A stretch of DNA of 64,000 bases. Origin: Bacteriovoracaceae bacterium. Its GTDB lineage: Bacteria > Bdellovibrionota > Bacteriovoracia > Bacteriovoracales > Bacteriovoracaceae. The notes under the pieces were generated by a model, which was given only the letters and a program-made list of their open reading frames with translations, was not told the origin of the DNA and did not search any database. The stretch is from NCBI GenBank assembly GCA_947377285.1, contig CANCFT010000014.1, positions 1 to 64,000 of the forward strand. The letters run 5' to 3'. The position numbers and the translations under genes are program-made. This document shows, in pieces, positions 1 through 64,000 of this stretch (position 1 is the stretch's first letter; each line of letters starts with the position of its first letter).

Positions 1-4
1 AAAA

Positions 5-81
5 TGGCGGGAGCGAAGGGACTCGAACCCTCGGCCTTCTGCGTGACAGGCAGACGTTATAACCAACTTAACTACGCCCCC
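5..81 (-). tRNA. tRNA-Asp (anticodon GTC)
   Basis: Read on the minus strand, a complete cloverleaf is visible. The 7-bp acceptor stem is GGGGGCG with CGCTCCC (one G-T pair), the anticodon arm is TCTGC-CTGTCAC-GCAGA with GTC in the loop, and the T arm has the loop TTCGAGT. The discriminator base is G and the CCA end is encoded (reverse complement of 5-7). A GTC anticodon reads aspartate codons, and G as discriminator base fits tRNA-Asp. It is 77 nt long with no gap or intron. The next 170 bases to the first gene show no clear signal. Confidence 0.97.
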
Positions 82-261
82 GTGGAAGTAGCTTGAATTC
101 AATCGAAGCTAAAATATAAGAATATCAAGCTTGATCGTCAAGAGAAATCTTGAGCTTTTTACCTTAATTTAGGTTCAAATATTCAGCTTTTAAGGCATTG
201 ATCCTAAGAGCTATTCGACTTAGACTATATCTTAACTTTTGCTTTTAACAGGTTGGGGCTT

Positions 262-1011
262 TTGAATATTTTTATCACTGGTGGAACGACAGGAATTGGC
301 TTATCTCTGGCCAAACTTTATTTAGAAGAAGGTCACCGAGTAGGAGTTTGCGGTCGTCATATTGATAAATTTCCAAGCGAAATTAAAAATAAATATAAAC
401 TTTTAAAGTGTTATGAAGTCAATGTCGTTAACCGCGAAGAGCTACGTGCAGCAATGGGAGATTTTGCTAACGGTCAGCTCGATATGGTAATTGCAAATGC
501 TGGTCGATCAGTAGGTGCCAAGTCAAAAACACCGCAGTTTTCTGTGGCCAATGATATTGTCGATATAAATGTCAAAGGTGTGCTGAATGCTTTTGAATTT
601 GCACTTGAACTTATGGTGCCGCAAAAAAAAGGTCATCTTGTCGCCACAGCTTCTGTTGCTGGATTTATGGGACTCCCAGGGGCCGGAGCATACAGTGCTT
701 CAAAGGCAGCTGTTTTAAAATTATGTGAGTCCTACTCGATCGACTTCAAGCGACTTGGTATTGATGTTTCGGCCATTGCTCCAGGATTCATTGACACACC
801 TTTGACTCAACAAAATAATCATAAAATGCCTTTTTTAATGAGTTCTGATAAAGCTGCAAAACTTATTAAGAAAGCACTTGATAAGAAAAAAATCCTTTAT
901 GTATTTCCATTCAGAATGAAAATCATTGTGACTCTTTTAGATAAAATGCCACGCAGTTGGTATAGAGCTTTGATGGGTTTAAAAATGTTTAATTATAGTT
1001 CAGATCATTAG
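262..1011 (+). CDS. SDR-family NAD(P)-dependent oxidoreductase
   Basis: Short-chain dehydrogenase/reductase of about 249 residues. The N-terminal nucleotide-binding motif TGGTTGIG, the IANAG motif (NNAG in the family) and the catalytic YSASK (Tyr-x-x-x-Lys) with an upstream serine (TASVAG) are all present, so it should be an active oxidoreductase using NAD(P)H. The substrate cannot be named. The C-terminal 45 residues are hydrophobic and basic (FPFRMKIIVTLL), as in membrane-associated SDRs. No ATG is near. A TTG at 262 has GGGG and AGG upstream and gives the usual MNIFITGG start; an in-frame TTG at 253 is also possible. A small lipoprotein gene follows after 11 bases and may be cotranscribed. 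Confidence 0.88.
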   Translation: MNIFITGGTTGIGLSLAKLYLEEGHRVGVCGRHIDKFPSEIKNKYKLLKCYEVNVVNREELRAAMGDFANGQLDMVIANAGRSVGAKSKTPQFSVANDIVDINVKGVLNAFEFALELMVPQKKGHLVATASVAGFMGLPGAGAYSASKAAVLKLCESYSIDFKRLGIDVSAIAPGFIDTPLTQQNNHKMPFLMSSDKAAKLIKKALDKKKILYVFPFRMKIIVTLLDKMPRSWYRALMGLKMFNYSSDH

Positions 1012-1022
1012 GGAGACATTCG

Positions 1023-1271
1023 ATGAAATTTTTAATTATTCCAATAGTAGTTCTTTTTTCGTTCACTGCTTGTTCAAAAGAAGCTGCAAAAAAAGGTGAA
1101 ACAACAACAACAACAGAAAAAGTAAATAAAGCAACTGAAGTAAAGCCAGAAGTTCCATGTGATTCAAAAGAAGATCTTTTAAAAAAATTAGAAGAAAAAA
1201 GAAAAGCTGAAGCAGAAAAAGGTAAAGGTTTAAGCCTTCAAGGTGGTGATACCGGCTGTTCGATTAAATAA
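1023..1271 (+). CDS. Small predicted lipoprotein
   Basis: An 82-residue protein with a lipoprotein signal peptide: a basic start (MKF), a short hydrophobic stretch and the lipobox FTAC, with Cys17 the predicted lipidated residue. The mature part is almost all Lys, Glu, Ala and Thr (a TTTTTE run, then a KKLEEKRKAEAEKGKG segment likely to be helical) and holds two further cysteines that could form a disulfide. GGGAG lies a few bases before the ATG. No known family is recognised. Its end overlaps the end of the convergent trmO gene by 8 bases. Confidence 0.75.
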   Translation: MKFLIIPIVVLFSFTACSKEAAKKGETTTTTEKVNKATEVKPEVPCDSKEDLLKKLEEKRKAEAEKGKGLSLQGGDTGCSIK

Positions 1272-1920
1272 TCAATCGAATTTCTTTTACGATAATAATA
1301 TTATTTTCAACTACCCATTGAATATCGAATTGCTCAAAACGCGATCCATATTGTTTATATCCATCTTCATGATAAGTTGGGCGAGGATCAAGAGAGAGAA
1401 CTTCAGTGATTTTAAGTTTTAATAATTCCTCACACTCGCAATGAAAATCTACTTTTAAACGTTCTGAGACTAAATACTGAGTCCAGCCAGAAACTGCTTC
1501 TGGAATAGATTCAATTTCTTTGAGATAAGGCTTGATATCATAGACTGGTGTATGGTCTAAAAAATCTCCACCTGAAATAATTAATTGTGTGCCTTTGATC
1601 TCTACGAGTTTCACTAAAGATAATCCCAGTTGATTGGGGCGATTAGGTGAGCGAGTGGCAAATACACCTAGACGTTTATTTCCTCCAAGGCGAGGAGGTC
1701 TTACAGTGAGAGATAAATTTTCTGAACTTTCTATTTGATGGAAATCAAAAATAATCCATAGGTGTGAAAATTCTTTCAAGCCTTGTAAGGCTTCCATTCT
1801 GTTGAATGGAGAAAGAAGTTCGATAGTCGATTCAATATTAGTTAAACCGGGTTGTCTTGGGATTGAAAATTTTTCTTTAAAAGGTGAATGAACAATGCCA
1901 ATTGGTTCTATAGATTTCAT
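1264..1920 (-). CDS. trmO: TrmO/TsaA-type tRNA (t6A37) methyltransferase
   Basis: Member of the TsaA/TrmO (UPF0066) family, whose E. coli member uses S-adenosylmethionine to N6-methylate t6A at position 37 of tRNA-Thr. Visible family features are IGIVHSPF near the N-terminus, FSHLWIIFDFH, the RLGVFATRSPNRPNQLGLS core with the conserved RSPxRPNxxG signature, and LDHTPVYDIKPYL. The ATG at 1920 starts four bases after the def stop and gives 218 residues beginning MKSIEPIGIVHSP. The reading frame stays open a further 43 codons upstream into def, but that extension has no family similarity and is rejected. Cotranscribed with def. Family assignment is firm; tRNA specificity is inferred. Confidence 0.9.
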   Translation of the reverse strand: MKSIEPIGIVHSPFKEKFSIPRQPGLTNIESTIELLSPFNRMEALQGLKEFSHLWIIFDFHQIESSENLSLTVRPPRLGGNKRLGVFATRSPNRPNQLGLSLVKLVEIKGTQLIISGGDFLDHTPVYDIKPYLKEIESIPEAVSGWTQYLVSERLKVDFHCECEELLKLKITEVLSLDPRPTYHEDGYKQYGSRFEQFDIQWVVENNIIIVKEIRLII

Positions 1921-1924
1921 TGCC

Positions 1925-2482
1925 TTACTCGTCGAGTGTATCTTCTTTTTTTGGAGAATTAAAATCTGAAAACTCCTGGAGATAACTAAGTTTTTTAGTA
2001 TCTGTAATCCGGTCAATATAGATCTTACCAAAGAGATGATCGAGTTCATGTTGAAAGACTGTTGCTAGAAAATCTTCAGCGACGAATGTTTTATTTTCAC
2101 CAAATTCATCGATATAATCTATTTTGACTATTCTAGGTCGTTCAACAAATCCTCTGAGTCCTGGTACAGACAAACATCCTTCCCAAAATCCTTGGAGAGT
2201 ATGATCAATGATTGTGATCACAGGATTAATGATTATAAATAGCGGAGAAGTATGAAGAGTCCCGTAGCGTTCACTATTGGCCGGTAACTCAATAAGTGTC
2301 ACTTGTTTTGAAATATTTATTTGGGGAGCTGCAATACCAATTCCCCCTTCAAGTTTCATCGTATCATAAAGATCAGTTAAGAGTTCCTTGAAAGCAGAAG
2401 TGAATATGTCGTTGTGATCAACTAATTCTGCAACGAGCCTTAAAGTGGGGTGACCCATGCGGATAACGGTTTTTGCTGTCAT
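1925..2482 (-). CDS. def: Peptide deformylase
   Basis: Removes the formyl group from the N-terminal methionine of new proteins. All three metal-site motifs are present in 185 residues: GIGIAAPQ (motif I), EGCLSVPG with the metal-binding Cys near residue 102, and QHELDH near residue 145 with the two metal-binding histidines and the catalytic Glu. Length is normal for the family. The C-terminal tail is rich in acidic and lysine residues. trmO follows after a four-base gap, so the two form a translation-linked unit. The usual partner fmt is not beside it here. Confidence 0.96.
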   Translation of the reverse strand: MTAKTVIRMGHPTLRLVAELVDHNDIFTSAFKELLTDLYDTMKLEGGIGIAAPQINISKQVTLIELPANSERYGTLHTSPLFIIINPVITIIDHTLQGFWEGCLSVPGLRGFVERPRIVKIDYIDEFGENKTFVAEDFLATVFQHELDHLFGKIYIDRITDTKKLSYLQEFSDFNSPKKEDTLDE

Positions 2483-2590
2483 TCATTTGCCTCTTTGAAG
2501 TTCAGGGAAGTCACTTCTCTAATAATGATTAACATAAGTCCATCATTCGCGTAAACTACTCGTCTAGTAAAAAATGAAAATTTAAAGCCA

Positions 2591-3082
2591 ATGAATAAAC
2601 CAAAAGAAATAAATTACATTACACCTGATGGGCTTTTAAAACTCAAAGATGAGTTGTTCCAGCTCGCAAGTATTGAGCGGCCGGAAGTCATTAAAACTGT
2701 GGCCTGGGCCGCAGGAAATGGTGACCGCTCAGAAAATGCAGATTATATATACGGCAAAAAAAGACTTAGAGAAATCGACAGAAGGACACGCTTTCTCTCC
2801 AAGCGAATTGATTTGGCCCAGGCCGTTGACATGACTTCTAAAAGTTCCCATAAAATCCAATTTGGAGCGACAGTAACTTTATGTGATGAAGAGGGAGTGA
2901 CTAAAATAATAGCAATTGTTGGCGTTGATGAAATAGACACAAAAAAAGGGCATATTAGTTGGCGATCTCCTATCGGAAGTTCTTTGATTGGTAAGGAGGT
3001 TGGTGATACAATCGAAGTCCAAACTCCCAAAGGTATAAGGTCTTTCGAGGTTTTAGAAATAAACTTTAAAGGCATTAATTAG
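2591..3082 (+). CDS. greB: Transcript cleavage / elongation factor GreB
   Basis: Gre factors enter the RNA polymerase secondary channel and stimulate cleavage of backtracked RNA. The protein has 163 residues: an N-terminal coiled-coil finger with the strongly conserved stretch NGDRSENADYIYGKKRLREI, which carries the acidic tip residues and is typical of GreB rather than GreA, and a C-terminal FKBP-like domain (ISWRSPIGSSLIGKEVGD). The ATG at 2591 is in the GreB position (MNKPKEINYITPDG). It begins a short plus-strand run with two further genes (5-base and 11-base gaps). Confidence 0.94.
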   Translation: MNKPKEINYITPDGLLKLKDELFQLASIERPEVIKTVAWAAGNGDRSENADYIYGKKRLREIDRRTRFLSKRIDLAQAVDMTSKSSHKIQFGATVTLCDEEGVTKIIAIVGVDEIDTKKGHISWRSPIGSSLIGKEVGDTIEVQTPKGIRSFEVLEINFKGIN

Positions 3083-3087
3083 GTTTT

Positions 3088-3468
3088 ATGAATATAGAAT
3101 GCGAAATTTCATTAGGTGAATTAGTCGATAAGATTTCAATTCTTCGAATTAAACTTGAAAATATTTTGGATCCTGAAAAACTCATTCATATTAAAAAAGA
3201 AGAAATGACTCTAACTAAAACTCTTAATTCATTGAAACTTGAAAATATCGAATTTCATATGGACCAAATGATCTCAGTTAATCAGACTCTATGGACAATC
3301 GAAGACGATATCCGAGACCTCGAACGAGCAAAAACATTCGATCAAGAATTTATTAAGTTGGCCCGTTTAGTTTATATTACTAATGATGAACGATTTAAAA
3401 GAAAAAACACTATTAACAATATTTATCAATCAGGACTTGTAGAAGTCAAATCTTACAAAGAATACTAA
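3088..3468 (+). CDS. DUF6165 family protein
   Basis: A 126-residue protein resembling the DUF6165 family: the opening EISLGELVDKISILRIK, the central NQTLWTIEDDIRDLE, LARLVYITNDERFKRKNTIN, and a C-terminal VKSYKEY. It is predicted all-helical with charged, coiled-coil-like segments and no signal peptide or membrane segment, so probably cytoplasmic. The function of the family is not known to me; members often sit near glycan or surface-polysaccharide genes, but here the neighbours are greB (5 bases upstream) and a methyltransferase (11 bases downstream). Confidence 0.72.
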   Translation: MNIECEISLGELVDKISILRIKLENILDPEKLIHIKKEEMTLTKTLNSLKLENIEFHMDQMISVNQTLWTIEDDIRDLERAKTFDQEFIKLARLVYITNDERFKRKNTINNIYQSGLVEVKSYKEY

Positions 3469-3479
3469 GGAAAAAACCA

Positions 3480-4277
3480 ATGGCAAAAAAGTTAACTCGC
3501 GATGAAAAATATGTTCTTTATGAATCTTCAGTTCAAAACCCTGAAGCTGATATTGCCTTTATCAATAAAGAATACAAAAAAATCTATGGTAAAAATCCTT
3601 TAGTATTACGTGAAGATTTTTGTGGAACAGGTTCAATGGCCTGTGCTTGGGTTGCCCAAAGTAAAAAACATAAGGCCCATGGGATTGACTTAGATATGGA
3701 GCCAATCTCTTACGGAGTAGAAAATCATTTATTTAAATTAGCAGAAGCTGACCAAGGGCGGATGGAATTTATTCTTGGCAACGTCATGTCGACTTATAAT
3801 TTTAAAACTGATGTCATTGTCGCTTTTAATTTTTCTTATTTTTTATTTAAACAACGTGCTGACTTAGTTAAATATTTTTCACAAGTCCGAAAACACTTAA
3901 AAAAAGATGGTGCTTTTTTTATCGACCTCTTTGGTGGAACTGAAACGAAAAAACCCTTAATAGAATCAGTTCGCCACACTAAACACACTTACTACTGGGA
4001 TTGCGAAAAATATAATCCTCTTACCGGTGATGTGCTTTATTATATCCATTTCAAAACTCATAAAGACCAAGTTAAGCATGAAAAAGTGTTTAAATATGAT
4101 TGGAGAATGTGGGATGCTCGTGAATTGTTAGACGTAATTGCTGATGCCGGCTTCAGTAAAACTCATATCTATTGGGAAGGTGTTGAAAAAGACGGATCAG
4201 GAAATGGGAATTTTAAGCAATCTACTAAAGCTGAAAACTGTGAATCGTGGGTGACTTATATTTGTGCTCTTCCTTAG
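3480..4277 (+). CDS. Class I SAM-dependent methyltransferase
   Basis: A 265-residue protein with a Rossmann-type SAM-binding core: motif I is EDFCGTGSMA, followed by the acidic strand end GIDLDMEP (ribose contact) and a later motif VAFNFSYFLF. The region DGAFFIDLFGG matches the motif after the catalytic-site strand. The substrate cannot be inferred; the C-terminal part (YYWDCEKYNPLTG, then ITYICALP-like ending WVTYICALP) resembles small-molecule methyltransferases more than RNA enzymes. AAGGAAAAAACC precedes the ATG. It ends the greB unit and converges on the next gene. Confidence 0.8.
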   Translation: MAKKLTRDEKYVLYESSVQNPEADIAFINKEYKKIYGKNPLVLREDFCGTGSMACAWVAQSKKHKAHGIDLDMEPISYGVENHLFKLAEADQGRMEFILGNVMSTYNFKTDVIVAFNFSYFLFKQRADLVKYFSQVRKHLKKDGAFFIDLFGGTETKKPLIESVRHTKHTYYWDCEKYNPLTGDVLYYIHFKTHKDQVKHEKVFKYDWRMWDARELLDVIADAGFSKTHIYWEGVEKDGSGNGNFKQSTKAENCESWVTYICALP

Positions 4278-4286
4278 TTTAGTTTC

Positions 4287-4727
4287 TTAATTCTTATTAA
4301 GGATTAAATCAATAAATTGAAATTGTGGGTATCGTTTCTGTAAGTCGGTACCCCAATGACTAGAAGATGTACTATTTATAATTAAAATTTTATTTCGAGT
4401 TGATTCTGTATCCGTTTCATTGAAGAGAACCATTTGATCATCAAGCAGTCCTGCTTGTATATTTTGAATTTTCACATGGACTAAGCAAAGTTTAAGCTTA
4501 AAGTTACTGGTGAAAAATGTATTAGGGCGCTCGAGGTGTTTATCTTCGTCTATCCCTGCTTTTCCATAAAGGTACTGAGAAATTAATCCATCAAATAGAT
4601 AATTTAATTCATCAAATCCAATTAAATCACTCCCAAGATCTTCTTCAGTGATCCAAATTGCCCCTAATATTTCAGGTGTAAATTGGTCTATGAAATTGAC
4701 GAGGTGTAAATTAGATTTACTGGACAT
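4287..4727 (-). CDS. Hypothetical protein downstream of nusB
   Basis: A 146-residue protein that I do not recognise. It has no signal peptide, membrane segment or obvious motif; composition is mixed alpha/beta with a leucine-rich middle (FKLKLCLVHVKIQN). Its start overlaps the nusB end by 11 bases, so it is translationally coupled as the last gene of the long minus-strand run from yceD. The frame is intact and codon use matches its neighbours, which supports a real gene. An AT-rich 6-bp hairpin (4286-4301) at its end is too weak to call as a terminator. Confidence 0.62.
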   Translation of the reverse strand: MSSKSNLHLVNFIDQFTPEILGAIWITEEDLGSDLIGFDELNYLFDGLISQYLYGKAGIDEDKHLERPNTFFTSNFKLKLCLVHVKIQNIQAGLLDDQMVLFNETDTESTRNKILIINSTSSSHWGTDLQKRYPQFQFIDLILNKN

Positions 4728-5208
4728 GATCTTTGGCGAGTTTATCTAAAATACTATTAATAAATCCCTGAGAGTCATTAGGGCAATATTTTTTTGCAAT
4801 ATTTACATATTCATTTATATAAACACTCGGTGACGTTTTTTTGTCGTGTAAAATTTCATAAGCTCCCAACAACAGAACGGCTAAATTCATACGGTCAACT
4901 TTTTGAAGGTTGCCATTTGTTAAGTATTTTTCAATCATTTCAGAATTTTCTTCTTCTTGGCGAAGAGAACCTAAAATAAGTTCACGCGCAAAAGTTTTAG
5001 TGTGAAGGTCGATCACATTATCTGGATGTTCCACATCTTCTTCATAATAAGAAAGATCAAATAAATTGAGTGCTTCTTCAAATGATTTTGAATCGCTAAT
5101 AATTTGATTTTTTTCACGGACAAAATCAGAGAGTAAATGTTTGTAGATAAATTTGAAGGCGTACTCACGTCCAACAGATCTTTTAACTGGTTTATTACTG
5201 GTATTCAC
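4717..5208 (-). CDS. nusB: Transcription antitermination factor NusB
   Basis: NusB binds boxA RNA with NusE (S10) and supports rRNA antitermination. The family shows in the N-terminal SVGREYAFKFIY (usually R..A...LY), RELILGSL, and the C-terminal core KVDRMNLAVLLLGAYEIL and INEYVNIAKKYC followed by GFINSILDKLAK. About 163 residues if the GTG at 5208 is used; that start has AAGGTG eight bases upstream. Two more in-frame GTG codons at 5217 and 5226 would add a few residues. It overlaps the end of nrdR by about 14 bases. Confidence 0.92.
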   Translation of the reverse strand: MNTSNKPVKRSVGREYAFKFIYKHLLSDFVREKNQIISDSKSFEEALNLFDLSYYEEDVEHPDNVIDLHTKTFARELILGSLRQEEENSEMIEKYLTNGNLQKVDRMNLAVLLLGAYEILHDKKTSPSVYINEYVNIAKKYCPNDSQGFINSILDKLAKDHVQ

Positions 5209-5689
5209 GTTTATCACCTTTATCACAAATCGATTTTTCTGAGTGTAGATTGTTTTTTAAGCCGTAGACAAAATCTTCTATGTCTTGATAGTCCCAATAA
5301 AATGAGGCAAAGCGGACATAAGATACGCGGTCGAGCCTTTTTAAATGGTCCATAATGATTTCGCCTAAGTCTGAAGCGGCCACTTCAGCTTTTGAGAGCT
5401 CAAGTAATGATCTCTCAACTTGATTGATCATTAAATTTATTTCATCAATCGAGATTGGTCTTTTCTGACAGGCTTTTTTTAAACCTTTCATTATTTTTTC
5501 ACGGTTGTAATTTTCTCTTCTGCCATCTTTTTTAACTATTAATGGCATCTGAATTTGAATGTTTTCATAAGTTGTAAAACGCATTTCACAAGCATCACAT
5601 TTTCTGCGACGGCGAACAGAGTTTTCTTCAAGAAGCATTCTTGAATCAATCACTCTCGTGTCTTGGGCGTTACAACTTGGACAATGCAT
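5195..5689 (-). CDS. nrdR: Transcriptional repressor NrdR
   Basis: NrdR represses ribonucleotide reductase genes and senses dATP/ATP. The 164-residue protein starts with the zinc ribbon MHCPSCNAQDTRVIDSR and its second half RRRRKCDACEMRFTTYE (two CxxC pairs), followed by an ATP-cone domain that begins at PLIVKKDGRRENYNREKI and ends with ASFYWDYQDIEDF, a typical NrdR ending. Both parts are full length. It lies 1 base after glyA and overlaps nusB, the common glyA-nrdR-nusB order. The window has no nrdA/B gene or clear NrdR box. Confidence 0.96.
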   Translation of the reverse strand: MHCPSCNAQDTRVIDSRMLLEENSVRRRRKCDACEMRFTTYENIQIQMPLIVKKDGRRENYNREKIMKGLKKACQKRPISIDEINLMINQVERSLLELSKAEVAASDLGEIIMDHLKRLDRVSYVRFASFYWDYQDIEDFVYGLKNNLHSEKSICDKGDKREYQ

Positions 5690-5690
5690 A

Positions 5691-6944
5691 TTATTTATAA
5701 ACCGGAAAAGTTTTACAAAGTTCGAGGACTTGATTTTTAATATTTTTTAATTCAATTTCATTTGTATGATTAGTGAGTGCCTTATGAATCCAACCTGCTA
5801 ATAAACTCATATGTTGAGTTCCCAAACCACGAGTGGTAATGGCCGGAGTTCCTAATCGAATTCCACTTGTCACAAATGGTGAGCGTTTATCCCCAGGGAT
5901 CATATTTTTATTACAAGTAATCCCAGCGTGTTCAAGTGCAGCTTCTGCTTCCTTACCAGATAGTCCAACAGAATCAGTTTTTAAAAGCACTAAGTGGTTA
6001 TCAGTTCCACCACTGACTAAACCAATTCCTAAACCTAAAAGTGCAGTCGCAAGAGCTTTTGAATTAGCAATAACTTGTTTTTGATAAGTCACAAATGAAG
6101 GATCAAGTGCTTCTTTAAAAGCAACTGCTTTACCGGCGATTACATGTTCAAGCGGGCCCCCTTGAATACCAGGAAAAATATTTGAATTTAATTTTTTAAA
6201 TAAATCTTCTTCGTTTGTTAAAATAATTCCTCCGCGAGGTCCGCGAAGAGTTTTATGAGTCGTCGAAGTTGTTACATGAGCATAAGGAATAGGTGAGAGG
6301 TGCAAGTCTGCAGCTACAAGGCCTGCGATATGGGCCATATCAACCATAAAGAGTGCGCCGACTTCATCAGCTATTTCTCTAAAGATTTTAAAATCTATTT
6401 CGCGAGCGTAAGCCGAAGCACCTGCCACGATCAATTTAGGTTTTTCACTTTTAGCTGTTTCGCGAATCATATTATAATCAAGTCTTTCAGTTTCTGGATT
6501 TAATCCATATGAAGAAAACTTAAAAAGCTTTCCCGAAAAATTGACAGCAGACCCGTGAGTTAAGTGCCCACCTTCTGCTAAATTCATTCCTAAAACTTTA
6601 TCTCCGTAAGAGAGCATTGAAAAATATGCACCCATATTTGCTTGAGACCCTGAATGGGCCTGAACATTGGCAAACTTTGATTTAAAAAGTTTATTGACTC
6701 TTTCAATGGCAATTGTTTCTGCAAGGTCGACAAATTCACAACCACCGTAGTAGCGTTTATTAGGTAAACCTTCAGCATATTTATTAGTTAGGATTGAGCC
6801 CTGAGCTTGCATAACGGCAGGGCTGGTATAATTTTCAGATGCAATTAACTCAAGACCGTCTTCTTGCCTTGATCTTTCTTTTTCAATAATTCCAAAAATT
6901 TCTGGATCCATCGCTTCGAGTTTGTTTGCATCTTTATGAAACAT
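5691..6944 (-). CDS. glyA: Serine hydroxymethyltransferase
   Basis: PLP enzyme that converts serine and tetrahydrofolate to glycine and 5,10-methylene-THF. It is 417 residues, the standard length. The PLP-binding lysine lies in [14 protein letters not shown] (near residue 230), with upstream [12 protein letters not shown], the folate-site [10 protein letters not shown] and [18 protein letters not shown] also conserved. AAGGTG lies about six bases before the ATG. It is 11 bases downstream of fabF and one base upstream of nrdR, in the same transcription direction. Confidence 0.97.
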
Positions 6945-6955
6945 ATTTACACCTT

Positions 6956-8206
6956 TTAAAACTTCTTAAGAACTAACGATGAGTTAGTTCCGCCAAATCC
7001 AAATGAATTATTAAGGGCATATTTAATATCAGCTTTAACCGCAACATTGGGAACGTAATTTAAATCACATTCAGGATCTTGATTTTCCAAATTGATAGTT
7101 GGAGGAATGATCCCTGTATGGAGTGCCATGGCACAGTAGATTGTTTCAATTCCACCAGCGGCCCCTAATAAATGTCCTGTCATTGATTTTGTCGAAGAGA
7201 CTAAAAGATTTTTAGAATGTTCTCCAAATGTTCTTTTTATTGCTCTCGTTTCTCCGATATCTCCCAATGGAGTTGAAGTTCCGTGAGCGTTGACATAACC
7301 AACTTCAGAAAAATTTATTCCAGCATTTTCCACGGCCATTTTCATACTATTATAAGCACCATCACCTTCAGGATGAGGAGCAGTTATATGATGGGCATCA
7401 GAAGTCGCTCCGTGGCCTACAATCTCAGCATAAATTTTTGCTCCACGAGCAACGGCTTTATCGTAATTTTCTAAAATTAAAATTCCGGCCCCTTCACCTA
7501 AAACAAATCCATCACGGTCTGTATCAAAAGGTCTTGAAGCTCTATGTGGTTCATCATTTCGGCGAGAGAGTGCTTTCATCGTGATGAATCCAGACATCCC
7601 TAATTGACCGACAACCGCTTCGGCACCACCACTAACCATAACGTCTTGGCGACCAAACATAATTTCATAGGAAGCCGCTGTCAGCGCGTGAGCCGCTGAA
7701 GCACAAGCACTCGAGATAGAATAATTTAATCCTCGAAGTCCAAAGCGAATGGAAATAAGGCCAGTAGTCATATTGGGAATAACTGCAGGAATAAAAAAAG
7801 GAGAAACTCTTTTTGGTCCTTTTTCAAACATCGTGCGTGCAGTTCTTTCAATTTCAGGAAATCCGCCGATTCCCACACCTAAGATACTTCCCATGCGGTG
7901 AGATTCGTAAGTGTTATTGATTTTTTGATTGGTAATGAGTCCAGCATCATCCAAAGCTTCGTAGGCAGAGTGCATAGCAAAGTGAATGAAGCGGTCATAT
8001 CGGCCAGCTTCTTTAGCTTCCATAATATGTTCAGCGATAGTGAAATTTTTAACTTCACCGGCGATTTTTGTTAACATTTGTTCTGTGTCGGCTTGTTCAA
8101 TTAAACTTACGCCAGATTTTCCAGCGATAGAATTTCCCCAAGTTTCCTTGAGTGAGTGTCCGAGACCAGTAATCATTCCCATACCGGTAATAGCGACTCT
8201 ATTCAT
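6956..8206 (-). CDS. fabF: 3-oxoacyl-ACP synthase II
   Basis: Condensing enzyme that extends acyl-ACP with malonyl-ACP. The Cys-His-His triad is visible: [10 protein letters not shown] (Cys near residue 167), [11 protein letters not shown] and [14 protein letters not shown]. The C-terminal [18 protein letters not shown] is typical. The ATG at 8206 gives [10 protein letters not shown] and 416 residues and has GGGAG seven bases upstream; an in-frame start at 8230 lies inside the acpP hairpin terminator and is rejected. Separated from acpP by that hairpin, so its transcription is probably lower than that of acpP. Confidence 0.97.
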
Positions 8207-8229
8207 AAACGCACTCCCGTAAAACAACA

Positions 8230-8249
8230 AAGGCCCCGTTAGGGGCCTT
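8230..8249 (-). terminator. Hairpin between acpP and fabF, probable partial terminator
   Basis: A perfect 8-bp stem AAGGCCCC / GGGGCCTT with a four-base loop, 13 bases after the acpP stop and 24 bases before the fabF start. On the minus strand it is followed by TGTTGTTTT, a broken U-tract. The GC-rich stem would stall polymerase, but the imperfect U-tract suggests incomplete termination, so that acpP is made in excess over fabF. This is inference from structure only. Confidence 0.75.
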
Positions 8250-8262
8250 CATATCTAATTAA

Positions 8263-8490
8263 TTAGGCTTGTTTTTTTTCTAAGTAAGCAACGATGTCTT
8301 TTACCGTCTTTAATCCTTCAGCATCTTCTTCTGGAATTTCTACGCCAAATTCATCTTCCATTTTCATCATCAATTCTACAATATCAAGTGAATCGAGGTT
8401 AAGGTCGTCAACGAAACTAGTTTCAAGATTGATTTTTGAAATATCAATTTTAGTTGCGTCGCTGATAAGTTTGATTACCTTGTCTTTCAT
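8263..8490 (-). CDS. acpP: Acyl carrier protein
   Basis: Carries growing acyl chains on a 4'-phosphopantetheine group. It is 75 residues, highly acidic, with the attachment motif LNLDSLDIVEL (Ser34) and the recognition helix MKMEDEFGVEIPEEDAE. Length and composition are standard. GGGAG lies just before the ATG. It sits between fabG and fabF as in many bacteria and is followed by a GC-rich hairpin that probably sets its excess over fabF. Confidence 0.97.
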   Translation of the reverse strand: MKDKVIKLISDATKIDISKINLETSFVDDLNLDSLDIVELMMKMEDEFGVEIPEEDAEGLKTVKDIVAYLEKKQA

Positions 8491-8532
8491 TAATAACTCC
8501 CTAAAATAATCTAAAAATAAGTAATAGTTTTA

Positions 8533-9294
8533 TTAGATGTATAGTCCGCCGTCAATTTTAATCGTTTCACCTGTGATATATGACGATGCTTTGCTCAATA
8601 AAAAACAGACAAGATTCGCCACTTCTTCAGGATCTCCCATGCGTTTTAAGGGGATAGTATTTAAGTACGCATCTTTCACTTTTTCATCAAGTGCGTGTGT
8701 CATATCAGTTGTAATAAATCCTGGGCATATTGCATTACAGCGGATATTTCTTGAAGCCAATTCTTTAGCATAAGACTTAGTGAAGCCAATTAAGCCGGCC
8801 TTGGAAGCAGCATAAGCAATTTGCGAGGCATTTCCCATCAATCCTACAATTGAGCTGATGTTTACCACTGATACATTTTCAGCTTTTAAAAAACTGCGAG
8901 AAAGGATTTGAGTCAGCATTATGGCCGAAGTGAGGTTAGTGTTAATCGTTTGCGCCACATCTTCTTCTTTCATTCTCAAAACGATTTGGTCTTTAGAAAT
9001 TCCGGCATTATTGACTAGCCCCGTAATGGCCCCATTAGATTCAATAAATTTTTCAACTGCTTCTTTCATTTGAACTGTATTCGTTACGTCAAAAAGCAAT
9101 GCAGTTGCGTTACTTGCTCCAAGACTTATAAGTTCTTCTTTGAGAAGATTGGCCGCGGATTCGTCCCCTCGGTAATTAAAAATTACATGGGCCCCTTGAG
9201 TCGCGAGCACTTCTGCCATTTTTCTTCCTAATCCTCTTGAAGCTCCAGTGATTAAAATATTTTTTCCGGCCAAATCTGAAAATTTTGCGATCAT
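8533..9294 (-). CDS. fabG: 3-oxoacyl-ACP reductase
   Basis: NADPH-dependent reductase of the fatty-acid cycle, 253 residues, SDR family. Visible: ITGASRGLGRKMA (cofactor motif), VNNAGISKD, the catalytic Ser in VVNISSIVGLMGN, YAASKAGLIGFTKS (Tyr and Lys), CPGFITTDMTH, and SYITGETIKIDGGLYI at the end, a FabG hallmark. CAGGAG lies eight bases before the ATG, inside the end of fabD (two-base gap between the genes). Confidence 0.96.
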   Translation of the reverse strand: MIAKFSDLAGKNILITGASRGLGRKMAEVLATQGAHVIFNYRGDESAANLLKEELISLGASNATALLFDVTNTVQMKEAVEKFIESNGAITGLVNNAGISKDQIVLRMKEEDVAQTINTNLTSAIMLTQILSRSFLKAENVSVVNISSIVGLMGNASQIAYAASKAGLIGFTKSYAKELASRNIRCNAICPGFITTDMTHALDEKVKDAYLNTIPLKRMGDPEEVANLVCFLLSKASSYITGETIKIDGGLYI

Positions 9295-9296
9295 AG

Positions 9297-10244
9297 TTAA
9301 GACTCCTGAAAGATTTTTTCTAATTCAATAAAAGCATCGTCCTTATCCAGAGGAATGACTTTGATATCTTTATTTATTTTTCGCACTAGTCCCATTAATA
9401 CTTTTCCAGGGCCAACTTCTAAGCAAAGTGTATCTGAAGGAAGTTTTTCTATAGACTGAGTCCAAAGGACTGGTCCGTAGGCTTGATGGTAAAGATTATT
9501 TATTATGACTTCAGGATTAGTTCCTTCGGCATAAAGAGTAGCATCGATATTAGCAATATAAGGGATCTTGTTTTCATGCCATTTAAATTTTGCAAAAGCT
9601 GCTTTCAATTGATCAGCTGCTGGCTTCATCAATGAAGAGTGGAATGGAGCTGAAACATTGAGTTCCATTGCCCGGTGAGCTTCTTTATAGTTTTCTTCCA
9701 GCCATGCGACTGCGCGAATACAAGCTTGGCTTTCTCCTGAAATAACAATTTGAGAAGGATCATTAAAGTTTGCTGGCATAACTTCAGAATTTGGTTGTGA
9801 AACGGTATTGCAAGCAAGGGCAACGATGTCTGCAGGAACCTTTAGAATGGCAAACATTTTTCCAGTTCCAACAGGAACGGCTTCTTGCATGTATTTTCCA
9901 CGCAAGTGAACGGCGTGAATAGCATCGTAGGGAGAAAGGACTCCGGCGGCCACAAGTGCAGCATATTCACCAACAGAGTGCCCAAGGACTCTATCAATTT
10001 TAATATTGTGTTTTTGTAATATTGGCAGCAGGTGATTTAAAATAGTGATCGAATGTTTTAAAATAGCAGGCTGAGTATTATGCGTAAGTTTCAATTCTTC
10101 TTCAGGGCCTTCGTGCATTAATTTTTTTAAGTCGAAACCTAAAATCTCATTTCCTTTATCATAAAGATCGTGATCGAGGTTTTTTCCCATTCCGACATAT
10201 TGCGATCCTTGTCCGGGAAATAAAAGAGTGACTGATTTTACCAT
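9297..10244 (-). CDS. fabD: Malonyl-CoA:ACP transacylase
   Basis: Transfers malonyl from CoA to ACP. The N-terminal LLFPGQGSQYVGMG, the nucleophile motif GHSVGEYAALVAAG, the conserved VAFHSxxM counterpart VSAPFHSSLMKPA and the final LEVGPGKVLMGLVRKI are clear. The ATG at 10244 gives 315 residues and has AAGGAA eight bases upstream; a second in-frame ATG at 10250 sits almost on that site and is less likely. It is 15 bases downstream of fabH and two bases upstream of fabG. Confidence 0.96.
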   Translation of the reverse strand: MVKSVTLLFPGQGSQYVGMGKNLDHDLYDKGNEILGFDLKKLMHEGPEEELKLTHNTQPAILKHSITILNHLLPILQKHNIKIDRVLGHSVGEYAALVAAGVLSPYDAIHAVHLRGKYMQEAVPVGTGKMFAILKVPADIVALACNTVSQPNSEVMPANFNDPSQIVISGESQACIRAVAWLEENYKEAHRAMELNVSAPFHSSLMKPAADQLKAAFAKFKWHENKIPYIANIDATLYAEGTNPEVIINNLYHQAYGPVLWTQSIEKLPSDTLCLEVGPGKVLMGLVRKINKDIKVIPLDKDDAFIELEKIFQES

Positions 10245-10259
10245 AAACATTTCCTTGTT

Positions 10260-11261
10260 TTAGTATTTAAGTAAAGTGGCCCCCGCAGTTAATCCTGCTC
10301 CGAAAGCATCAAAGAGGACAATATCACCGCGTTTGATTTTTCCTTCAACAATTGCTTCATGAAAAGCGATTGGTACAGTTGCCGCAGAAGTATTGCCGTA
10401 ATTTTGAATATTGACGATCATTTTATCCATATCGATACCAATGAGCTTCGCTGTCGTCTCAATAATGCGAATATTCGCTTGGTGAGGAACAACCCAGTCG
10501 ATATCTTCTAGTGAAAGGCCGGCTTCAGTAATAACTTTTTGTGCATTTTCTGCCAGTGTTCTAGTGGCCACTTTAAACATTTCTTTGCCCTTCATTTGCA
10601 TAAAATGAGAGCCTTCTTCAATATGTGATGCTGTTAATGGAGTGACTGCTCCACCGATTGGTTGGTCAAAAAATTCTCCACCAGTTCCATCGGCAGTTAA
10701 AACACTTGAATAAACTTTTGATTCAGATCCCTCTTCAGCTCGACCAATAATCGCTACACCACAACCATCGCCAAATAAAATACATGAATTGCGGTCTTTC
10801 CAATTCACTTCGCGTGAAAGCATTTCTGAACCGACGATTAAAGCTTTTTTGATCATCCCTGTTTGAATCATGGCCGTTGCCATATTAAATCCATAAACAA
10901 ATCCCGAACAAGCGGCAGCGATATCTAGGCAAGCACAATTATTAGTCATTCCCAATTTCACTTGGAGAATAGAGGCAGAGTTGGGAAGTTTCACGTCGGG
11001 AGTGCAAGAACCAAAAAGAATTAAATCGATATCGTTGGCTTCAATATTGGCAGCTTTGAGAGCATCGATTGTTGCATGATAGGCCATGTCTGTTGGAAAT
11101 TCTCCGCCTTCAGTTGAACTGATATGTCTTTGGCGAATCCCTGTGCGTTCATAAATCCATTGGTCATTTGTTTCGACAATGCTTTCTAGGTCGACATTGG
11201 TAACTATTTTTTTGGGAGCATACATTCCAGTTCCTAGAACTTTTATTTCATAGGTTTTCAT
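10260..11261 (-). CDS. fabH: 3-oxoacyl-ACP synthase III
   Basis: Starts fatty-acid synthesis by condensing an acyl-CoA with malonyl-ACP. It has 333 residues with the catalytic triad in DIAAACSGFVYGF (Cys), WVVPHQANIRI (His) and NIQNYGNTSAATVP (Asn). The N-terminal ERTGIRQRHI is typical. A CAGGA site precedes the ATG. In most bacteria plsX lies between rpmF and fabH; here a strong terminator lies in its place, so fabH should have its own promoter or depend on read-through. Confidence 0.96.
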   Translation of the reverse strand: MKTYEIKVLGTGMYAPKKIVTNVDLESIVETNDQWIYERTGIRQRHISSTEGGEFPTDMAYHATIDALKAANIEANDIDLILFGSCTPDVKLPNSASILQVKLGMTNNCACLDIAAACSGFVYGFNMATAMIQTGMIKKALIVGSEMLSREVNWKDRNSCILFGDGCGVAIIGRAEEGSESKVYSSVLTADGTGGEFFDQPIGGAVTPLTASHIEEGSHFMQMKGKEMFKVATRTLAENAQKVITEAGLSLEDIDWVVPHQANIRIIETTAKLIGIDMDKMIVNIQNYGNTSAATVPIAFHEAIVEGKIKRGDIVLFDAFGAGLTAGATLLKY

Positions 11262-11281
11262 AGGTGACGTCCTGGTGTGAT

Positions 11282-11320
11282 AAAAAAAGGCCCTTATTTC
11301 TCGCGAACCTAAGGGCCTTT
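11282..11320 (-). terminator. Rho-independent terminator downstream of rpmF
   Basis: A perfect 11-bp stem (AAAGGCCCTTA with TAAGGGCCTTT) and a 13-base loop; on the minus strand it is followed directly by seven T. It lies 47 bases after the rpmF stop and 21 bases before fabH. Stem and U-run make a textbook terminator for the minus strand. It separates ribosomal-protein expression from the fab genes, though partial read-through is possible. Confidence 0.88.
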
Positions 11321-11366
11321 ACTATTTAAAGTATTTAATTTTTTGCAATTCTAATATGGTTAATTA

Positions 11367-11573
11367 TTATGCAGCAGCTTCTTCAGTAGGAGCTTTTACA
11401 GTGACAACTTGTTTTCCTTTATAGAATCCACAAGCATTACAAACAGCGTGAGGCATAACGTGCACTCCACAGTTTGAACATGTCATTGGGTGTTTTCTAT
11501 AAAGTTTATGGTGTTGACCAGCTCTTCTTAAACCTTTTCTTGAAACTGAATTTTTCTTCTTAGGAACTGCCAT
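11367..11573 (-). CDS. rpmF: 50S ribosomal protein L32
   Basis: A 68-residue ribosomal protein with the usual start MAVPKKKNSVSRKGLRRA and a zinc ribbon formed by CSNCG and CNACG, so this is the zinc-binding C+ form. The tail VKAPTEEAAA is a short Ala/Glu extension. CGGAG lies just upstream of the ATG. It lies 123 bases downstream of the yceD-like gene and is followed by a strong terminator. Confidence 0.97.
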   Translation of the reverse strand: MAVPKKKNSVSRKGLRRAGQHHKLYRKHPMTCSNCGVHVMPHAVCNACGFYKGKQVVTVKAPTEEAAA

Positions 11574-11696
11574 TGTATACTCCGCGACAATTTATTAAAC
11601 TTAACGTTTTTTTCAAATATGAAGGACAATCTTTACGTGTAAAAGAGCATTTCGGCAAGTTTTTTCCAATTTGTCTCAACGCAAAATCAATAATAA

Positions 11697-12215
11697 TTAG
11701 AAAAGGACCGGATTTTTACATTCTCCATCGCATCGCGGAAACGGTACGACTTCAATATAAATTTGCTCGTGAATGAACTCTTTTATATCTGCAATGCCTT
11801 TTTGGTAAAAATAAAGTTCCATTTCTTGAGCATCAGCATAAACAGTGGTGACTTCAGCATATTCTGGCAATTTTTCAAGAGATTCGTGAAGAAAAGCAGC
11901 GGATAAGTCGAGGTCGAGTTCTTGAGGAAGTGGAAACAAGCAGCGTCCACAGGGAAAATGGAAATGGGCTTTCAGTTGAGCTTTAACAATCAAATGGTCT
12001 TTTAACATTGAATTTGTTTTGCGTGTTATTTGGGCAGCAATGGTCATTTCAGCAGGAGCAAATTCCGCTTCGTCATCATTTTCTTCTTCGAGTTCGACTA
12101 ATAAATCAGATACCCAGGGAGTCGTTTTATTGTCGATTTGGTAATCGACAATAATGTCTAGGCTGTATTTATTAACAATGATGGTTGGGTCTAGATTCGT
12201 TTCAATTTTACTCAT
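11697..12215 (-). CDS. yceD: DUF177 / YceD family protein
   Basis: Member of the YceD (DUF177) family, widely encoded just before rpmF and implicated in 23S rRNA accumulation. The 172-residue protein has the conserved FPCGRCLFPLPQELDLDL segment and a second Cys pair PRCDGEC near the C-terminus, together a likely zinc site, and an acidic middle LVELEEENDDEAEF. It ends ECKNPVLF, shorter than many members, which continue to CPxCG. It heads the minus-strand run; no clear promoter was found upstream. Confidence 0.85.
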   Translation of the reverse strand: MSKIETNLDPTIIVNKYSLDIIVDYQIDNKTTPWVSDLLVELEEENDDEAEFAPAEMTIAAQITRKTNSMLKDHLIVKAQLKAHFHFPCGRCLFPLPQELDLDLSAAFLHESLEKLPEYAEVTTVYADAQEMELYFYQKGIADIKEFIHEQIYIEVVPFPRCDGECKNPVLF

Positions 12216-12347
12216 AAATTTTCCATGGCTCTCAATAGGTCGTGTTTGAATTTCATTTATCTCAGTTAACGATAAAAGTACAATTGCAAATAGTGAAATA
12301 TTTACTCAGTTTGAGGATGGAGTTATTACTAGAAAGAGATAAAGAGA

Positions 12348-12376
12348 TTGAAGGCCTTGCGAGTTTAGGGCATAAT
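12348..12376 (+). promoter_or_regulatory. Putative sigma-70-type promoter of the 12426 gene
   Basis: TTGAAG (12348-12353), a 17-base spacer, then CATAAT (12371-12376). The -10 box lies inside the inverted repeat GCATAAtttATGC region (12370-12382), a possible operator. A G-run/C-run hairpin (GGGGAGTCCCC) follows in the leader. The gene's ATG is 50 bases downstream. Inference from consensus match only. Confidence 0.45.
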
Positions 12377-12425
12377 TTATGCTGAAGTGGGGGAGTCCCC
12401 AAAAAACAGTTGAAAGAGGTGCTGC

Positions 12426-13922
12426 ATGCGTGAAAAACAATTATCAGTTGCATTATTGCTTTCTGATTTAAATGAAGTCAAAGAAATCTCTGCGGTCTTT
12501 AAAAGACTTGGGATTATTCCTCATTTTTACGAAGACCTCAAAACTTTTTGGAATGGAACACTAGAAAGAATTCCATCGCTTTGCATAATCGATGTCAAAA
12601 AAATGAGTGAAGGAGAGTTTGTCCTTCAAAATCACCCGGCGGTTATCGCTGAAAAAATGCCGCTAATCTTTTTTTACAGTAAAAACACAGAACCACTTTT
12701 AGTTTCGACAAATAATTTTTTTCATTTAGGATTTTTAAAAAAATGTGAAGACTACGAAAGTCCATTGCGAGCAATCCTCAAAAGAGTTAATCATTTTTTA
12801 GAATTAGAATTCGAAAATCTTCATTTAAAAAAAGATTTGCAAACATTAAATCAATCAATCGAACAATTAAAATATGAAAAGGAAACAATTGAACTGACAG
12901 ATCAATACCAATCAATGGTGAAAAGTGTTTGCCTTCAATTGGAAGACTTAAGAGGCGAGAGTGAATTTTTCAAAGCTGTCGAAAAAACATTTCAAAGCAT
13001 TGATGAAATTGCAGAATTTGCATTATTAGAATTGAGTTTTAACGGTCAAAAGCTACTCTCTCCGATTTCTCAAGTCCAAAAATTCCGCTCAATCCCTTCT
13101 CTTTGGTTGGGGCAGGCGTGTCCTCAAGGAATTGAATTATTTGCTCAAAATATGGCCACTCAAGTGGCAATTGATATTATGGGGGGAGATTTAGTTTCAT
13201 TACTTATTAAAGGTAATCAATCCAAGCCAGATAAAATCATGTTTATCAAATCAAAGAATGAATTATTTTATAATCAATTTGATTGGAACATGCTTGAAGC
13301 ATACCTCAATGGCTTTTATGCTAGTTTTAAAAATCAATTAGACAGTAAGCCATCTGTTGAAAAAAAATTCGGCTCTACTTTTGAAGCCATGAGTTTTCTC
13401 GATAAATTTTTATACGGAAATCAAGCTTCAGAAACAATTGAGCAAAAATTAGCCACTAAAAAAGACTTTCGATTGATAGACGTAGATTTAAATAATTTAA
13501 TTGATATTATTTTAAAAAGATCAAATAACAGATTTTTCTGGGACAAATTTGAAAAAGAATTTATTAATAAATTAGAAATTCAAACTCGGTGTGATTTTAA
13601 AAGTTTTTCTCAAGGTGTAAACCATATTTCTTTTTTAGTTGAAAGCCGTGAACTCGATTCATTTTTTAGCGAATTAAAAGAATTTGCTTCTCGTTTTTCT
13701 TACTGGAAATATTTTGAAGACCACGATGCAATGTTGGCCCAAATGATTTCTCCAAAAGTGACGATGGTTCCACTTTCAGCTTATGCTTATTTAAAAGCTT
13801 CTCAAAATACTTTGCTAATAAAGCAAGAACAAACTCATTCGTCGAATCTTGAAAAAGAAACATTAGCTAAAATAAAAACAAGAGAACTTATTTGGGGAAG
13901 AGAACCATCCAATGAAATTTAG
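12426..13922 (+). CDS. Degenerate receiver-domain protein with coiled coil, function unknown
   Basis: A 498-residue protein with no family I can name. Residues 6-130 look like a response-regulator receiver fold: a hydrophobic first strand VALLLSD, a third strand SLCIIDV with Asp56 at the phospho-acceptor position, MPLIFFYSK, and a lysine in FLKKCED; the acidic pair of the first loop is reduced to one Asp. A coiled coil follows (about 130-165), then a mixed alpha/beta part that could be GAF-like and a C-terminal domain ending in PKVTMVPLSAYAYL. The latter might be a decayed GGDEF, which is speculative. No membrane segment. Its end overlaps alr by 11 bases. Confidence 0.6.
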   Translation: MREKQLSVALLLSDLNEVKEISAVFKRLGIIPHFYEDLKTFWNGTLERIPSLCIIDVKKMSEGEFVLQNHPAVIAEKMPLIFFYSKNTEPLLVSTNNFFHLGFLKKCEDYESPLRAILKRVNHFLELEFENLHLKKDLQTLNQSIEQLKYEKETIELTDQYQSMVKSVCLQLEDLRGESEFFKAVEKTFQSIDEIAEFALLELSFNGQKLLSPISQVQKFRSIPSLWLGQACPQGIELFAQNMATQVAIDIMGGDLVSLLIKGNQSKPDKIMFIKSKNELFYNQFDWNMLEAYLNGFYASFKNQLDSKPSVEKKFGSTFEAMSFLDKFLYGNQASETIEQKLATKKDFRLIDVDLNNLIDIILKRSNNRFFWDKFEKEFINKLEIQTRCDFKSFSQGVNHISFLVESRELDSFFSELKEFASRFSYWKYFEDHDAMLAQMISPKVTMVPLSAYAYLKASQNTLLIKQEQTHSSNLEKETLAKIKTRELIWGREPSNEI

Positions 13923-15054
13923 AAGTCGACTTGTCGTTAATCTTAAGAATCTCGAATATAACCATTCTCAAATTAAAGCAATGGCACCAGATTCGAATAT
14001 CCTTTTTATGGTCAAGGCCGATGGTTATGGGCATGGGATGATTCCTATTGCGCGATTTGCGGTAACAGAATTAGGAATTAAAGAATTTGGATGTGCAACG
14101 ATTAGTGAAGCTCTCAAGTTAAGAGAAGAGCTCAATGATTTAGAATTTGATATTTATGTTTTTTCAGATATACAACTTGAACTTTTTGAAAATGCAGATA
14201 TTTATTTAAAAAGACGGATTATTCCAGTTATTTCAAATGTCAGTGAACTCGAATATATTCTTCATACACCAGAATTTAAAAATTTCCCCATTTGTTTGAA
14301 GTTTAATACAGGTATGAATCGATTGGGGTTAGACCCAAAAGAAACTCCACATATTGCCAATATGATTAAAACTCATGGGCGGACAACTGTTCACCATTTG
14401 ATAAGTCATTATGCCAATGCTTCTTACCCGATGGAAACTAATGAGCGCAACATTTATCAGAGAAGTCGATTTATCGATATTAAAAAATACTTTACTGATG
14501 CTGGTATTACATTAGAAAGAACATCTCAATCAAATTCAGGGGCTATAGAGCAAAAAATCGGTTTTAAAAATTCAGGTGACACTCATATTAGACCTGGCTT
14601 AATGATGTACGGCCCAACTTCACTTCACTCAGAATTTTCCAATCTCGGGCATTTTCAAGGAAAAGTTGTTTCACGCCTTGAAACTTATATTATCCGAACT
14701 TTTGAAGTAACAGCTGGTACTCCCATTGGTTATGGATCGACAATTTGTCCACATGACGGAATCGTTGCAGTGTTGGCCATTGGTTATGGAGATGGTTTTT
14801 CGACTCGGTATGGTGGAGCGCATCTTCACCATAAAGGCTTTACAGGTGTGATTACTGGACGAGTAAATATGGATATGATTCAAGTACTTTTTCCGATTGA
14901 AGCACGTGATCATATTCTTGCCCACGAGATCTTTACAATTTGGGGCGAGCAAGATGGCGATTTACTCAAGTTTTCAGAAGAAACAAAAACTATACCTTAT
15001 GAGCTTTTCTGTTCACTCCTTCCTCGCATTCCTCGTGTTTATCGGTTAGACTAA
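13912..15054 (+). CDS. alr: Alanine racemase
   Basis: PLP enzyme that supplies D-alanine for peptidoglycan. The cofactor lysine is Lys35 in MVKADGYGHG; further family blocks are FNTGMNRLGL, SNSGAIEQ, HIRPGLMMYGP, GTPIGYGSTI, AIGYGDGFSTRYGG and GRVNMDMIQV. 380 residues, normal length. The ATG at 13912 lies inside the preceding gene (11-base overlap), so translation is coupled. mlaE follows after four bases, linking cell-wall precursor and lipid-transport genes in one operon. Confidence 0.96.
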   Translation: MKFRSRLVVNLKNLEYNHSQIKAMAPDSNILFMVKADGYGHGMIPIARFAVTELGIKEFGCATISEALKLREELNDLEFDIYVFSDIQLELFENADIYLKRRIIPVISNVSELEYILHTPEFKNFPICLKFNTGMNRLGLDPKETPHIANMIKTHGRTTVHHLISHYANASYPMETNERNIYQRSRFIDIKKYFTDAGITLERTSQSNSGAIEQKIGFKNSGDTHIRPGLMMYGPTSLHSEFSNLGHFQGKVVSRLETYIIRTFEVTAGTPIGYGSTICPHDGIVAVLAIGYGDGFSTRYGGAHLHHKGFTGVITGRVNMDMIQVLFPIEARDHILAHEIFTIWGEQDGDLLKFSEETKTIPYELFCSLLPRIPRVYRLD

Positions 15055-15058
15055 TTAT

Positions 15059-15862
15059 GTGATTCAAAAATTAGTTCAATTATTTATTAGGCAGATCGAA
15101 GATCTGGGTGCCGTCGTTATTGAAGGCGTAGAAGGTCTAGGTGCTATTTCCTTATTTACGGCCCGTTTTTTTTATTGGTCGTTTCGCAAGCCTTATCGCA
15201 ATCATTTATTTTTTGAACAACTCTATTTTATTGGTAATAAAAGCTTAACAATTATTCTGTTAGCTGGAATGTTTACAGGTATGGTGCTCGCGACCCAAAC
15301 CTATTTTGGATTTAAACTCATCAACGTCGACTCCTTAGTTGGAGCAATTGTTGCGATAAGTTTATCTAAAGAACTCGCTCCCGTTTTAACAGGATTAATT
15401 GTCGCCGGAAGAGCTGGTTCAGCAATGGCCGCTCAGATTGGGTCAATGAAAGTGACCGAACAAATTGATGCATTGGAAGTTATGGGGATTAATAGCATAC
15501 AATACCTTGCGGTTCCTAGGATTGCTGCTGCAACAATTGCAGTTCCAATGCTTTCTGTTGTTTTTCTTTTTATTGGAAATTTTGGTTCATGGTTAGTGGG
15601 AACAAAAACTTTAATGATTGATGAAGCTCTCTTTTTTTCCAAGCTCAGTGATTTTATGTTTATTTCTGATATTGCTCAAGGTGTAATCAAAGCTTGGGTT
15701 TTTGGATTTGTTATTGCCATCATCGGAACATATTTCGGTTTTCAAGTTGATAAAGGGGCAGTGGGTGTAGGTCGCGGGACAAATTTAGCGGTTGTATGGG
15801 GAATGATTTCTGTCTTAATTCTCGATTATTTTTTAACCTCATTTTTAGTGAAAATTCTTTAG
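15059..15862 (+). CDS. mlaE: MlaE-family phospholipid ABC transporter permease
   Basis: Inner-membrane permease of the MCE (Mla) lipid-transport system that maintains outer-membrane asymmetry. The 267-residue protein carries the MlaE core: GMFTGMVLATQTYFGF, SKELAPVLTGLIVAGRAGSAMAAQIGSMKVTEQIDALEVMG-type helix (only part quoted by position, about residues 100-145) and five hydrophobic helices. The start is a GTG at 15059, four bases after the alr stop, with no good ribosome site, so it relies on coupling to alr. mlaF follows after ten bases. Confidence 0.93.
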   Translation: MIQKLVQLFIRQIEDLGAVVIEGVEGLGAISLFTARFFYWSFRKPYRNHLFFEQLYFIGNKSLTIILLAGMFTGMVLATQTYFGFKLINVDSLVGAIVAISLSKELAPVLTGLIVAGRAGSAMAAQIGSMKVTEQIDALEVMGINSIQYLAVPRIAAATIAVPMLSVVFLFIGNFGSWLVGTKTLMIDEALFFSKLSDFMFISDIAQGVIKAWVFGFVIAIIGTYFGFQVDKGAVGVGRGTNLAVVWGMISVLILDYFLTSFLVKIL

Positions 15863-15872
15863 GAGAAATGAG

Positions 15873-16625
15873 TTGTTAACTTTCGAAAACCCTGCAATTT
15901 CTCTTAAAAATGTCACCAAAAAATTTGGAGAGCACACGATCCTCAATGATTTAAGTTTTGATATTGCTAGAAATAAAATAACGACCATTTTAGGATTTTC
16001 TGGTGCCGGAAAATCGACTTTACTAAAACATATATTAGGAATTATTCAGCCTACAACTGGATCTGTTTTTGTTTTAGGAAAAGATTTAAACCATCTCGAC
16101 AAAGTTCAATTAAGAGAATTTAGACGCAATTTTGGAATGCTTTTTCAATACGCCGCTTTATTTGATTCATTTACAGCGGAAGAAAATGTTGCATTTCCAT
16201 TGCAAGAATTTACGAAGCTCAAAAAAAATGAAATCGCAGAAAAGGTAAATGATTTACTAACATCAGTTGGAATTAAAGAAGAATCTTTTAAAAAATTGCC
16301 CTCTGAGCTCTCTGGTGGAATGAGAAAAAGAGTGGGGCTGGCCCGTGCGTTGGCCTTGGCTCCGGATATTATGCTCTACGATGAACCAACAACTGGACTT
16401 GATCCTATCACGACAAAAATGGTAAACAATCTTATAGTGGAAACTTCGACCAATCACAAAGACCGAGAAATGACTTCGGTTATTATTTCTCATGATGTGA
16501 AAGCAACGCTAGAAATTTCCGACTATGTTGCATTTTTAGACCGTGGTACAATTATTGAGTATTTACCAGTTGCAGATTTTAAGAATTCCCAGAATCCATT
16601 GGTTCAAGAATTTCTTAGACTCTAA
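15873..16625 (+). CDS. mlaF: MlaF-family ABC transporter ATP-binding protein
   Basis: ATPase of the Mla transporter. 250 residues with Walker A GFSGAGKST (about residues 40-48), Q-loop region FGMLFQYAALFDS, the signature LSGGMRKRVGLARAL, Walker B DIMLYDEPT and the H-loop VIISHD. The TTG start at 15873 has AGGAG seven bases upstream; the nearby ATG at 15868 is out of frame and hits a stop at once. It belongs to the alr-mlaE-mlaF-mlaD run. Confidence 0.94.
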   Translation: MLTFENPAISLKNVTKKFGEHTILNDLSFDIARNKITTILGFSGAGKSTLLKHILGIIQPTTGSVFVLGKDLNHLDKVQLREFRRNFGMLFQYAALFDSFTAEENVAFPLQEFTKLKKNEIAEKVNDLLTSVGIKEESFKKLPSELSGGMRKRVGLARALALAPDIMLYDEPTTGLDPITTKMVNNLIVETSTNHKDREMTSVIISHDVKATLEISDYVAFLDRGTIIEYLPVADFKNSQNPLVQEFLRL

Positions 16626-16663
16626 TATAAATAACAGGTGATTTAACAAGTGGCAGAGATAAG

Positions 16664-18034
16664 ATGAATGAATTTAAAGTAGGACTTCTCGCCGTTGCGA
16701 CAATGGTAGCTGTTGTTATTATGTCTCTCAAAGTGACATCTAATCAATCAGGATTTGGCCAATACGAAACATTTCGAACAATCGTTAAAGATGCGTCTGG
16801 GATTTTTCCTAAAACGCCCATCAAAGTTGCTGGTATTAATGCAGGAAGAATTATTTCGATTGAACTTCAAGGAAATACTGCACTTATTACTTTCGAGATT
16901 TTAAAACAAATTGAAGTGACTAAAAACTCTAAACTGAGAATAAAATCTGTTGGGTTTTTAGGTGATAAATATATCGAAATTTATATTGGTGATTCTCACT
17001 CCATGCTTCACAAATTTGATTTTATTGACTCAGAAGAAGCAGCAGGATTAGAAAACTTAATCAAAGATACATCAGAAGTTCTAGGTGATGTTAAGCAAAT
17101 CGTTCGCACGATGAAAGATTCAATTGCTCCAACTGGAGAAGTTTCTCCACTTAAGAAAATTTTGGGAGATGTTTCAGAATTAGTGGCCAATACTAAAGAA
17201 GTTACTGCCGATTTAAAACGAATGACAAACGGTAGTGAAGCTAAGATCAATGCGATGTTGGATAATTTAGAAGCTTTTACTGGCGACCTCGCTTATCAAA
17301 CAGATAAAAATAATAGCGATAGTGCCATGTCAGATGTTAAAGAAGTTCTTGCAAATACTAAAAAACTCACGGCCGATATGTCGTCAATTGTTGCAGATCT
17401 AAAACTCGGAAAAGGGACAATCGGTAAAATGTTAGTTGAAGATGAAATTGCTGACCAAGTGAAGGATACTTTATCAAGTGTTAAAAAACTTGTTGGAAAA
17501 GCCGATGCCCTTAGAACAGAATTAACTATTTTTAGTGGTGTGAATTCAAAATCAGGGGGGGATACAGATGCCTCGCTTAGAATTTATCCAAGTCCGGAAA
17601 GATTTTACCATTTAGGATTAGCGACTTCTGAAAATGGTCCTGATTATGAAAAAACAATCGTCACAACTACGAATGGATTAACAGTAACTGAAAATAGAAA
17701 AGAAAATGTAAAAAATACTTTGCGCTTTAATGCTCAAATTGGTCGAAGAATAAATGATTTTGATTTTCGCGGTGGTTTAATTGAATCAACGGGTGGGTTA
17801 GGACTTGATTACCGTGCCCAAGCGATAGGGACAAAGTTATCAGCTGACGTCTTCGATTATAAAAAGAATTTAGGACCAAATTTAAGAATGTCCATAGAAG
17901 CTCAAATTTGGAATGTTTTTTATGGAAGAGCTTCATTTAATGATGCCGTCAGAACAACGAGAAGTGCAACTGTTTCGGGTGGATTGCGATTTAATGATGA
18001 AGATTTAAAAGGCCTAATAGGATTCTTTTGGTAG
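16664..18034 (+). CDS. mlaD: MlaD-like MCE protein with long C-terminal beta-rich domain
   Basis: Substrate-binding MCE component of the Mla system. An N-terminal membrane anchor (about residues 5-25) precedes one MCE domain (ASGIFPKTPIKVAGINAGRI and GFLGDKYIEIYIG, about residues 40-115). A helical section (about 120-290) repeats a pattern of the type VLANTKKLTADM, as in needle-forming MCE proteins. The last 150-170 residues are alternating beta strands with glycines (IGRRINDFDFRGGLIES) and end in GLIGFFW, with an aromatic C-terminal residue as in outer-membrane barrels. At 456 residues it is far longer than E. coli MlaD (about 180). It may bridge the periplasm on its own. Confidence 0.88.
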   Translation: MNEFKVGLLAVATMVAVVIMSLKVTSNQSGFGQYETFRTIVKDASGIFPKTPIKVAGINAGRIISIELQGNTALITFEILKQIEVTKNSKLRIKSVGFLGDKYIEIYIGDSHSMLHKFDFIDSEEAAGLENLIKDTSEVLGDVKQIVRTMKDSIAPTGEVSPLKKILGDVSELVANTKEVTADLKRMTNGSEAKINAMLDNLEAFTGDLAYQTDKNNSDSAMSDVKEVLANTKKLTADMSSIVADLKLGKGTIGKMLVEDEIADQVKDTLSSVKKLVGKADALRTELTIFSGVNSKSGGDTDASLRIYPSPERFYHLGLATSENGPDYEKTIVTTTNGLTVTENRKENVKNTLRFNAQIGRRINDFDFRGGLIESTGGLGLDYRAQAIGTKLSADVFDYKKNLGPNLRMSIEAQIWNVFYGRASFNDAVRTTRSATVSGGLRFNDEDLKGLIGFFW

Positions 18035-18037
18035 AAA

Positions 18038-19189
18038 ATGGAACGTAATTGGTTAATAAGAACATCTCAAAAGCAAATTCTAGGACCCATTGCGAAGGCA
18101 AAGGTTTTAGAGTTCATGCAAAAAGGTGCTCTTGGCTTAAACGATGAAGTGATGAGTGGCAATGGCTACTGGTTTTCATTGAAAGAAAAAGAATTGGTCG
18201 ATAAATATCTTTTTGGAGACCTTCCTCAAAGTTATAATCCAATTTCAGAATCTAAAAGTGTACTCTCTAAAAGAGAAAATCCAGATAAAACGACTTCTAT
18301 TAATTCAGCACCAGCAAATAAAACTCAAGTTCTGCGAGCAGAAACACTTACACCTGGAATATTGCCTGCTAAAGATGATTTAGAATATCCAGATATTACT
18401 CTTCTCAACACATCAACGAGCGGTTTACAAAAGCAATCAATGCAAGCCGTAGAGCCTGATTTAAGACTTCCAGATTCAAGTGACCTAGAATTTCCAGACA
18501 TCGCATTAATCAATGCAACTATAAATAATACCCCTCATGTCCAAGTGGGACATAATGAATCCCTTGCAAATACCAAAAGCAAAACTGAAGTGAATGCTTC
18601 AGTTGAATTTTTTCTTGAAGAAGATTTGATTTACCCCAAAAGTGATGATTTAGAATACCCTGATATGAATAGCCTCTTTGGAAATACGGAAGTTGTAAAA
18701 AAAGCCATTGAAGACAATGACGATAGAGAGTTTATCGTTCAGACAGATACGGCCCAAGTTAATTCAGTTGAAAAAAAAAATGATTTTGATAATGAATTTG
18801 ATAATGAATTTAAAGTTGATATAAATCCCAAAGACAATAAATCTAAAAATACTGGATACGACGAAGATGCTAAAATGGATTTAGTCTTTAAGACTGAGCC
18901 TGATGTTACAAAGCCAGAAAAAACAAAAAGTTCCTCTTCTAATTCTAAATCCGAACTTAAACTTTTGCATGAAAGAAAGCCTAAAGCAATTATCACCCCT
19001 GTTCCCATCGAACCCATAAAACCTAATTTAAAGTCTCCAGCAGACTTTACCCGTACGGCGTTGCCAGAAAATTTAAAAAAAAGAAATGATAACTACTTAC
19101 TTTATATCTTAATCATTTTAATTCTCTTAATTCTTAGCCTCTTTTTTTATTATTACCGAACGATTCTTAATAAACCTTTACCGGTCTAG
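18038..19189 (+). CDS. GYF_2-like N-terminal domain protein with C-terminal membrane anchor
   Basis: A 383-residue protein. Residues 4-55 fit the GYF_2 (DUF4339) pattern: W-L-I-R-T, QILGPIAKAKVLEFMQKGAL, then NGYWFSLKE. A long acidic, low-complexity region follows and contains three copies of a short motif: DDLEYPDITLLN, SDLEFPDIALIN and DDLEYPDMNSLF. A single hydrophobic helix (YLLYILIILILLILSLFFYY) lies at the C-terminus, leaving the bulk in the cytoplasm like a tail-anchored protein. It starts 3 bases after mlaD and is followed 3 bases later by tsaC. Function unknown; the motif repeats suggest a docking scaffold. Confidence 0.7.
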   Translation: MERNWLIRTSQKQILGPIAKAKVLEFMQKGALGLNDEVMSGNGYWFSLKEKELVDKYLFGDLPQSYNPISESKSVLSKRENPDKTTSINSAPANKTQVLRAETLTPGILPAKDDLEYPDITLLNTSTSGLQKQSMQAVEPDLRLPDSSDLEFPDIALINATINNTPHVQVGHNESLANTKSKTEVNASVEFFLEEDLIYPKSDDLEYPDMNSLFGNTEVVKKAIEDNDDREFIVQTDTAQVNSVEKKNDFDNEFDNEFKVDINPKDNKSKNTGYDEDAKMDLVFKTEPDVTKPEKTKSSSSNSKSELKLLHERKPKAIITPVPIEPIKPNLKSPADFTRTALPENLKKRNDNYLLYILIILILLILSLFFYYYRTILNKPLPV

Positions 19190-19192
19190 AGT

Positions 19193-19798
19193 ATGGTCAT
19201 TAAAGTAGATGATGTTTTTATTTATCCTACCGACACTGTTTGGGGTATTGGCTGCAGCTTATATTCTGAAATAGGGCACAGTAAAATTGCTGAAATTAAA
19301 AAGACTGCAAAAAATAAACCTTTATCTATTATGTTCGCAAGTGTTCAAGATATTTTTGATCTATTTCATTTTCCTGAAGAAGTAACCTATTTATGGCTTG
19401 AAGAATTTTTTACTTTAGAATCGACTTTAATTTTTCCGGTGAAAGCTTTGAAAACTAAAATCCCTAAATGGGCCATTGGTGACAGTGACTATGTAAGTTT
19501 GCGCACTTTAAACTTGGATGTAATTAAAGATATATCAAACGAAATTCAAACGCCATTTTTCACAACGAGTTTAAATCTTACCGGATCAACTCCCATAACT
19601 AACATCGAAGACGCTAGAGTTTTTTGGCAAGCCTATGCTCCTGATGCGCATTTTTTACCTTCAAAAGTTACATCGGAATTATCTGGTTTATCTTCTACGA
19701 TTGTACTTTTAGAAGAAAATTTAGATTTTGAAATCAAAAGAAAAGGCAGACGAGTTGAAGAGATTAAAAAACATATAATGAAATTATTTTTTAAATGA
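19193..19798 (+). CDS. tsaC: L-threonylcarbamoyladenylate synthase (YrdC/Sua5 domain)
   Basis: Makes threonylcarbamoyl-AMP for the t6A37 tRNA modification. The 201-residue YrdC domain shows IYPTDTVWGIGC, the lysine-rich site KKTAKNKPLSIMF and TTSLNLTGS (SxN motif). Single-domain length fits TsaC rather than the longer Sua5. It ends the plus-strand run and overlaps the convergent DciA-like gene by 15 bases. It links functionally to trmO at 1.3-1.9 kb, which methylates t6A. Confidence 0.85.
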   Translation: MVIKVDDVFIYPTDTVWGIGCSLYSEIGHSKIAEIKKTAKNKPLSIMFASVQDIFDLFHFPEEVTYLWLEEFFTLESTLIFPVKALKTKIPKWAIGDSDYVSLRTLNLDVIKDISNEIQTPFFTTSLNLTGSTPITNIEDARVFWQAYAPDAHFLPSKVTSELSGLSSTIVLLEENLDFEIKRKGRRVEEIKKHIMKLFFK

Positions 19799-20287
19799 TT
19801 GTATATAAATGGATATCATCTGCTCTTTAATTTCTGGATCGATAAGATCACTAAATATTTCTTCAGCTTCTTTTTTTAATTTGCGAAATTCTGGAGAAAA
19901 TGGATGAAGCACCTGGCTTTTCTTTTTTTCAATTGGAGTAATGAACTGTGCGTATTGCGCAGAGAAGTGAGTTGTATCAACAATAAATTTAATAGAAAGA
20001 ATTGATTTTTCTAAATTAGGAAATTTTTCAATGATTTTTCTTTTTAGAGGAAGCTCCATATAGCTTAATTCTTGGGCAAAAGCTGAATGATTACTTAAGA
20101 TAACTAGAGTTCCATTTTGATTTTTAAGTGGAATTGTATGTTCTGATAATTTTGTTCCAGCAATATCTTTCCATGCTCGAATGAGTGCTAAAAAATCAAA
20201 ACTATCGTTGAAATGTGCTTTTTCTTTTTTTACTGAAAATTGCCCTGAGTTTGGTGAATCGATAAAATGTGAAAGTTTTTTCAACAT
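19784..20287 (-). CDS. DUF721 / DciA-like protein
   Basis: A 167-residue protein of the DUF721 family, which includes DciA, the DnaB-helicase loader or operator of many bacteria. The family core is visible: ALIRAWKDIAGTKLSEHTIPL, then NGTLVILSNHSAFAQELSYMELPLK, followed by IKFIV. The C-terminal 70 residues are charged and helical. Whether it acts with DnaB here is inference from the family. Single gene, divergent from lptE, convergent with tsaC. Confidence 0.78.
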   Translation of the reverse strand: MLKKLSHFIDSPNSGQFSVKKEKAHFNDSFDFLALIRAWKDIAGTKLSEHTIPLKNQNGTLVILSNHSAFAQELSYMELPLKRKIIEKFPNLEKSILSIKFIVDTTHFSAQYAQFITPIEKKKSQVLHPFSPEFRKLKKEAEEIFSDLIDPEIKEQMISIYIQSFKK

Positions 20288-20354
20288 AAAATTCTATTGT
20301 TACACACTTGAAAAAAGGTTTAAGGCTACTGATTTTTAGGGTAACATTTGGGTT

Positions 20355-21035
20355 ATGAAAGTGCGATTTTTAAATTTATTACTGATAATTTTTGCATTTA
20401 TTTCACTTAGCGCTTGCTCGGGGTACCACGTCAATACTAATTCTAACCCCTTAATTGGCTATGATATTAAGACAATTTCGATCCCTATGTTTATCAATCG
20501 TTCGGTTCTTCCCCAACTCGCCGCACCCATGACTCAAGAAATTGCATTGTTGTTAAATGATTATAATGGATTAAAAGTTATAAGTGGTGACAACGAAAAT
20601 GCAGATGCTGTTTTAATTGGTATCCTTGAATCTAGAGACCATTACAACGAAGTTGTGACGACTACCCAAACTTTATTCACAGACGCGGAGCTTTCAACGT
20701 CAATTGGAAGTCGAAGTCCTTTCTATTACCCAATTCAATCGACATACAATTTTTCATTAAGAATTCTACTTATCAAGCGCCCTACAGCTGAAGAACTCGC
20801 ACTTTTTACCAGCGAAATTGGAAAACTCATTTCAATCCATCCAAAAATTGTTTTAGATGAAAGAATTAATTTAACTGGAAGTTTTTCAAGAGTCGCAAGA
20901 CCAACTATACCTTCGATCAACTCACCAGGTGAGGTCAATTTTGTTAAGAACAAAGGGATCTTTGAAAAAAGTATACAAGATACTTGTATTCAAGCGGCCC
21001 AAACATTTAAACAAGTAGTTCTCAATGCATTCTAA
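20355..21035 (+). CDS. lptE: LPS-assembly lipoprotein LptE
   Basis: LptE plugs the LptD barrel and helps insert lipopolysaccharide in the outer membrane. The 226-residue protein has a lipoprotein signal peptide with lipobox LSAC followed by SGYHV, the usual LptE start, then IKTISIPMFINRSVLPQLAAPMTQEI and the beta-rich core DAVLIGILESRDHYN. The C-terminus has Pro/Ser-rich and helical segments. The holA start overlaps its end by 11 bases, the common lptE-holA order, which supports the assignment. Confidence 0.85.
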   Translation: MKVRFLNLLLIIFAFISLSACSGYHVNTNSNPLIGYDIKTISIPMFINRSVLPQLAAPMTQEIALLLNDYNGLKVISGDNENADAVLIGILESRDHYNEVVTTTQTLFTDAELSTSIGSRSPFYYPIQSTYNFSLRILLIKRPTAEELALFTSEIGKLISIHPKIVLDERINLTGSFSRVARPTIPSINSPGEVNFVKNKGIFEKSIQDTCIQAAQTFKQVVLNAF

Positions 21036-21957
21036 AATTCTTCCTTGGGATTTTCTTCAAAAATTTCCAACGAGTTTAATGCCAAAAGCTTTGGGCTTAA
21101 AAACTTTTTTAATTGAAGATCCTTACCTCGAAAGACTTCTCTTAGACCGATTGCCGAAAAAAGAATTAAATTTTTCCCTTTATACTGGAAATGAAGTGAC
21201 TCGAGAATTTATAGAAGAGCATTTCGTAAATTACTCTTTTTTTAGGAGTAATGAACCTATTATGGTTATGAATGCTGAATCTATTCCAGCTGAGAGTTTA
21301 GAGTTGCTATTAGAATCATCAATAGACTGGTCAGAGCGTTTACTACTTTTATGTTTTACTAAATCAAGCAAGGCCTTTCTTTCCTTTTCTAAAAAACCAG
21401 CAGTTGAATCTATTGAATTAGAGTCACCTCGCTTTTGGGAGGGAGAAAAACTTTGGCAATTTTGCCAAAAAGCCAGAGGCGTGCAGTTTGATAGTGCAGT
21501 TGCACGATTTGCTCTCACTAATTTAGAACACAATTTTGATTCATTTATAAGCCTAATTAATACGATTCAAATTCATTTTCCCGATGGAGCAGTACAAGTA
21601 AAAATTTTACAGGAACTTATTCCCTGTGAGCGTTGGGACTTTTTCCAATTAATTGAATTGTTTCACCGTTCACCGAAAAATTTTTTTGAAGAAATTCTAA
21701 AAAAAGAAATGGATTATGATTGGATGAGATCCCTCGCGAGTTTTATGCAAAGCCATTTAGTTAAAATTCTCTTTCCAGAAGAAATAAAAAAGAAAGCCAA
21801 GCTTACTAAGTATGACCAATCAGTCTTAGAGATGAGTGAAAAACTAAATAGAGTAATGCTGAAGCATTATTTGGGCTTTTTTTCGGAGTTAGAAATTCAG
21901 GCAAAATCGAATGATCAGTTTTTGGTAAATCGTTTGAGAATAGAATCATTAAAATAA
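21025..21957 (+). CDS. holA: DNA polymerase III delta subunit, divergent
   Basis: Predicted clamp-loader delta subunit, 310 residues. Sequence similarity is low, as is usual for HolA, but the layout fits: an N-terminal ATPase-like part (KTFLIEDPYLERLLLDRL, then IMVMNAESIPAESLELLLES), a middle FWEGEKLWQFCQKARGVQFD, and a C-terminal helical collar (FIKK-type DWMRSLASFMQSH). There is no Walker A, as expected for delta. The lptE-holA overlap and rpsT next door are the classical HolA context, on which the name largely rests. Confidence 0.75.
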   Translation: MHSKILPWDFLQKFPTSLMPKALGLKTFLIEDPYLERLLLDRLPKKELNFSLYTGNEVTREFIEEHFVNYSFFRSNEPIMVMNAESIPAESLELLLESSIDWSERLLLLCFTKSSKAFLSFSKKPAVESIELESPRFWEGEKLWQFCQKARGVQFDSAVARFALTNLEHNFDSFISLINTIQIHFPDGAVQVKILQELIPCERWDFFQLIELFHRSPKNFFEEILKKEMDYDWMRSLASFMQSHLVKILFPEEIKKKAKLTKYDQSVLEMSEKLNRVMLKHYLGFFSELEIQAKSNDQFLVNRLRIESLK

Positions 21958-21962
21958 AAAAA

Positions 21963-21990
21963 GAAAAGCCTCCATCAATGGAGGCTTTTC
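21963..21990. terminator. Bidirectional terminator between holA and rpsT
   Basis: A 12-bp perfect stem (GAAAAGCCTCCA with TGGAGGCTTTTC) and a four-base loop, between the convergent ends of holA (+) and rpsT (-). The A-rich and T-rich lower stem and flanks (TAAAAAAAGAAAAG on the left) allow it to serve both strands; for the minus strand, CTTTTCTTTTTTTA follows the GC part. Confidence 0.85.
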
Positions 21991-22033
21991 TATTTATAAA
22001 AAAATCTTACGATTTAAATATTAATTTTATGAC

Positions 22034-22297
22034 TTATTTAAGTCCGTTAACCTGAGCAGCTAAACGAGACGTTCTTCTTGCAGCAGTGTTAAGTTTAATA
22101 ACTCCTGTTTTTGCAAGTTTTCTAAGTTCTGCTTGAGCAGATTTTAATAATTCAGCAGCTGTTTTTTTGTCACCTGCAGTTACTGCATCTCTGACTTTTT
22201 TAACAGAAGTTTTCATTTGAGATTCGTTAGTTTTGTTGACAAGATTTTTCTTAATGTCTTGTTTCGCTCTTTTTTCTGATGATTTGTGGTTTGCCAC
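22034..22297 (-). CDS. rpsT: 30S ribosomal protein S20
   Basis: Small basic ribosomal protein that binds 16S rRNA. From a GTG at 22297 it has 87 residues, the family length, starting (M)ANHKSSEKRAKQDIKKN; further blocks are MKTSVKKVRDAV and KLNTAARRTSRLAAQVNGL. GGAG lies five bases before the GTG. The open frame continues 12 codons upstream to an ATG at 22333, but that start would bury the ribosome site and adds non-family residues. Single gene with a shared terminator downstream. Confidence 0.96.
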   Translation of the reverse strand: MANHKSSEKRAKQDIKKNLVNKTNESQMKTSVKKVRDAVTAGDKKTAAELLKSAQAELRKLAKTGVIKLNTAARRTSRLAAQVNGLK

Positions 22298-22412
22298 AAT
22301 AACTCCTACCGTTAGATATTCTTCTTTTTGCATTTAGCAATTTAATGTGAATCATTTTTTATTCTAATTTAGAAAAGTTGGCAAGGTTTTATTTGTGAAA
22401 CTTAGCTCCTGT

Positions 22413-22440
22413 TTGTATCATTAAGACAATTTTCTAAAAT
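22413..22440 (+). promoter_or_regulatory. Putative promoter of the hbd operon
   Basis: TTGTAT (22413-22418), a 16-base spacer and TAAAAT (22435-22440), 23 bases before the hbd ATG; GAGAGAGGA lies between as the ribosome site. Consensus match is moderate and the leader would be short. Confidence 0.4.
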
Positions 22441-22463
22441 ATTTTTATCGAGAGAGGATCTTT

Positions 22464-23318
22464 ATGCAAAATATCCAAAGTATTGGGATTGTTGGCGCAG
22501 GGCAAATGGGCCGAGGGATCGCGCAAGTAGCTGCAATGTCTGGCTTTAAAGTATTACTTTTTGATGTTTCAGAAGAAGGCCTTAAAAAAGGCATGGATTT
22601 TATTAAAAATCAGCTTGATAAAGGGGTTGATAAAGGAAAGTGGGATGCTGCATTTGTTACTCAAACAATGTCTGCCGTAACTGCTGTCACGGAAATGAGT
22701 GCTCTTTCAAATTGTGATTTGTTAATTGAAGCGGCAACTGAAAATAAAGTCGTTAAGTTTGATATTTTTAAAAAACTTGATGAAGTGGCTAAAGCTTCCG
22801 CTATTCTGGCAACGAACACTTCTTCAATTTCTATTACTGAGATAGCGGCGGTCACAAAAAGACCAAGTTTAGTTGCCGGAATGCATTTTATGAATCCAGT
22901 ACCAGTGATGAAATTAGTTGAAGGTATAAGAGGACTAGAAACTAGTGATGATACTTTCAATACGGTTGCAGCTGTTGCCGAAAAGATGGGGAAAGTCTTT
23001 GTGCGTGCTAATGACGTTCCAGGTTTTGCTGTCAATAGAATATTAATGCCAATGATTAACGAAGCTGTCTACGCGCTCTATGAAGGTGTCGCGAGCATTC
23101 AGGATATTGATCAAGCAATGAAGCTTGGGACGAACCAGCCTATGGGGCCTTTAGAGCTGGCGGATTTTATTGGTCTTGATACTTGTTTAGCAATCATGAA
23201 TGTGTTGAATGAGGGATTGGGAGATACAAAATACCGGCCATGTCCGCTTTTAAAAAAATATGTGTTAGCTGGAAGAATGGGCCGAAAATCAGGGAGAGGA
23301 TTTTATGAGTACAAATAA
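22464..23318 (+). CDS. hbd: 3-hydroxybutyryl-CoA dehydrogenase
   Basis: NAD(P)-dependent oxidation of 3-hydroxyacyl-CoA to 3-oxoacyl-CoA. 284 residues: the Rossmann motif [14 protein letters not shown] at the N-terminus, [11 protein letters not shown], the catalytic-His segment [15 protein letters not shown], and the C-terminal helical domain [21 protein letters not shown]. Length fits the stand-alone short-chain enzyme. It overlaps the enoyl-CoA hydratase gene by 14 bases, and an acyl-CoA dehydrogenase follows, so three steps of a butyryl-CoA or beta-oxidation route are translated together. The thiolase lies 3.8 kb downstream on the same strand. Confidence 0.95.
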
Positions 23319-24108
23319 TAAATGGAACACGCTTACGTATGAAGTTCAAGAAGACCTAGGGGTGATTACCATTAATCGTCCTACCAAACTCAATGCACTT
23401 AATATCGAACTTTTAAGTGAGCTAAAGGAACTTATAACTGAATTAAAAAAAGATGAAGTTTTCGCACTTAAAGGTTTGATTGTTACAGGCTCAGGGGAAA
23501 AAGCTTTTATTGCAGGAGCTGATATTGCCGAAATGAGTGACATGACTCCAAGTGATGCTTATACTTTTGGTCAATTAGGCCAACAAGTGACAGTCTTATT
23601 TGAAACACTTCAAATTCCTGTGATTGCTTGCGTAAATGGATTTGCCTTGGGTGGTGGATGTGAAATTGCTATGAGTTGCGATTTTATTTATTCAACGACT
23701 AACGCGAGTTTTGGTCAACCAGAAGTTAAGCTTGGATTAATTCCTGGTTTTGGTGGCACACAGCGCTTAGCAAAATTAGTGGGAAGAAATCGCGCCAAAG
23801 AAATGATTTTTTCAGGAAGAAATGTGAGTGCGACTGAAGCTTGCGAAATGGGGCTTGTTCTCAAAATTCTACCAACTAAAGACGCCATGATTGAAGAAGC
23901 AAAAAAGACACTTAAGGCAATAACTCAAAATTCATCATTTGCTGTTTCAATTGCTAAAAAAGTAATGAACGAAGGTGTTGACTTAACTATTACTGAAGGT
24001 TTACAGCTAGAGAAGAGACAATTCTCGGGAATTTTTTCTTCTGAAGATATGCGCGAAGGCACTAAAGCTTTTATTGAAAAACGAGCACCTCATTTTAAAG
24101 GTAAATAA
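23305..24108 (+). CDS. Enoyl-CoA hydratase / crotonase
   Basis: Hydrates trans-2-enoyl-CoA to 3-hydroxyacyl-CoA. The 267-residue crotonase fold shows the CoA oxyanion-hole motif [14 protein letters not shown] and [16 protein letters not shown], with the catalytic Glu pair in GGGCEIA and [19 protein letters not shown]. The ATG at 23305 lies within the end of hbd. With hbd and the acyl-CoA dehydrogenase two bases downstream it forms an operon; short-chain (crotonyl-CoA) preference is inferred from this context. Confidence 0.93.
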
Positions 24109-24110
24109 AT

Positions 24111-25256
24111 ATGCAATCAATCTTTGAATCCCAGTACACAGACATCCGAGATTTGGTGTCTAAATTTTCAGATTCTGAAGTAGCTCCTCTTGCTCACTCT
24201 ATTGATCACGATGGAAAAATTCCTGCAGAATTAATTTCAAAACTTTTTGAAAATGGATTTATGGGCTCATATATTCCTGAGGAATATGGCGGAGCAGGAA
24301 TGGACTACTCATCTTATGCCATAATCGTCGAAGAAATTTCTCGAGGTTGTGCTTCAACGGGAGTTTTAATCTCTGCTCATACTTCACTTTGTATGTGGCC
24401 AATATTAAATTTTGGAACAGATGATCAAAAGAAAAAATACTTACCTAAGCTAGCAAGTGGCGGAATGATTGGTTGTTTTTGTTTATCAGAACCAAATGCA
24501 GGTTCTGACCCTGGGGCCTTAACGACTTTTGCTGAAGACAAAGGTGATTATTTTGAAATTTCAGGTGTAAAAAATTGGATTACCAATGGCAAAGACGCGG
24601 GCCTTGCAATCGTCATGGCTAAAACGACTAAAACAAATGACCATAAAGGAGTAACGGCTTTTATCGTCGAGACAAATTCAGCTGGATTCAGTGTTCAAAA
24701 ACTCGAAGATAAATTGGGAATTAAAGGCTCAAGCACGGCGCAAATTTGGTTAGATAAAGTTCGTGTTCCTAAAGAAAATGTCATTGGAGTTGTGGGCAAA
24801 GGTTTCAGTGTCGCTTTGGCGACTTTGGACGGCGGAAGAATTGGAATTGCGGCCCAGGCCTTAGGAATTGCTGAATCAGCTTTCCGGTATGCGAAAAATT
24901 ATTCAAAACAAAGAATACAATTTGGGAAACCAATTAGTGAACTTCAGGCCATTCAATTTATGTTGGCAGATATGTCGACAAAGATTGCTGCTGCAAGACT
25001 TTTAGTGATGAATGCCAGTTATTTAAAAGATAATCACCTCCCTTATTCAAAAGAAGCGGCCCAAGCCAAGCTTTTTGCTTCCGAATCATGTATGAGTATC
25101 ACCACTAAAGCGATTCAGATTTTAGGTGGAAATGGATACAGCAAAGAATATCCAGTAGAAAGACATTTTAGAGATGCAAAAATAACTGAAATTTATGAAG
25201 GTACTTCAGAAATTCAAAGAATAGTTATTGCTGCTAATGTACTCAAAGAAGTGTAA
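24111..25256 (+). CDS. Acyl-CoA dehydrogenase, short-chain type
   Basis: FAD enzyme that oxidises acyl-CoA to trans-2-enoyl-CoA. 381 residues with the ACAD signatures CFCLSEPNAGSDPGAL, GVKNWITNGKDAGLAIVM, KGFSVALATLDGGRIGIAAQALG, QFGKPISELQAIQFMLADM and, at the C-terminus, RDAKITEIYEGTSEIQR with the catalytic Glu in YEGTSE. The end position of the base and the butyryl-type neighbours suggest a short-chain enzyme. It ends the hbd operon; the electron-transfer flavoprotein genes it would need are not in the window. Confidence 0.93.
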   Translation: MQSIFESQYTDIRDLVSKFSDSEVAPLAHSIDHDGKIPAELISKLFENGFMGSYIPEEYGGAGMDYSSYAIIVEEISRGCASTGVLISAHTSLCMWPILNFGTDDQKKKYLPKLASGGMIGCFCLSEPNAGSDPGALTTFAEDKGDYFEISGVKNWITNGKDAGLAIVMAKTTKTNDHKGVTAFIVETNSAGFSVQKLEDKLGIKGSSTAQIWLDKVRVPKENVIGVVGKGFSVALATLDGGRIGIAAQALGIAESAFRYAKNYSKQRIQFGKPISELQAIQFMLADMSTKIAAARLLVMNASYLKDNHLPYSKEAAQAKLFASESCMSITTKAIQILGGNGYSKEYPVERHFRDAKITEIYEGTSEIQRIVIAANVLKEV

Positions 25257-25333
25257 GAGTTAATTAAGTGTTGACCAAGAGTTGACCAAGAGTAGATAAG
25301 AGACTTGACTTGATTTAACGCGAAGGTATTTAA

Positions 25334-26509
25334 TTGATAAAAAAATTATTGGAGAATCTTGGTATGAAGAAGCCTGCAAAACCGGCCAAAAAAAAGGCAG
25401 CCCCCGCAAAAAAACCTGCAAAAAAAATTGTGGCCAAGCCAGTAGCAAAAGCAACTGCTAAAAAGGTGATGTCAAAACCAATAGCTAAAAAGCCAGCGGC
25501 TAAACCACTTGTGAAAGCCAGAGCAGCAGTTGTTAAAAGTAAGGCGCCACAAAAAAATATCCAAAAGAAAATTCAAGATAAGATTGCTTCTACAAAAAAA
25601 GCAGTTGCCAATAAAGCTATTAAAAAAGAAGCGGCAATTAAAAAGGGAATAGTGAAAAAACCAGTTATTCCTTTAAAAACGAAAGCTCCAGCAAAAGCTG
25701 AGAATAAGCTAACTAAAAAATCCGCTCCTTTAAAAGTTGATACAAAAAAAGAAATCTTGAAGTCAGCTCCTGTTAAAGCTGAAGGAAAACTTGCTAAAAA
25801 AGCTGCACCTGAAGTTCCTGTTAAAAAATTGTCTAAAAAAGAAGAAAAAGAACTTTTAAAGGCAAAGGGAAAAAAAGGGGCGATGAGTTTTGAAGATGAG
25901 CAAGAAGAAGAAGCTAATAAAAAATCCCGCGACGATGATGAAGGGGACGATGATTTCGAAGCAGCTGCTCCTAAAAAAGTGAAAATGACTTTCGATGAAG
26001 ACATAGAAGAAGAAATTATTCCTGTTAGAAAGAAAAATAAATCAGGTCTAGATGATGATATTAAAGAAAATTTAGCTGAAGAAATTTTAGCTCTTGCTGA
26101 AGATTTTTCAATTGATGAAGTATTTGCTTCGATAAGAAGTATGGAACTTTTTAAAGTTGAATCTGATGAATGTGTTGTAAGAGGTTGTGACAACCCTTCA
26201 ACAACAAGTGGTTATTGCCGTTACCACTATATTAAATTGTGGAAAGACGTTAAGAAGAAAGAACTTATTCTTTCAGAAGGGCGATTAGCTAAAATTATTG
26301 AAGAACTCGTGCGCAAGTATCCAATGAAATATATTGAAACTATCATTCATGATTTAGCTGATGATAAAGCGTTTAACCATGTATTGAAAGATCTTGATAT
26401 TGAAACAGATGAAAACGAAATTGACGCATTTGATGATGATGAATTATTAGATGACGATCAAGATATCGCATTTGAAACTAAAGTTGTTAAACCATCTTTT
26501 GATGATTAA
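25334..26509 (+). CDS. Histone-H1-like protein with C-terminal Cys/His zinc motif
   Basis: A 391-residue protein in three parts. Residues 1-170 are Lys/Ala/Pro-rich with many KKPAK, AKKPA and KKA units, like bacterial histone-H1-type DNA-compacting proteins. Residues 170-240 switch to acidic, low-complexity sequence. The C-terminal part (about 250-360) looks globular and holds Cys280-x4-Cys285-x9-Cys295-x2-His298 (CVVRGCDNP then GYCRYHY), a zinc-type motif like those seen in some phage and actinobacterial HNH-associated proteins. The tail is again acidic. Start is TTG 25334 (AAGG seven bases upstream) or ATG 25364 (GGAG nine bases upstream). Likely a nucleoid protein; function inferred. Confidence 0.78.
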   Translation: MIKKLLENLGMKKPAKPAKKKAAPAKKPAKKIVAKPVAKATAKKVMSKPIAKKPAAKPLVKARAAVVKSKAPQKNIQKKIQDKIASTKKAVANKAIKKEAAIKKGIVKKPVIPLKTKAPAKAENKLTKKSAPLKVDTKKEILKSAPVKAEGKLAKKAAPEVPVKKLSKKEEKELLKAKGKKGAMSFEDEQEEEANKKSRDDDEGDDDFEAAAPKKVKMTFDEDIEEEIIPVRKKNKSGLDDDIKENLAEEILALAEDFSIDEVFASIRSMELFKVESDECVVRGCDNPSTTSGYCRYHYIKLWKDVKKKELILSEGRLAKIIEELVRKYPMKYIETIIHDLADDKAFNHVLKDLDIETDENEIDAFDDDELLDDDQDIAFETKVVKPSFDD

Positions 26510-26513
26510 AAAT

Positions 26514-26543
26514 AAAAAAGGCTCCGTAAGGAGCCTTTTTTTT
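26514..26543. terminator. Bidirectional Rho-independent terminator
   Basis: A 6-bp GC-rich stem GGCTCC/GGAGCC (26520-26535) with loop GTAA, five A before and eight T after, between the convergent histone-like gene (+) and the hypothetical gene at 26546 (-). Stem and both A and T runs allow termination on both strands. Confidence 0.92.
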
Positions 26544-26545
26544 AA

Positions 26546-26995
26546 TTATTCGCCTAATAAACGGTCGGCTTCCATTGAAAGCCCAATATTTTCTCTTGTT
26601 ACTTTGTAGTAAAATTTAAGTTTAGCAAATTCAGTTTCTTCCCATTCTTGAACATAATCATCCCAGATTTCATCATTGTCCTCAGACTTAGAAAAATAAG
26701 AATCAAAAAAGACACCTACTGAATCAAACATGTCGTTAATCATTTCATCAGTTTTAGATTTTTCATTTAAATTAGCTGACAAAAAAAGTGTAACTGGGGT
26801 TGTAAATTTATCAAGACCAACAAAAGAAACGATCATGAGGACTTCACTCGGATACGAGAAGCCATAAATTTCGAAAGTTTTTTCGTCTTTAATACATTTA
26901 TCACCATAAATATTTAGCAATATTTGCTTTAATCCCTCTGCCCAATCTTTAGGGAAAAGGACAGGAAGACTTTCGTGTTCAAGGCGAGAAAACAT
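26546..26995 (-). CDS. Hypothetical cytoplasmic protein
   Basis: About 149 residues from the ATG at 26995, which has GGAG five bases upstream; an in-frame ATG at 27025 has no such site. No family recognised. Acidic, with aromatic-rich segments (FPKDWAEGLKQIL, EIWDDYVQEWEET) and a strand-rich middle (EVLMIVSFVGLDK, PVTLFLSANL); no signal peptide or membrane segment. It lies alone on the minus strand between the histone-like gene and the thiolase. Confidence 0.62.
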   Translation of the reverse strand: MFSRLEHESLPVLFPKDWAEGLKQILLNIYGDKCIKDEKTFEIYGFSYPSEVLMIVSFVGLDKFTTPVTLFLSANLNEKSKTDEMINDMFDSVGVFFDSYFSKSEDNDEIWDDYVQEWEETEFAKLKFYYKVTRENIGLSMEADRLLGE

Positions 26996-27104
26996 AGGCG
27001 CTCCATGGTAAAAAGATTCTAACATATAGCTCTTAAAAGACTCGTTTGCAACGAGGGAAGAGTATGTTTTAATGTCACAAATTTTTTACTTTTTAGGAGA
27101 CTAT

Positions 27105-28262
27105 ATGAGCGTTTATATTCTTTCTGGCGCACGTACACCAAATGGCAGTTTTTTAGGTTCTTTGAGCACTGTTTCAGCTCCCAAGTTGGGGGCCGTAGCA
27201 ATCAATGCAGCACTTAAAAAAGCGGAATTAAATCCGAGTGCTGTTGATGAAGTATTTATGGGAAATGTAGTGACTGCTGGAGTTGGCCAGGCACCCGCTC
27301 GCCAAGCAGCAATTTTTGCAGGACTTCCCGAGTCGGTTCCGTGCACAACTTTAAATAAAGTTTGTGGCTCTGGATTAAAAACAATCATCACTGGAGCTCA
27401 ATCTATTTTAGCAGGTGATAACGAAGTGGTTATTGCTGGTGGAATGGAAAATATGTCGATGGCCCCTCATTTACTAATGAATTCTAGAAATGGGATTAAG
27501 TTTGGTGATGGGGCGATGAAAGATTCTATGCAATGGGACGGACTTTGGGATGTATATACAGATAGACCAATGGGAAATTGTGCAGAAGAGGCAGCAGCAA
27601 AATATTCAAATAGAGAAGAACAAGACGCCTTTTCAATTGAATCATTCAAGCGTGCTCAGGCCAGTATTAAAGACGGAATTTTTCAATCTGAAATTGCAGC
27701 AGTGACTATTAAAGGTCCAAAAGGTGAAGTTATCGTTTCAACAGATGAAGGTCCTGGTAAAGCAAATTTTGAAAAAATGGCCTTACTAAAACCAGCATTC
27801 GATAAAAACGGATCAATTACCGCGGCCAATGCTTCGACCATAAATGATGGAGCAGCAGCTATTGTTTTAGCTGGAGAAAAATATAAATCTCAAGCAAAAT
27901 TTAAAATTGTCTCTTATGCTGGCCATGCTCAAAATCCAACTTGGTTTACTACTGCTCCAATTGAAGCCATGAATAAGGCATTGAAGAAAGCGAATTTAAA
28001 ACTTGATCAAATTGATTTGTTTGAAATCAATGAAGCTTTTGCAGTAGTTGCAATCGCCGCCATGAAAGAGTTAAAATTAGATCATAGTAAAGTTAATATC
28101 TACGGTGGTGGTGTTAGCTTAGGTCATCCAATTGGATGCAGCGGAACTAGAATTGTAGTAACATTGATGACAGCTATGGAAAATAAAAAATCCAAATACG
28201 GTATGGCCGCTATTTGTATTGGTGGTGGGGAAGCACTGTCACTCATAATAGAAAGACTATAA
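27105..28262 (+). CDS. Acetyl-CoA acetyltransferase (thiolase)
   Basis: Condenses two acetyl-CoA or cleaves 3-oxoacyl-CoA. The 385-residue protein has the acyl-accepting Cys87 in NKVCGSGLKT, and the C-terminal motifs NEAFAVVA and GGGVSLGHPIGCSGTRI with the second catalytic Cys. N-terminal SGARTPNGSFLG is usual. The ATG at 27105 has AGGAG five bases upstream; the frame extends 11 codons further but without a site. With hbd, hydratase and acyl-CoA dehydrogenase nearby it completes a C4 beta-oxidation set. A cNMP-binding protein gene follows after 18 bases. Confidence 0.94.
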   Translation: MSVYILSGARTPNGSFLGSLSTVSAPKLGAVAINAALKKAELNPSAVDEVFMGNVVTAGVGQAPARQAAIFAGLPESVPCTTLNKVCGSGLKTIITGAQSILAGDNEVVIAGGMENMSMAPHLLMNSRNGIKFGDGAMKDSMQWDGLWDVYTDRPMGNCAEEAAAKYSNREEQDAFSIESFKRAQASIKDGIFQSEIAAVTIKGPKGEVIVSTDEGPGKANFEKMALLKPAFDKNGSITAANASTINDGAAAIVLAGEKYKSQAKFKIVSYAGHAQNPTWFTTAPIEAMNKALKKANLKLDQIDLFEINEAFAVVAIAAMKELKLDHSKVNIYGGGVSLGHPIGCSGTRIVVTLMTAMENKKSKYGMAAICIGGGEALSLIIERL

Positions 28263-28280
28263 TAATTTAGAAGGATCTAA

Positions 28281-29318
28281 ATGGTAGAAGCAGCTGGAGC
28301 TCAAAAAAAATCTGGAATAAAAACATTACAATCCGGTGAAATCCTTTTTAATGAAGGTGATGCCGCTAAATCAATGTATATCATTCAAAGAGGTCAGCTG
28401 CGATTGTTTCGCCCAAAAGGAAAAGGCTTTGTTGAACTTGCAGTTTTAAGGGCCGGAGAAGTTTTGGGTGAAATGTCTTATTTTGATCCTGATTCTAAAA
28501 AGCGAAGTGCCTCGGCTGCTGCTATCACTCAAACTGATATTATCGAAATTTCATTTTTAGCACTAGATAAAACCATGACGGCTCTCAACCCATGGTTTAA
28601 AACTCTTATTAATACTCTGGCAGAAAGACTTCGCAAGAGTAATGAAAGAGTAAAGGCCCTTGAAAATAATTCTATTGGATATTCGGGAGAGTTTAAATTT
28701 TTTCAAGCGGCCGATGTTGTAAAAATGCTTTCACTTCTCTATTTTACATTTAGAAGTATGGGAGAAAATAAAGATGGCAAATGGGTTCTCCACTTAAGCA
28801 AACTTAAAACTTACGCCGTTGATATTTTTACTTTAAACGAAGCAAAGTTAGAAGAATTTATTTTTCTACTAACGACTGAAAAAATTGTTGAAATTGGCAA
28901 TGATGAAGATGGTTCTCCAAAAAATATAATCATAAAAGAACCAGAAACATTTAGAATTTTCCAAGTGTTTTTTAACACACAAAGAATGATGAAAGATGAT
29001 AAAAAATTAATTATCAATCCTAAGTGCGAAAAATTTATTATTAAAGTTTTAGAGCAAGTCGATGGAATTGAATCTGGTGATGGAATTGTTGAAGCCGATT
29101 TATCGATTATTTTAAAGTATTTTAAAGATCATAATGTATCAATGGTTCTCGATGATTTTCAAGGTGCTAGGAATGCTAAGTTTTGTGGTGAATACAAAAT
29201 GGAATCTAATGGCAGAGTGACGGCCATGATTAATATCGATTATTTAAAAAAAATGTTTCCAGTCGTTCGATTTATGAACTCAATCAACCGAGTTAATGAA
29301 GCGAAAGCTCATCCTTAA
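28281..29318 (+). CDS. Cyclic-nucleotide-binding-domain protein
   Basis: A 345-residue protein. Residues about 15-110 form a cNMP-binding fold: SGEILFNEGDAAKSMYIIQ, the phosphate-binding-cassette region LRAGEVLGEMSYFDPDSKK and RSASAAAITQTDIIEIS. The phosphate-cassette arginine may be RSAS. After a helix (LAERLRKSNERVKALE) comes an unassigned domain (about 150-345) with no Crp-type helix-turn-helix that I can recognise, so it may not be a classic transcription factor. It follows thiolase by 18 bases and may be coexpressed. Ligand unknown; in Bdellovibrio relatives such proteins occur in motility and predation signalling, which is only context. Confidence 0.78.
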   Translation: MVEAAGAQKKSGIKTLQSGEILFNEGDAAKSMYIIQRGQLRLFRPKGKGFVELAVLRAGEVLGEMSYFDPDSKKRSASAAAITQTDIIEISFLALDKTMTALNPWFKTLINTLAERLRKSNERVKALENNSIGYSGEFKFFQAADVVKMLSLLYFTFRSMGENKDGKWVLHLSKLKTYAVDIFTLNEAKLEEFIFLLTTEKIVEIGNDEDGSPKNIIIKEPETFRIFQVFFNTQRMMKDDKKLIINPKCEKFIIKVLEQVDGIESGDGIVEADLSIILKYFKDHNVSMVLDDFQGARNAKFCGEYKMESNGRVTAMINIDYLKKMFPVVRFMNSINRVNEAKAHP

Positions 29319-29329
29319 TTAATATGATT

Positions 29330-30871
29330 TTAATTTGCCGCTTTAGAAGTATAATAAATTTCCACAGGAACTGAAGCTCCAGCTGTATTATTAAATTTTG
29401 CACTTCCATTAAGCCTAATAAAATAACCTGAAGATGCTCCATTAGGAAGATCAACAGTTTTTAGGTTTGAATCTAGAGTATTTGTAAATTGAAGTCCCAT
29501 ATAATCCCAACCATTCGTTGCATTTTGAGGAATTATTACTCCATTAATTTTAACTTCTATCGTTGGAACATATGGCTCACCATTTTTTAAATAAATATAA
29601 CCATATTGAAGTTTTTGAGCATCATAAGTAATAGTTAAACACCGAGGGTAAACAATGAGATCGTTATTGCTAGAGCCAAATAAACGGATCATTAAACCTG
29701 TATAGTTTTCTCCTTGAGTGGGAAGGGATCTCGTATAATGGTTAGTTTGATTTCCTACATAGGCGTAACCATCCCCCGGAGTAGACTCACCTGTTCTATT
29801 AACTAGGATTTTACCGTCATCACGGATGACTCTTAATGTACTTGGATCAATCGAAGTATTTGTTCCGGCCACTGGCCAATATTCATAAACGTGCTTTATT
29901 AATGTTTGTTTGATTGCAGAATTTACTCCATCGAAAATATGATTAAAATCGATAGAGCAAATATCATAACTATCCGGATAATTCACACCACCTGAAGAAA
30001 ATGGATTTAAATTATCATTTGAAGTTGGCCATCCATTTGTATAACTAGCTTCATAAATAGCTTTTGCAACTTTTCTGTAACGTGTATTAATTTTTCCTAA
30101 ACCAGATGAGCAACTTGTTAATGGAGCAATATTGATAAATCTCATCATGTTTGAATTAAGCGAAGTGGTGCCAGAACAATTAAGTCCACCGATATTACCT
30201 CTTAAGCAAAGTAGTTTATCAATTTTTGTTTGCAATCGTCCGGTCCAATCAAGTGTCGCACATGTTCCAAATCCAGTAGACATTTCACAACTTGTATCAT
30301 CGCCATTAGACATCACCACGATAATTGTATAGGCATCAGATCTAAAAATTCCATTATTTCTATTGGCCTCAATAATTGAAGTGGCGCGGTCAATTCCGGG
30401 TTCTGCGGATCCGGTAACTTGTGTGAAACCCAGCGCGGAAGCAGCTTGATCTTTTGATCTAATAATGGAAGTAGCATTTCCATTTACACTAGTTGAATCT
30501 TTCGCGACCAAAGAGGCTTCAAAAAGTGAATTAGATGAGTTCGTCGAAATAAGTGGTGCTGATAATATATGATAATCAAATTTTTCTGAAACGCTGGTTA
30601 TGAGTTGGTTGAAAGAATTTTTAGTAGAAGGATTTATAAAAAGTGCACTTGAGCTATTATCCCAGAGAAGTAAAACATCGACTTTCGGGCTTACAAGTGT
30701 GCTTTGTGAGCAAAGTAAGTTAGTGGTAGTAGTCAGTGGATTAATTGACGAATTTTGAGGAGCCTTGTTGGCCGCAAATTCCTCTTTCGAGCAAGACAGT
30801 AATGTGAAAGTCACGAGCAGGCTCGAAATTATAACGAGTGGGCTTCTCAAAGAGTTTGATTTCATTTTCAT
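29330..30871 (-). CDS. Lipoprotein with von Willebrand factor A-like domain
   Basis: About 513 residues. A signal peptide (SLLVTFTLLSC, lipobox LLSC) predicts a lipid-anchored envelope protein. After a Ser/Asn-rich linker comes a VWA-like segment: VDVLLLWDNSSS contains the MIDAS-type DxSxS, and YTIIVVMSNGDDTSC matches the later strand. Several cysteines downstream could pair. The C-terminal half is beta-rich (GEPYVPTIEVKINGV, YFIRLNGSAKFNNT) and ends YYTSKAAN. The start is unclear: ATG at 30871 or 30865 give the best signal peptide, while the frame runs to 30925. Single gene, with a 220-base gap to the divergent 31087 unit. Adhesion or prey-contact roles are guesses. Confidence 0.72.
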   Translation of the reverse strand: MKMKSNSLRSPLVIISSLLVTFTLLSCSKEEFAANKAPQNSSINPLTTTTNLLCSQSTLVSPKVDVLLLWDNSSSALFINPSTKNSFNQLITSVSEKFDYHILSAPLISTNSSNSLFEASLVAKDSTSVNGNATSIIRSKDQAASALGFTQVTGSAEPGIDRATSIIEANRNNGIFRSDAYTIIVVMSNGDDTSCEMSTGFGTCATLDWTGRLQTKIDKLLCLRGNIGGLNCSGTTSLNSNMMRFINIAPLTSCSSGLGKINTRYRKVAKAIYEASYTNGWPTSNDNLNPFSSGGVNYPDSYDICSIDFNHIFDGVNSAIKQTLIKHVYEYWPVAGTNTSIDPSTLRVIRDDGKILVNRTGESTPGDGYAYVGNQTNHYTRSLPTQGENYTGLMIRLFGSSNNDLIVYPRCLTITYDAQKLQYGYIYLKNGEPYVPTIEVKINGVIIPQNATNGWDYMGLQFTNTLDSNLKTVDLPNGASSGYFIRLNGSAKFNNTAGASVPVEIYYTSKAAN

Positions 30872-31086
30872 CTTAATTATCCATCTTAAAGATTTCTTTA
30901 TCCATATCCTTTGATTTATCGGCATTTCGATAGATTTCTTAAATAGGGGAGCGCATTCGTTTGTTTATTTTTCTTTAGTTGAGCGATTCTCTATAGATAG
31001 GGCAAATCTTGTGCCCCTATTTTTTGGTATTTCAACACGTTAAAATAGATATTAGATAAAAGTCTATTGTAAATTAGGAGTCATTA

Positions 31087-31929
31087 ATGATCAGCTGGTA
31101 TTACGTTCAAGGATCAGAGCGAGTAGGTCCGGTTAGTGAAGAGGCCTTAAAAGAATTATTTTTAAAAGAAGAAATTAATCTTGAATCATATGTTTGGCGT
31201 AAAGGGTTTCAGAACTGGGAACGTATAAAAGATGTGAATGAATTAAATATGGAAGCTCCAGTCGATTTACCTGTTTCAAATTTAGCAATCGTTGAACCCG
31301 TTGTCGAAAAAGATTTCGAAGTAGTGGCCGAGCCAATGGTACAAGTTGTGAAACAACCAAAGCCAAAATCAACAGTACAAGAAGAGTCACCTGAAATATT
31401 TTTAAATTTTAATTGGAATTCTCATAAAGAAAAAGAAGAATTATTTTTTATCAAAATAGGGCATGATCGAAAAATACATTCTAATTCAAAATATTTTGGA
31501 CCCTATTCAATTCAAGAACTTCGAGAAGCAATACTAGAAAATCGAATTAACAATCATAGCTTAATTTTTTCTCCAGGAATGCCTGGATGGATTGAAGTGG
31601 GTGAGACTCCACTTGATCCTAAAAATTTCTCCTTTAATATTGAAAATGTTTTAGAAGGGCCACCTCTGTTAGTTGTCTTAGGGTCTGAAGAATCACCAGT
31701 AATAGCACTTATGCAAGAGTCAGGTCTTGATCAATGTACACTCCGAGGGATTGGCCCTTTTAAGAAAGGTCATATTGCACATTGTTCAATTTATTCTGGT
31801 AAATCACTTAAAGCTAAAAACTTAAAAATTTCGATTGTTGAATATTATCCAAAAGAGCAAAAGGCAATATGTAATATTCTTGAAATTAGTGAAAGTGCAA
31901 AAAAAGTTATGCAATCTTATGGAAACTGA
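31087..31929 (+). CDS. Protein with two GYF_2-like domains
   Basis: A 280-residue protein. Residues 3-50 are a clear GYF_2 (DUF4339) domain: SWYYVQGSERVGPVSEEALKEL then SYVWRKGFQNWERI. A second, similar unit at about 125-180 reads FIKIGHDRKIH, YFGPYSIQELREAILENRI and GWIEVGE. The C-terminal 90 residues (LLVVLGSEESPV, CTLRGIGPFKKGHIAHCSI) have a PilZ-like pattern without the RxxxR motif. No signal peptide. AGGAG lies six bases before the ATG. It heads a four-gene run with a pseudo-hydrolase, lipoprotein and kinase; its end overlaps the next gene by 11 bases. GYF-type domains bind proline-rich peptides in eukaryotes; a scaffold role is inference. Confidence 0.75.
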   Translation: MISWYYVQGSERVGPVSEEALKELFLKEEINLESYVWRKGFQNWERIKDVNELNMEAPVDLPVSNLAIVEPVVEKDFEVVAEPMVQVVKQPKPKSTVQEESPEIFLNFNWNSHKEKEELFFIKIGHDRKIHSNSKYFGPYSIQELREAILENRINNHSLIFSPGMPGWIEVGETPLDPKNFSFNIENVLEGPPLLVVLGSEESPVIALMQESGLDQCTLRGIGPFKKGHIAHCSIYSGKSLKAKNLKISIVEYYPKEQKAICNILEISESAKKVMQSYGN

Positions 31930-32875
31930 AAATAAGATAAATGATTTAATGATTGAAAAATATAGTTGGCAAAATCTTGAAAACAAGATTTCAGTTACTC
32001 AGTATCCATCTACTGAATTAATAAATGGGATTAGTTCTGGTCAAATTTATATTAAAAAATATGAAGCACTAAAAAAAGATCCAGCTCGAAATATAACGAT
32101 CTTTCTTCTTCATGACCTGGGTCAATACCATGGCCGGTTTAATTATTTTATTAATTGGACGAGGCTTAAAATGCCAGGAATTTCATTCGTGGCCATAGAT
32201 TTTGTCGGTCATGGACTCAGCTCAGGAACGCGCGGTCATTTTGAACATTTCGACAGTTTAGTGACTGATGTCCTAGAATTAGTTACAGGAAAAATAAAAA
32301 ATAATACCCAAAATGAAAAATGGCTCCTTATGGGGCATGGGCTTGGGGGAATCGTCGCTCTTGATTTGTTGAATCGGTTCCAGTCAAAAATAAGTCATAA
32401 AATCGATGGCATTATACTTTCAAATTTTATTTTAAAATTTGAGTCAATATTTTTACAAATTGAAGAATCTGCACCATTTCGAAAATTAAAACTTACCAAT
32501 TTAATCTCTCATTCAAGGCCTCTTCGCTTGCAAAAAAGTGAAGATGTATTAATTTGTCCAAAAGAAATTTTACGGTACGAACAAGACCCATTAATTATTC
32601 ATCGGCCAACATTGAACGTTTTAAAAGAAATTCATTTGAAAATGGCTTCTGTTTATCAAGATTCCTATTTTCTAGATAAACCAATGATGCTACTGACTTC
32701 GTTGGGGACAGGGGATTTGCAAAAGAAAGGGATAGACTATTTTGCCAAAGGGATTAAAAAAGACCTATTACGTGAAAAGAAATATACACATAATAAGCAT
32801 GACTTGTATAATGATAGCGAGAGAGTAAATGTTTTTGAAGATATAATGGATTGGATTAAAATTTATGAAAATTAG
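31919..32875 (+). CDS. Alpha/beta-hydrolase-fold protein lacking the nucleophile serine
   Basis: A 318-residue protein of the monoacylglycerol-lipase / lysophospholipase type (Hydrolase_4): FLLHDLGQYHGRFNYF, AIDFVGHGLSSGTRGHFEHF with the typical G-x-RG pattern, and a late His in KHDLYND. The nucleophile elbow, normally GHSMGG or GHSLGG, reads LMGHGLGGIVAL: the serine codon is a glycine codon (GGG). The fold therefore looks intact but hydrolysis by the usual route is unlikely. The ATG at 31919 overlaps the upstream gene by 11 bases; a further 28 in-frame codons upstream lie within that gene and are not family-like. The next gene overlaps its end by 11 bases. Confidence 0.8.
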   Translation: METENKINDLMIEKYSWQNLENKISVTQYPSTELINGISSGQIYIKKYEALKKDPARNITIFLLHDLGQYHGRFNYFINWTRLKMPGISFVAIDFVGHGLSSGTRGHFEHFDSLVTDVLELVTGKIKNNTQNEKWLLMGHGLGGIVALDLLNRFQSKISHKIDGIILSNFILKFESIFLQIEESAPFRKLKLTNLISHSRPLRLQKSEDVLICPKEILRYEQDPLIIHRPTLNVLKEIHLKMASVYQDSYFLDKPMMLLTSLGTGDLQKKGIDYFAKGIKKDLLREKKYTHNKHDLYNDSERVNVFEDIMDWIKIYEN

Positions 32876-33395
32876 CAAAAATTTAGCTTTGATTATGATC
32901 CTCATGATTACTTTTTCATGTTCTTCAAATCTAAGTAAAAACTTAGTTCAAGATGGTAATCTCATTTTAAGAAATGGAACTTTTGCCGATAAATCTTGGA
33001 GAGAAGATTTAATATTTCAGAGAATATCTTGGTACCATGAATTAACGATGCAATTTGATTTGATGATGGCGCATATCACACCACAATCATCATTTAATTT
33101 TTGGTTTTCTAAAGTAGAACTTGACCGTATGACAGATTGTAACGATTCTCGAATTGTTATGGCCTATTCACTTGATACAAAAGATATTCCCTTTTCAAGT
33201 CTAAACGAGCAATTAGAAAAATCTGGATTTACGCGATTTGAACTACCTGAATTTAAAAAGAATCTTTTTCAACACCCTGATTCACAAATAAATGGCTTTC
33301 GTTTATACCATATTTTCGGTATTTGCAAAAAATCTAAAGACACAAATCCCAAGCTCTTGAATTTTCCGGGATACCTAGAAAAAGTCATTAACTAA
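32865..33395 (+). CDS. Predicted lipoprotein in kinase operon
   Basis: A 176-residue protein with an N-terminal signal peptide (MKISKNLALIMILMITFSCSS); Cys19 is a likely lipidation site although the residues before it (TFS) are a loose lipobox. The mature part has a conserved-looking pattern of charged and aromatic residues (SWREDLIFQRISWYHELTM) and two further Cys (MTDCND, IFGICKK). No family recognised. It overlaps the pseudo-hydrolase gene by 11 bases and lies 23 bases before the kinase gene, so the three should be made together. Confidence 0.68.
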   Translation: MKISKNLALIMILMITFSCSSNLSKNLVQDGNLILRNGTFADKSWREDLIFQRISWYHELTMQFDLMMAHITPQSSFNFWFSKVELDRMTDCNDSRIVMAYSLDTKDIPFSSLNEQLEKSGFTRFELPEFKKNLFQHPDSQINGFRLYHIFGICKKSKDTNPKLLNFPGYLEKVIN

Positions 33396-33418
33396 ACGAA
33401 TTATCCATTAAAGTTTTT

Positions 33419-35530
33419 ATGAATTTATTCCGACAAACTAGATCGGGAGCAAAAGAACTGATGAGTGTATTACAAAAACGCGAACGTTTCGGACGCTATT
33501 TGATCTTAGATCATTTGGTTGATGGTGGAATGGCAAAAATTTGTCGTGCTCGCTTCCTTGGTGGTGAGTCTGTCGATAAAGTTGTTGCAATTAAAATGGT
33601 CCAAGCACAACATTCAAAAGACGAAGCATTCAAAACAATGTTCATGGATGAGATTAAAGTTACTTTCGGTTTGCTTCATCCAAATGTCATTCAAACTTAC
33701 GATTATGGTCTCAACAAAGGTCAACTTTTCGTCGCCATGGAATATTGTGACGGAAGAAATTTAAAAGAATTTTTGGAAAAATTGAAAGAACGTAAATTTG
33801 TTTTTCCTGTTGAAATTTCAACTTATATTATTTCTCAAGCATGTCAGGGCCTTTACTATGCTCACACTTTTAGAGATAAGTTAACTGGTAAAGAAGCAAA
33901 TATAATTCACAGAGATATTTCTCCTCATAATATTATGCTTACCTATGATGGTGCCGTTAAGATTATTGATTTTGGTATTGCAAAATCTCAAACAAATAGT
34001 GAAGCTACACAGGCCGGAACAATCAAGGGGAAACTTTCTTACTTAGCTCCCGAATATCTTGAAGGATTAGAGCTTGATCCCCGTTATGATCAGTTTGCTC
34101 TTGGAATTACTTTATGGGAAATGCTATGTTCTCGTAAACTTTTTAAAGAGAATAATGACCTTGCCGTCTTAAAGAAAATTCAAGAATGTAAAGTCGTTGC
34201 TCCATCTTCTATTAATCCAAATGTTCCAAAAGAATTAGATGAAATTGTATTAAAAGCATTAAGTAAAGATCGCTCAAAACGTTTTGATAATTTAGATCAA
34301 ATGAACAGAGCTCTTATGAAATTTCTTTATGCAAAATTTCCAGATTTCAATTCAACAGATTTATCTTATTTTTCACAAGAGCTATTTCGAGATGAAATCA
34401 AAAAAGACCGTGAAAAAATGTATGAGTTTGGGAGAATTGATTTAAAACCCTATTTAGAAGATGTAAAAAAAGAACTTGAGAGTGGGACAAGAAAAGGTGA
34501 TATCGAAACAGCAATCGAAGTTGCAGTTGCGGTTGCTCAGGCGACTAGTAATAATCATCATGATTCACAAGAGCAAAAAGCCAAAGCAAAAGAACAAGTT
34601 CTAGATTTTGGTTTTGAAGCGACAAAAGCGAAAGGTCGTCCAACCCTTAGTACTAAAAAATCAGGACCGAGCCCTATTTCGACACCAATTGTCTCTAAAG
34701 ATAAAATGATGACATCACCGTCGACTACCATTTCATCAGAAGGTAATTCAACAGCACAAAGTCTAAAAAGTGGAGCAACTAAGCCTAATATTGAAAAGTC
34801 TGAAGGAACTAAAACACGGGCCAATATTGCTAGAAATCAATTAGAAGAACCAGAAAAGAAAAATTCCATGGGAATTATTGCAGCGGCTGCAGTCATTGTT
34901 GTCGTTGGAGTTTATTTTCTATATTCACAAAAAGTTAAAACGGAACCTGCCAAAGTCGTTGTCACACCTAAAGTAAATGTCGTTGAGAAAGTCCGTCAAC
35001 CGGCACAGATAAATACAATTAAAGATCTTGAAACACAAGTTGAACAAAGTCAGGGAAATATTGTTTTAGCTCATTATGATAAACAAAAAATGCAAGTTTT
35101 TATCAATGGAAAAAAAGCAGAAGTAGATCTTTTAACAAATGTAAAAGTACCATTGGCAGCTCCTTTTATTTTAAGAGTTCAAATTGAAGGAAGAAAACAT
35201 TTTATTAAAGAATTAAGAGTAGATAATTCTTCTGTAGTTGAAGTTGAAATTCCAGAAATGCCTTCAATTGCTTATGGATATATTAATACTGCCTCTGATT
35301 GTGCTCAAGGAGAATTAAGATTTGAGCTTTACGGTGAAAAGCGCTCAAGTCCTATACCGATGGTTGAGACATTTGGAGTTGGGTTACCGCTTGCTCTCGA
35401 TGGTAAGGGAACTTTAATTCCAGTCACCTACCAACTTTATTTTAAAAAGAAAGGTGATGATGTGGAAAGAAAAGTGGAAATTACGATTAGCCGCGAAGAC
35501 CAAACCATCGACTTATGCGAACATCTTTAA
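33419..35530 (+). CDS. Transmembrane serine/threonine protein kinase with PEGA-like tail
   Basis: A 703-residue kinase. The N-terminal kinase domain (about 26-300) has the ATP lysine Lys59 in VVAIKM, the catalytic loop HRDISPHNIM (His164-Arg-Asp166), DFG at Asp184 (IIDFGIAKS) and a following GTIKGKLSYLAPEYLEG, so it should be active; the glycine loop LVDGGMAKIC is reduced. A charged, Ser/Thr-rich linker (about 350-480) leads to one membrane helix (about 483-503), then a periplasmic beta-rich domain (QVFINGKKAEVDLL) similar to PEGA domains. Start is ATG 33419 or ATG 33461. Last gene of the GYF_2/pseudo-hydrolase/lipoprotein run. Confidence 0.92.
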   Translation: MNLFRQTRSGAKELMSVLQKRERFGRYLILDHLVDGGMAKICRARFLGGESVDKVVAIKMVQAQHSKDEAFKTMFMDEIKVTFGLLHPNVIQTYDYGLNKGQLFVAMEYCDGRNLKEFLEKLKERKFVFPVEISTYIISQACQGLYYAHTFRDKLTGKEANIIHRDISPHNIMLTYDGAVKIIDFGIAKSQTNSEATQAGTIKGKLSYLAPEYLEGLELDPRYDQFALGITLWEMLCSRKLFKENNDLAVLKKIQECKVVAPSSINPNVPKELDEIVLKALSKDRSKRFDNLDQMNRALMKFLYAKFPDFNSTDLSYFSQELFRDEIKKDREKMYEFGRIDLKPYLEDVKKELESGTRKGDIETAIEVAVAVAQATSNNHHDSQEQKAKAKEQVLDFGFEATKAKGRPTLSTKKSGPSPISTPIVSKDKMMTSPSTTISSEGNSTAQSLKSGATKPNIEKSEGTKTRANIARNQLEEPEKKNSMGIIAAAAVIVVVGVYFLYSQKVKTEPAKVVVTPKVNVVEKVRQPAQINTIKDLETQVEQSQGNIVLAHYDKQKMQVFINGKKAEVDLLTNVKVPLAAPFILRVQIEGRKHFIKELRVDNSSVVEVEIPEMPSIAYGYINTASDCAQGELRFELYGEKRSSPIPMVETFGVGLPLALDGKGTLIPVTYQLYFKKKGDDVERKVEITISREDQTIDLCEHL

Positions 35531-35543
35531 ACTTGTCTAAAAC

Positions 35544-36800
35544 TTAGCGAAAAGTGTAATAAATCATTGGGATGTTTAGCATAAACATCAAAAATACCAA
35601 AATATAACTGATAAAATTTTGAGTTGGAGAATTTGTATATTGCCCCATGATATCAGGGTCATTACAAAGTTTGATAATAAATAAAATGACGATTGGTATG
35701 AGTAGGCCATCTATTACTTGAGAATAATAAAGAATATTGAAAAGATTGATATTTGGAATTAAAGTGATCGCGCCACCAATGACAATCATCGAAGTAAAAA
35801 TTGAAAAGAAGTGAGGAGCTTCTTTAAAAGAGCGGTCAACTCCAGATTCCCAACCCATACCTTCACAAATATAATAGCTAGCAGCGAGTGGTAAAATAGC
35901 TGCGGCAAAAAAAGAGGCATTAAAAAGACCAATACCAAAAAGCATTGAAGCATATTTTCCGGCCAAAGGCTCAAGTGCTACGGCCGCATCTTTTGCATCA
36001 CTAATACTAATTCCTGCTTTATGAATCGTAGCCGCACAACAAATAATAATAAACATTGAAATAAAAAGAGTAAGTGTACAACCAGCGATAACATCTACTT
36101 TCGAATGCCATAGATGTTTAGTTGAAATACCTTTTTCGACAACTGCTGATTGAATATAAAATTGCATCCAGGGAGTTATCGACGTTCCTAATAGGGCCAC
36201 CATGATAGGTAAGTCTTTAGTCGTAATTGAATGAAAGTCTGGTTTGATAATTGCGGTTGTTACTTCCATCCAGTCAGCTCCAACTAATAATCCTGAAACG
36301 ATATAAGTTAAAAAGACTGAGCAGCCAATAATAAAAATTCTCTCCACACCTTTGTAGTCACTTTTTAATACAATAAACCAAACTGCAAATGCACAGATTG
36401 GCACAGTGAAAAATCGGGAAGCACCAAAAATTTCTCCCGCTGAAGCAATTCCGGCGAACTCGGCCATAGTATTTCCAAGATCGGCAAATAAAAGAAAGAA
36501 GAGTGAGTAAAAGGTTATTTTTAAACCAAATTTTTCGCGAATTAAATCTGCTAAGCCTTTTCCAGAAACAATTCCCATGCGAGCAGACATTTCTTGAAAC
36601 ATAATGAGTGCAATCGTTACTGGAATAAGAATCCACATTAAGCGGTAACCAGTTTGAGCCCCGGCCAGAGAGTAAGTGGCAATACCACCAGCATCATTAT
36701 CAAGATTGGCCGTCACAAGGCCTGGGCCTATAATACTTAAGAGTAATGTCAGTTTAATCATTAATGGAGAAATTATTTTTTTCTTTGATTCAATTTTCAT
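35544..36800 (-). CDS. NRAMP-related divalent cation transporter, predicted Mg2+ type
   Basis: A 418-residue membrane protein with about 11 helices of the NRAMP/SLC11 fold. The metal-site motifs differ from Mn/Fe transporters: in helix 1 the DPGN motif is replaced by LDNDAGGIATYS (Asp34-Asn-Asp36), and in helix 6 the MPH motif is replaced by SITPWMQFY (Thr209-Pro-Trp211). Such changes are typical of NRAMP-related magnesium transporters (NRMT), which lost the methionine that selects transition metals. Its ATG overlaps by four bases the end of a gene for a soluble MgtE-like Mg2+ sensor, which supports Mg2+ transport. Substrate is inferred. Confidence 0.85.
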   Translation of the reverse strand: MKIESKKKIISPLMIKLTLLLSIIGPGLVTANLDNDAGGIATYSLAGAQTGYRLMWILIPVTIALIMFQEMSARMGIVSGKGLADLIREKFGLKITFYSLFFLLFADLGNTMAEFAGIASAGEIFGASRFFTVPICAFAVWFIVLKSDYKGVERIFIIGCSVFLTYIVSGLLVGADWMEVTTAIIKPDFHSITTKDLPIMVALLGTSITPWMQFYIQSAVVEKGISTKHLWHSKVDVIAGCTLTLFISMFIIICCAATIHKAGISISDAKDAAVALEPLAGKYASMLFGIGLFNASFFAAAILPLAASYYICEGMGWESGVDRSFKEAPHFFSIFTSMIVIGGAITLIPNINLFNILYYSQVIDGLLIPIVILFIIKLCNDPDIMGQYTNSPTQNFISYILVFLMFMLNIPMIYYTFR

Positions 36801-38128
36801 GAAAGCAACCTGTCTAGAATATCGTCTACAGAAACCATTCCAAGAAGTTCATTGTCTGCAGCAATAATTGGTACAGTCACCATGCTGTATTTGTTCATAA
36901 AGTCTGCGACTTGTTTCCAGTGTGTATCGGCAGGAAGGCATTTAATATCAGAATCATTCATCATTTCACTAACTAATAAATCTTCTTTATGAATTAATAG
37001 TTCTTGAACTGAGAGAGTACCAACTAAAAAGTGGTTTTCATCGACGACATAAATATCAAAAAATGAAGCAACTTCATCATGATTTTTTTGAATGAGTGCT
37101 AGTACTTCAGATTTTTTTAAATTGGCCGTTACTTCAAAAATTTCGGAAGTCATTAAGCCACCTGCCGAATCTTCATCATAATCAAGAAGCTCTTGGATTT
37201 CTTCCTGAGTTTCAAGATCGTCGATATTTGAAATAATTTCTTCTGCAACATCATCATCAAGTTCATTTAATAAATCGGCCGCATCGTCTGTATCCATATT
37301 CTCGATGATTTCGGCCGCTTTTTCAGGCAATTCATTTCCTAATAAAGAAGCTTGTAAATCTTCGTCAACTTCAGAGAGGGTTTCAGCTGCTAATTTAGGA
37401 TCGAGGTTAGAGAAAATCATTTCTCTACCATGACTATCTAAGTCTTCTAAAATATCCGCCAAATCAGCGGGGTGAAGCTCTTTTAAGTCTTCATTAGTTA
37501 AATTGAGTCTTACACTTTTTTGAATATTGCGATTAGGAATAGCGTGAACATATTTCCAATTAATGGTTGTATCGTTGCTTAAATATTTTGAATTTGGATT
37601 GATGAGTTTTATGACTAAATCAATTGGGCGCTCTAAGCTAAGTCGTCTGACGAAACTTCGTACACCTACTTCAGCATGAGTGACTCTAAGTTCATTTCCT
37701 GTACGGATAAATTGAATATCATTAACTCGAACAACTTTTTTCCCATGCGTATCGACGATTTGTTTGTCTAAAACAATTTGCCCTAACGGAGGGTATTCAA
37801 CTGTTGAACCCGTAAATTGATTCGCAAGAATACTTGTGACTGTTTTAGGGTTAAGTGTTTTAGGAAATGTCCGACTTCTGCGTGGAAATGCTTCTTTCTT
37901 GATGATTATCTTTTTATAGGAAAAACTGATAATTTCTTCCCACAAGATATAAAAGAGAACGCCACTTCGCTTATATTGAATGGCAAGAACAGAGGGATAA
38001 ATTTCTTCATAATCAATAAAGTAGTCAATCAAGCTACCAAGCTTTTGGCCGTCTTCATTATAAATATTAATCCCAACAGTAGCGGAAAAATGAAGAGTAA
38101 TATCTGATAATTCTTTAAAAATTTCCAT
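36797..38128 (-). CDS. Soluble MgtE-like protein: PRC-barrel, MgtE N domain and CBS pair, no channel
   Basis: A 443-residue cytoplasmic protein. The first about 170 residues are beta-rich with PRC-barrel character (GQKLGSLIDYFIDYEEIYPS, then GKKVVRVNDIQFI). Residues about 205-300 form an MgtE N domain, with LHPADLADILEDLDS and MDTDDAADLLNELDD repeats; a CBS pair follows (LMTSEIFEV, VGTLSVQELLIH, VSEMMND, LLGMVSVDDILDRLLS). The transmembrane domain of MgtE is absent: the protein stops where it would begin. In MgtE the N and CBS domains bind Mg2+ and close the pore. The next gene, overlapping by four bases, encodes the NRAMP-related transporter, the likely partner. Confidence 0.88.
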   Translation of the reverse strand: MEIFKELSDITLHFSATVGINIYNEDGQKLGSLIDYFIDYEEIYPSVLAIQYKRSGVLFYILWEEIISFSYKKIIIKKEAFPRRSRTFPKTLNPKTVTSILANQFTGSTVEYPPLGQIVLDKQIVDTHGKKVVRVNDIQFIRTGNELRVTHAEVGVRSFVRRLSLERPIDLVIKLINPNSKYLSNDTTINWKYVHAIPNRNIQKSVRLNLTNEDLKELHPADLADILEDLDSHGREMIFSNLDPKLAAETLSEVDEDLQASLLGNELPEKAAEIIENMDTDDAADLLNELDDDVAEEIISNIDDLETQEEIQELLDYDEDSAGGLMTSEIFEVTANLKKSEVLALIQKNHDEVASFFDIYVVDENHFLVGTLSVQELLIHKEDLLVSEMMNDSDIKCLPADTHWKQVADFMNKYSMVTVPIIAADNELLGMVSVDDILDRLLS

Positions 38129-38133
38129 ATTAG

Positions 38134-38994
38134 TTAAGTCGATTCGTTTTTTGTTTGCTTAAAAATATTATTTTTACGCATGTTCAAAAGTTTTAATATA
38201 TCAGCGGCCGTTTCTTCTAGAGCTTTATCAGTTACATTAAATACAGGCCAGCGCTTATTCTCTTTAAAAATATTATTGGCCCATTCAATTTCTTCGACAA
38301 TTTTATCGTGTTCGGCATATTCTCCTTGATGCTTGTCAGCACCTAAGCGTTGCAAGCGATTTTTTCTAATTTCACTCAAGGAGTCCGGGTCAATGGTGAG
38401 AGCAAAGATCTTTCTTTGATCCACTTCAAGTAATTCTGTTGGTAGTGGCTGATCTTTGATCATCGGAATATTAACGACTTTTATTCCATGTTGAGAAAGA
38501 TAAACAGAAAGAGGTGTTTTTGATGTTCTAGAAACACCCACTAAAATAACATCTGCAAGGTGAAGTGAAGCTAAATTTCTTCCGTCATCGTGGTTAAGTG
38601 TAAATTCCATGGCCTCAACCCGCTTATAATATTCATCATTCACTGCGCGTAATAATCCAGGTTCAGACATTGGTTCTTGGTTGAAATAATTTGAAAACGC
38701 TGTGAGAGCAGGTCCAATTAAGTCTAAAGTTCTTACATGCTTATTTCGTGAAAGTTCAGCAATATATTCGCGAAGTTTGCCAGAAACAATTGTATGTATG
38801 ACTAAATCGTGATGAATGGCCGCTTCATTAAAAATGGCATCTATTTGTTCAATTGTTCGAATATTTTTATAACGAGTAAAATAGACTTCACGGTCTTTAA
38901 ATTGGGCCATTACTGCTCGAGAAATAGCAGTTGCTGTTTCTCCAGTACCATCTGAGATAACAATAATTTTTAAGCGTTGAGTTTCTAATACCAT
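38134..38994 (-). CDS. PEP synthase / PPDK regulatory kinase-pyrophosphorylase (DUF299)
   Basis: Bifunctional regulatory protein that phosphorylates (with ADP) and dephosphorylates a threonine of PEP synthase or pyruvate phosphate dikinase. 286 residues: VISDGTGETATAISRAVMAQF at the N-terminus, the P-loop-like GVSRTSKTPLSVYL and IPMIKDQPLPTELLEV, all typical. The ATG at 38994 has AGAGG four bases upstream; the frame runs seven codons further. The target enzyme gene (ppsA or ppdK) is not in the window. It lies between miaA and the MgtE-like gene in the long minus-strand run. Confidence 0.92.
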   Translation of the reverse strand: MVLETQRLKIIVISDGTGETATAISRAVMAQFKDREVYFTRYKNIRTIEQIDAIFNEAAIHHDLVIHTIVSGKLREYIAELSRNKHVRTLDLIGPALTAFSNYFNQEPMSEPGLLRAVNDEYYKRVEAMEFTLNHDDGRNLASLHLADVILVGVSRTSKTPLSVYLSQHGIKVVNIPMIKDQPLPTELLEVDQRKIFALTIDPDSLSEIRKNRLQRLGADKHQGEYAEHDKIVEEIEWANNIFKENKRWPVFNVTDKALEETAADILKLLNMRKNNIFKQTKNEST

Positions 38995-39045
38995 GAGACC
39001 TCTAAAGCAATGCATGACTGATTCTTAAGTTAATTTATTTTAGCA

Positions 39046-39999
39046 CTAACTTAGAAATAGCTCTACACTGTGGAATATTTTCTCTTGATCTAAAAGTGGA
39101 TTGAAGCAAAGTTTTGGAGTCATTTTTTTAAAAAAGGTTCTCTGGGATTTGGCGAGTTGTCTGGTTGATATTGCAATTCGCTCCACACACTCTTTTTGAC
39201 TTGGAAATAATCCATTTTTCCATTCAAGTGCTTCTTTATACCCGATGGAATTAAATGGTCTTTCAGTAGTACTAAAGCCAAGTTTTTCTAATTGCTCAAT
39301 TTCATCCATCAATCCTTCATTAAACATTTTTTCTGCACGATTTTTGATAATTTCGAAATGCTGATCTTTTGGGAGGTCTAAATAAATATGTAAAAGATCC
39401 CATGGATGGATGACCTTGCTGAAATCGTAAGGGGATAGTTCGTCATGTACAATTTTTTGAGAAGAAAATTTTGTACCTGTCATTTCAAAATGAAGAGCGG
39501 CCCGAGTTAACCTGTAGTGGTCATTTATATGTAAATTGTTAAGGGATTCTGGGTCGTGGATTTTTAAGTAAGAAATAATAGTATCAATATTTTGATTTTC
39601 AAATTTTTCTTTAATTTCTGGAGTTGGAGTTATTGTTTGATACATTCCTTTTAAAAGGGCCCTTAAGTAAAAGGCACTTCCACCGACTAAAATCACTAAA
39701 TTTCCAAGCGCCAATTGCTCCTTGATTATAGCTTCTCCAATTTTAATAAAGTCAGCAGCATTCATAGGAGACCTGATTGATTCGATATCTATCATGAAAT
39801 GCAAAATGTCCGCTCGTTCTGCGAGTGTCGGCTTTGCTGTACCGATAGAGACTTCTTTATAAAAAAGGAGGGAATCAAAATTAACAATAACTGCAGGAAT
39901 ATTGAAATTCTTTTGAATTTTTTGAGCAATCTCAATACTTGTCTGGGTTTTCCCAGATGCTGTTGGACCAGTGATTAAAATAACTTTATTCATTGTCAT
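39046..39999 (-). CDS. miaA: tRNA dimethylallyltransferase
   Basis: Adds a dimethylallyl group to A37 of tRNAs reading U-starting codons. 317 residues; the P-loop ITGPTASGKTQTSIEIA, VNFDSLLFYKEVSIGTAKP (with the conserved Asp-Ser and GTAKP), DIES, and LVGGSAFYLRALLKGM are visible, and the C-terminal part has RPFNSIGYKEAL and STRQLAKSQRTFF. The start ATG at 39999 overlaps the mutL stop by four bases (a second ATG two codons on is possible). mutL-miaA is a common order. Confidence 0.95.
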   Translation of the reverse strand: MTMNKVILITGPTASGKTQTSIEIAQKIQKNFNIPAVIVNFDSLLFYKEVSIGTAKPTLAERADILHFMIDIESIRSPMNAADFIKIGEAIIKEQLALGNLVILVGGSAFYLRALLKGMYQTITPTPEIKEKFENQNIDTIISYLKIHDPESLNNLHINDHYRLTRAALHFEMTGTKFSSQKIVHDELSPYDFSKVIHPWDLLHIYLDLPKDQHFEIIKNRAEKMFNEGLMDEIEQLEKLGFSTTERPFNSIGYKEALEWKNGLFPSQKECVERIAISTRQLAKSQRTFFKKMTPKLCFNPLLDQEKIFHSVELFLS

Positions 40000-41732
40000 G
40001 ATTTTGAACTCTTAAAAAGATTTTTAAGATTATCAACTTGTAACAAGACAAAGGCACAATCTTGCAAATCACTATTTTCAATAATTGGAATCAAAATATG
40101 CAATGGCAGTGTCGTTTGAACTGGCCAGTTCTTTTCAATAAAATAGTGGAGAGTGAGTGGTTCAAATATGGTCGTTTTAGCTTGAAGAAAATACTCAATA
40201 AGGCAATTGGTTATTTCTAGTGAAATATTTTGTGGAACAAAGCGAGGTAATGTTCTGAGAGCTACAACTTCGCTATTTAGCCTATCAAATTCAAAGCCTA
40301 AAGTTTTTAAATCTTCAAAGTGCGAATCAATTTTGCCACTTGGAATTTTAAATGGCTCACTAATCAACAAGGGGCCAGAAAGTTCATCCGACTTTATAAA
40401 ATTATCAATCGAGTTACAGATATATGTCGCCATTAATTTTTTGATGTCGGCAATGTAGAAATTGTTTTCAAGTTTAAAAAGAATAATCGAAGGTGAAATA
40501 TAACCTTGGATGAAATTAGAAGTTTCTGCAGGAGATTGAATAATTTGATTTTGTTCAAAACGCTGATGAGGTGAGTATGAATTAGAATTTGAATATGTAT
40601 TCATATTCATTAAATCTAATGTTTGATTTTCTTCTCTTGTAAAAAAAGGCTCTTGGATGTGAGAACCCGCAAGGCCAGAAGTCGACGGAGAATTTGAGTG
40701 TCCAAGGGACTTCAATGCGCCTCTAAGTGAAGTTACCAAGAGGGAGTAGATGATGTCCGATTTCAAAAATTTAATTTGCGTTTTATTTGGATGAACATTC
40801 ACGTCTATTTCTTCGGGCGGAACAGTAATTTTCACTAAATAATGACCACTTTCTCCTAAACGCCAGATAGGATCTAACGTTCTTAGGATAGAGAGGTGCA
40901 GTGATTTATCTTGAAAAAAACGATTATTAGCAAAAAGATAATGATGGCGATATTGTGGAGATGTATGTGTTTCAAGCGTAAAATAAACTTCAACTTTATA
41001 ATCGCCATAAGATTCAGCAGACATCAAAATTTGTGATTCTAAATTTTTTTGAGCTTTCGGTGAGAAAACTTGTTTAACCCGAATGATGTTTTGATCTGGT
41101 GGTACATTTTTAAAAATTTCTCGTTCTTTTTCATCCCACTTAATTGAAAATAAAGTTTGAGGATTTGAGAGTACAAATGCATACAACATTTTTTTTAGCG
41201 CTGATTTCTCACTTACCTTAGATTTGATAAATTTTAGTCGAGCGGGAGTGTTGTAAAAAAGATCTTTAATATAAAGAGAAGTTCCGTGAGTTGATGATCC
41301 GTAGGGAATTAAAAGATCTTGAGCGCCACCATTAATAATAATTTTTCCACCTGACTCCTCTAAGTTAATTGGCTGAGTTGTACAGGTGAGGCGGGCCGAA
41401 GCGGCCACACTCGCTAAAGCCTCGCCTCTAAATCCAAAACTATAAAGATGATAGAGGTCTTCATAATTTTTTAATTTAGAAGTTGCATGTCTTAAAAAAG
41501 CATAGGGGAGGTTTTCAAAACTCATTCCATGGCCATTGTCTTCGATGCTTAATAACTCAAGACCATTTTCTACCAAGTGAATATTAATTTCAGTTGCTTT
41601 GGCATCAAGTGAATTTTCAATTAATTCTTTTATTAAAGAAGCGGGACGCTCTAAAACTTCACCAGCTTTAATTTGGTCAATAATATGTTCTGGAAGAATA
41701 TCGATTTTGGGTGTTGAATATTGTTTATCCAT
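39996..41732 (-). CDS. mutL: DNA mismatch repair protein MutL
   Basis: Links mismatch recognition by MutS to strand removal. The 578-residue protein has the GHKL ATPase motifs KELIENSLDAKA, IEDNGHGM and YSFGFRGEALASVAA and the NHPNKTQIKF-type HPNKTQIKF block. The linker is Ser/Asn-rich. The C-terminal domain lacks the DQHAxxExxxxE endonuclease motif: the expected place reads FYIADIKKLMATYICNSI. It is thus of the non-nicking type as in E. coli. It starts with a one-base TAATG overlap with the FHA-GGDEF gene and overlaps miaA by four bases. Confidence 0.94.
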   Translation of the reverse strand: MDKQYSTPKIDILPEHIIDQIKAGEVLERPASLIKELIENSLDAKATEINIHLVENGLELLSIEDNGHGMSFENLPYAFLRHATSKLKNYEDLYHLYSFGFRGEALASVAASARLTCTTQPINLEESGGKIIINGGAQDLLIPYGSSTHGTSLYIKDLFYNTPARLKFIKSKVSEKSALKKMLYAFVLSNPQTLFSIKWDEKEREIFKNVPPDQNIIRVKQVFSPKAQKNLESQILMSAESYGDYKVEVYFTLETHTSPQYRHHYLFANNRFFQDKSLHLSILRTLDPIWRLGESGHYLVKITVPPEEIDVNVHPNKTQIKFLKSDIIYSLLVTSLRGALKSLGHSNSPSTSGLAGSHIQEPFFTREENQTLDLMNMNTYSNSNSYSPHQRFEQNQIIQSPAETSNFIQGYISPSIILFKLENNFYIADIKKLMATYICNSIDNFIKSDELSGPLLISEPFKIPSGKIDSHFEDLKTLGFEFDRLNSEVVALRTLPRFVPQNISLEITNCLIEYFLQAKTTIFEPLTLHYFIEKNWPVQTTLPLHILIPIIENSDLQDCAFVLLQVDNLKNLFKSSKS

Positions 41733-42640
41733 TATCCCCTATAGAAGTGCACTTGATTCCTACCGCCTTCCTTTGCTTTGTACACGGCTTCGTCAGCTCT
41801 TTTAAAAAGATCTGTTCCCGTGATTACACCTTGGCGATAATCTGCAACTCCAATAGAAACTGTAACGGGAAGTCTTTTCCCGTCGTATAGAAATTCTTTA
41901 TTTTCGATGAGTTTTCTTAATCGTTCGGCAATTTCAAAAGATTGTTTCAAGTTTGTTTTCGGAAGTAAAATAACAAACTCTTCTCCGCCGTATCGAGCGA
42001 AAACATCTTGCTCTCTAATTCCATTGGCGCGAATAATAGCGGCCATATCTTTTAAAACATAATCACCAGCATCGTGTCCGTATCCATCATTGAGTTTTTT
42101 AAAGTGGTCTAAGTCAAAAATAACGAGTGAAAGGGGTTCACCTACAACTTTGCACTTATTAACTTCAAGAGCGATTCGGTTGTTAAAATATGTTTTGTTA
42201 TAACAGCCTGTGTGTTTGTCAGTATTGGCTTCGAGGTTGAGTTTGTCATAAGTGAGGCGTTCGGGATCTCCCTTAGGAAGATACTTAAGAGCAATACTCC
42301 CAATTTTTATGATGTCACCTTTAGCAAGTGGAGTGAGGCTTTCAATTTTTTTATTATTAAGGTAAGTCCCGTTTTTTGATCCACAGTCTTCTAGGACATG
42401 GGTTTCTCCACTTGCTAAAAGTTTAAAGTGATAACGAGAAACTCCATTAAACTCTAATGAAATAATATTATCTGCATTTCGACCAATTCCGACCATTGGT
42501 TCAATAAGATCAAAAAGAGTTCCATTGAGATCCCCGCCTACAACTAAAAGCGCAGCTGGTTTTAATTGAGCTTCAATTTCTGAAGCTTGCAGTGCTGCTC
42601 TCAAATCGGTTAATACGATGGTTGTATCGTCATTGCTCAT
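41732..42640 (-). CDS. FHA-GGDEF diguanylate cyclase (DgcB-like)
   Basis: Makes cyclic di-GMP. The 302-residue soluble protein has a Thr-bearing tail (SNDDTTIVLTDL), an FHA phosphothreonine-binding domain (about 30-110: VGIGRNADNIIS, SRYHFKLL, GSKNGTYLNNKKI) and a GGDEF domain (about 135-300) with the active-site RYGGEEFVILLP near residue 218. The inhibitory site RxxD (REQD) lies exactly five residues before GGEEF, so product inhibition is likely. This layout matches DgcB (Bd0742) of Bdellovibrio bacteriovorus, needed for prey entry; orthology is inferred. The gene precedes mutL with a one-base overlap. Confidence 0.9.
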   Translation of the reverse strand: MSNDDTTIVLTDLRAALQASEIEAQLKPAALLVVGGDLNGTLFDLIEPMVGIGRNADNIISLEFNGVSRYHFKLLASGETHVLEDCGSKNGTYLNNKKIESLTPLAKGDIIKIGSIALKYLPKGDPERLTYDKLNLEANTDKHTGCYNKTYFNNRIALEVNKCKVVGEPLSLVIFDLDHFKKLNDGYGHDAGDYVLKDMAAIIRANGIREQDVFARYGGEEFVILLPKTNLKQSFEIAERLRKLIENKEFLYDGKRLPVTVSIGVADYRQGVITGTDLFKRADEAVYKAKEGGRNQVHFYRG

Positions 42641-42697
42641 TTTCTGGGATTCCTTTTGATTGATTCTTTAAGCTCTCATTTTAGCGAATAGTTGAAA

Positions 42698-43954
42698 TTA
42701 TTTCAACTGGTTCAAAAAATGAAAAGCATAAATCTTTCCAGCTTCAACACCTGGTTGATCAAAAGGATCAATCATTAGGTAATCTCCCATCAATGCAGTG
42801 AGAGATTCAAAGAAGAGTATGAGTGAACCAAGATGGAATTCATCATTTTTTTCAATTTTAAGATGAATGGTGGGTCTATTGTTTTCCTGCAAGGCCTTAA
42901 TTGTTCCAACAAGCTCCGCTTTCATCAATTGAGACAAGCTAAAACTTGAGAGCTTTCTTAGGTTTATTCCTGGAAGATCGGTTGCTAGTTTAAAATCTTG
43001 TGCAAAATTTTCCACCTCAATTAGGATAAGGCATTTATCAAGAGGGCCTTCCATAAATAATTGCATTTGAGAATGCTGATCAGTCGCTCCAAATCCTACG
43101 ATAGGTGTAAAGCCAGTATTAATTGTTTCACCTAATCGATTTTTCTTTTTACCTAAACTTTCCGCCCAAAGTTGAGTGAACCAAAATGAAAAAGCTCGCA
43201 ATTTAGAAGAATAGGGCATTAAGACGGTTTGACTAATGTTTTGATTTTTTTTCAAAGAAAAAAGGAATTCAGCAACATTTAAGAGTGGGTTTGCTAATGA
43301 ATTTTCGAGGCAAATTTTTTGAGTTTCTAGCGCACCTAGAACTAATTGATCAATATTAATTCCAGCGAAAAGTGCCGGTAAAAACCCCACCGGAGTGAGA
43401 GCGCAAAACCGACCTCCAACATTGCTTGGAACTTCTAAGCAATGCACTTTTAAAACTTTTGCCAAATCCAGTAATTCACTTTTTTTAGGATCTGTTGCGA
43501 ATATAAAATATTGATGAAGATCAGATTCTTTTACATTTCTCGTGTATAAATATTGAGTCACAATTGAAAGAGCAGCTAAAGTTTCAGCAGTACCTCCAGA
43601 TTTTGAAACAAAATAGAAAAGGCATTCAGATAACTGATAATCATTTAAAACTTCTAATTGGTCGTGAATCTCGTCTGGGTCTATATTGTTAATATAAAGA
43701 AAACGAGTTTTATTTTTTTGGAGTGCACTTACTATCATCTCTGGACCTAGGCTTGAGCCGCCAATTCCAATATGAATAAAAACTTTTCGGTCATTAAATT
43801 GAGAATATATTTTTTTTGAAGTTGTAATATAGTCGGGATTTTCGAAAGTATGAAAAAATTGTGCATTCGGATTAGTAATAATTTCTTTAAATATTTCTAA
43901 TTTTTTTAAATCAATATTTTGAGGTTGTTTAGAAAATTGGAATTTAAGACTCAT
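42698..43954 (-). CDS. pgi: Glucose-6-phosphate isomerase
   Basis: Interconverts glucose-6-P and fructose-6-P. 418 residues from the ATG at 43954, which has GAGGAAAA upstream (a second ATG at 43969 has none). Sugar-phosphate-binding motifs HIGIGGSSLGPEMIV and FYFVSKSGGTAETLAAL are clear, as is the catalytic-region IDPFDQPGVEAGK near the end with the Lys. It is shorter than the E. coli enzyme (about 550) and fits the compact bacterial type. It follows an acyl-CoA dehydrogenase gene by 17 bases in the long minus-strand run. Confidence 0.93.
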   Translation of the reverse strand: MSLKFQFSKQPQNIDLKKLEIFKEIITNPNAQFFHTFENPDYITTSKKIYSQFNDRKVFIHIGIGGSSLGPEMIVSALQKNKTRFLYINNIDPDEIHDQLEVLNDYQLSECLFYFVSKSGGTAETLAALSIVTQYLYTRNVKESDLHQYFIFATDPKKSELLDLAKVLKVHCLEVPSNVGGRFCALTPVGFLPALFAGINIDQLVLGALETQKICLENSLANPLLNVAEFLFSLKKNQNISQTVLMPYSSKLRAFSFWFTQLWAESLGKKKNRLGETINTGFTPIVGFGATDQHSQMQLFMEGPLDKCLILIEVENFAQDFKLATDLPGINLRKLSSFSLSQLMKAELVGTIKALQENNRPTIHLKIEKNDEFHLGSLILFFESLTALMGDYLMIDPFDQPGVEAGKIYAFHFLNQLK

Positions 43955-43971
43955 TATTTTTCCTCGCAATT

Positions 43972-45120
43972 TTAATGTTTGCTGTACTCTTTTTTTAACA
44001 AGCGAGCAATGACTACTCTTTGAATTTGATTTGTCCCTTCGACTATTTGAAGAACTTTTGCATCTCTCATGAATCGCTCAACTGGATATTCTTTGGTGTA
44101 ACCAACTCCCCCTAAAATTTGGACAGCATCAGTTGTTACTCTCATTGCTGTATCTGTTGCTTTCAATTTAGCCATACAAGCTAATTTGGCGTTGGGAGTG
44201 CCCGAATCGTAATCCTTTGCTGCCTGTAAAACAAGTAGTCTTGAGCATTCTATTTCAAGGGCCATATCGGCCATCATAAATTGGAGGCCTTGAAAATCAA
44301 AAATAGGTTGTTTAAACTGTTGTCGACTTAAGGCATAACGAACAGATTCATCTAGAGCACGCTCAGCACAGCCAACAGCTATTGCGCCGATGGTAAAACG
44401 GCCTTTATCCAATGCCGCCATGGCAATTTTAAATCCATCGCCCTCATTGGCAAGTAGGTTTTCGGCAGGAATAAAGCAATTATGGAAGAGAAGTTCGCGT
44501 GTAGGAGAGACTCGCCATCCCATTTTTTTCTCTTTTTTACCGAAACTAAAACCTGGGGTGCCATCTCTGACAATAAAAGCAGAAACTCCACTGCTCCCAG
44601 CTGCTCCGGTTCTCGCCATCACGATATAAGTTTTAGCTATTCCGCCAGAAGTAATCCATATTTTAGAACCATTTAAGAGATATCCCTCAGTCCCATCTTG
44701 TGTTGTTTTTTTGGCAGATGTAATTAAAGAGGCAGCATCTGAGCCTGCGCCTGATTCACTTAGGCAAAAGGCCCCAATTTCTATTCCGCTGGATAATGCA
44801 GGTAAATATTGTTTTTTCTGAACAACACTTCCAAATTCATTGAGTATAGCTTGAACCATGCTCGAAACAGAAATGGTCACTGCATAAGACACAGAATATT
44901 TAGCTATTTCACAAAGTGCTATTGAGAAATCTTGATAAGATAAACCCACTCCACCAAATTCTTCTGGCAAAGTCATTCCTGTAAAACCAAGTTCGCCTAA
45001 TTCATTAAAAATATCCATACGAAAAGTTTCAGTTTCATCATCATGTTCCATATGAGGTTCAATTTTTTGAAGACAAAATTTTTGTAATTGATTTTTTAAT
45101 TCTAATTGTATTTCATTCAT
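43972..45120 (-). CDS. Acyl-CoA dehydrogenase
   Basis: FAD-dependent acyl-CoA dehydrogenase, 382 residues. Motifs: GAFCLSESGAGSDAASL, NGSKIWITSGGIAKTYIVM, LDKGRFTIGAIAVGCAERALDE, RQQFKQPIFDFQGLQFMMADMA and at the end RDAKVLQIVEGTNQIQR with the Glu in VEGTNQ. Substrate range cannot be read from sequence. It lies ten bases after a second acyl-CoA dehydrogenase gene and 17 bases before pgi. Confidence 0.92.
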   Translation of the reverse strand: MNEIQLELKNQLQKFCLQKIEPHMEHDDETETFRMDIFNELGELGFTGMTLPEEFGGVGLSYQDFSIALCEIAKYSVSYAVTISVSSMVQAILNEFGSVVQKKQYLPALSSGIEIGAFCLSESGAGSDAASLITSAKKTTQDGTEGYLLNGSKIWITSGGIAKTYIVMARTGAAGSSGVSAFIVRDGTPGFSFGKKEKKMGWRVSPTRELLFHNCFIPAENLLANEGDGFKIAMAALDKGRFTIGAIAVGCAERALDESVRYALSRQQFKQPIFDFQGLQFMMADMALEIECSRLLVLQAAKDYDSGTPNAKLACMAKLKATDTAMRVTTDAVQILGGVGYTKEYPVERFMRDAKVLQIVEGTNQIQRVVIARLLKKEYSKH

Positions 45121-45130
45121 AAATTTAGTT

Positions 45131-46273
45131 TTAGTCCTTTAAGTCTTTTAAAAGATTTTTTGCAATAATCATGATCATCACTTCATTTGTCCCCGCACCA
45201 ATTTCATTAAGTTTATTATCTCTCATCATTCGCTCTAGTGGGAACTCGCGAGAATAACCATAGCCACCATGAAGTTGAATAGCATCGAGTGCAATTTTAG
45301 TCGCCATCTTAGGAAGGGCCAGTTTTACTTGCGCTGCCATTGAAGGACCTTTTTCACCCATGTCATATTTTTTTGCAGTCGTGTACAAAAAACTTCTCAT
45401 CATTTCAGTTTCAGTGGCCATCTCTGCAATCATTTTTTGAATCATTTGAAAAGATCCTAAATGCTTGCCAAATTGCTTGCGCTCTCCTGCATACTTTATG
45501 CATTGATCAACACAGGCTTGAGCAATTCCTAGAGAAATTCCTGCAATTGTTATGCGTTCTATATCTAAATTTTTCATCATATGATAAATTGAATCGCCTT
45601 CTTTTCCGACAAGGTTTGCCTTGGGTACTTTGGCATTTTCAAAAATTAATTCACCAGTTGGACTAGATCTCATTCCCATTTTATGAATTGGTTTTCCCAC
45701 TGAAAATCCAAGAGTTCCTTTTTCAACAATAAAAGTTGAAAGATTTTTTCTTTCTTCACCTGTGCGAGTATAAACATAAGCGATGTCGGCATACTGGGCA
45801 TTGGTAATCCACATTTTAGTCCCGTTGATGAGATAACTCTCTCCATCTTTACGGGCTTTTGTTTGAATCCCTACAGCATCTGAGCCATATTCAGGTTCAC
45901 TCATCCCCATGCAACCAATCATTTCACCAGAAATGAGTTTCGGTAGATATTTTTCTTTTTGGATTTCAGAACCATTATTTTGAATATTGTTTACACAAAG
46001 TATAGAATGGGCGAGATAGGAAAGAGTTGAACCAGCACAAGCTTTTCCAAATTCTTCCATAACAATCGTCGCTGCGACGGCACCCATGCCTGCACCACCG
46101 TATTCAGGATCAGCGGTAATTCCTAATACGCCAAGGTCACCCATTTTTTTAAAAGCATTTAAATTAAAACTTTCAGCTTCATCATGAGCATGAGCGAAAG
46201 GTGCCAATTCTTTTTGGGCAAAATCCTTACAGAGTCTTTGAAGGTCTTTTTCCTCATCAGTGAAAAACCACAT
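45131..46273 (-). CDS. Acyl-CoA dehydrogenase, isovaleryl-like type
   Basis: FAD enzyme of 380 residues: IGCMGMSEPEYGSDAVGIQ, GTKMWITNAQYADIAYVYT, GMRSSPTGELIFENAKVP, RKQFGKHLGSFQMIQKMIAEMAT and NKLNEIGAGTNEVMIMII at the C-terminus. Here the last motif has Gly-Ala-Gly-Thr-Asn-Glu, so the usual catalytic Glu of YEGT is replaced by Ala and the base must lie elsewhere. In isovaleryl-CoA dehydrogenases the base is on another helix, with Ala/Gly at this site, which fits a branched-chain (leucine) route. Head gene of the long minus-strand run to the NRAMP-related gene. Confidence 0.88.
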   Translation of the reverse strand: MWFFTDEEKDLQRLCKDFAQKELAPFAHAHDEAESFNLNAFKKMGDLGVLGITADPEYGGAGMGAVAATIVMEEFGKACAGSTLSYLAHSILCVNNIQNNGSEIQKEKYLPKLISGEMIGCMGMSEPEYGSDAVGIQTKARKDGESYLINGTKMWITNAQYADIAYVYTRTGEERKNLSTFIVEKGTLGFSVGKPIHKMGMRSSPTGELIFENAKVPKANLVGKEGDSIYHMMKNLDIERITIAGISLGIAQACVDQCIKYAGERKQFGKHLGSFQMIQKMIAEMATETEMMRSFLYTTAKKYDMGEKGPSMAAQVKLALPKMATKIALDAIQLHGGYGYSREFPLERMMRDNKLNEIGAGTNEVMIMIIAKNLLKDLKD

Positions 46274-46303
46274 TGCTTAACCGCCTTTTTGCAGATTATA
46301 ATT
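46274..46303 (+). promoter_or_regulatory. Putative promoter of the glycosidase-like gene
   Basis: TTGCTT (46274-46279), an 18-base spacer, then a perfect TATAAT (46298-46303). It points toward the gene starting at 46372, giving a leader of about 60 bases. The -35 box abuts the start codon of the divergent acyl-CoA dehydrogenase gene. Confidence 0.5.
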
Positions 46304-46371
46304 TTTGATATTATTAGAACCTAAATTTATAACAAATTTAGACGGACACTGTAAGACATGAGGTGTTAGTA

Positions 46372-48099
46372 GTGACTCTCACGACCCCCGTTCCGCGAGA
46401 CCTAGATGCAGTATTTCCAGGCGAGAATTGGTTTTTCTATTGGAAAACTTCGGCCAGTCTTTGGAGAACAAAGCTTCAGGAGTTCCCTGGAACTAAAATT
46501 ATAATCCCTATTAATTGGTCTTTTCACTCTGAAACAGGTGATCAGTTTGATTTTGACGAACATCGTCCTGAAACTAATTTAAAAAAATTAGTTGAAATTG
46601 CTAAGGAAGTTGGAAAACAAGTGGTTTTTTTTCTTCCTTTAACTCCAGCTCCTTTTTTGGCCAATGGCGGTCTGCCCCATTTATTGGCAAGAGGTTTGGC
46701 CCTAAACAATGAACAGATGGCCTACGGGATTATTGATGCCGATGACAATCTGATAAAAATTTATTCTTTTTTTGACCCAAGAGTTTTTGAAGCTTTTGAT
46801 CAATTTGTTAAAAAACTTGGACAATATTTCGCCAATAATTCAATTGCTGCAGATTTATGGGGTATTCGTTGTGGTTTTTTTGAAAATGGACAATTTCGAA
46901 GTTTTTTAGAAGATACTTCGACTACTTTTGATCAAGCTTTTCGCCGATTTTTACAAAGTAAAAATCAAGGTGATCAAAGTATTTCCCCTATAGAAGAAAA
47001 GCAATATGCATTTGAATTTAATAAAAATGTGCAAGATCTATATGAAACAAACGCTAGAGAATCGATTGGGACAAATTTCGAAGGGACTCTTGATGTTGCT
47101 TTTTTGGGAGCGAGTACTTCAAAATTTCTAAAAAGACTTTCCGGATCTATTTCAACAGTTGATTATTCTTCAGAGCTCTATGAATCCCTTGCTAAAGATA
47201 TTGTTCCTTCATCTGTATTAATTAATTCCCGATCGAAAAAAGGTGTTTTATCTAGAGAGTTAAATGATTTAGTGGCCAATTCCTATTTGCCTGCTCGTTT
47301 GGCCATTAATTCAGCTTATGATTTTGAAGATGTGGCGGTTTATTCACCACTTTCATTTTTTAAAGTTTACGAAAAAATTGATGGTGTCAGCTCGCTATTT
47401 CAAAGTTGGGAGCAGCTCAACCTTTGGACATACCTGCATAAAACATTTGGCTGGAGTTATAAAGTTATCAACTCTGATACCTTAAAACTGCATGAGCATA
47501 AAAGTCCTTATCAAGAACATGTTCATTTATTTCACGGTCACGATGTCGATAAAACATTATTTAATTATATTTTAAAAACATTTATGAATGGCGGTAGAGT
47601 TATCCTTAATCGCTCTGGATTATCTGAGGAATATTTAAAACGATTTGAAACCTTTACTCTCGAAAATAATTTGTTAGTTGAAAAAGTTCACTTTAAAACT
47701 CAAATTCAAAATATTTCTTTAGGTGAAGGCCGATTAATCGTCATCGATGGCGACCAGTTTGGTGAGTTATCGACAAATGAATATGAAGATTTTTGGAAAA
47801 AAATTGTTGAAACGTTTTCTCTCCTTCATATTCCAATTCAAAATGTTGATGGAGTCGATTATTATTGGCGGACGAGACCATCTTCAACTAACGAATTAAA
47901 ATTTGAAGAGGTGAGGAGATTGAGTCTTTACAACCCAACAAGTTACCGAAAAAAAATAAAAATGAATTTATCTCGAAATTTTGTTGTCTATAAAGTTCTC
48001 GATGAAATAAATGTTATTGTTCAAACATTTCCTAATGAACTTGAGATTGAAATTTCTCCGGAAGGTTCAGTGATTGTCGATTTTGGAGTCTTTTCATGA
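46372..48099 (+). CDS. Glycoside-hydrolase-like (GH35/GH42-type barrel) protein
   Basis: About 575 residues from a GTG at 46372, with GAGG eight bases upstream (another GTG lies at 46363). The first 120 residues look like the start of a beta-galactosidase-type TIM barrel: TKIIIPINWSFHSETGDQFDF, then LKKLVEIAKEVGKQVVFFLPLTPAPF. The next section (ADLWGIRCGFFENG) could carry a barrel strand, but I cannot place both catalytic acids. The region near 400-440 (NYILKTFMNGGRVILNRSG) resembles the Rossmann-like trimerisation domain of GH42. No signal peptide, so cytoplasmic. It is followed with a 4-base overlap by a small gene. Family placement is tentative. Confidence 0.6.
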   Translation: MTLTTPVPRDLDAVFPGENWFFYWKTSASLWRTKLQEFPGTKIIIPINWSFHSETGDQFDFDEHRPETNLKKLVEIAKEVGKQVVFFLPLTPAPFLANGGLPHLLARGLALNNEQMAYGIIDADDNLIKIYSFFDPRVFEAFDQFVKKLGQYFANNSIAADLWGIRCGFFENGQFRSFLEDTSTTFDQAFRRFLQSKNQGDQSISPIEEKQYAFEFNKNVQDLYETNARESIGTNFEGTLDVAFLGASTSKFLKRLSGSISTVDYSSELYESLAKDIVPSSVLINSRSKKGVLSRELNDLVANSYLPARLAINSAYDFEDVAVYSPLSFFKVYEKIDGVSSLFQSWEQLNLWTYLHKTFGWSYKVINSDTLKLHEHKSPYQEHVHLFHGHDVDKTLFNYILKTFMNGGRVILNRSGLSEEYLKRFETFTLENNLLVEKVHFKTQIQNISLGEGRLIVIDGDQFGELSTNEYEDFWKKIVETFSLLHIPIQNVDGVDYYWRTRPSSTNELKFEEVRRLSLYNPTSYRKKIKMNLSRNFVVYKVLDEINVIVQTFPNELEIEISPEGSVIVDFGVFS

Positions 48100-48509
48100 A
48101 GGATACTGAATATATTGTAGGTGTTTATAATGCCATTAATGAAAATCCTGAAAATTTAGGAAGCACGGCTTATTACCTGATTTACCTTTTAGATGAAAAA
48201 AGTTTATTGGATAAATCCCTTGCTCATAAAATTTATAATAATCATTTTAAATCTGATTTAGATAACTCAGAATTTTCTAAGAATATGATTGGACCTTTTG
48301 AGTCGACTGTCGTTCTTAATCAATTTGCTTTTAAGTTATGTGAAGAATTAAATGCAGAAAAAGTGAGTTTGCTTTCAGTGCAAGAGTATAATTCTCTTTT
48401 AGAAGGGACCCTGTCGGCCTCGGATTTTTACCGAGACCTTTTGCTTAAGGGCAATGTAATGGAAAACATAGAACGAAAGAAAAAAGGCTTTTTAAGTCGG
48501 TTTTTTTAA
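48096..48509 (+). CDS. Hypothetical protein coupled to the glycosidase-like gene
   Basis: A 137-residue acidic protein without a recognised family. Predicted mostly helical; it ends in a short basic tail (ERKKKGFLSRFF), which might touch the membrane or nucleic acid. Its ATG overlaps the stop of the preceding gene (ATGA), so the two are translated together. It converges on, and overlaps by four bases, the LysM lipoprotein gene. No cofactor or catalytic motif seen. Confidence 0.6.
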   Translation: MKDTEYIVGVYNAINENPENLGSTAYYLIYLLDEKSLLDKSLAHKIYNNHFKSDLDNSEFSKNMIGPFESTVVLNQFAFKLCEELNAEKVSLLSVQEYNSLLEGTLSASDFYRDLLLKGNVMENIERKKKGFLSRFF

Positions 48510-49600
48510 TGAACTAATGCTTCGTCTATAATGGCATCGGATTGCATTTCTTCTTTTATATTTTTAATTTCACCTAAATCTGATTTCTCTCTTTGCGGAG
48601 CAGCTTGCTCTAAATTTGTAAGGTCAATTTCTTGCTCAGTTATATTTTGTTTTTCAAGTTTAGAAATAGCTTGATCTACTTTTACTTCTTCAATGGCCTT
48701 TGATTCTTCAAGTTTCGATATTTCATTGGCGATTACTTTTGGTTGAGCCGCTTCTGGTTGAACGTAATTGGCCATGGTTGTGCCTTTATAATAAAGAGTA
48801 AAGCCAGCATAGATGACATTTGGATTTTTAATAAGTGGTTTATTGTTTTCCCAAATTTTTTTCCATTTTGTAGGAGTTTGATAAACAGATTTTGAAATTG
48901 TCCCCAAAGTTTCACCTGTTTTAATCAAATAAGCAGTACCCTCAGGACTCCAAACAAATGCTTTTGCTGGTGCCTTATATTTTAATTCCATATTTGTTCT
49001 TAATGCAGAATTCTTAGATAGTTTTGCACCATTCATATTTTTGATGTCTTTCCATTTTGAAACATCACCATAAATTTTAAAAGCTATTTGCATTAAGGTT
49101 TCACCTTTTTGCACTTTATAGTTCATTACTGTTCCAGGTGCAGCGTTGTCAGCTACGCTTTCTGTCGGTTCAGATTTTATTTCTGGAAGTGACTCTTCAA
49201 CTTTAACTTTTTTAATTTCAGGCTCTGCAGCAGTTTTTGGAGCTGTTCCTGTAAATTGGTCCTCTAGGGACTTTTGTTCAGTTGATGCTTCTGCAATTGC
49301 TTCTAATTTAACTTCTGGTTTAGCTTCTTCTTTAAAGCCAAGGTCAGCATTAGAAATATCTGTCGGTGCATCAGCTGCAGCCGTTTTCGTTTCTTCTTTT
49401 GTTTCGTTCATTGTCTTTGAAAATAAATCATCAGCTGTTCCATTTTCAGATCTAACTTCAACAGACACTGTATTTTCAGCAGTCTTGGAATCAGTTGGCT
49501 GGTCACTCGATTTCATTTTGTCTATGAGTCCACAAGAAACACTGAGTGAAGAAATTATAAGTGAGAGAAATAAAAATTTAAAAATATTTTTTCTTTTCAA
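48506..49600 (-). CDS. LysM-domain lipoprotein
   Basis: A 364-residue envelope lipoprotein. The start is a TTG at 49600 with GGAG six bases upstream, giving a signal peptide MKRKNIFKFLFLSLIISS and the lipobox region SVSCG. A Glu/Lys/Ala-rich linker of about 130 residues follows, then two LysM-type units that should bind peptidoglycan: YKVQKGETLMQIAFKIYGD and YLIKTGETLGTISKSVY, each followed by a WKxIxxxN motif. The tail is charged and helical. Probably tethers outer membrane and cell wall. Single gene. An antisense frame over the low-complexity linker is spurious. Confidence 0.85.
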   Translation of the reverse strand: MKRKNIFKFLFLSLIISSLSVSCGLIDKMKSSDQPTDSKTAENTVSVEVRSENGTADDLFSKTMNETKEETKTAAADAPTDISNADLGFKEEAKPEVKLEAIAEASTEQKSLEDQFTGTAPKTAAEPEIKKVKVEESLPEIKSEPTESVADNAAPGTVMNYKVQKGETLMQIAFKIYGDVSKWKDIKNMNGAKLSKNSALRTNMELKYKAPAKAFVWSPEGTAYLIKTGETLGTISKSVYQTPTKWKKIWENNKPLIKNPNVIYAGFTLYYKGTTMANYVQPEAAQPKVIANEISKLEESKAIEEVKVDQAISKLEKQNITEQEIDLTNLEQAAPQREKSDLGEIKNIKEEMQSDAIIDEALVH

Positions 49601-49714
49601 GTGAAGCTCCTTTGAATTCCAAATCGATAACCTAATTATATCCTTATACAGGATAAGAGAGTTAACTCTTTTCAAGGAGAGTGGAAAAGATTGCCTATTT
49701 TAAATCCGACTAAA

Positions 49715-50575
49715 TTAAGGTGAATACTCAAGTATAACTTCGAGTGGTTTATGATCAGATCCCTGATAAAATTCTTCAACTTTTGCAGAAATAATTTTAA
49801 TATTTTCACTAAAATAAAAATGGTCAAGAGGGTGCTTATTGAATCTCAGCCTAAAATCAGGAGAGAATGCGGCTTCCTTTAAGTTGAGTCTTTGAGTTAA
49901 GTTTTTAAGTATTTCATTGCGTTCATTATCCCAGGAGTTAAAATCTCCGGCCAATATTAGGGGCTTTGGTAAATTTTTAATATTCTCGTAAAGATGATTC
50001 ATTTCTTTTTGATAGGCCGCCCCATCAACAAAATTAATTCCATGAATATTAACGACTGTTAATAGTTTTTTGGAAAATTGAATTGGATACTGGGTAATCA
50101 ATGTCATTTTTGGAGAATTAAGAACTGGTTCTAGGATTTCAGATCTTAAAAAATGTACGGTTGTAGGTTCTACCGGACAAATCGTGGCCACGCCGGTTCT
50201 AATTGAATTTTTACCATATAAAAATGATGTCGCCGTTACATAAAAATAATTGGGAAAAATATTAAAAACTTGTCTCATTTGACTGTCTAAATACATCTCT
50301 TGGGATAAAACTAAGTCTTTTTGATAAGCTAATTTCACAAAGTCCCCGGCAAATGTTTCATTTGCGCCTTTATGAAGGTTCCAAACTAAGACATTAAGTC
50401 GTTTGGGCAATTCAAATTGAGACTCATTGCCAAATGTAAAAATGACATCATTATCGGCCGGAACGGGATGGGCGTAACTGACTGCGGCAAAACCCACATT
50501 AAAGAGGCTTAAAGATATGATTAAAATGAAACTTTGTCCTAATTTTTTCGAGACTTTTGAATAATATTTCATCAT
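49715..50575 (-). CDS. Secreted endonuclease/exonuclease/phosphatase-family protein
   Basis: A 286-residue EEP-fold enzyme with an N-terminal signal peptide (SFILIISLSLFNVGFAAVSYA). Catalytic motifs in order: LVWNLHKGAN (Asn), DLVLSQEMYL (metal Glu), VVNIHGINF (His), AGDFNSWDNE (Asp and Asn), PLDHFYFS and GSDHKPLEVIL (Asp-His). All active-site residues of Mg-dependent phosphodiesterases are present, so it is probably active outside the inner membrane on nucleic acid or a phosphoester. A role in prey DNA digestion would fit a predator but is not shown. GGGAAAAA precedes the ATG. Single gene, divergent from rlmN. Confidence 0.87.
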   Translation of the reverse strand: MMKYYSKVSKKLGQSFILIISLSLFNVGFAAVSYAHPVPADNDVIFTFGNESQFELPKRLNVLVWNLHKGANETFAGDFVKLAYQKDLVLSQEMYLDSQMRQVFNIFPNYFYVTATSFLYGKNSIRTGVATICPVEPTTVHFLRSEILEPVLNSPKMTLITQYPIQFSKKLLTVVNIHGINFVDGAAYQKEMNHLYENIKNLPKPLILAGDFNSWDNERNEILKNLTQRLNLKEAAFSPDFRLRFNKHPLDHFYFSENIKIISAKVEEFYQGSDHKPLEVILEYSP

Positions 50576-50685
50576 TTTTTCCCTTAAAAAAGATCTATTG
50601 ACTTAGGTATCATAGCTATAAGGGCTACCTTTGTAAAAATTACTTTGTGTCGCCATTTTTAAGATTATTTGCTATAAGTCCTACT

Positions 50686-51798
50686 ATGCAAACACCAACA
50701 AAAATCACTCGAAAAAAATCACTTTATTCCTTCACATTAAATGAACTTAGAGACTATTTTTCAGAAAACGGATTTGCTAAATTTGCTGCGGATCAAGTTT
50801 ATCAGTGGTTATATAAATTTCAAGAGCGCGATCTGAATTTATGGACCAACGTAGCTAAAAAAATTAAAGAAGATTTTCAAACCAACCTAGACCTAGAACT
50901 TCCCACAATTATTTGGCACGGACTTTCAAAAGACGGAACGAGAAAATTTTTAGTTAAAATGTTTGATGGGCAGACAGTTGAAGCGGTTGCAATCCCCGCC
51001 AGAGATCGACTGACACTCTGTTTATCATCGCAAGTCGGTTGTGCTATTGGATGTACATTTTGCCATACTGGAACGATGGGACTAAAGCGTCACTTAACAG
51101 CTGACGAGATTGTAGGCCAATATATGGCCATTAGTTATTGGTTAAAAGAGCATTCAGAAAGTGAGCGCTTAACTAATATCGTCTATATGGGACAAGGTGA
51201 GCCATTACATAATTATGATAATGTAAGAACCGCTACCATTATTTTTATGGAAGATAAGGGGCTAGGACTTTCACAAAGAAAAATTACACTTTCAACTTCT
51301 GGATTAGTTCCACAGATTGAAAAAATGTGGGATTTTCCACCAGTGAATATTGCTATTTCTCTTCATGCTGCTCATAACAATATCCGGACTGAGTTGATGC
51401 CAATAAATAAGGCATATGATCTAGAAAGACTCTTTTCGGCCATTAAAAAAGTACCATTAAAAGCCTATAGACGAATTACATATGAATATATTTTAATTGC
51501 TGACTTAAATGACCGGCCAGAAGACATACAAGGCTTAGTAGATTTATTAGATAAACAAAAATCAAAAATAAATCTTATTCCCTATAATGATTTTCCAGAT
51601 TCAAAATTCAAACGACCTAGTAATGCAAAAATTATTTGGTTTCAAGAAGAATTATTGAAACGGGGATATGTATGTACGACAAGAACCACAAAGGGCCAGG
51701 ATATTCTGGCCGCTTGTGGACAATTAAAAAGTGAATATGAAAAATTAAATTTATGGGATCAAAAGATACTTTCGACAAACCGATTAGAAAATATTTAA
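50686..51798 (+). CDS. rlmN: Dual-specificity RNA methyltransferase RlmN
   Basis: Radical-SAM enzyme that methylates C2 of A2503 in 23S rRNA and A37 of some tRNAs. The iron-sulfur cluster motif is CAIGCTFC (Cys119, 123, 126); MGQGEPLHNYDNV, STSGLVPQI and the C-terminal DILAACGQL, with the methyl-carrying Cys, are present. From the ATG at 50686 it has 370 residues; an in-frame GTG at 50647 adds 13 residues and is less likely. Single gene. Confidence 0.94.
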   Translation: MQTPTKITRKKSLYSFTLNELRDYFSENGFAKFAADQVYQWLYKFQERDLNLWTNVAKKIKEDFQTNLDLELPTIIWHGLSKDGTRKFLVKMFDGQTVEAVAIPARDRLTLCLSSQVGCAIGCTFCHTGTMGLKRHLTADEIVGQYMAISYWLKEHSESERLTNIVYMGQGEPLHNYDNVRTATIIFMEDKGLGLSQRKITLSTSGLVPQIEKMWDFPPVNIAISLHAAHNNIRTELMPINKAYDLERLFSAIKKVPLKAYRRITYEYILIADLNDRPEDIQGLVDLLDKQKSKINLIPYNDFPDSKFKRPSNAKIIWFQEELLKRGYVCTTRTTKGQDILAACGQLKSEYEKLNLWDQKILSTNRLENI

Positions 51799-51811
51799 TC
51801 CTCTTTTATAA

Positions 51812-52138
51812 CTAAAAAGCAGAATCAACTTTATTTCTATAGAGCCAAGGTTTCGGAGTAAATTTTTCATCTTTATCAGCATCTACATCATCTTTCTTAG
51901 CTTCTTGAGTGACTGATGATGGCTCTCTTTCTGAAGGCTCTTTTTCAGAAGCAATTTGCCTGTCAGTTTTAACAGCTTCTTCAACTTTATAAGTTTCATT
52001 AAACTCAGCGACCTTCATTTCTTTGACAGGTGGAGTTGTTTCTTTAAAACCTATACTTGGAGATTTGTAGTCGGATGCCCAAGCAATTGTGCACACACCT
52101 AAAGAGAGAAGAGCAAGTGAGATCATTTTTGTTTTCAT
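51812..52138 (-). CDS. Small secreted protein, unknown
   Basis: A 108-residue protein with a Sec signal peptide (MISLALLSLGVCTIAWASD, cleavage after WAS likely). The mature part is highly charged (EKEPSEREPSSVTQEAKKD) and ends with KPWLYRNKVDSAF. No known family. AGGAG lies six bases before the ATG. Its upstream region carries three 17-bp tandem repeats. Single gene, end to end with rlmN. Confidence 0.68.
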   Translation of the reverse strand: MKTKMISLALLSLGVCTIAWASDYKSPSIGFKETTPPVKEMKVAEFNETYKVEEAVKTDRQIASEKEPSEREPSSVTQEAKKDDVDADKDEKFTPKPWLYRNKVDSAF

Positions 52139-52159
52139 AGTGGACTCCTATCCCGATCC

Positions 52160-52210
52160 TATCGGTTCATACTATCTATCGGTTCATTTATCTTATCGGT
52201 TGAATTAATT
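52160..52210. repeat. Three tandem 17-bp repeats upstream of the small secreted protein gene
   Basis: Units begin at 52160, 52177 and 52194, exactly 17 bases apart. The shared core is TATCGGTTCAT in the first two and TATCGGTTGAA in the third; the rest is AT-rich and diverges. They lie 22-72 bases before the minus-strand start at 52138 and about 110 bases before the sppA start. The regular spacing, about 1.6 helix turns, suggests binding sites for a repeating or oligomeric regulator. Inference only. Confidence 0.7.
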
Positions 52211-52320
52211 ATAAGCTTGAGCCTTATACTCGGTTATTTTAAAGATAGTTTACGTTCGCTAATGTTTTTGAGAGTATAGGTAATATTCGAATATTGGTAT
52301 TTTCAAAAAATGGAGTTTTT

Positions 52321-53235
52321 GTGACCGTTTCAAAAAATAGTAAGGCATTATTCGGCGTCTTCGCCATGGTTTTCGTCTTTTTCGTTATCTTAGTCCTATT
52401 CGCGTATTATACGATGAATGCTTTTAATGAAACATCTAGCTCCGAAAAAAATGCTAACAAGGCCCATATTGGAGTCGTTGAAGTTGAAGGAGTCATTATG
52501 GACTCTAAAGAGACTGTCGATTTACTTCTTGCAGCTGAAGAAGACAAACAAATTGATGCAATCATTTTAAGAGTCAATTCTCCAGGTGGAGCAGTAGGGC
52601 CTACTCAAGAAATTTACGAAGAAATAAATCGCATTGATAAGAAAAAACCAATCTATGCTTCTTTCGCAGGAATAGCTGCGAGTGGTGGATATTATATAGG
52701 TTCTGCAACTCGAAAAATTTGGGCCAGTCCGGGAACTCTGACAGGCTCTATTGGTGTTATCATGGAGTTTATGGATCTTTCAAAACTCTATGAATTTGCC
52801 AAAGTTTCTCCTCAAACAGTTAAGGCCGGTAGATATAAAGATGCCGGAAATCCAAGCCGCTCTCTTACTGCTGAAGAATCAGATATGATGAATAAATTAA
52901 TTGCAGGTGTTCATGGCCAGTTTATTGGCGATATTATGAAAAAGCGCGGCGATAGAATTAAAGGCGACATAAAAGAAATTGCTCAGGGACAAATTTTTTC
53001 AGGAGAGTCTGCTTTGGCCAATGGACTCGTAGACGAGATGGGAAGTTTGTGGACTGCCGGAAGAGCAATTCATAAAAGCTTAAAAACTAAAGATGAATTT
53101 GCTTTGAAGTTTATTAAAAAGAAAAAGAAACTTAGTCTATTAGACATGATGAGCTCATTGGATGAAAATATATCTAAGCTGAGTATTACGAACTTAGTCC
53201 ATAGTGATAAAAGTCCACTTTTAATGTTTAGATAA
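52321..53235 (+). CDS. sppA: Signal peptide peptidase SppA
   Basis: Inner-membrane serine protease that degrades cleaved signal peptides. 304 residues from a GTG at 52321, with GGAG five bases upstream (the frame runs nine codons further but without a site). An N-terminal membrane helix (LFGVFAMVFVFFVILVLFAYY) is followed by the S49 protease domain: LRVNSPGGAVGPTQEI, the nucleophile Ser121 in GIAASGGYYIG and the general base Lys173 in AGRYKDAGN. Length fits the short, single-domain (Bacillus-type) form. lapB follows after 24 bases. Confidence 0.94.
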   Translation: MTVSKNSKALFGVFAMVFVFFVILVLFAYYTMNAFNETSSSEKNANKAHIGVVEVEGVIMDSKETVDLLLAAEEDKQIDAIILRVNSPGGAVGPTQEIYEEINRIDKKKPIYASFAGIAASGGYYIGSATRKIWASPGTLTGSIGVIMEFMDLSKLYEFAKVSPQTVKAGRYKDAGNPSRSLTAEESDMMNKLIAGVHGQFIGDIMKKRGDRIKGDIKEIAQGQIFSGESALANGLVDEMGSLWTAGRAIHKSLKTKDEFALKFIKKKKKLSLLDMMSSLDENISKLSITNLVHSDKSPLLMFR

Positions 53236-53259
53236 TGATTGAATAAAGTTTAGGTAATA

Positions 53260-54492
53260 ATGGAAATATATCTTACTTGGATTTCTGAACATTTATTGGC
53301 CGTCATTGCGACTGGTATAACGGCCGTATTGGTTTATCATTACCTCATTGAAAAAGAGACAGGTGCAAAATTATCTAAACGCTACCGAAATTCTATTTTT
53401 GAAGCCCAATCAAAAATATTTTTAAATGCAACTCAATACCTCATTTCAGGAAATAAAGACTTAGCAATTAAAGAGTTTTTAAGTGCAGTAGATATCAATC
53501 GAGAAACCATAGAAACTTATTTTGCCTTAGGGGGACTGTTTCGAAGTAATGGCGAAATAGAAAAAGCGATTAGCATTCACCGCTCTCTTATTGCAAGAGA
53601 GAATATTTCTGAAGCTCACCGCTTGCGGGCATTAAAAGAATTGGCCTTAGATTTTGATAAAGGCGGATTTGTTGATAAGGCCATCGAGACCTATAAAGAT
53701 GTTTTAAAAATTAATCGAGATCAATTTGAAGTTATCGGGGCCCTTTGCCGTATATATGAAGACACCGAAGATTGGGACCAAGCTTATAATTACCGCATTA
53801 TGCTTTCTAAAGTTGGGCATCAAAATCAAGCTGAAACTATTTCTCATATTTTAGTCCAAAAAGCAAAGCAGTACTTTGAGAGAGGCGAGTTTAAAAAGTG
53901 TGAAGAAGATTTAGAAGATGCATTTCGGTTTGCACCATCAGTTTCTGCTAAAATTCTGAGACTAAAATTATATCTTTTTAGTGGTGATATTGAGCAAGCA
54001 AAATTTTTACTTTTGGAAATCTTAAAAGAACATCCAATGTATGCTTCATTTATTTTTGTCTCTATTGCTGAAGATTTCAATTCAAGCAATGCGGACGTTA
54101 AAAAATCTTATCTTAATCGTTTAGAATTAGTGAAAAAATATTTTTTAGAAATGAATGACAAAGATCTTATAAGTTCAGCTTCAGTAGTGCTTTCAAAAGT
54201 TAGATTATTAAAAGAATCTGGTATGATAGAAAATGCTTTTGAATTATTAGCAGAGTGGATGGGACAAAACAAAAATTCTTCAGAAGTGATGAAGGTTGAA
54301 TATATTAAACTTTTAATTGAACTTAATAAAAAAGACGAAGCTTTAGTACAAACTAAAAGTTTGCTTGAAAATCTTCACCAAACACTTGCAAAACATTATT
54401 GCCGCCAGTGTGGTTACAACTCTGATAGTATTTTTTGGCGTTGCCCACAATGCCATGAATGGGAAACAATTCAATTTAGATGGAAGGTTTAA
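53260..54492 (+). CDS. lapB: LapB-like TPR protein with C-terminal rubredoxin-type zinc site
   Basis: Inner-membrane regulator of lipopolysaccharide synthesis (LapB/YciM controls LpxC turnover). 410 residues: one N-terminal membrane helix (LLAVIATGITAVLVYHYL), TPR helices (AIKEFLSAVDINRETIETYFALGG-type, about residues 50-370) and a C-terminal metal domain with HYCRQCGYNS and WRCPQCHEWE, two CxxC pairs as in LapB. Start has the order expected for LapB. It lies downstream of sppA and has a one-base TAATG overlap with the next gene. LPS link is supported by lptE in the window. Confidence 0.9.
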   Translation: MEIYLTWISEHLLAVIATGITAVLVYHYLIEKETGAKLSKRYRNSIFEAQSKIFLNATQYLISGNKDLAIKEFLSAVDINRETIETYFALGGLFRSNGEIEKAISIHRSLIARENISEAHRLRALKELALDFDKGGFVDKAIETYKDVLKINRDQFEVIGALCRIYEDTEDWDQAYNYRIMLSKVGHQNQAETISHILVQKAKQYFERGEFKKCEEDLEDAFRFAPSVSAKILRLKLYLFSGDIEQAKFLLLEILKEHPMYASFIFVSIAEDFNSSNADVKKSYLNRLELVKKYFLEMNDKDLISSASVVLSKVRLLKESGMIENAFELLAEWMGQNKNSSEVMKVEYIKLLIELNKKDEALVQTKSLLENLHQTLAKHYCRQCGYNSDSIFWRCPQCHEWETIQFRWKV

Positions 54493-54923
54493 TGACAAAG
54501 TTCATTTTATTTTTTGTAATATTTTTTACCAATGCCATAGGAGCAGAGTCAGCTCCAATGAAGAAATCAATGATTGGTATAAAGTATTTTAAAGAACTAA
54601 TGGGGAATGTTCACCAAAACCCCTCAAGATATTCTCAGGTACTTACAACTATTAGCTGTAATCACCCAGTAAAAGTTATGAAGGAAACATCAACTGATGG
54701 AAAAGAATTTGTCCTTTATGGTGAAGACAAGTGGAATTATGTCACAGTTGGACCTTATGCTGGTTACATTATGGCCGACTACTTAACAGAGAAAAAGAAT
54801 ACTTGTTTTGAAGAAGAATATTCTAAATATTTTGATGGACTAAATTTGGATATCAACGATTTGTATTATTGGGCCCGGCTTTACGACCAATATGTACAAG
54901 GAAAATCGAAGGTACGGCAATGA
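54492..54923 (+). CDS. Secreted SH3-like domain protein, tentative
   Basis: A 143-residue protein with a signal peptide (MTKFILFFVIFFTNAIGA, cleavage near AES). The mature part (LTTISCNHPVKVMKETSTDG, then WNYVTVGPYAGYIMADYL) has the strand pattern of a bacterial SH3 domain of the kind found in cell-wall proteins, with two cysteines that could pair. The ATG at 54492 overlaps lapB by one base and its end overlaps the next gene by four bases. Likely periplasmic, exact function unknown. Confidence 0.7.
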   Translation: MTKFILFFVIFFTNAIGAESAPMKKSMIGIKYFKELMGNVHQNPSRYSQVLTTISCNHPVKVMKETSTDGKEFVLYGEDKWNYVTVGPYAGYIMADYLTEKKNTCFEEEYSKYFDGLNLDINDLYYWARLYDQYVQGKSKVRQ

Positions 54924-55876
54924 TGAAAAAAAAATGTCTAATCGCCTTATTATTATTGAGCGTTCCATTCTTGGCAAATTCAAGCGAAGAAGCTAAAGAT
55001 TCTAAAAGTCCTCATGAAACCAAATCAGAACCAGTTAAAGCTGATTCAGCTGAAGTCAAAACAGAAAATAAAGAAGGCACTAAAGAACTTCTAGATTTCT
55101 CCTCTATCAAAGATATTATTAAACAAGATGGTCTCGAAGGCGAACTCAAGAAAAAACAAGATGAAAAGCGTAAATTTTTAAGTGATAAAAAACTAAAAGA
55201 CATGAAACGCTTTAATATACCAAACCAAGATACTTTTTGGAGTTTCTTTTCCGAATTATGGTTAGTTAAAAATGCAACTCTTTTGAAATGGGATATTCAT
55301 AAACCGGATTTTGAATTAGAAAAAGCATTTACTAGTTTTTTAGAATCACAGGGCCATTACGAAACAAAGATTAAAATTTTATTATTAGATTCAGTTGAAA
55401 TTACACATGCTTCATTACCTTCAAACTCTGATGAGTATATTTTTATTATTTCACTGCCTTTTATTCGTACACTCGATCTATCTAAAGTGGAAATCTCGTT
55501 AATATTATTTGAGGATTTTATCCGTGCTAAAAAAGGATATTTTAAAAATTATATAACAGACAAAGAATTAGATAGTTTTATGGGGTCAAATTTTAATGGA
55601 AAGCCGTTTGATAAAAAATTAGTCGATACGCATCTTAAAAAATACAATCAAGTATTGTTTGAGAAAGGGTTTAATTTTCAAGAGCAATTTGAAACGACAA
55701 AAGAAATGGATGTGCTTTTAAAAAATGATTTAAAAATTTGGAATACCTATTTAACATTAATAGAAAAAATAGACACTTTAACCAAGAACAATACTCTCTA
55801 TAAAAAATACGGACAGATTTATCCATCTCCTGAATTACAACTAAATTGGTTAAGACCAAAAAATACAATACTCTAA
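54920..55876 (+). CDS. Exported protein of unknown function
   Basis: A 318-residue protein from ATG 54920 (or 54923), overlapping the previous stop as ATGA. Signal peptide MMKKKCLIALLLLSVPFLANSS; the Lys/Glu-rich segment that follows (EEAKDSKSPHETKSEPVKA) is disordered. The rest is helical with acidic patches, and ends WLRPKNTIL. No family recognised. A TAATG join links it to the next membrane-protein gene, so lapB and these three genes look like one operon. Confidence 0.68.
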   Translation: MMKKKCLIALLLLSVPFLANSSEEAKDSKSPHETKSEPVKADSAEVKTENKEGTKELLDFSSIKDIIKQDGLEGELKKKQDEKRKFLSDKKLKDMKRFNIPNQDTFWSFFSELWLVKNATLLKWDIHKPDFELEKAFTSFLESQGHYETKIKILLLDSVEITHASLPSNSDEYIFIISLPFIRTLDLSKVEISLILFEDFIRAKKGYFKNYITDKELDSFMGSNFNGKPFDKKLVDTHLKKYNQVLFEKGFNFQEQFETTKEMDVLLKNDLKIWNTYLTLIEKIDTLTKNNTLYKKYGQIYPSPELQLNWLRPKNTIL

Positions 55877-56736
55877 TGGAATTGAAAAAAACGCTTCAGA
55901 ATATTTTTGAATTTTTTGATTCTTCCCTCGGGTCTCAAATAAAATATTATCTCCTCTTTAGTTTTGTGCTTTGGGGAGTTCATCTAATATTAATTTCATT
56001 AATCTCTTATTTTCACTTACTTCTCAATCACAATATTCGTACAATTGGTGATTGGATCATGGATAGAGGATGGGCGTTGATTATCCTCTCGAAAATTCTT
56101 ATTTTTTATATAGCTCTGCAATTTGTTAGATTAAAAAGTAATAAAATGACTAAGGTTAGAAGCTTTTTAAGAAATAGTATTCAATTGCCCCGAAAAGAGA
56201 TGATTGTTGCTCTCTTCTTTTGCTTGATTGGATTGATGGGAGTGGGGAAAATGTCTCCAAACCATTCACTCATTTTAGAAATAGACCGTATCTTTCTTTC
56301 AATGATTGGAACTTTTATTTTCTTTAGTGTCGATTATGCACTAGTTGTTGTGTTGGAAATATTTTTTCCCTTAGAAACCGAAATTGAAAAACGGCAAAAA
56401 CTATTTGTATTTCCCTTATTATTTTATGCCTTTTCTTATTCAACTTTTCTCTATGAACAGACAGTAAGCTTTAGGCTCTATGCCTTTTTCTTTTTATTGC
56501 TTTATGTTGGTGAATGGCGTCGACGCAATTGGACTTTGCCAATGCTATTTTTAATTGCCTTCTTAATTCCAATTTATACATTTATGGGACTAGATCCAGT
56601 ATGGAGTTCTAGTTATAGCCTCTTTAGAGCTGAGTCCACAATTTCAACTTTTACTTTGTTTGTTTTAATAGGATTTGCCATTTATTATTTAGAACGAGTT
56701 CAGCGGAAAAAGCCAGAGTATATTTATCGGGATTAA
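55876..56736 (+). CDS. Polytopic inner-membrane protein, unknown
   Basis: A 286-residue protein with about eight hydrophobic helices (for example FVLWGVHLILISLISYF, LSKILIFYIALQFV, IVALFFCLIGLMGVG, FLSMIGTFIFFSVDYALVVV). Charged cytoplasmic loops are short, and it ends with a basic stretch LERVQRKKPEYIYRD. I see no transporter or enzyme motif. The ATG at 55876 overlaps the previous stop by one base. The tol genes start 102 bases later. Confidence 0.7.
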   Translation: MELKKTLQNIFEFFDSSLGSQIKYYLLFSFVLWGVHLILISLISYFHLLLNHNIRTIGDWIMDRGWALIILSKILIFYIALQFVRLKSNKMTKVRSFLRNSIQLPRKEMIVALFFCLIGLMGVGKMSPNHSLILEIDRIFLSMIGTFIFFSVDYALVVVLEIFFPLETEIEKRQKLFVFPLLFYAFSYSTFLYEQTVSFRLYAFFFLLLYVGEWRRRNWTLPMLFLIAFLIPIYTFMGLDPVWSSSYSLFRAESTISTFTLFVLIGFAIYYLERVQRKKPEYIYRD

Positions 56737-56838
56737 TAAAAGGATTTTATTCACTTAAAAATCCGTGAAAGATTGTCTATGATTATTGAGTAGTAATTTT
56801 CAACCTAATACAAAAGCTATTCTTCGCGGGAGACCTCA

Positions 56839-57534
56839 GTGCATTCAGCTAATTTAGATATTTTTAAAATTATTCTTCAATCAGGATTAGTCGTTAAATT
56901 CGTTTTAAGTATCTTGATACTTTTTTCTGTTTTTTCATGGGGAATTATTCTTAAAAAGAGAAAACTATTTAAAGAAGTGGAAGAGAATAACCAGAAATTT
57001 TATGAAATCTATCACAGCTCTGAAAATTTAAAAGATGTTTTACTTAAAAGTGAAATGCTTCCTTTTTCACCATATAAAGCACTATTTACCAATGGATATT
57101 CAGAATTAATGAAAATTCGCGATGCTTATACAGGCCAACACAAAAGTGGTTTAGCATTTCATTTTCAAAATTTTGGTCTTGGCATTTTAGAGCGTGGATT
57201 AAAAAAAGGCGTGAATGAAACAAATGCTGAACTTGGTGGATTACTTTCAACTTTAGCTTCAATTGGGTCTGTCGCTCCTTTTATCGGATTATTTGGGACA
57301 GTTTGGGGAATAATTGATGCCTTTTCTGGTTTGGCCGGAGGAGGAGGTTCTATAGATGCAGTTGCTCCTGGAATCGCAGAAGCACTTGTTGCTACGGCCG
57401 TAGGTTTGGCTTCTGCAATTCCCGCGGTTTGGTTTTATAATTATTTTAATACTCAAAATGATAAAGTGAATCTTGATATGGAAACTTTTGGTCAAGATTT
57501 TTTAAATGTTGTTGAACGTTCAATTGTTGAATAA
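56839..57534 (+). CDS. tolQ: TolQ-like (ExbB/TolQ) proton channel
   Basis: Part of the motor that uses proton flow across the inner membrane to constrict the outer membrane at division. 231 residues: a first membrane helix ([20 protein letters not shown]), a cytoplasmic region, then the conserved pair of helices [20 protein letters not shown] and [25 protein letters not shown] with the pore-lining Thr and Pro residues. The GTG start at 56839 has GGGAG six bases upstream. The order with tolR, tolA and tolB gives the name over ExbB. Confidence 0.92.
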
Positions 57535-57548
57535 AGAGGATTTTAGAT

Positions 57549-57962
57549 ATGGCGTTTAATGTTGGAAAAAAGAAAGGTGTGATTTCGGATATCAATGTTA
57601 CTCCACTTGTAGATGTTATGCTCGTTTTGCTTATTATTTTTATGGTGACAGCACCATTAATGTTAAATGGCATTAAACTCGATCTACCTAAAACCAAAGA
57701 AGTAAATCCTATAAATTTAAGTGCGACTCAAGTGATTCTCTCTTTTAGTAAAAGTGAAGATTATTTTTTGGGTAAAGATAAAATTTTAGCTAGTGAGATT
57801 CTTCCCGAAATTAAAAAACAATTTCAAACAAATAAAACTGAAACATTATTTCTACGGGCAGATTTTAATCTTCCCTATGGTAAAGTGGCAAAGTTGATGT
57901 CGTTTTTAAAACGAGGCGGAATCCACCAAATTTCGTTAGTAACAATGACCGAAGATAAATAG
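57549..57962 (+). CDS. tolR: TolR-like (ExbD/TolR) motor protein
   Basis: Partner of TolQ. 137 residues with a short cytoplasmic start, one membrane helix PLVDVMLVLLIIFMVTAP holding the essential Asp22, then a periplasmic domain (LPKTKEVNPINLSATQVIL) that ends in LVTMTEDK. The ATG has AGAGGA a few bases upstream. It is 14 bases downstream of tolQ and 34 bases upstream of the TolA-like gene, which has a GTG start. Confidence 0.93.
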   Translation: MAFNVGKKKGVISDINVTPLVDVMLVLLIIFMVTAPLMLNGIKLDLPKTKEVNPINLSATQVILSFSKSEDYFLGKDKILASEILPEIKKQFQTNKTETLFLRADFNLPYGKVAKLMSFLKRGGIHQISLVTMTEDK

Positions 57963-57996
57963 ATGAAAAATAAAAGCTAAATAGAAGATAAATAAA

Positions 57997-58851
57997 GTGA
58001 ACAAACCCCAACCAGAGCTCTCATTATCAACTCATCCTTTTCCGTTTTATTTACGGCGCTCAACCTATATTCATCTTGCTCTTTTTTCCTTAACTCTTAT
58101 CAGTGGAAAAATAATCATTGACCAACAAGCATCGATGCGCGAAAAAAATATGGAATTAGTCCAAGCGTCAGTGCGAGTGGATATGGTGGCAATGCCAACA
58201 TACACTATTAATGAATTAAAAAACCTCTCAAGTGGCGATGAAGAAGCAAAAAAAGAAGAGCCTGCACCAACAACTGAGGCTAAAAAAGTTGAGCCCAAAA
58301 TTGAACCCAAAGTAGAACCCAAAGTAGAAGCAAAAGTTGATCCAACTGATAAGGCCCCAAGCTTTGAAGAGGTCAACAAATTAAAACGACAAAGTTTTTT
58401 AAGTAAGCTTAAGCAAATCGGAAATAAAAAAATTAAAAATGAAGGGAACCAAAAAACAGAATTAGGTCTTCACGGTGAAAAAGCGACAAATTTAAAAAAT
58501 TTAGTCATTGCCGGAAATAGACTTAACAAAGGTGTTGCCGTTTATGGTGATGGAAATGCTGCTGACTTAACGGCCTTTCAAGCTTATGCAGCAAGACTAC
58601 CTGATCTCGTAAGACCACATTGGAAATTGCCAAGTTTTCTCTTAGATAAAAAATTAAAATGCAGAGTGAGAGTTTGGATTGCTCCAAATGGTGAAGTCAC
58701 GCGCGCTGAAGTTTATCAATCCAGTGGAGACCCTGAGTATGATCAACGGGCCATTGATGCCATTAATTCTGCTTCTCCAATGCCACGACTTTCAGAAGAA
58801 TTTGCCAAACGAGGCCTTAACGGCGATATAGCTTTAGGATTTCCACTATGA
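57997..58851 (+). CDS. tolA: TolA/TonB-like protein
   Basis: 284 residues with a GTG start. An N-terminal membrane helix (YIHLALFSLTLISGKIII) is followed by a Lys/Glu/Pro linker with repeats of the type VEPKIEPKVEPKVEAKV, suited to spanning the periplasm, and a C-terminal TonB/TolA-type domain (LKCRVRVWIAPNGEVTRAEV, YDQRAIDAINSASPMPRL). The domain is of TonB C-terminal type, used by TolA-like proteins in many deltaproteobacterial-type lineages. It overlaps tolB by four bases. Confidence 0.86.
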   Translation: MNKPQPELSLSTHPFPFYLRRSTYIHLALFSLTLISGKIIIDQQASMREKNMELVQASVRVDMVAMPTYTINELKNLSSGDEEAKKEEPAPTTEAKKVEPKIEPKVEPKVEAKVDPTDKAPSFEEVNKLKRQSFLSKLKQIGNKKIKNEGNQKTELGLHGEKATNLKNLVIAGNRLNKGVAVYGDGNAADLTAFQAYAARLPDLVRPHWKLPSFLLDKKLKCRVRVWIAPNGEVTRAEVYQSSGDPEYDQRAIDAINSASPMPRLSEEFAKRGLNGDIALGFPL

Positions 58852-60203
58852 AAAAATCATTATTTTACTGTTTATTAGTTCACACTTTAACTTTTTCATT
58901 CTTTTCAGCATTTGCAGCAGATGACAATTTAACAGTTGTTGCTGTTGGTGAAGCCACTCTCGAAAAAGATAAAATGGTCGTGCAGGATCCCTATTTTCAA
59001 AGCTCAGTCACAAGTGCTCAAAAATTAGCAGTTCAAGATTTTGTAAAACTAATTAAAAATGATTTTAGTTTTTATCAAAAGAAATTTTTTCTAGTTGAGT
59101 CGGCGCCCAACAATACCAGTTACCGTCCACCAACAAATTATGATTATTGGAATGGTAAGGGAGTGCGCTTTTTAGGGACAGTAAGTGCAGAAAAAAGTGG
59201 CGAGAACATTAAAATTACGACAATTTTAGAAGATATTAAAACTCACAAGCAAGTCTACAATGCTAATATTGTCACCAGCATTGTGAACCTGAGAAAAAAT
59301 GGACATGAAATATCAAATGCCATTTATAAGCAAATCGTTGGAAAAGATTCTATTTTTAAATCGAAAATTATTTTTGTTTCTGATCGCAATACTCGAGGAT
59401 CAAAAACAGTCAAAGAAGTCTATATGATGGATTTTGATGGTAAAAATGTTTTGCAAATTACTAGTCACGGTGGAATTGCGATCTCACCTTCACTATCTTC
59501 AGACGGAAATCATCTTGTGTATTCATTAATCTCGAATTCAAACGGCAAACGAAATAACAATCTCTATATGATGGATTTAAGAACGAAAGAGTCTCATGTC
59601 ATTTCATCTAAAGACGGAATTAATTCTGGTGCCATTTTTCTTCCTGGTGGAAAAAGTATTGCTCTTACTCTCACAGTTTCAGGAAACGCAGAAATTTACG
59701 AAATGGACTTAGAAGGAAAAAATCTTAGAAAAATTACTAATCATTTTGCTTCTGATGTTGACCCCTCAGTGACAAAGGATGGAAAGCTCATGACTTTTCT
59801 TTCAGACCGAGCAGGCAAGGCGATGATTTATACAATGGATCCAAGCAGTGAAGAAAAAAATGTTAAGCGCATAAGTTTCGTCGGCCAGTTTAATGCCACT
59901 CCACGTTTTTCTCCAGATGGACAAGATATTGTCTTTTCATCTTGGTTAGATAATTCTTTTGACCTCTTTAGAATTGGCCCAGATGGATCTGGGCTAGTCC
60001 GCTTGACCAAAGATTTTGGTTCTAATGAAGACCCTAGTTATTCGAATGATGGAGAGTTTATCGCGTTCACTAGCCAACGCGTGATCTCACGAGTGAAGGC
60101 CGATCAAAATATCTACATAATGGACCGTGATGGGGGAATACTAGGGGCCATAACTCAGGGTTTTGGAAACTGTATAAGTCCTAGGTGGTATAACTTCCTG
60201 TAA
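58848..60203 (+). CDS. tolB: Tol-Pal system protein TolB
   Basis: Periplasmic beta-propeller protein of the Tol system. 451 residues: a signal peptide (FYCLLVHTLTFSFFSAFA), an N-terminal alpha/beta domain with FVKLIKNDFSFYQKKFF, and a six-bladed propeller of repeats such as GGIAISPSLSSDGNHLVYS, FSPDGQDIVFSS and DPSYSNDGEFIAFTS. The repeats match TolB signatures. The usual next gene, pal, is missing; a regulator gene follows after 127 bases. The ATG overlaps the tolA stop by four bases. Confidence 0.92.
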   Translation: MKKSLFYCLLVHTLTFSFFSAFAADDNLTVVAVGEATLEKDKMVVQDPYFQSSVTSAQKLAVQDFVKLIKNDFSFYQKKFFLVESAPNNTSYRPPTNYDYWNGKGVRFLGTVSAEKSGENIKITTILEDIKTHKQVYNANIVTSIVNLRKNGHEISNAIYKQIVGKDSIFKSKIIFVSDRNTRGSKTVKEVYMMDFDGKNVLQITSHGGIAISPSLSSDGNHLVYSLISNSNGKRNNNLYMMDLRTKESHVISSKDGINSGAIFLPGGKSIALTLTVSGNAEIYEMDLEGKNLRKITNHFASDVDPSVTKDGKLMTFLSDRAGKAMIYTMDPSSEEKNVKRISFVGQFNATPRFSPDGQDIVFSSWLDNSFDLFRIGPDGSGLVRLTKDFGSNEDPSYSNDGEFIAFTSQRVISRVKADQNIYIMDRDGGILGAITQGFGNCISPRWYNFL

Positions 60204-60248
60204 TCAGTAAATTCCTGGCTTTTTTTTAGTCAACCGAGTATTTTAGTC

Positions 60249-60277
60249 TTGTAAAATTTCCAGACGCACTGTATTAT
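60249..60277 (+). promoter_or_regulatory. Putative promoter of the GAF-AAA-Fis regulator
   Basis: TTGTAA (60249-60254), a 17-base spacer and TATTAT (60272-60277). The gene's ATG is 54 bases downstream, after CAGGAG. An inverted repeat lies in the leader right behind it. Confidence 0.6.
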
Positions 60278-60281
60278 TTAC

Positions 60282-60306
60282 TGAGTAACGCAACGCAAAT
60301 TACTCA
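60282..60306. promoter_or_regulatory. Inverted repeat in the leader, possible operator or RNA hairpin
   Basis: TGAGTAA (60282-60288) and TTACTCA (60300-60306) are perfect 7-bp arms with an 11-base centre. It lies 5 bases after the -10 box and about 25 bases before the start codon, well placed to bind a repressor near the transcription start or to fold in the mRNA. Confidence 0.55.
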
Positions 60307-60330
60307 TTAAAATCGTACAGGAGTTATACA

Positions 60331-61863
60331 ATGACAACATCAGCAATGAATCAAAAATTAGCACTTGAAAACCTTTCTTCAACTCTATTTTTAAGCTTAG
60401 ATGAGTCACATTTCTTTAATTCAATCAACAAGCACTTTGCAGCTCATTTAAGCTGTCATCAGGTCCTTACTTATAAAATCTTAGAAAATGGTCAATCTCA
60501 ACTTATGTCAGTTAATGGAGAATCTGCTCTTAACGGAGCTTTACTTGAAAAAGGTATTGGAGCTGCTGGTTATGTGGCCCGTACTAAGAAAGGTTATTTC
60601 TCAAATACAGTAGAAAGGGATCCTGTTTTTACACTTGAAGCAGCTCAAGGAATTAAAGCTGAATTATGCCTTCCTATATCAGTAGACGGAGTTGTTATAG
60701 GTTCAGTCCATTGCCAAATGAATGATTCAACAAAAGAATTCTCAAGAGCAGATATGACTCTTGGAATGTCGATCATTAATTCAATCTCAGGCCCAATTCA
60801 AAATATGAAAATGTATTTGGCTTCAAAAAATCTTAATGAAACTCTTTTAAGAACGATTGAATTAAAAGAAAAAGAACTTCAAGAATCTCGTTCAGGATTA
60901 AAACTTCAAGACACTTTCCGAATTATAGAAAAAGAAATTATCGGTAGATCAGTAGCGATGAAAGAACTATTGGCCTTAGTTGATAGAGTTTGTGACAAAG
61001 ATATTTCTGCTTTCGTCATGGGAGAAGCTGCCACTGGAAAAGAAATGATAGCAAGAAGAATCCATTGCAGAAGTCACAGACGTGATAGAGCATTCGTTGC
61101 AATTGATTGTTCAACAATGAATGAAAAACAACTTGATGTAGAAATTTTTGGTGATGAAAATCATATGGGAATGCTTGAAGTTGCAAATTTCGGAACACTT
61201 TTCATTAACTCAACTGAAACTATGCCTGCTAATATCCAAAATAAACTTATGCAATATATGACAAGTAAAATGGGTATTAAAGCTGGAAGCCAAGCATTTT
61301 TTAAATCAGATGTAAGAGTGATTTCAGCATCAACTAAAGACTTAATGGATTTAGTGAAAGCGGGAAGCTTTAGAGAAGACTTGTACTTTGCTTTAAGCAC
61401 AGTTGTTTTAAAAGCACCTGCACTTAGAGAAAGAAAAGAAGATATCGAAATTTTAGCAAATTTTTTCTTGAACCAAAATAAAGTTCCAACTGCTCAGAAA
61501 TCTTTTTCTACAGGAGCAGTTAAAGCTTTAACTGAATATTCATGGTCAGGAAACGTGAGAGAACTTCAAAATGTAGTTGAGAGAGCTTTTATCCTTGCTG
61601 AAGGAATGATTATCGAAAAGCTTCACCTTGATCAAAATATTCAAAATGCTGAAGTTTTGCCAGTAGTTGAAAAAACAATTATCGTCAAAAATGCTGAATT
61701 TATCCACGTGACTCTCGAAGAATTGGAGAAAGGCCATATCATGAGTACATTGGAAAACTTAGGTGGAAACAAGACTAAAACTGCAAAAGTTCTTGGAATC
61801 ACAGTGAAGACTCTGTACAACAAACTTCATTCTTACGGTGTTGAATTTGATAAAGAAGCTTAA
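60331..61863 (+). CDS. GAF-AAA-Fis regulator lacking GAFTGA (non-canonical enhancer-binding protein)
   Basis: A 510-residue protein with an N-terminal GAF-type sensor (about 10-165), a sigma-54-activator-type AAA domain (about 205-440) and a C-terminal Fis helix-turn-helix (LENLGGNKTKTAKVLGITVK). The AAA domain keeps the P-loop MGEAATGKEMIA (around 231-238) and LRERKEDIEILANFFL with its arginines, but the GAFTGA loop is deleted: the line EIFGDENHMGMLEVANFGTL runs directly past its place. Walker B (GTLFLDE) reads GTLFINS, losing both acids. It should therefore not drive sigma-54, and ATP hydrolysis is doubtful. It may act as a DNA-binding repressor or scaffold. Confidence 0.9.
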   Translation: MTTSAMNQKLALENLSSTLFLSLDESHFFNSINKHFAAHLSCHQVLTYKILENGQSQLMSVNGESALNGALLEKGIGAAGYVARTKKGYFSNTVERDPVFTLEAAQGIKAELCLPISVDGVVIGSVHCQMNDSTKEFSRADMTLGMSIINSISGPIQNMKMYLASKNLNETLLRTIELKEKELQESRSGLKLQDTFRIIEKEIIGRSVAMKELLALVDRVCDKDISAFVMGEAATGKEMIARRIHCRSHRRDRAFVAIDCSTMNEKQLDVEIFGDENHMGMLEVANFGTLFINSTETMPANIQNKLMQYMTSKMGIKAGSQAFFKSDVRVISASTKDLMDLVKAGSFREDLYFALSTVVLKAPALRERKEDIEILANFFLNQNKVPTAQKSFSTGAVKALTEYSWSGNVRELQNVVERAFILAEGMIIEKLHLDQNIQNAEVLPVVEKTIIVKNAEFIHVTLEELEKGHIMSTLENLGGNKTKTAKVLGITVKTLYNKLHSYGVEFDKEA

Positions 61864-61958
61864 GCAATAGCTTTTGTTCGAGCTACCTGAAAGTAAGAGT
61901 TAAAACCTTGTAATTGCGAAAGCAAAAAAGTATTATTATTAAAATCTGGAGGATACCC

Positions 61959-62183
61959 ATGTCGATCATAGAAACAGAAGTTGTAGTAGAGAGCCCAAAA
62001 ACTCCGAGAAATTTTAGATCAGCTATTGATATTGAAAACTTTTATCGATTTGTTAACGATAATGATCTTAGAAAAGAAGCAAAAATCATGCTTGAAATTA
62101 TTCAAGCAAAAGTTATGGCCTCTGTGAAAAAGAAAAAGAAAGAAGCTAAAGCTGCCAGTAAGAAAAATAATAATCTACACTAA
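61959..62183 (+). CDS. Small basic protein, unknown
   Basis: A 74-residue protein from the ATG at 61959, which has GGAGGAT a few bases upstream; the open frame reaches 61914 but with no site. N-terminal part acidic and mixed (SIIETEVVVESPKTPRNFRS), then IENFYRFVNDNDLRKEAKIM and a C-terminal lysine-rich tail (KKKKKEAKAASKKNNN) that could bind nucleic acid. No family recognised. It lies 96 bases after the regulator gene and is followed by a strong hairpin. Confidence 0.65.
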   Translation: MSIIETEVVVESPKTPRNFRSAIDIENFYRFVNDNDLRKEAKIMLEIIQAKVMASVKKKKKEAKAASKKNNNLH

Positions 62184-62196
62184 TAAATATTTTAAT

Positions 62197-62233
62197 AATG
62201 CCCACCAATCTCAAGGCTGAGTTGGTGGGCATT
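62197..62233. terminator. Long hairpin terminator after the small basic gene
   Basis: A 12-bp perfect stem (AATGCCCACCAA with TTGGTGGGCATT) and an inner 4-bp stem CTCA/TGAG in the loop. It lies 14 bases after the stop of the small gene. The following TTATGTCT tract is only partly T-rich. It sits 50 bases before the HD-domain gene, which needs a promoter of its own or read-through. Confidence 0.75.
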
Positions 62234-62282
62234 TATGTCTGTAATTGGTAGTGGTCAGACAGACATTTTTAGGAAGTTGAAC

Positions 62283-63737
62283 ATGGAAGTCGCAACTCAA
62301 ACTCAGTTAAAAAATCACGTCATTTACGATCCAATTTATGGATTTATTAAACTCAATCAAATTGAATGGGAAATCATCTCATCGCCATTTTATCAACGCC
62401 TAAGATGGATAAAGCAATTAGGTTTTTCTTGTTATATTTTTCCTGGAGCTGAGCATTCGCGATTTCACCACTCGATCGGGGTTATGTATAACGCTCATAA
62501 AATTTTAGAATCATGTGGTCGAGCAGTTAGTGAAAAAGACTTACTCGATATCAACTGTCTTACTCCAGAAGCTGTCTATCATAAGAGTTTGCGCTTAGCT
62601 GCCCTCATGCATGATCTAGGTACCTTTTTATTTTCTCACACAACTGAAGGTGCTTATATTGAGTATGGGGAAACCACCCACACTAAAGGTGGAAAAGGTT
62701 TACCTGATGATCATGAGAATTTAGGATCATTTATTATCAAGAATACGAATTACGAAGGAGGTATCACTCATATTTTAAAAAAATATGGAATTAGCCCTCA
62801 ACGCATTTCAGATTTAGTTAAAGGAGTTGATGAATCAATATTGGCCAATCAGATACTTCATTCGGAAGTTGATTGTGACCGCATGGATTATCTTTTGAGA
62901 GATGCTCACTATACCGGTTTAAAATACGGTTCCTATGACCGCGATTATTTACTTTATCATTTTCAAGTTAAGCGAGTAGATAACCATGATATTTTAACAA
63001 TTCGTCACAATGCTCTTCATTGTGTTGAAGACTTTCTAACTTCACGATTCGCTTGGTATTCACAAGTTATTCGCTCTCCAAGAGGAGCAAAGTTTGATGC
63101 TATCGCTGAAACCATTTGTCACTATTTTCTCGAAAAAGGTTATGTTTATAGATACAGCGAACTTTTAGAAATGATCGAAAAAGACCCGATGAAATTTTAT
63201 GGGTTTAATGACACATATTTTATGGGATTAGTTCATAAACATCTTTTAAATGGGGATCTTGATAAAAATCCAAAAATTAAAGATATGGCCAAAACAATTT
63301 TACTTGCGAGTGGAGGTAAGGCCATTAGGTGTGAGGAGTTTAAATCTAGGTTGTTGTCACAAGATGACCCTCAGGCCCTAGAGAAATATTCAAAACGTGC
63401 TTTCCAAAAAGCACATGACTTAGAAGAAGTTTTAAAAAAGAAGGGTGGACCCGCCGATTGGATGATTTACGATATACCTAAAAAAGCGATTATGTTTGTT
63501 AAGTCCCCAAAAAATGTGGCAAAAAATTCATCTTCCCAGCTTGCCAATGTCTTATTGGACCGAGATTCGGTCAAAATCAGCATGGAAAACGGGGAAGTAC
63601 TCCTTTTGGCAGAAGTAGAAAACTCTCTGATTTCAAAACTTTTCAATAGCAATAATTTTATTCCAAATGTCTATTGCTCAACTTCTGCCTACGAACTTCT
63701 CTTGGCCGAAGGGGTAATTGAGGGAAGTTTTAGTTAG
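62283..63737 (+). CDS. HD-domain phosphohydrolase of the dNTPase/SAMHD1 type
   Basis: A 484-residue metal-dependent HD enzyme. In order: IYDPIYGFIKL, the dNTPase pattern AEHSRFHHSIGVMYNAHKI, the metal pair His-Asp in ALMHDLGTFLFSHTTEGAY, DDHENLGSFI (His-Glu) and EVDCDRMDYLLRDAHYTGL, the Asp of the metal site and a strong family signature. The core is complete. The C-terminal 150 residues are helical, then beta-rich. The ATG at 62283 has AGGAAG eight bases upstream (the frame starts at 62235). Substrate, probably dNTPs, is inferred. Confidence 0.9.
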   Translation: MEVATQTQLKNHVIYDPIYGFIKLNQIEWEIISSPFYQRLRWIKQLGFSCYIFPGAEHSRFHHSIGVMYNAHKILESCGRAVSEKDLLDINCLTPEAVYHKSLRLAALMHDLGTFLFSHTTEGAYIEYGETTHTKGGKGLPDDHENLGSFIIKNTNYEGGITHILKKYGISPQRISDLVKGVDESILANQILHSEVDCDRMDYLLRDAHYTGLKYGSYDRDYLLYHFQVKRVDNHDILTIRHNALHCVEDFLTSRFAWYSQVIRSPRGAKFDAIAETICHYFLEKGYVYRYSELLEMIEKDPMKFYGFNDTYFMGLVHKHLLNGDLDKNPKIKDMAKTILLASGGKAIRCEEFKSRLLSQDDPQALEKYSKRAFQKAHDLEEVLKKKGGPADWMIYDIPKKAIMFVKSPKNVAKNSSSQLANVLLDRDSVKISMENGEVLLLAEVENSLISKLFNSNNFIPNVYCSTSAYELLLAEGVIEGSFS

Positions 63738-63845
63738 ACTTGGGCCTTAGGCTAAAAATACCTGAATAAAATTCTCAGATTGCGAGAAAGCCTACCAAAA
63801 AATAGCAATTTAAGCTAAAATTTCTAAAGTAGGGTTACTCCCACT

Positions 63846-63864
63846 ATAGATCAGGATGATCTAT
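63846..63864. promoter_or_regulatory. Inverted repeat before the final partial gene
   Basis: ATAGATC (63846-63852) and GATCTAT (63858-63864) form a perfect 7-bp repeat with a 5-base centre, 27 bases before the ATG at 63892. The repeat may be an operator or an mRNA hairpin. The wider 154-base gap after the HD gene holds no other clear signal. Confidence 0.45.
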
Positions 63865-63891
63865 TGATTAGACTTTGGAGATATAGTCATT

Positions 63892-64000
63892 ATGTTAAAT
63901 CAAAATACGGGCATGAATAAAAATCATAAAAAAATAAGCCAGGGACCACCTAGTGTCACAGGACCTGTCTTTTATTGTGAAGATGTTTCCGTAGAATTCA
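63892..64000 (+). CDS. Partial gene, unknown, runs off the window
   Basis: An open frame from the ATG at 63892 to the window end (36 codons), with GGAG 11 bases upstream. It starts MLNQNTGMNKNHKK and then has GPPSVTGPVFYCEDVSVEF. Gly-Pro-rich and without signal peptide in the visible part. An in-frame ATG at 63913 is an alternative start. The product cannot be named from this fragment. Confidence 0.55.
   Translation, partial: MLNQNTGMNKNHKKISQGPPSVTGPVFYCEDVSVEF

Follow-up and report, generated by a model that had tools for sequence, protein, structure and literature searches.

Two overlapping genes on the minus strand of the window (the whole 64,000-nucleotide stretch of DNA analysed here, from a bacterium related to Bacteriovorax) raise the question of what the sensing half of an MgtE magnesium channel does when it is encoded without a channel and beside a transporter of another fold. 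The upstream gene (36797..38128) encodes a stand-alone sensor of 443 amino acids that has two predicted PRC-like barrels, an MgtE_N domain and a CBS pair, with neither channel nor plug helix; the downstream gene (35544..36800) encodes a 418-amino-acid NRAMP-fold transporter of the NRMT type, a predicted Mg2+ importer by its Pfam match, its match to the solved structure 7qia and its ion-site signature. The sensor stop and the NRMT start share the four bases ATGA (36797..36800, minus strand), exactly the overlap given in the preliminary description, and this suggests translational coupling of the two genes. On balance we infer that the pair consists of a likely NRMT Mg2+ importer and a channel-less MgtE-type sensor that would close the importer in trans. 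We note that the two genes end a close minus-strand run (35544-41732) of mutL, miaA, a pyruvate-phosphate-dikinase-regulator gene (38134-39015), sensor and NRMT, that mutL and miaA likewise share 4 bp, and that mutL, miaA and the regulator gene lie ahead of the sensor in loci L002-L008 as well.

The pairing and the feedback idea are not new and are known from Shin et al. 2014 (PMC4072509), who named NrmT, observed that beside most members lies a gene for a homologue of the MgtE N-terminal domain, and proposed feedback regulation or chaperone activity for that neighbour. In their rescue assay the sensor was dispensable for transport, and the Acidobacterium capsulatum pair was mainly a Mn2+ transporter, which rescued Mn2+ rather than Mg2+ uptake and gained nothing from co-expression of the sensor; an M-box riboswitch lies upstream of some NrmT-linked fragment members (PMC4072509). 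The window is like the pairs described there (Clostridium acetobutylicum Ca_c0685 and A. capsulatum) in its partners, their adjacency and the suggested feedback role, and differs in its unsplit single sensor gene, its 4-bp overlap and the lack of an M-box match; the PRC barrels of the window sensor have no mention in the passages of PMC4072509 that describe the fragments. In the open-licence literature searched we found no later test of the sensor gene. MgtE occurs five times in the text of PMC8806188, where "CBS", "operon" and "genomic" never appear. What is added here is the scale of the linkage and its two arrangements, which Mg2+ sites are retained and which are gone, the absence of the plug helix and of the ATP-site Phe, the tandem PRC barrels common to MgtE channels, a neighbouring clade without a seen sensor, and a riboswitch survey in which 13 of 16 Bacillota loci have the element and the window does not.

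At 309.1 bits against a cut-off of 29.8, Pfam Nramp identifies the transporter as a full-length protein of the NRAMP fold. Among solved structures EleNRMT (7qia) is nearest to it (348.1 bits, residues 16-409); the chains that follow are all MntH-type and score no more than 81 bits, and the NCBIfam MntH model reaches 135.3 bits, below its cut-off of 430. The helix-1 and helix-6 motifs named in the preliminary description are both present: DNDAGG at residues 34-39 (36684..36701, minus strand), and TPW at the end of TSITPW, residues 206-211 (36168..36185, minus strand). D36xxG39 and T206xxT209 fit the DxxG-TxxA/T ion-site signature of NRMTs (PMC8806188); the classical NRAMP/MntH signature (DxxN in helix 1, A/CxxM in helix 6) was looked for in the window transporter and not found. 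Trp211 and Ile216 stand at the MntH histidine positions of helix 6b, whose replacement is described as a loss of proton coupling (PMC8806188). EleNRMT (Eggerthella lenta; Ramanadane et al. 2022, PMC8806188) likewise has the NRMT signature and a Trp that replaces the first helix-6 His, and differs in having TxxA where the window protein has TxxT, and Asn at the position of Ile216. By sequence and motif the window transporter is an NRMT, in agreement with the NRAMP-related Mg2+ transporter type first proposed for it, and it is likely a Mg2+ importer.

The host has other candidates for Mg2+ handling. Its genome (92.75% complete) contains a single NRAMP gene, with no MntH found, zero matches to CorA and no MgtE channel found, together with an MgtA-type ATPase (638.8 bits, cut-off 610.75) and a CNNM protein. 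The latter two rule out the NRMT as the sole Mg2+ importer of this genome, so the NRMT need not be the host's Mg2+ importer. NRMTs occur in 11 of 37 relatives, each with an adjacent sensor; MgtE channels are present in 5 of these 11 and in 24 of the 26 others (Fisher p 0.004, uncorrected for kinship), and among 18 relatives CorA is found in none of the 6 that have an NRMT and in 8 of the other 12.

A tie to Mg2+ comes from RNA elements. In 13 of 16 Bacillota loci Rfam searches find an M-box Mg2+ riboswitch on the sensor strand, immediately upstream of the sensor gene. They find none in 15 loci from other groups, a set from which five loci of the first list were excluded because of their size, and the window has no Rfam match at E <= 1 within 30000-44000; the element is not a required feature of the NrmT-linked MgtE-like fragment group. 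The riboswitches, the neighbourhood kept in several phyla and the kept MgtE Mg2+-site residues (below) support the proposed Mg2+ link of the pair. We regard it as unlikely that the pair instead handles Mn2+, or Mn2+ and Mg2+ together, with the NRMT as the manganese importer of the cell and the sensor answering Mn2+ or total divalent cation. Such a role would suit a genome with one NRAMP, no MntH found and an MgtA-type Mg2+ ATPase, it would suit the missing riboswitch at the window, and it has a precedent in the A. capsulatum NrmT, which rescued Mn2+ uptake and has an adjacent MgtE-like gene (PMC4072509); but the transition-metal marks of NRAMPs (helix-6 Met, helix-1 Asn) are gone, the closest solved relative is EleNRMT, and the Bacillota pairs so often follow a Mg2+ riboswitch.

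The MgtE_N domain of the sensor (residues 218-320; 37169..37477, minus strand; 89.3 bits, Pfam cut-off 25.9, and alignment with MgtE) holds E249, D281 and D285, and two CBS stretches follow as a CBS pair at about residues 321-442 (36803..37168, minus strand), which holds D436, the protein ending at residue 443. The Pfam search found no MgtE channel domain (PF01769) in the protein and a simple hydropathy scan no membrane segment, which bears out the original account of an MgtE N domain and CBS pair lacking a channel. That account also had one N-terminal PRC barrel; a barrel is indeed predicted there, and the model secondary structure points to two PRC-like barrels, probably in tandem, at residues 11-76 (37901..38098, minus strand) and 123-196 (37541..37762, minus strand), the latter with a conserved LDKQIVD...RVND motif. 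Residues 19-67 match Pfam PRC at 18.4 bits, under the cut-off of 21.2, and the VIA-align rows of the listed folds barely cover the PRC region, so that a missing PRC match among them carries no weight.

The second barrel is among the most conserved parts of the sensor, with D121, Q123, D126, R134, N136, D137 and R161 invariant in 93 sequences. Its motif is also found in 20 of the 21 proteins P0015-P0035 (the exception, P0027, is an NRAMP), and 17 proteins carry PRC, MgtE_N, CBS and MgtE channel in one chain, which indicates that the same module works in cis for MgtE. These channels (P0015, P0018, P0019, P0021-P0026, P0028-P0035) are about 595-675 amino acids long with the N-terminal PRC region before MgtE_N; they have the PRC-N-CBS module and the PRC2 motif in common with the window sensor, the module being fused to the MgtE channel in the former and encoded beside the NRMT in the latter.

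In MgtE the sites Mg4, Mg6 and Mg7 bridge the N domain and either the CBS domain or the beginning of the plug helix, and the plug helix is MgtE's own connection to its pore. In an alignment of 74 non-redundant sensors to the cytosolic sequence of Thermus MgtE, the residues of all three sites are kept in the window sensor: D281 and D436 for Mg4 (MgtE D91 and D247), D285 for Mg6 (D95) and E249 for Mg7 (E59). Across the 74 sensors the D95 position is always D, the E59 position is acidic in 89%, and D is found at the D91 position in 60 and at the D247 position in 56. Mg5 (D226/D250) is half lost, as S415/D439, and the protein ends at about the position of MgtE residue 254, which means that the remainder of the plug helix (246-263) is absent and with it the plug-helix sites Mg2 (E258) and Mg3 (D259). 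The ATP site is altered: Asn203 is kept (N391), Asp188 is replaced by Glu (E376), Tyr170 and Arg187 correspond to D358 and Q375, and Phe227, which MgtE requires for ATP binding (PMC5882242 / PMC5529423, the sources of the site residues compared here), is M416 in the window; 55 of the 74 sensors have L at this position and 9 have F. The window sensor thus has in common with the cytosolic domain of Thermus thermophilus MgtE (2yvy/2zy9) the N domain, the CBS pair and the Mg4/Mg6/Mg7 residues; unlike it, the sensor has no plug helix and no channel, Met for Phe227 and a half-lost Mg5, and the two PRC-like barrels are extra.

From these residues the window sensor is predicted to bind cytoplasmic Mg2+. 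We doubt strongly that it does so as a soluble Mg2+ buffer or chaperone, or that it serves as an assembly or localisation factor of the NRMT through its PRC barrels, with no gating in either case. Chaperone activity is the alternative offered in PMC4072509, and the conservation of PRC2 would accord with it; but the presence of the PRC2 motif in MgtE channels with this module means that PRC2 is not tied to NRMT, and the kept Mg4/Mg6/Mg7 residues favour Mg2+-driven domain closure over bulk buffering.

How general the pairing is was approached from both partners. Searching with the sensor yielded 48 loci, and in 44 of them an NRMT follows directly downstream on the same strand; the adjacency is therefore not due to chance. 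Among the remaining four, L009 and L049 end at contig ends and L048 looks like a full-length MgtE; L015 has a sensor with the NRMT of its genome at another place. Because this search started from the sensor, a second one used the NRMT alone, and found NRMTs in 29 of 290 genomes of the window's own phylum (E <= 1e-70), in 51 of 247 genomes of the phylum of G040 (the genome of L020, a Syntrophaceae record) and in 26 of 299 genomes, with 27 genes, of the phylum of G037 (the genome of L012, a Bacillota record; E <= 1e-60). The genome search for neighbouring NRAMP-related and MgtE-N/CBS genes that the preliminary description had proposed thus finds a sensor beside 99 of 107 NRMT genes in three sampled phyla. 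It is upstream on the same strand in 91 (29, 35 and 27 in the window, G040 and G037 phyla, respectively) and convergent downstream, at about 0.1-0.8 kb, in 8, all in the G040 phylum. No sensor is seen beside the other 8, of which 4 are visible for at least 2.8 kb on both sides and 4 are cut by a contig end on one side. Helix 1 reads DNDAGG or GNDAGG in 99 of the 107 NRMTs and DNDASG, DNDPGG or DDDATG in 6, and is truncated and unreadable in 2. Eight more distant NRAMPs of relatives (L091-L098; DDDPSG or MntH type) have no sensor within about 1.5 kb on either side. That the sensor acts on some other target, such as gene expression or another transporter, and neighbours the NRMT only through a common Mg2+ regulon is very improbable: L015 and the eight convergent loci, where the genes lie up to about 0.8 kb apart and so cannot form one operon, would fit it, but the adjacency holds for 99 of 107 genes, little else is conserved across phyla, the genes overlap translationally in the window, and none of the eight NRAMPs of other types has a sensor beside it.

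Several single loci deserve mention. In the convergent loci L101 and L130 the sensor is about 0.8 kb from the NRMT, with a 229-amino-acid ORF between them in L101; in four Chloroflexi loci (L025, L030, L036, L046) a second NRAMP, of DDDPSG / GTTISPY type, adjoins the sensor-NRMT pair; and in an Eisenbacteria genome a weak NRAMP match (G042:C46:58331-59530, 24% identity) lies within a 737-amino-acid open frame. The fusions of sensor and NRMT that had also been proposed as a thing to look for were sought with a joined query, which returned 42 proteins, and none is proven. P0005, P0009 and P0014, with NRAMP and MgtE_N domains, each run into frameshift-like sequence, and L016, with both parts in one 851-amino-acid frame, has a 2-nt gap at the sensor end when set against its two relatives L045 and L026, so its single frame may be a frameshift or an assembly error.

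A quick IQ-TREE tree of 122 sequences places five NRMTs in which no sensor is seen (L115, L125, L194, L201 and L205; L201 and L205 are visible on the upstream side only) in one clade with support 100. Its sister group, with support 97, is the clade of Bacteriovoracaceae to which the window belongs; the upstream, convergent and none states need three changes on the tree. All five have PWQQF in helix 6 as against PWMQF, and lack T42, F91, T96, A116, M212 and G365, each of which 85% or more of 111 NRMTs with a linked sensor retain. These six positions were considered as a docking face and rejected, the changes being mild and several of them near the ion path; since they stem from one clade, kinship alone could explain them. 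The clade fits a loss of the sensor together with altered transport, though it counts as a single event.

If the sensor does gate the importer, high cytoplasmic Mg2+ would fold it into the compact Mg2+-bound form of MgtE, and the compact sensor would arrest transport by the importer, acting from the cytoplasmic side; at low Mg2+ the sensor would open and the importer would run. With no plug helix, the sensor would need some other surface as its output, which could be the N domain, the CBS pair or the PRC barrels, and the 4-bp overlap may keep the two proteins in step. A tethered model of the L140 sensor-NRMT pair (alignment A2, 58 rows) has a mean pLDDT of 80.7 and a pTM of 0.66, both global scores only; an earlier tether alignment (A1, 127 rows) was discarded, as most NRMT rows aligned to the sensor half. 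Several points stand against gating in trans: the window has no riboswitch, nor do the 15 loci from other groups, Mg5 is half lost, Mg2, Mg3 and the ATP-site Phe are gone, 8 of 107 NRMTs have no seen sensor, the host has its MgtA-type ATPase and CNNM protein, and in PMC4072509 transport proceeded without the sensor, the A. capsulatum pair was of Mn2+ type and co-expression brought no gain.

In its widest form, which we put forward tentatively and hold to be somewhat less likely than not, the sensing half of MgtE would be a portable brake that, without plug helix, ATP site or channel and carried on tandem PRC barrels, acts in trans on an unrelated LeuT-fold carrier through the Mg4/Mg6/Mg7 N-CBS clamp alone; the PRC-borne module would serve MgtE in cis, and the sister clade would have shed it while changing ion-path residues. 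The question bears on how NRMTs, which are apparently not proton-coupled, avoid overloading the cell with Mg2+. If a detached MgtE sensor does gate NRMTs, two unrelated transporter folds would be under the control of one sensor domain, and the window's clade could naturally be compared with its neighbour, in which no sensor is seen.
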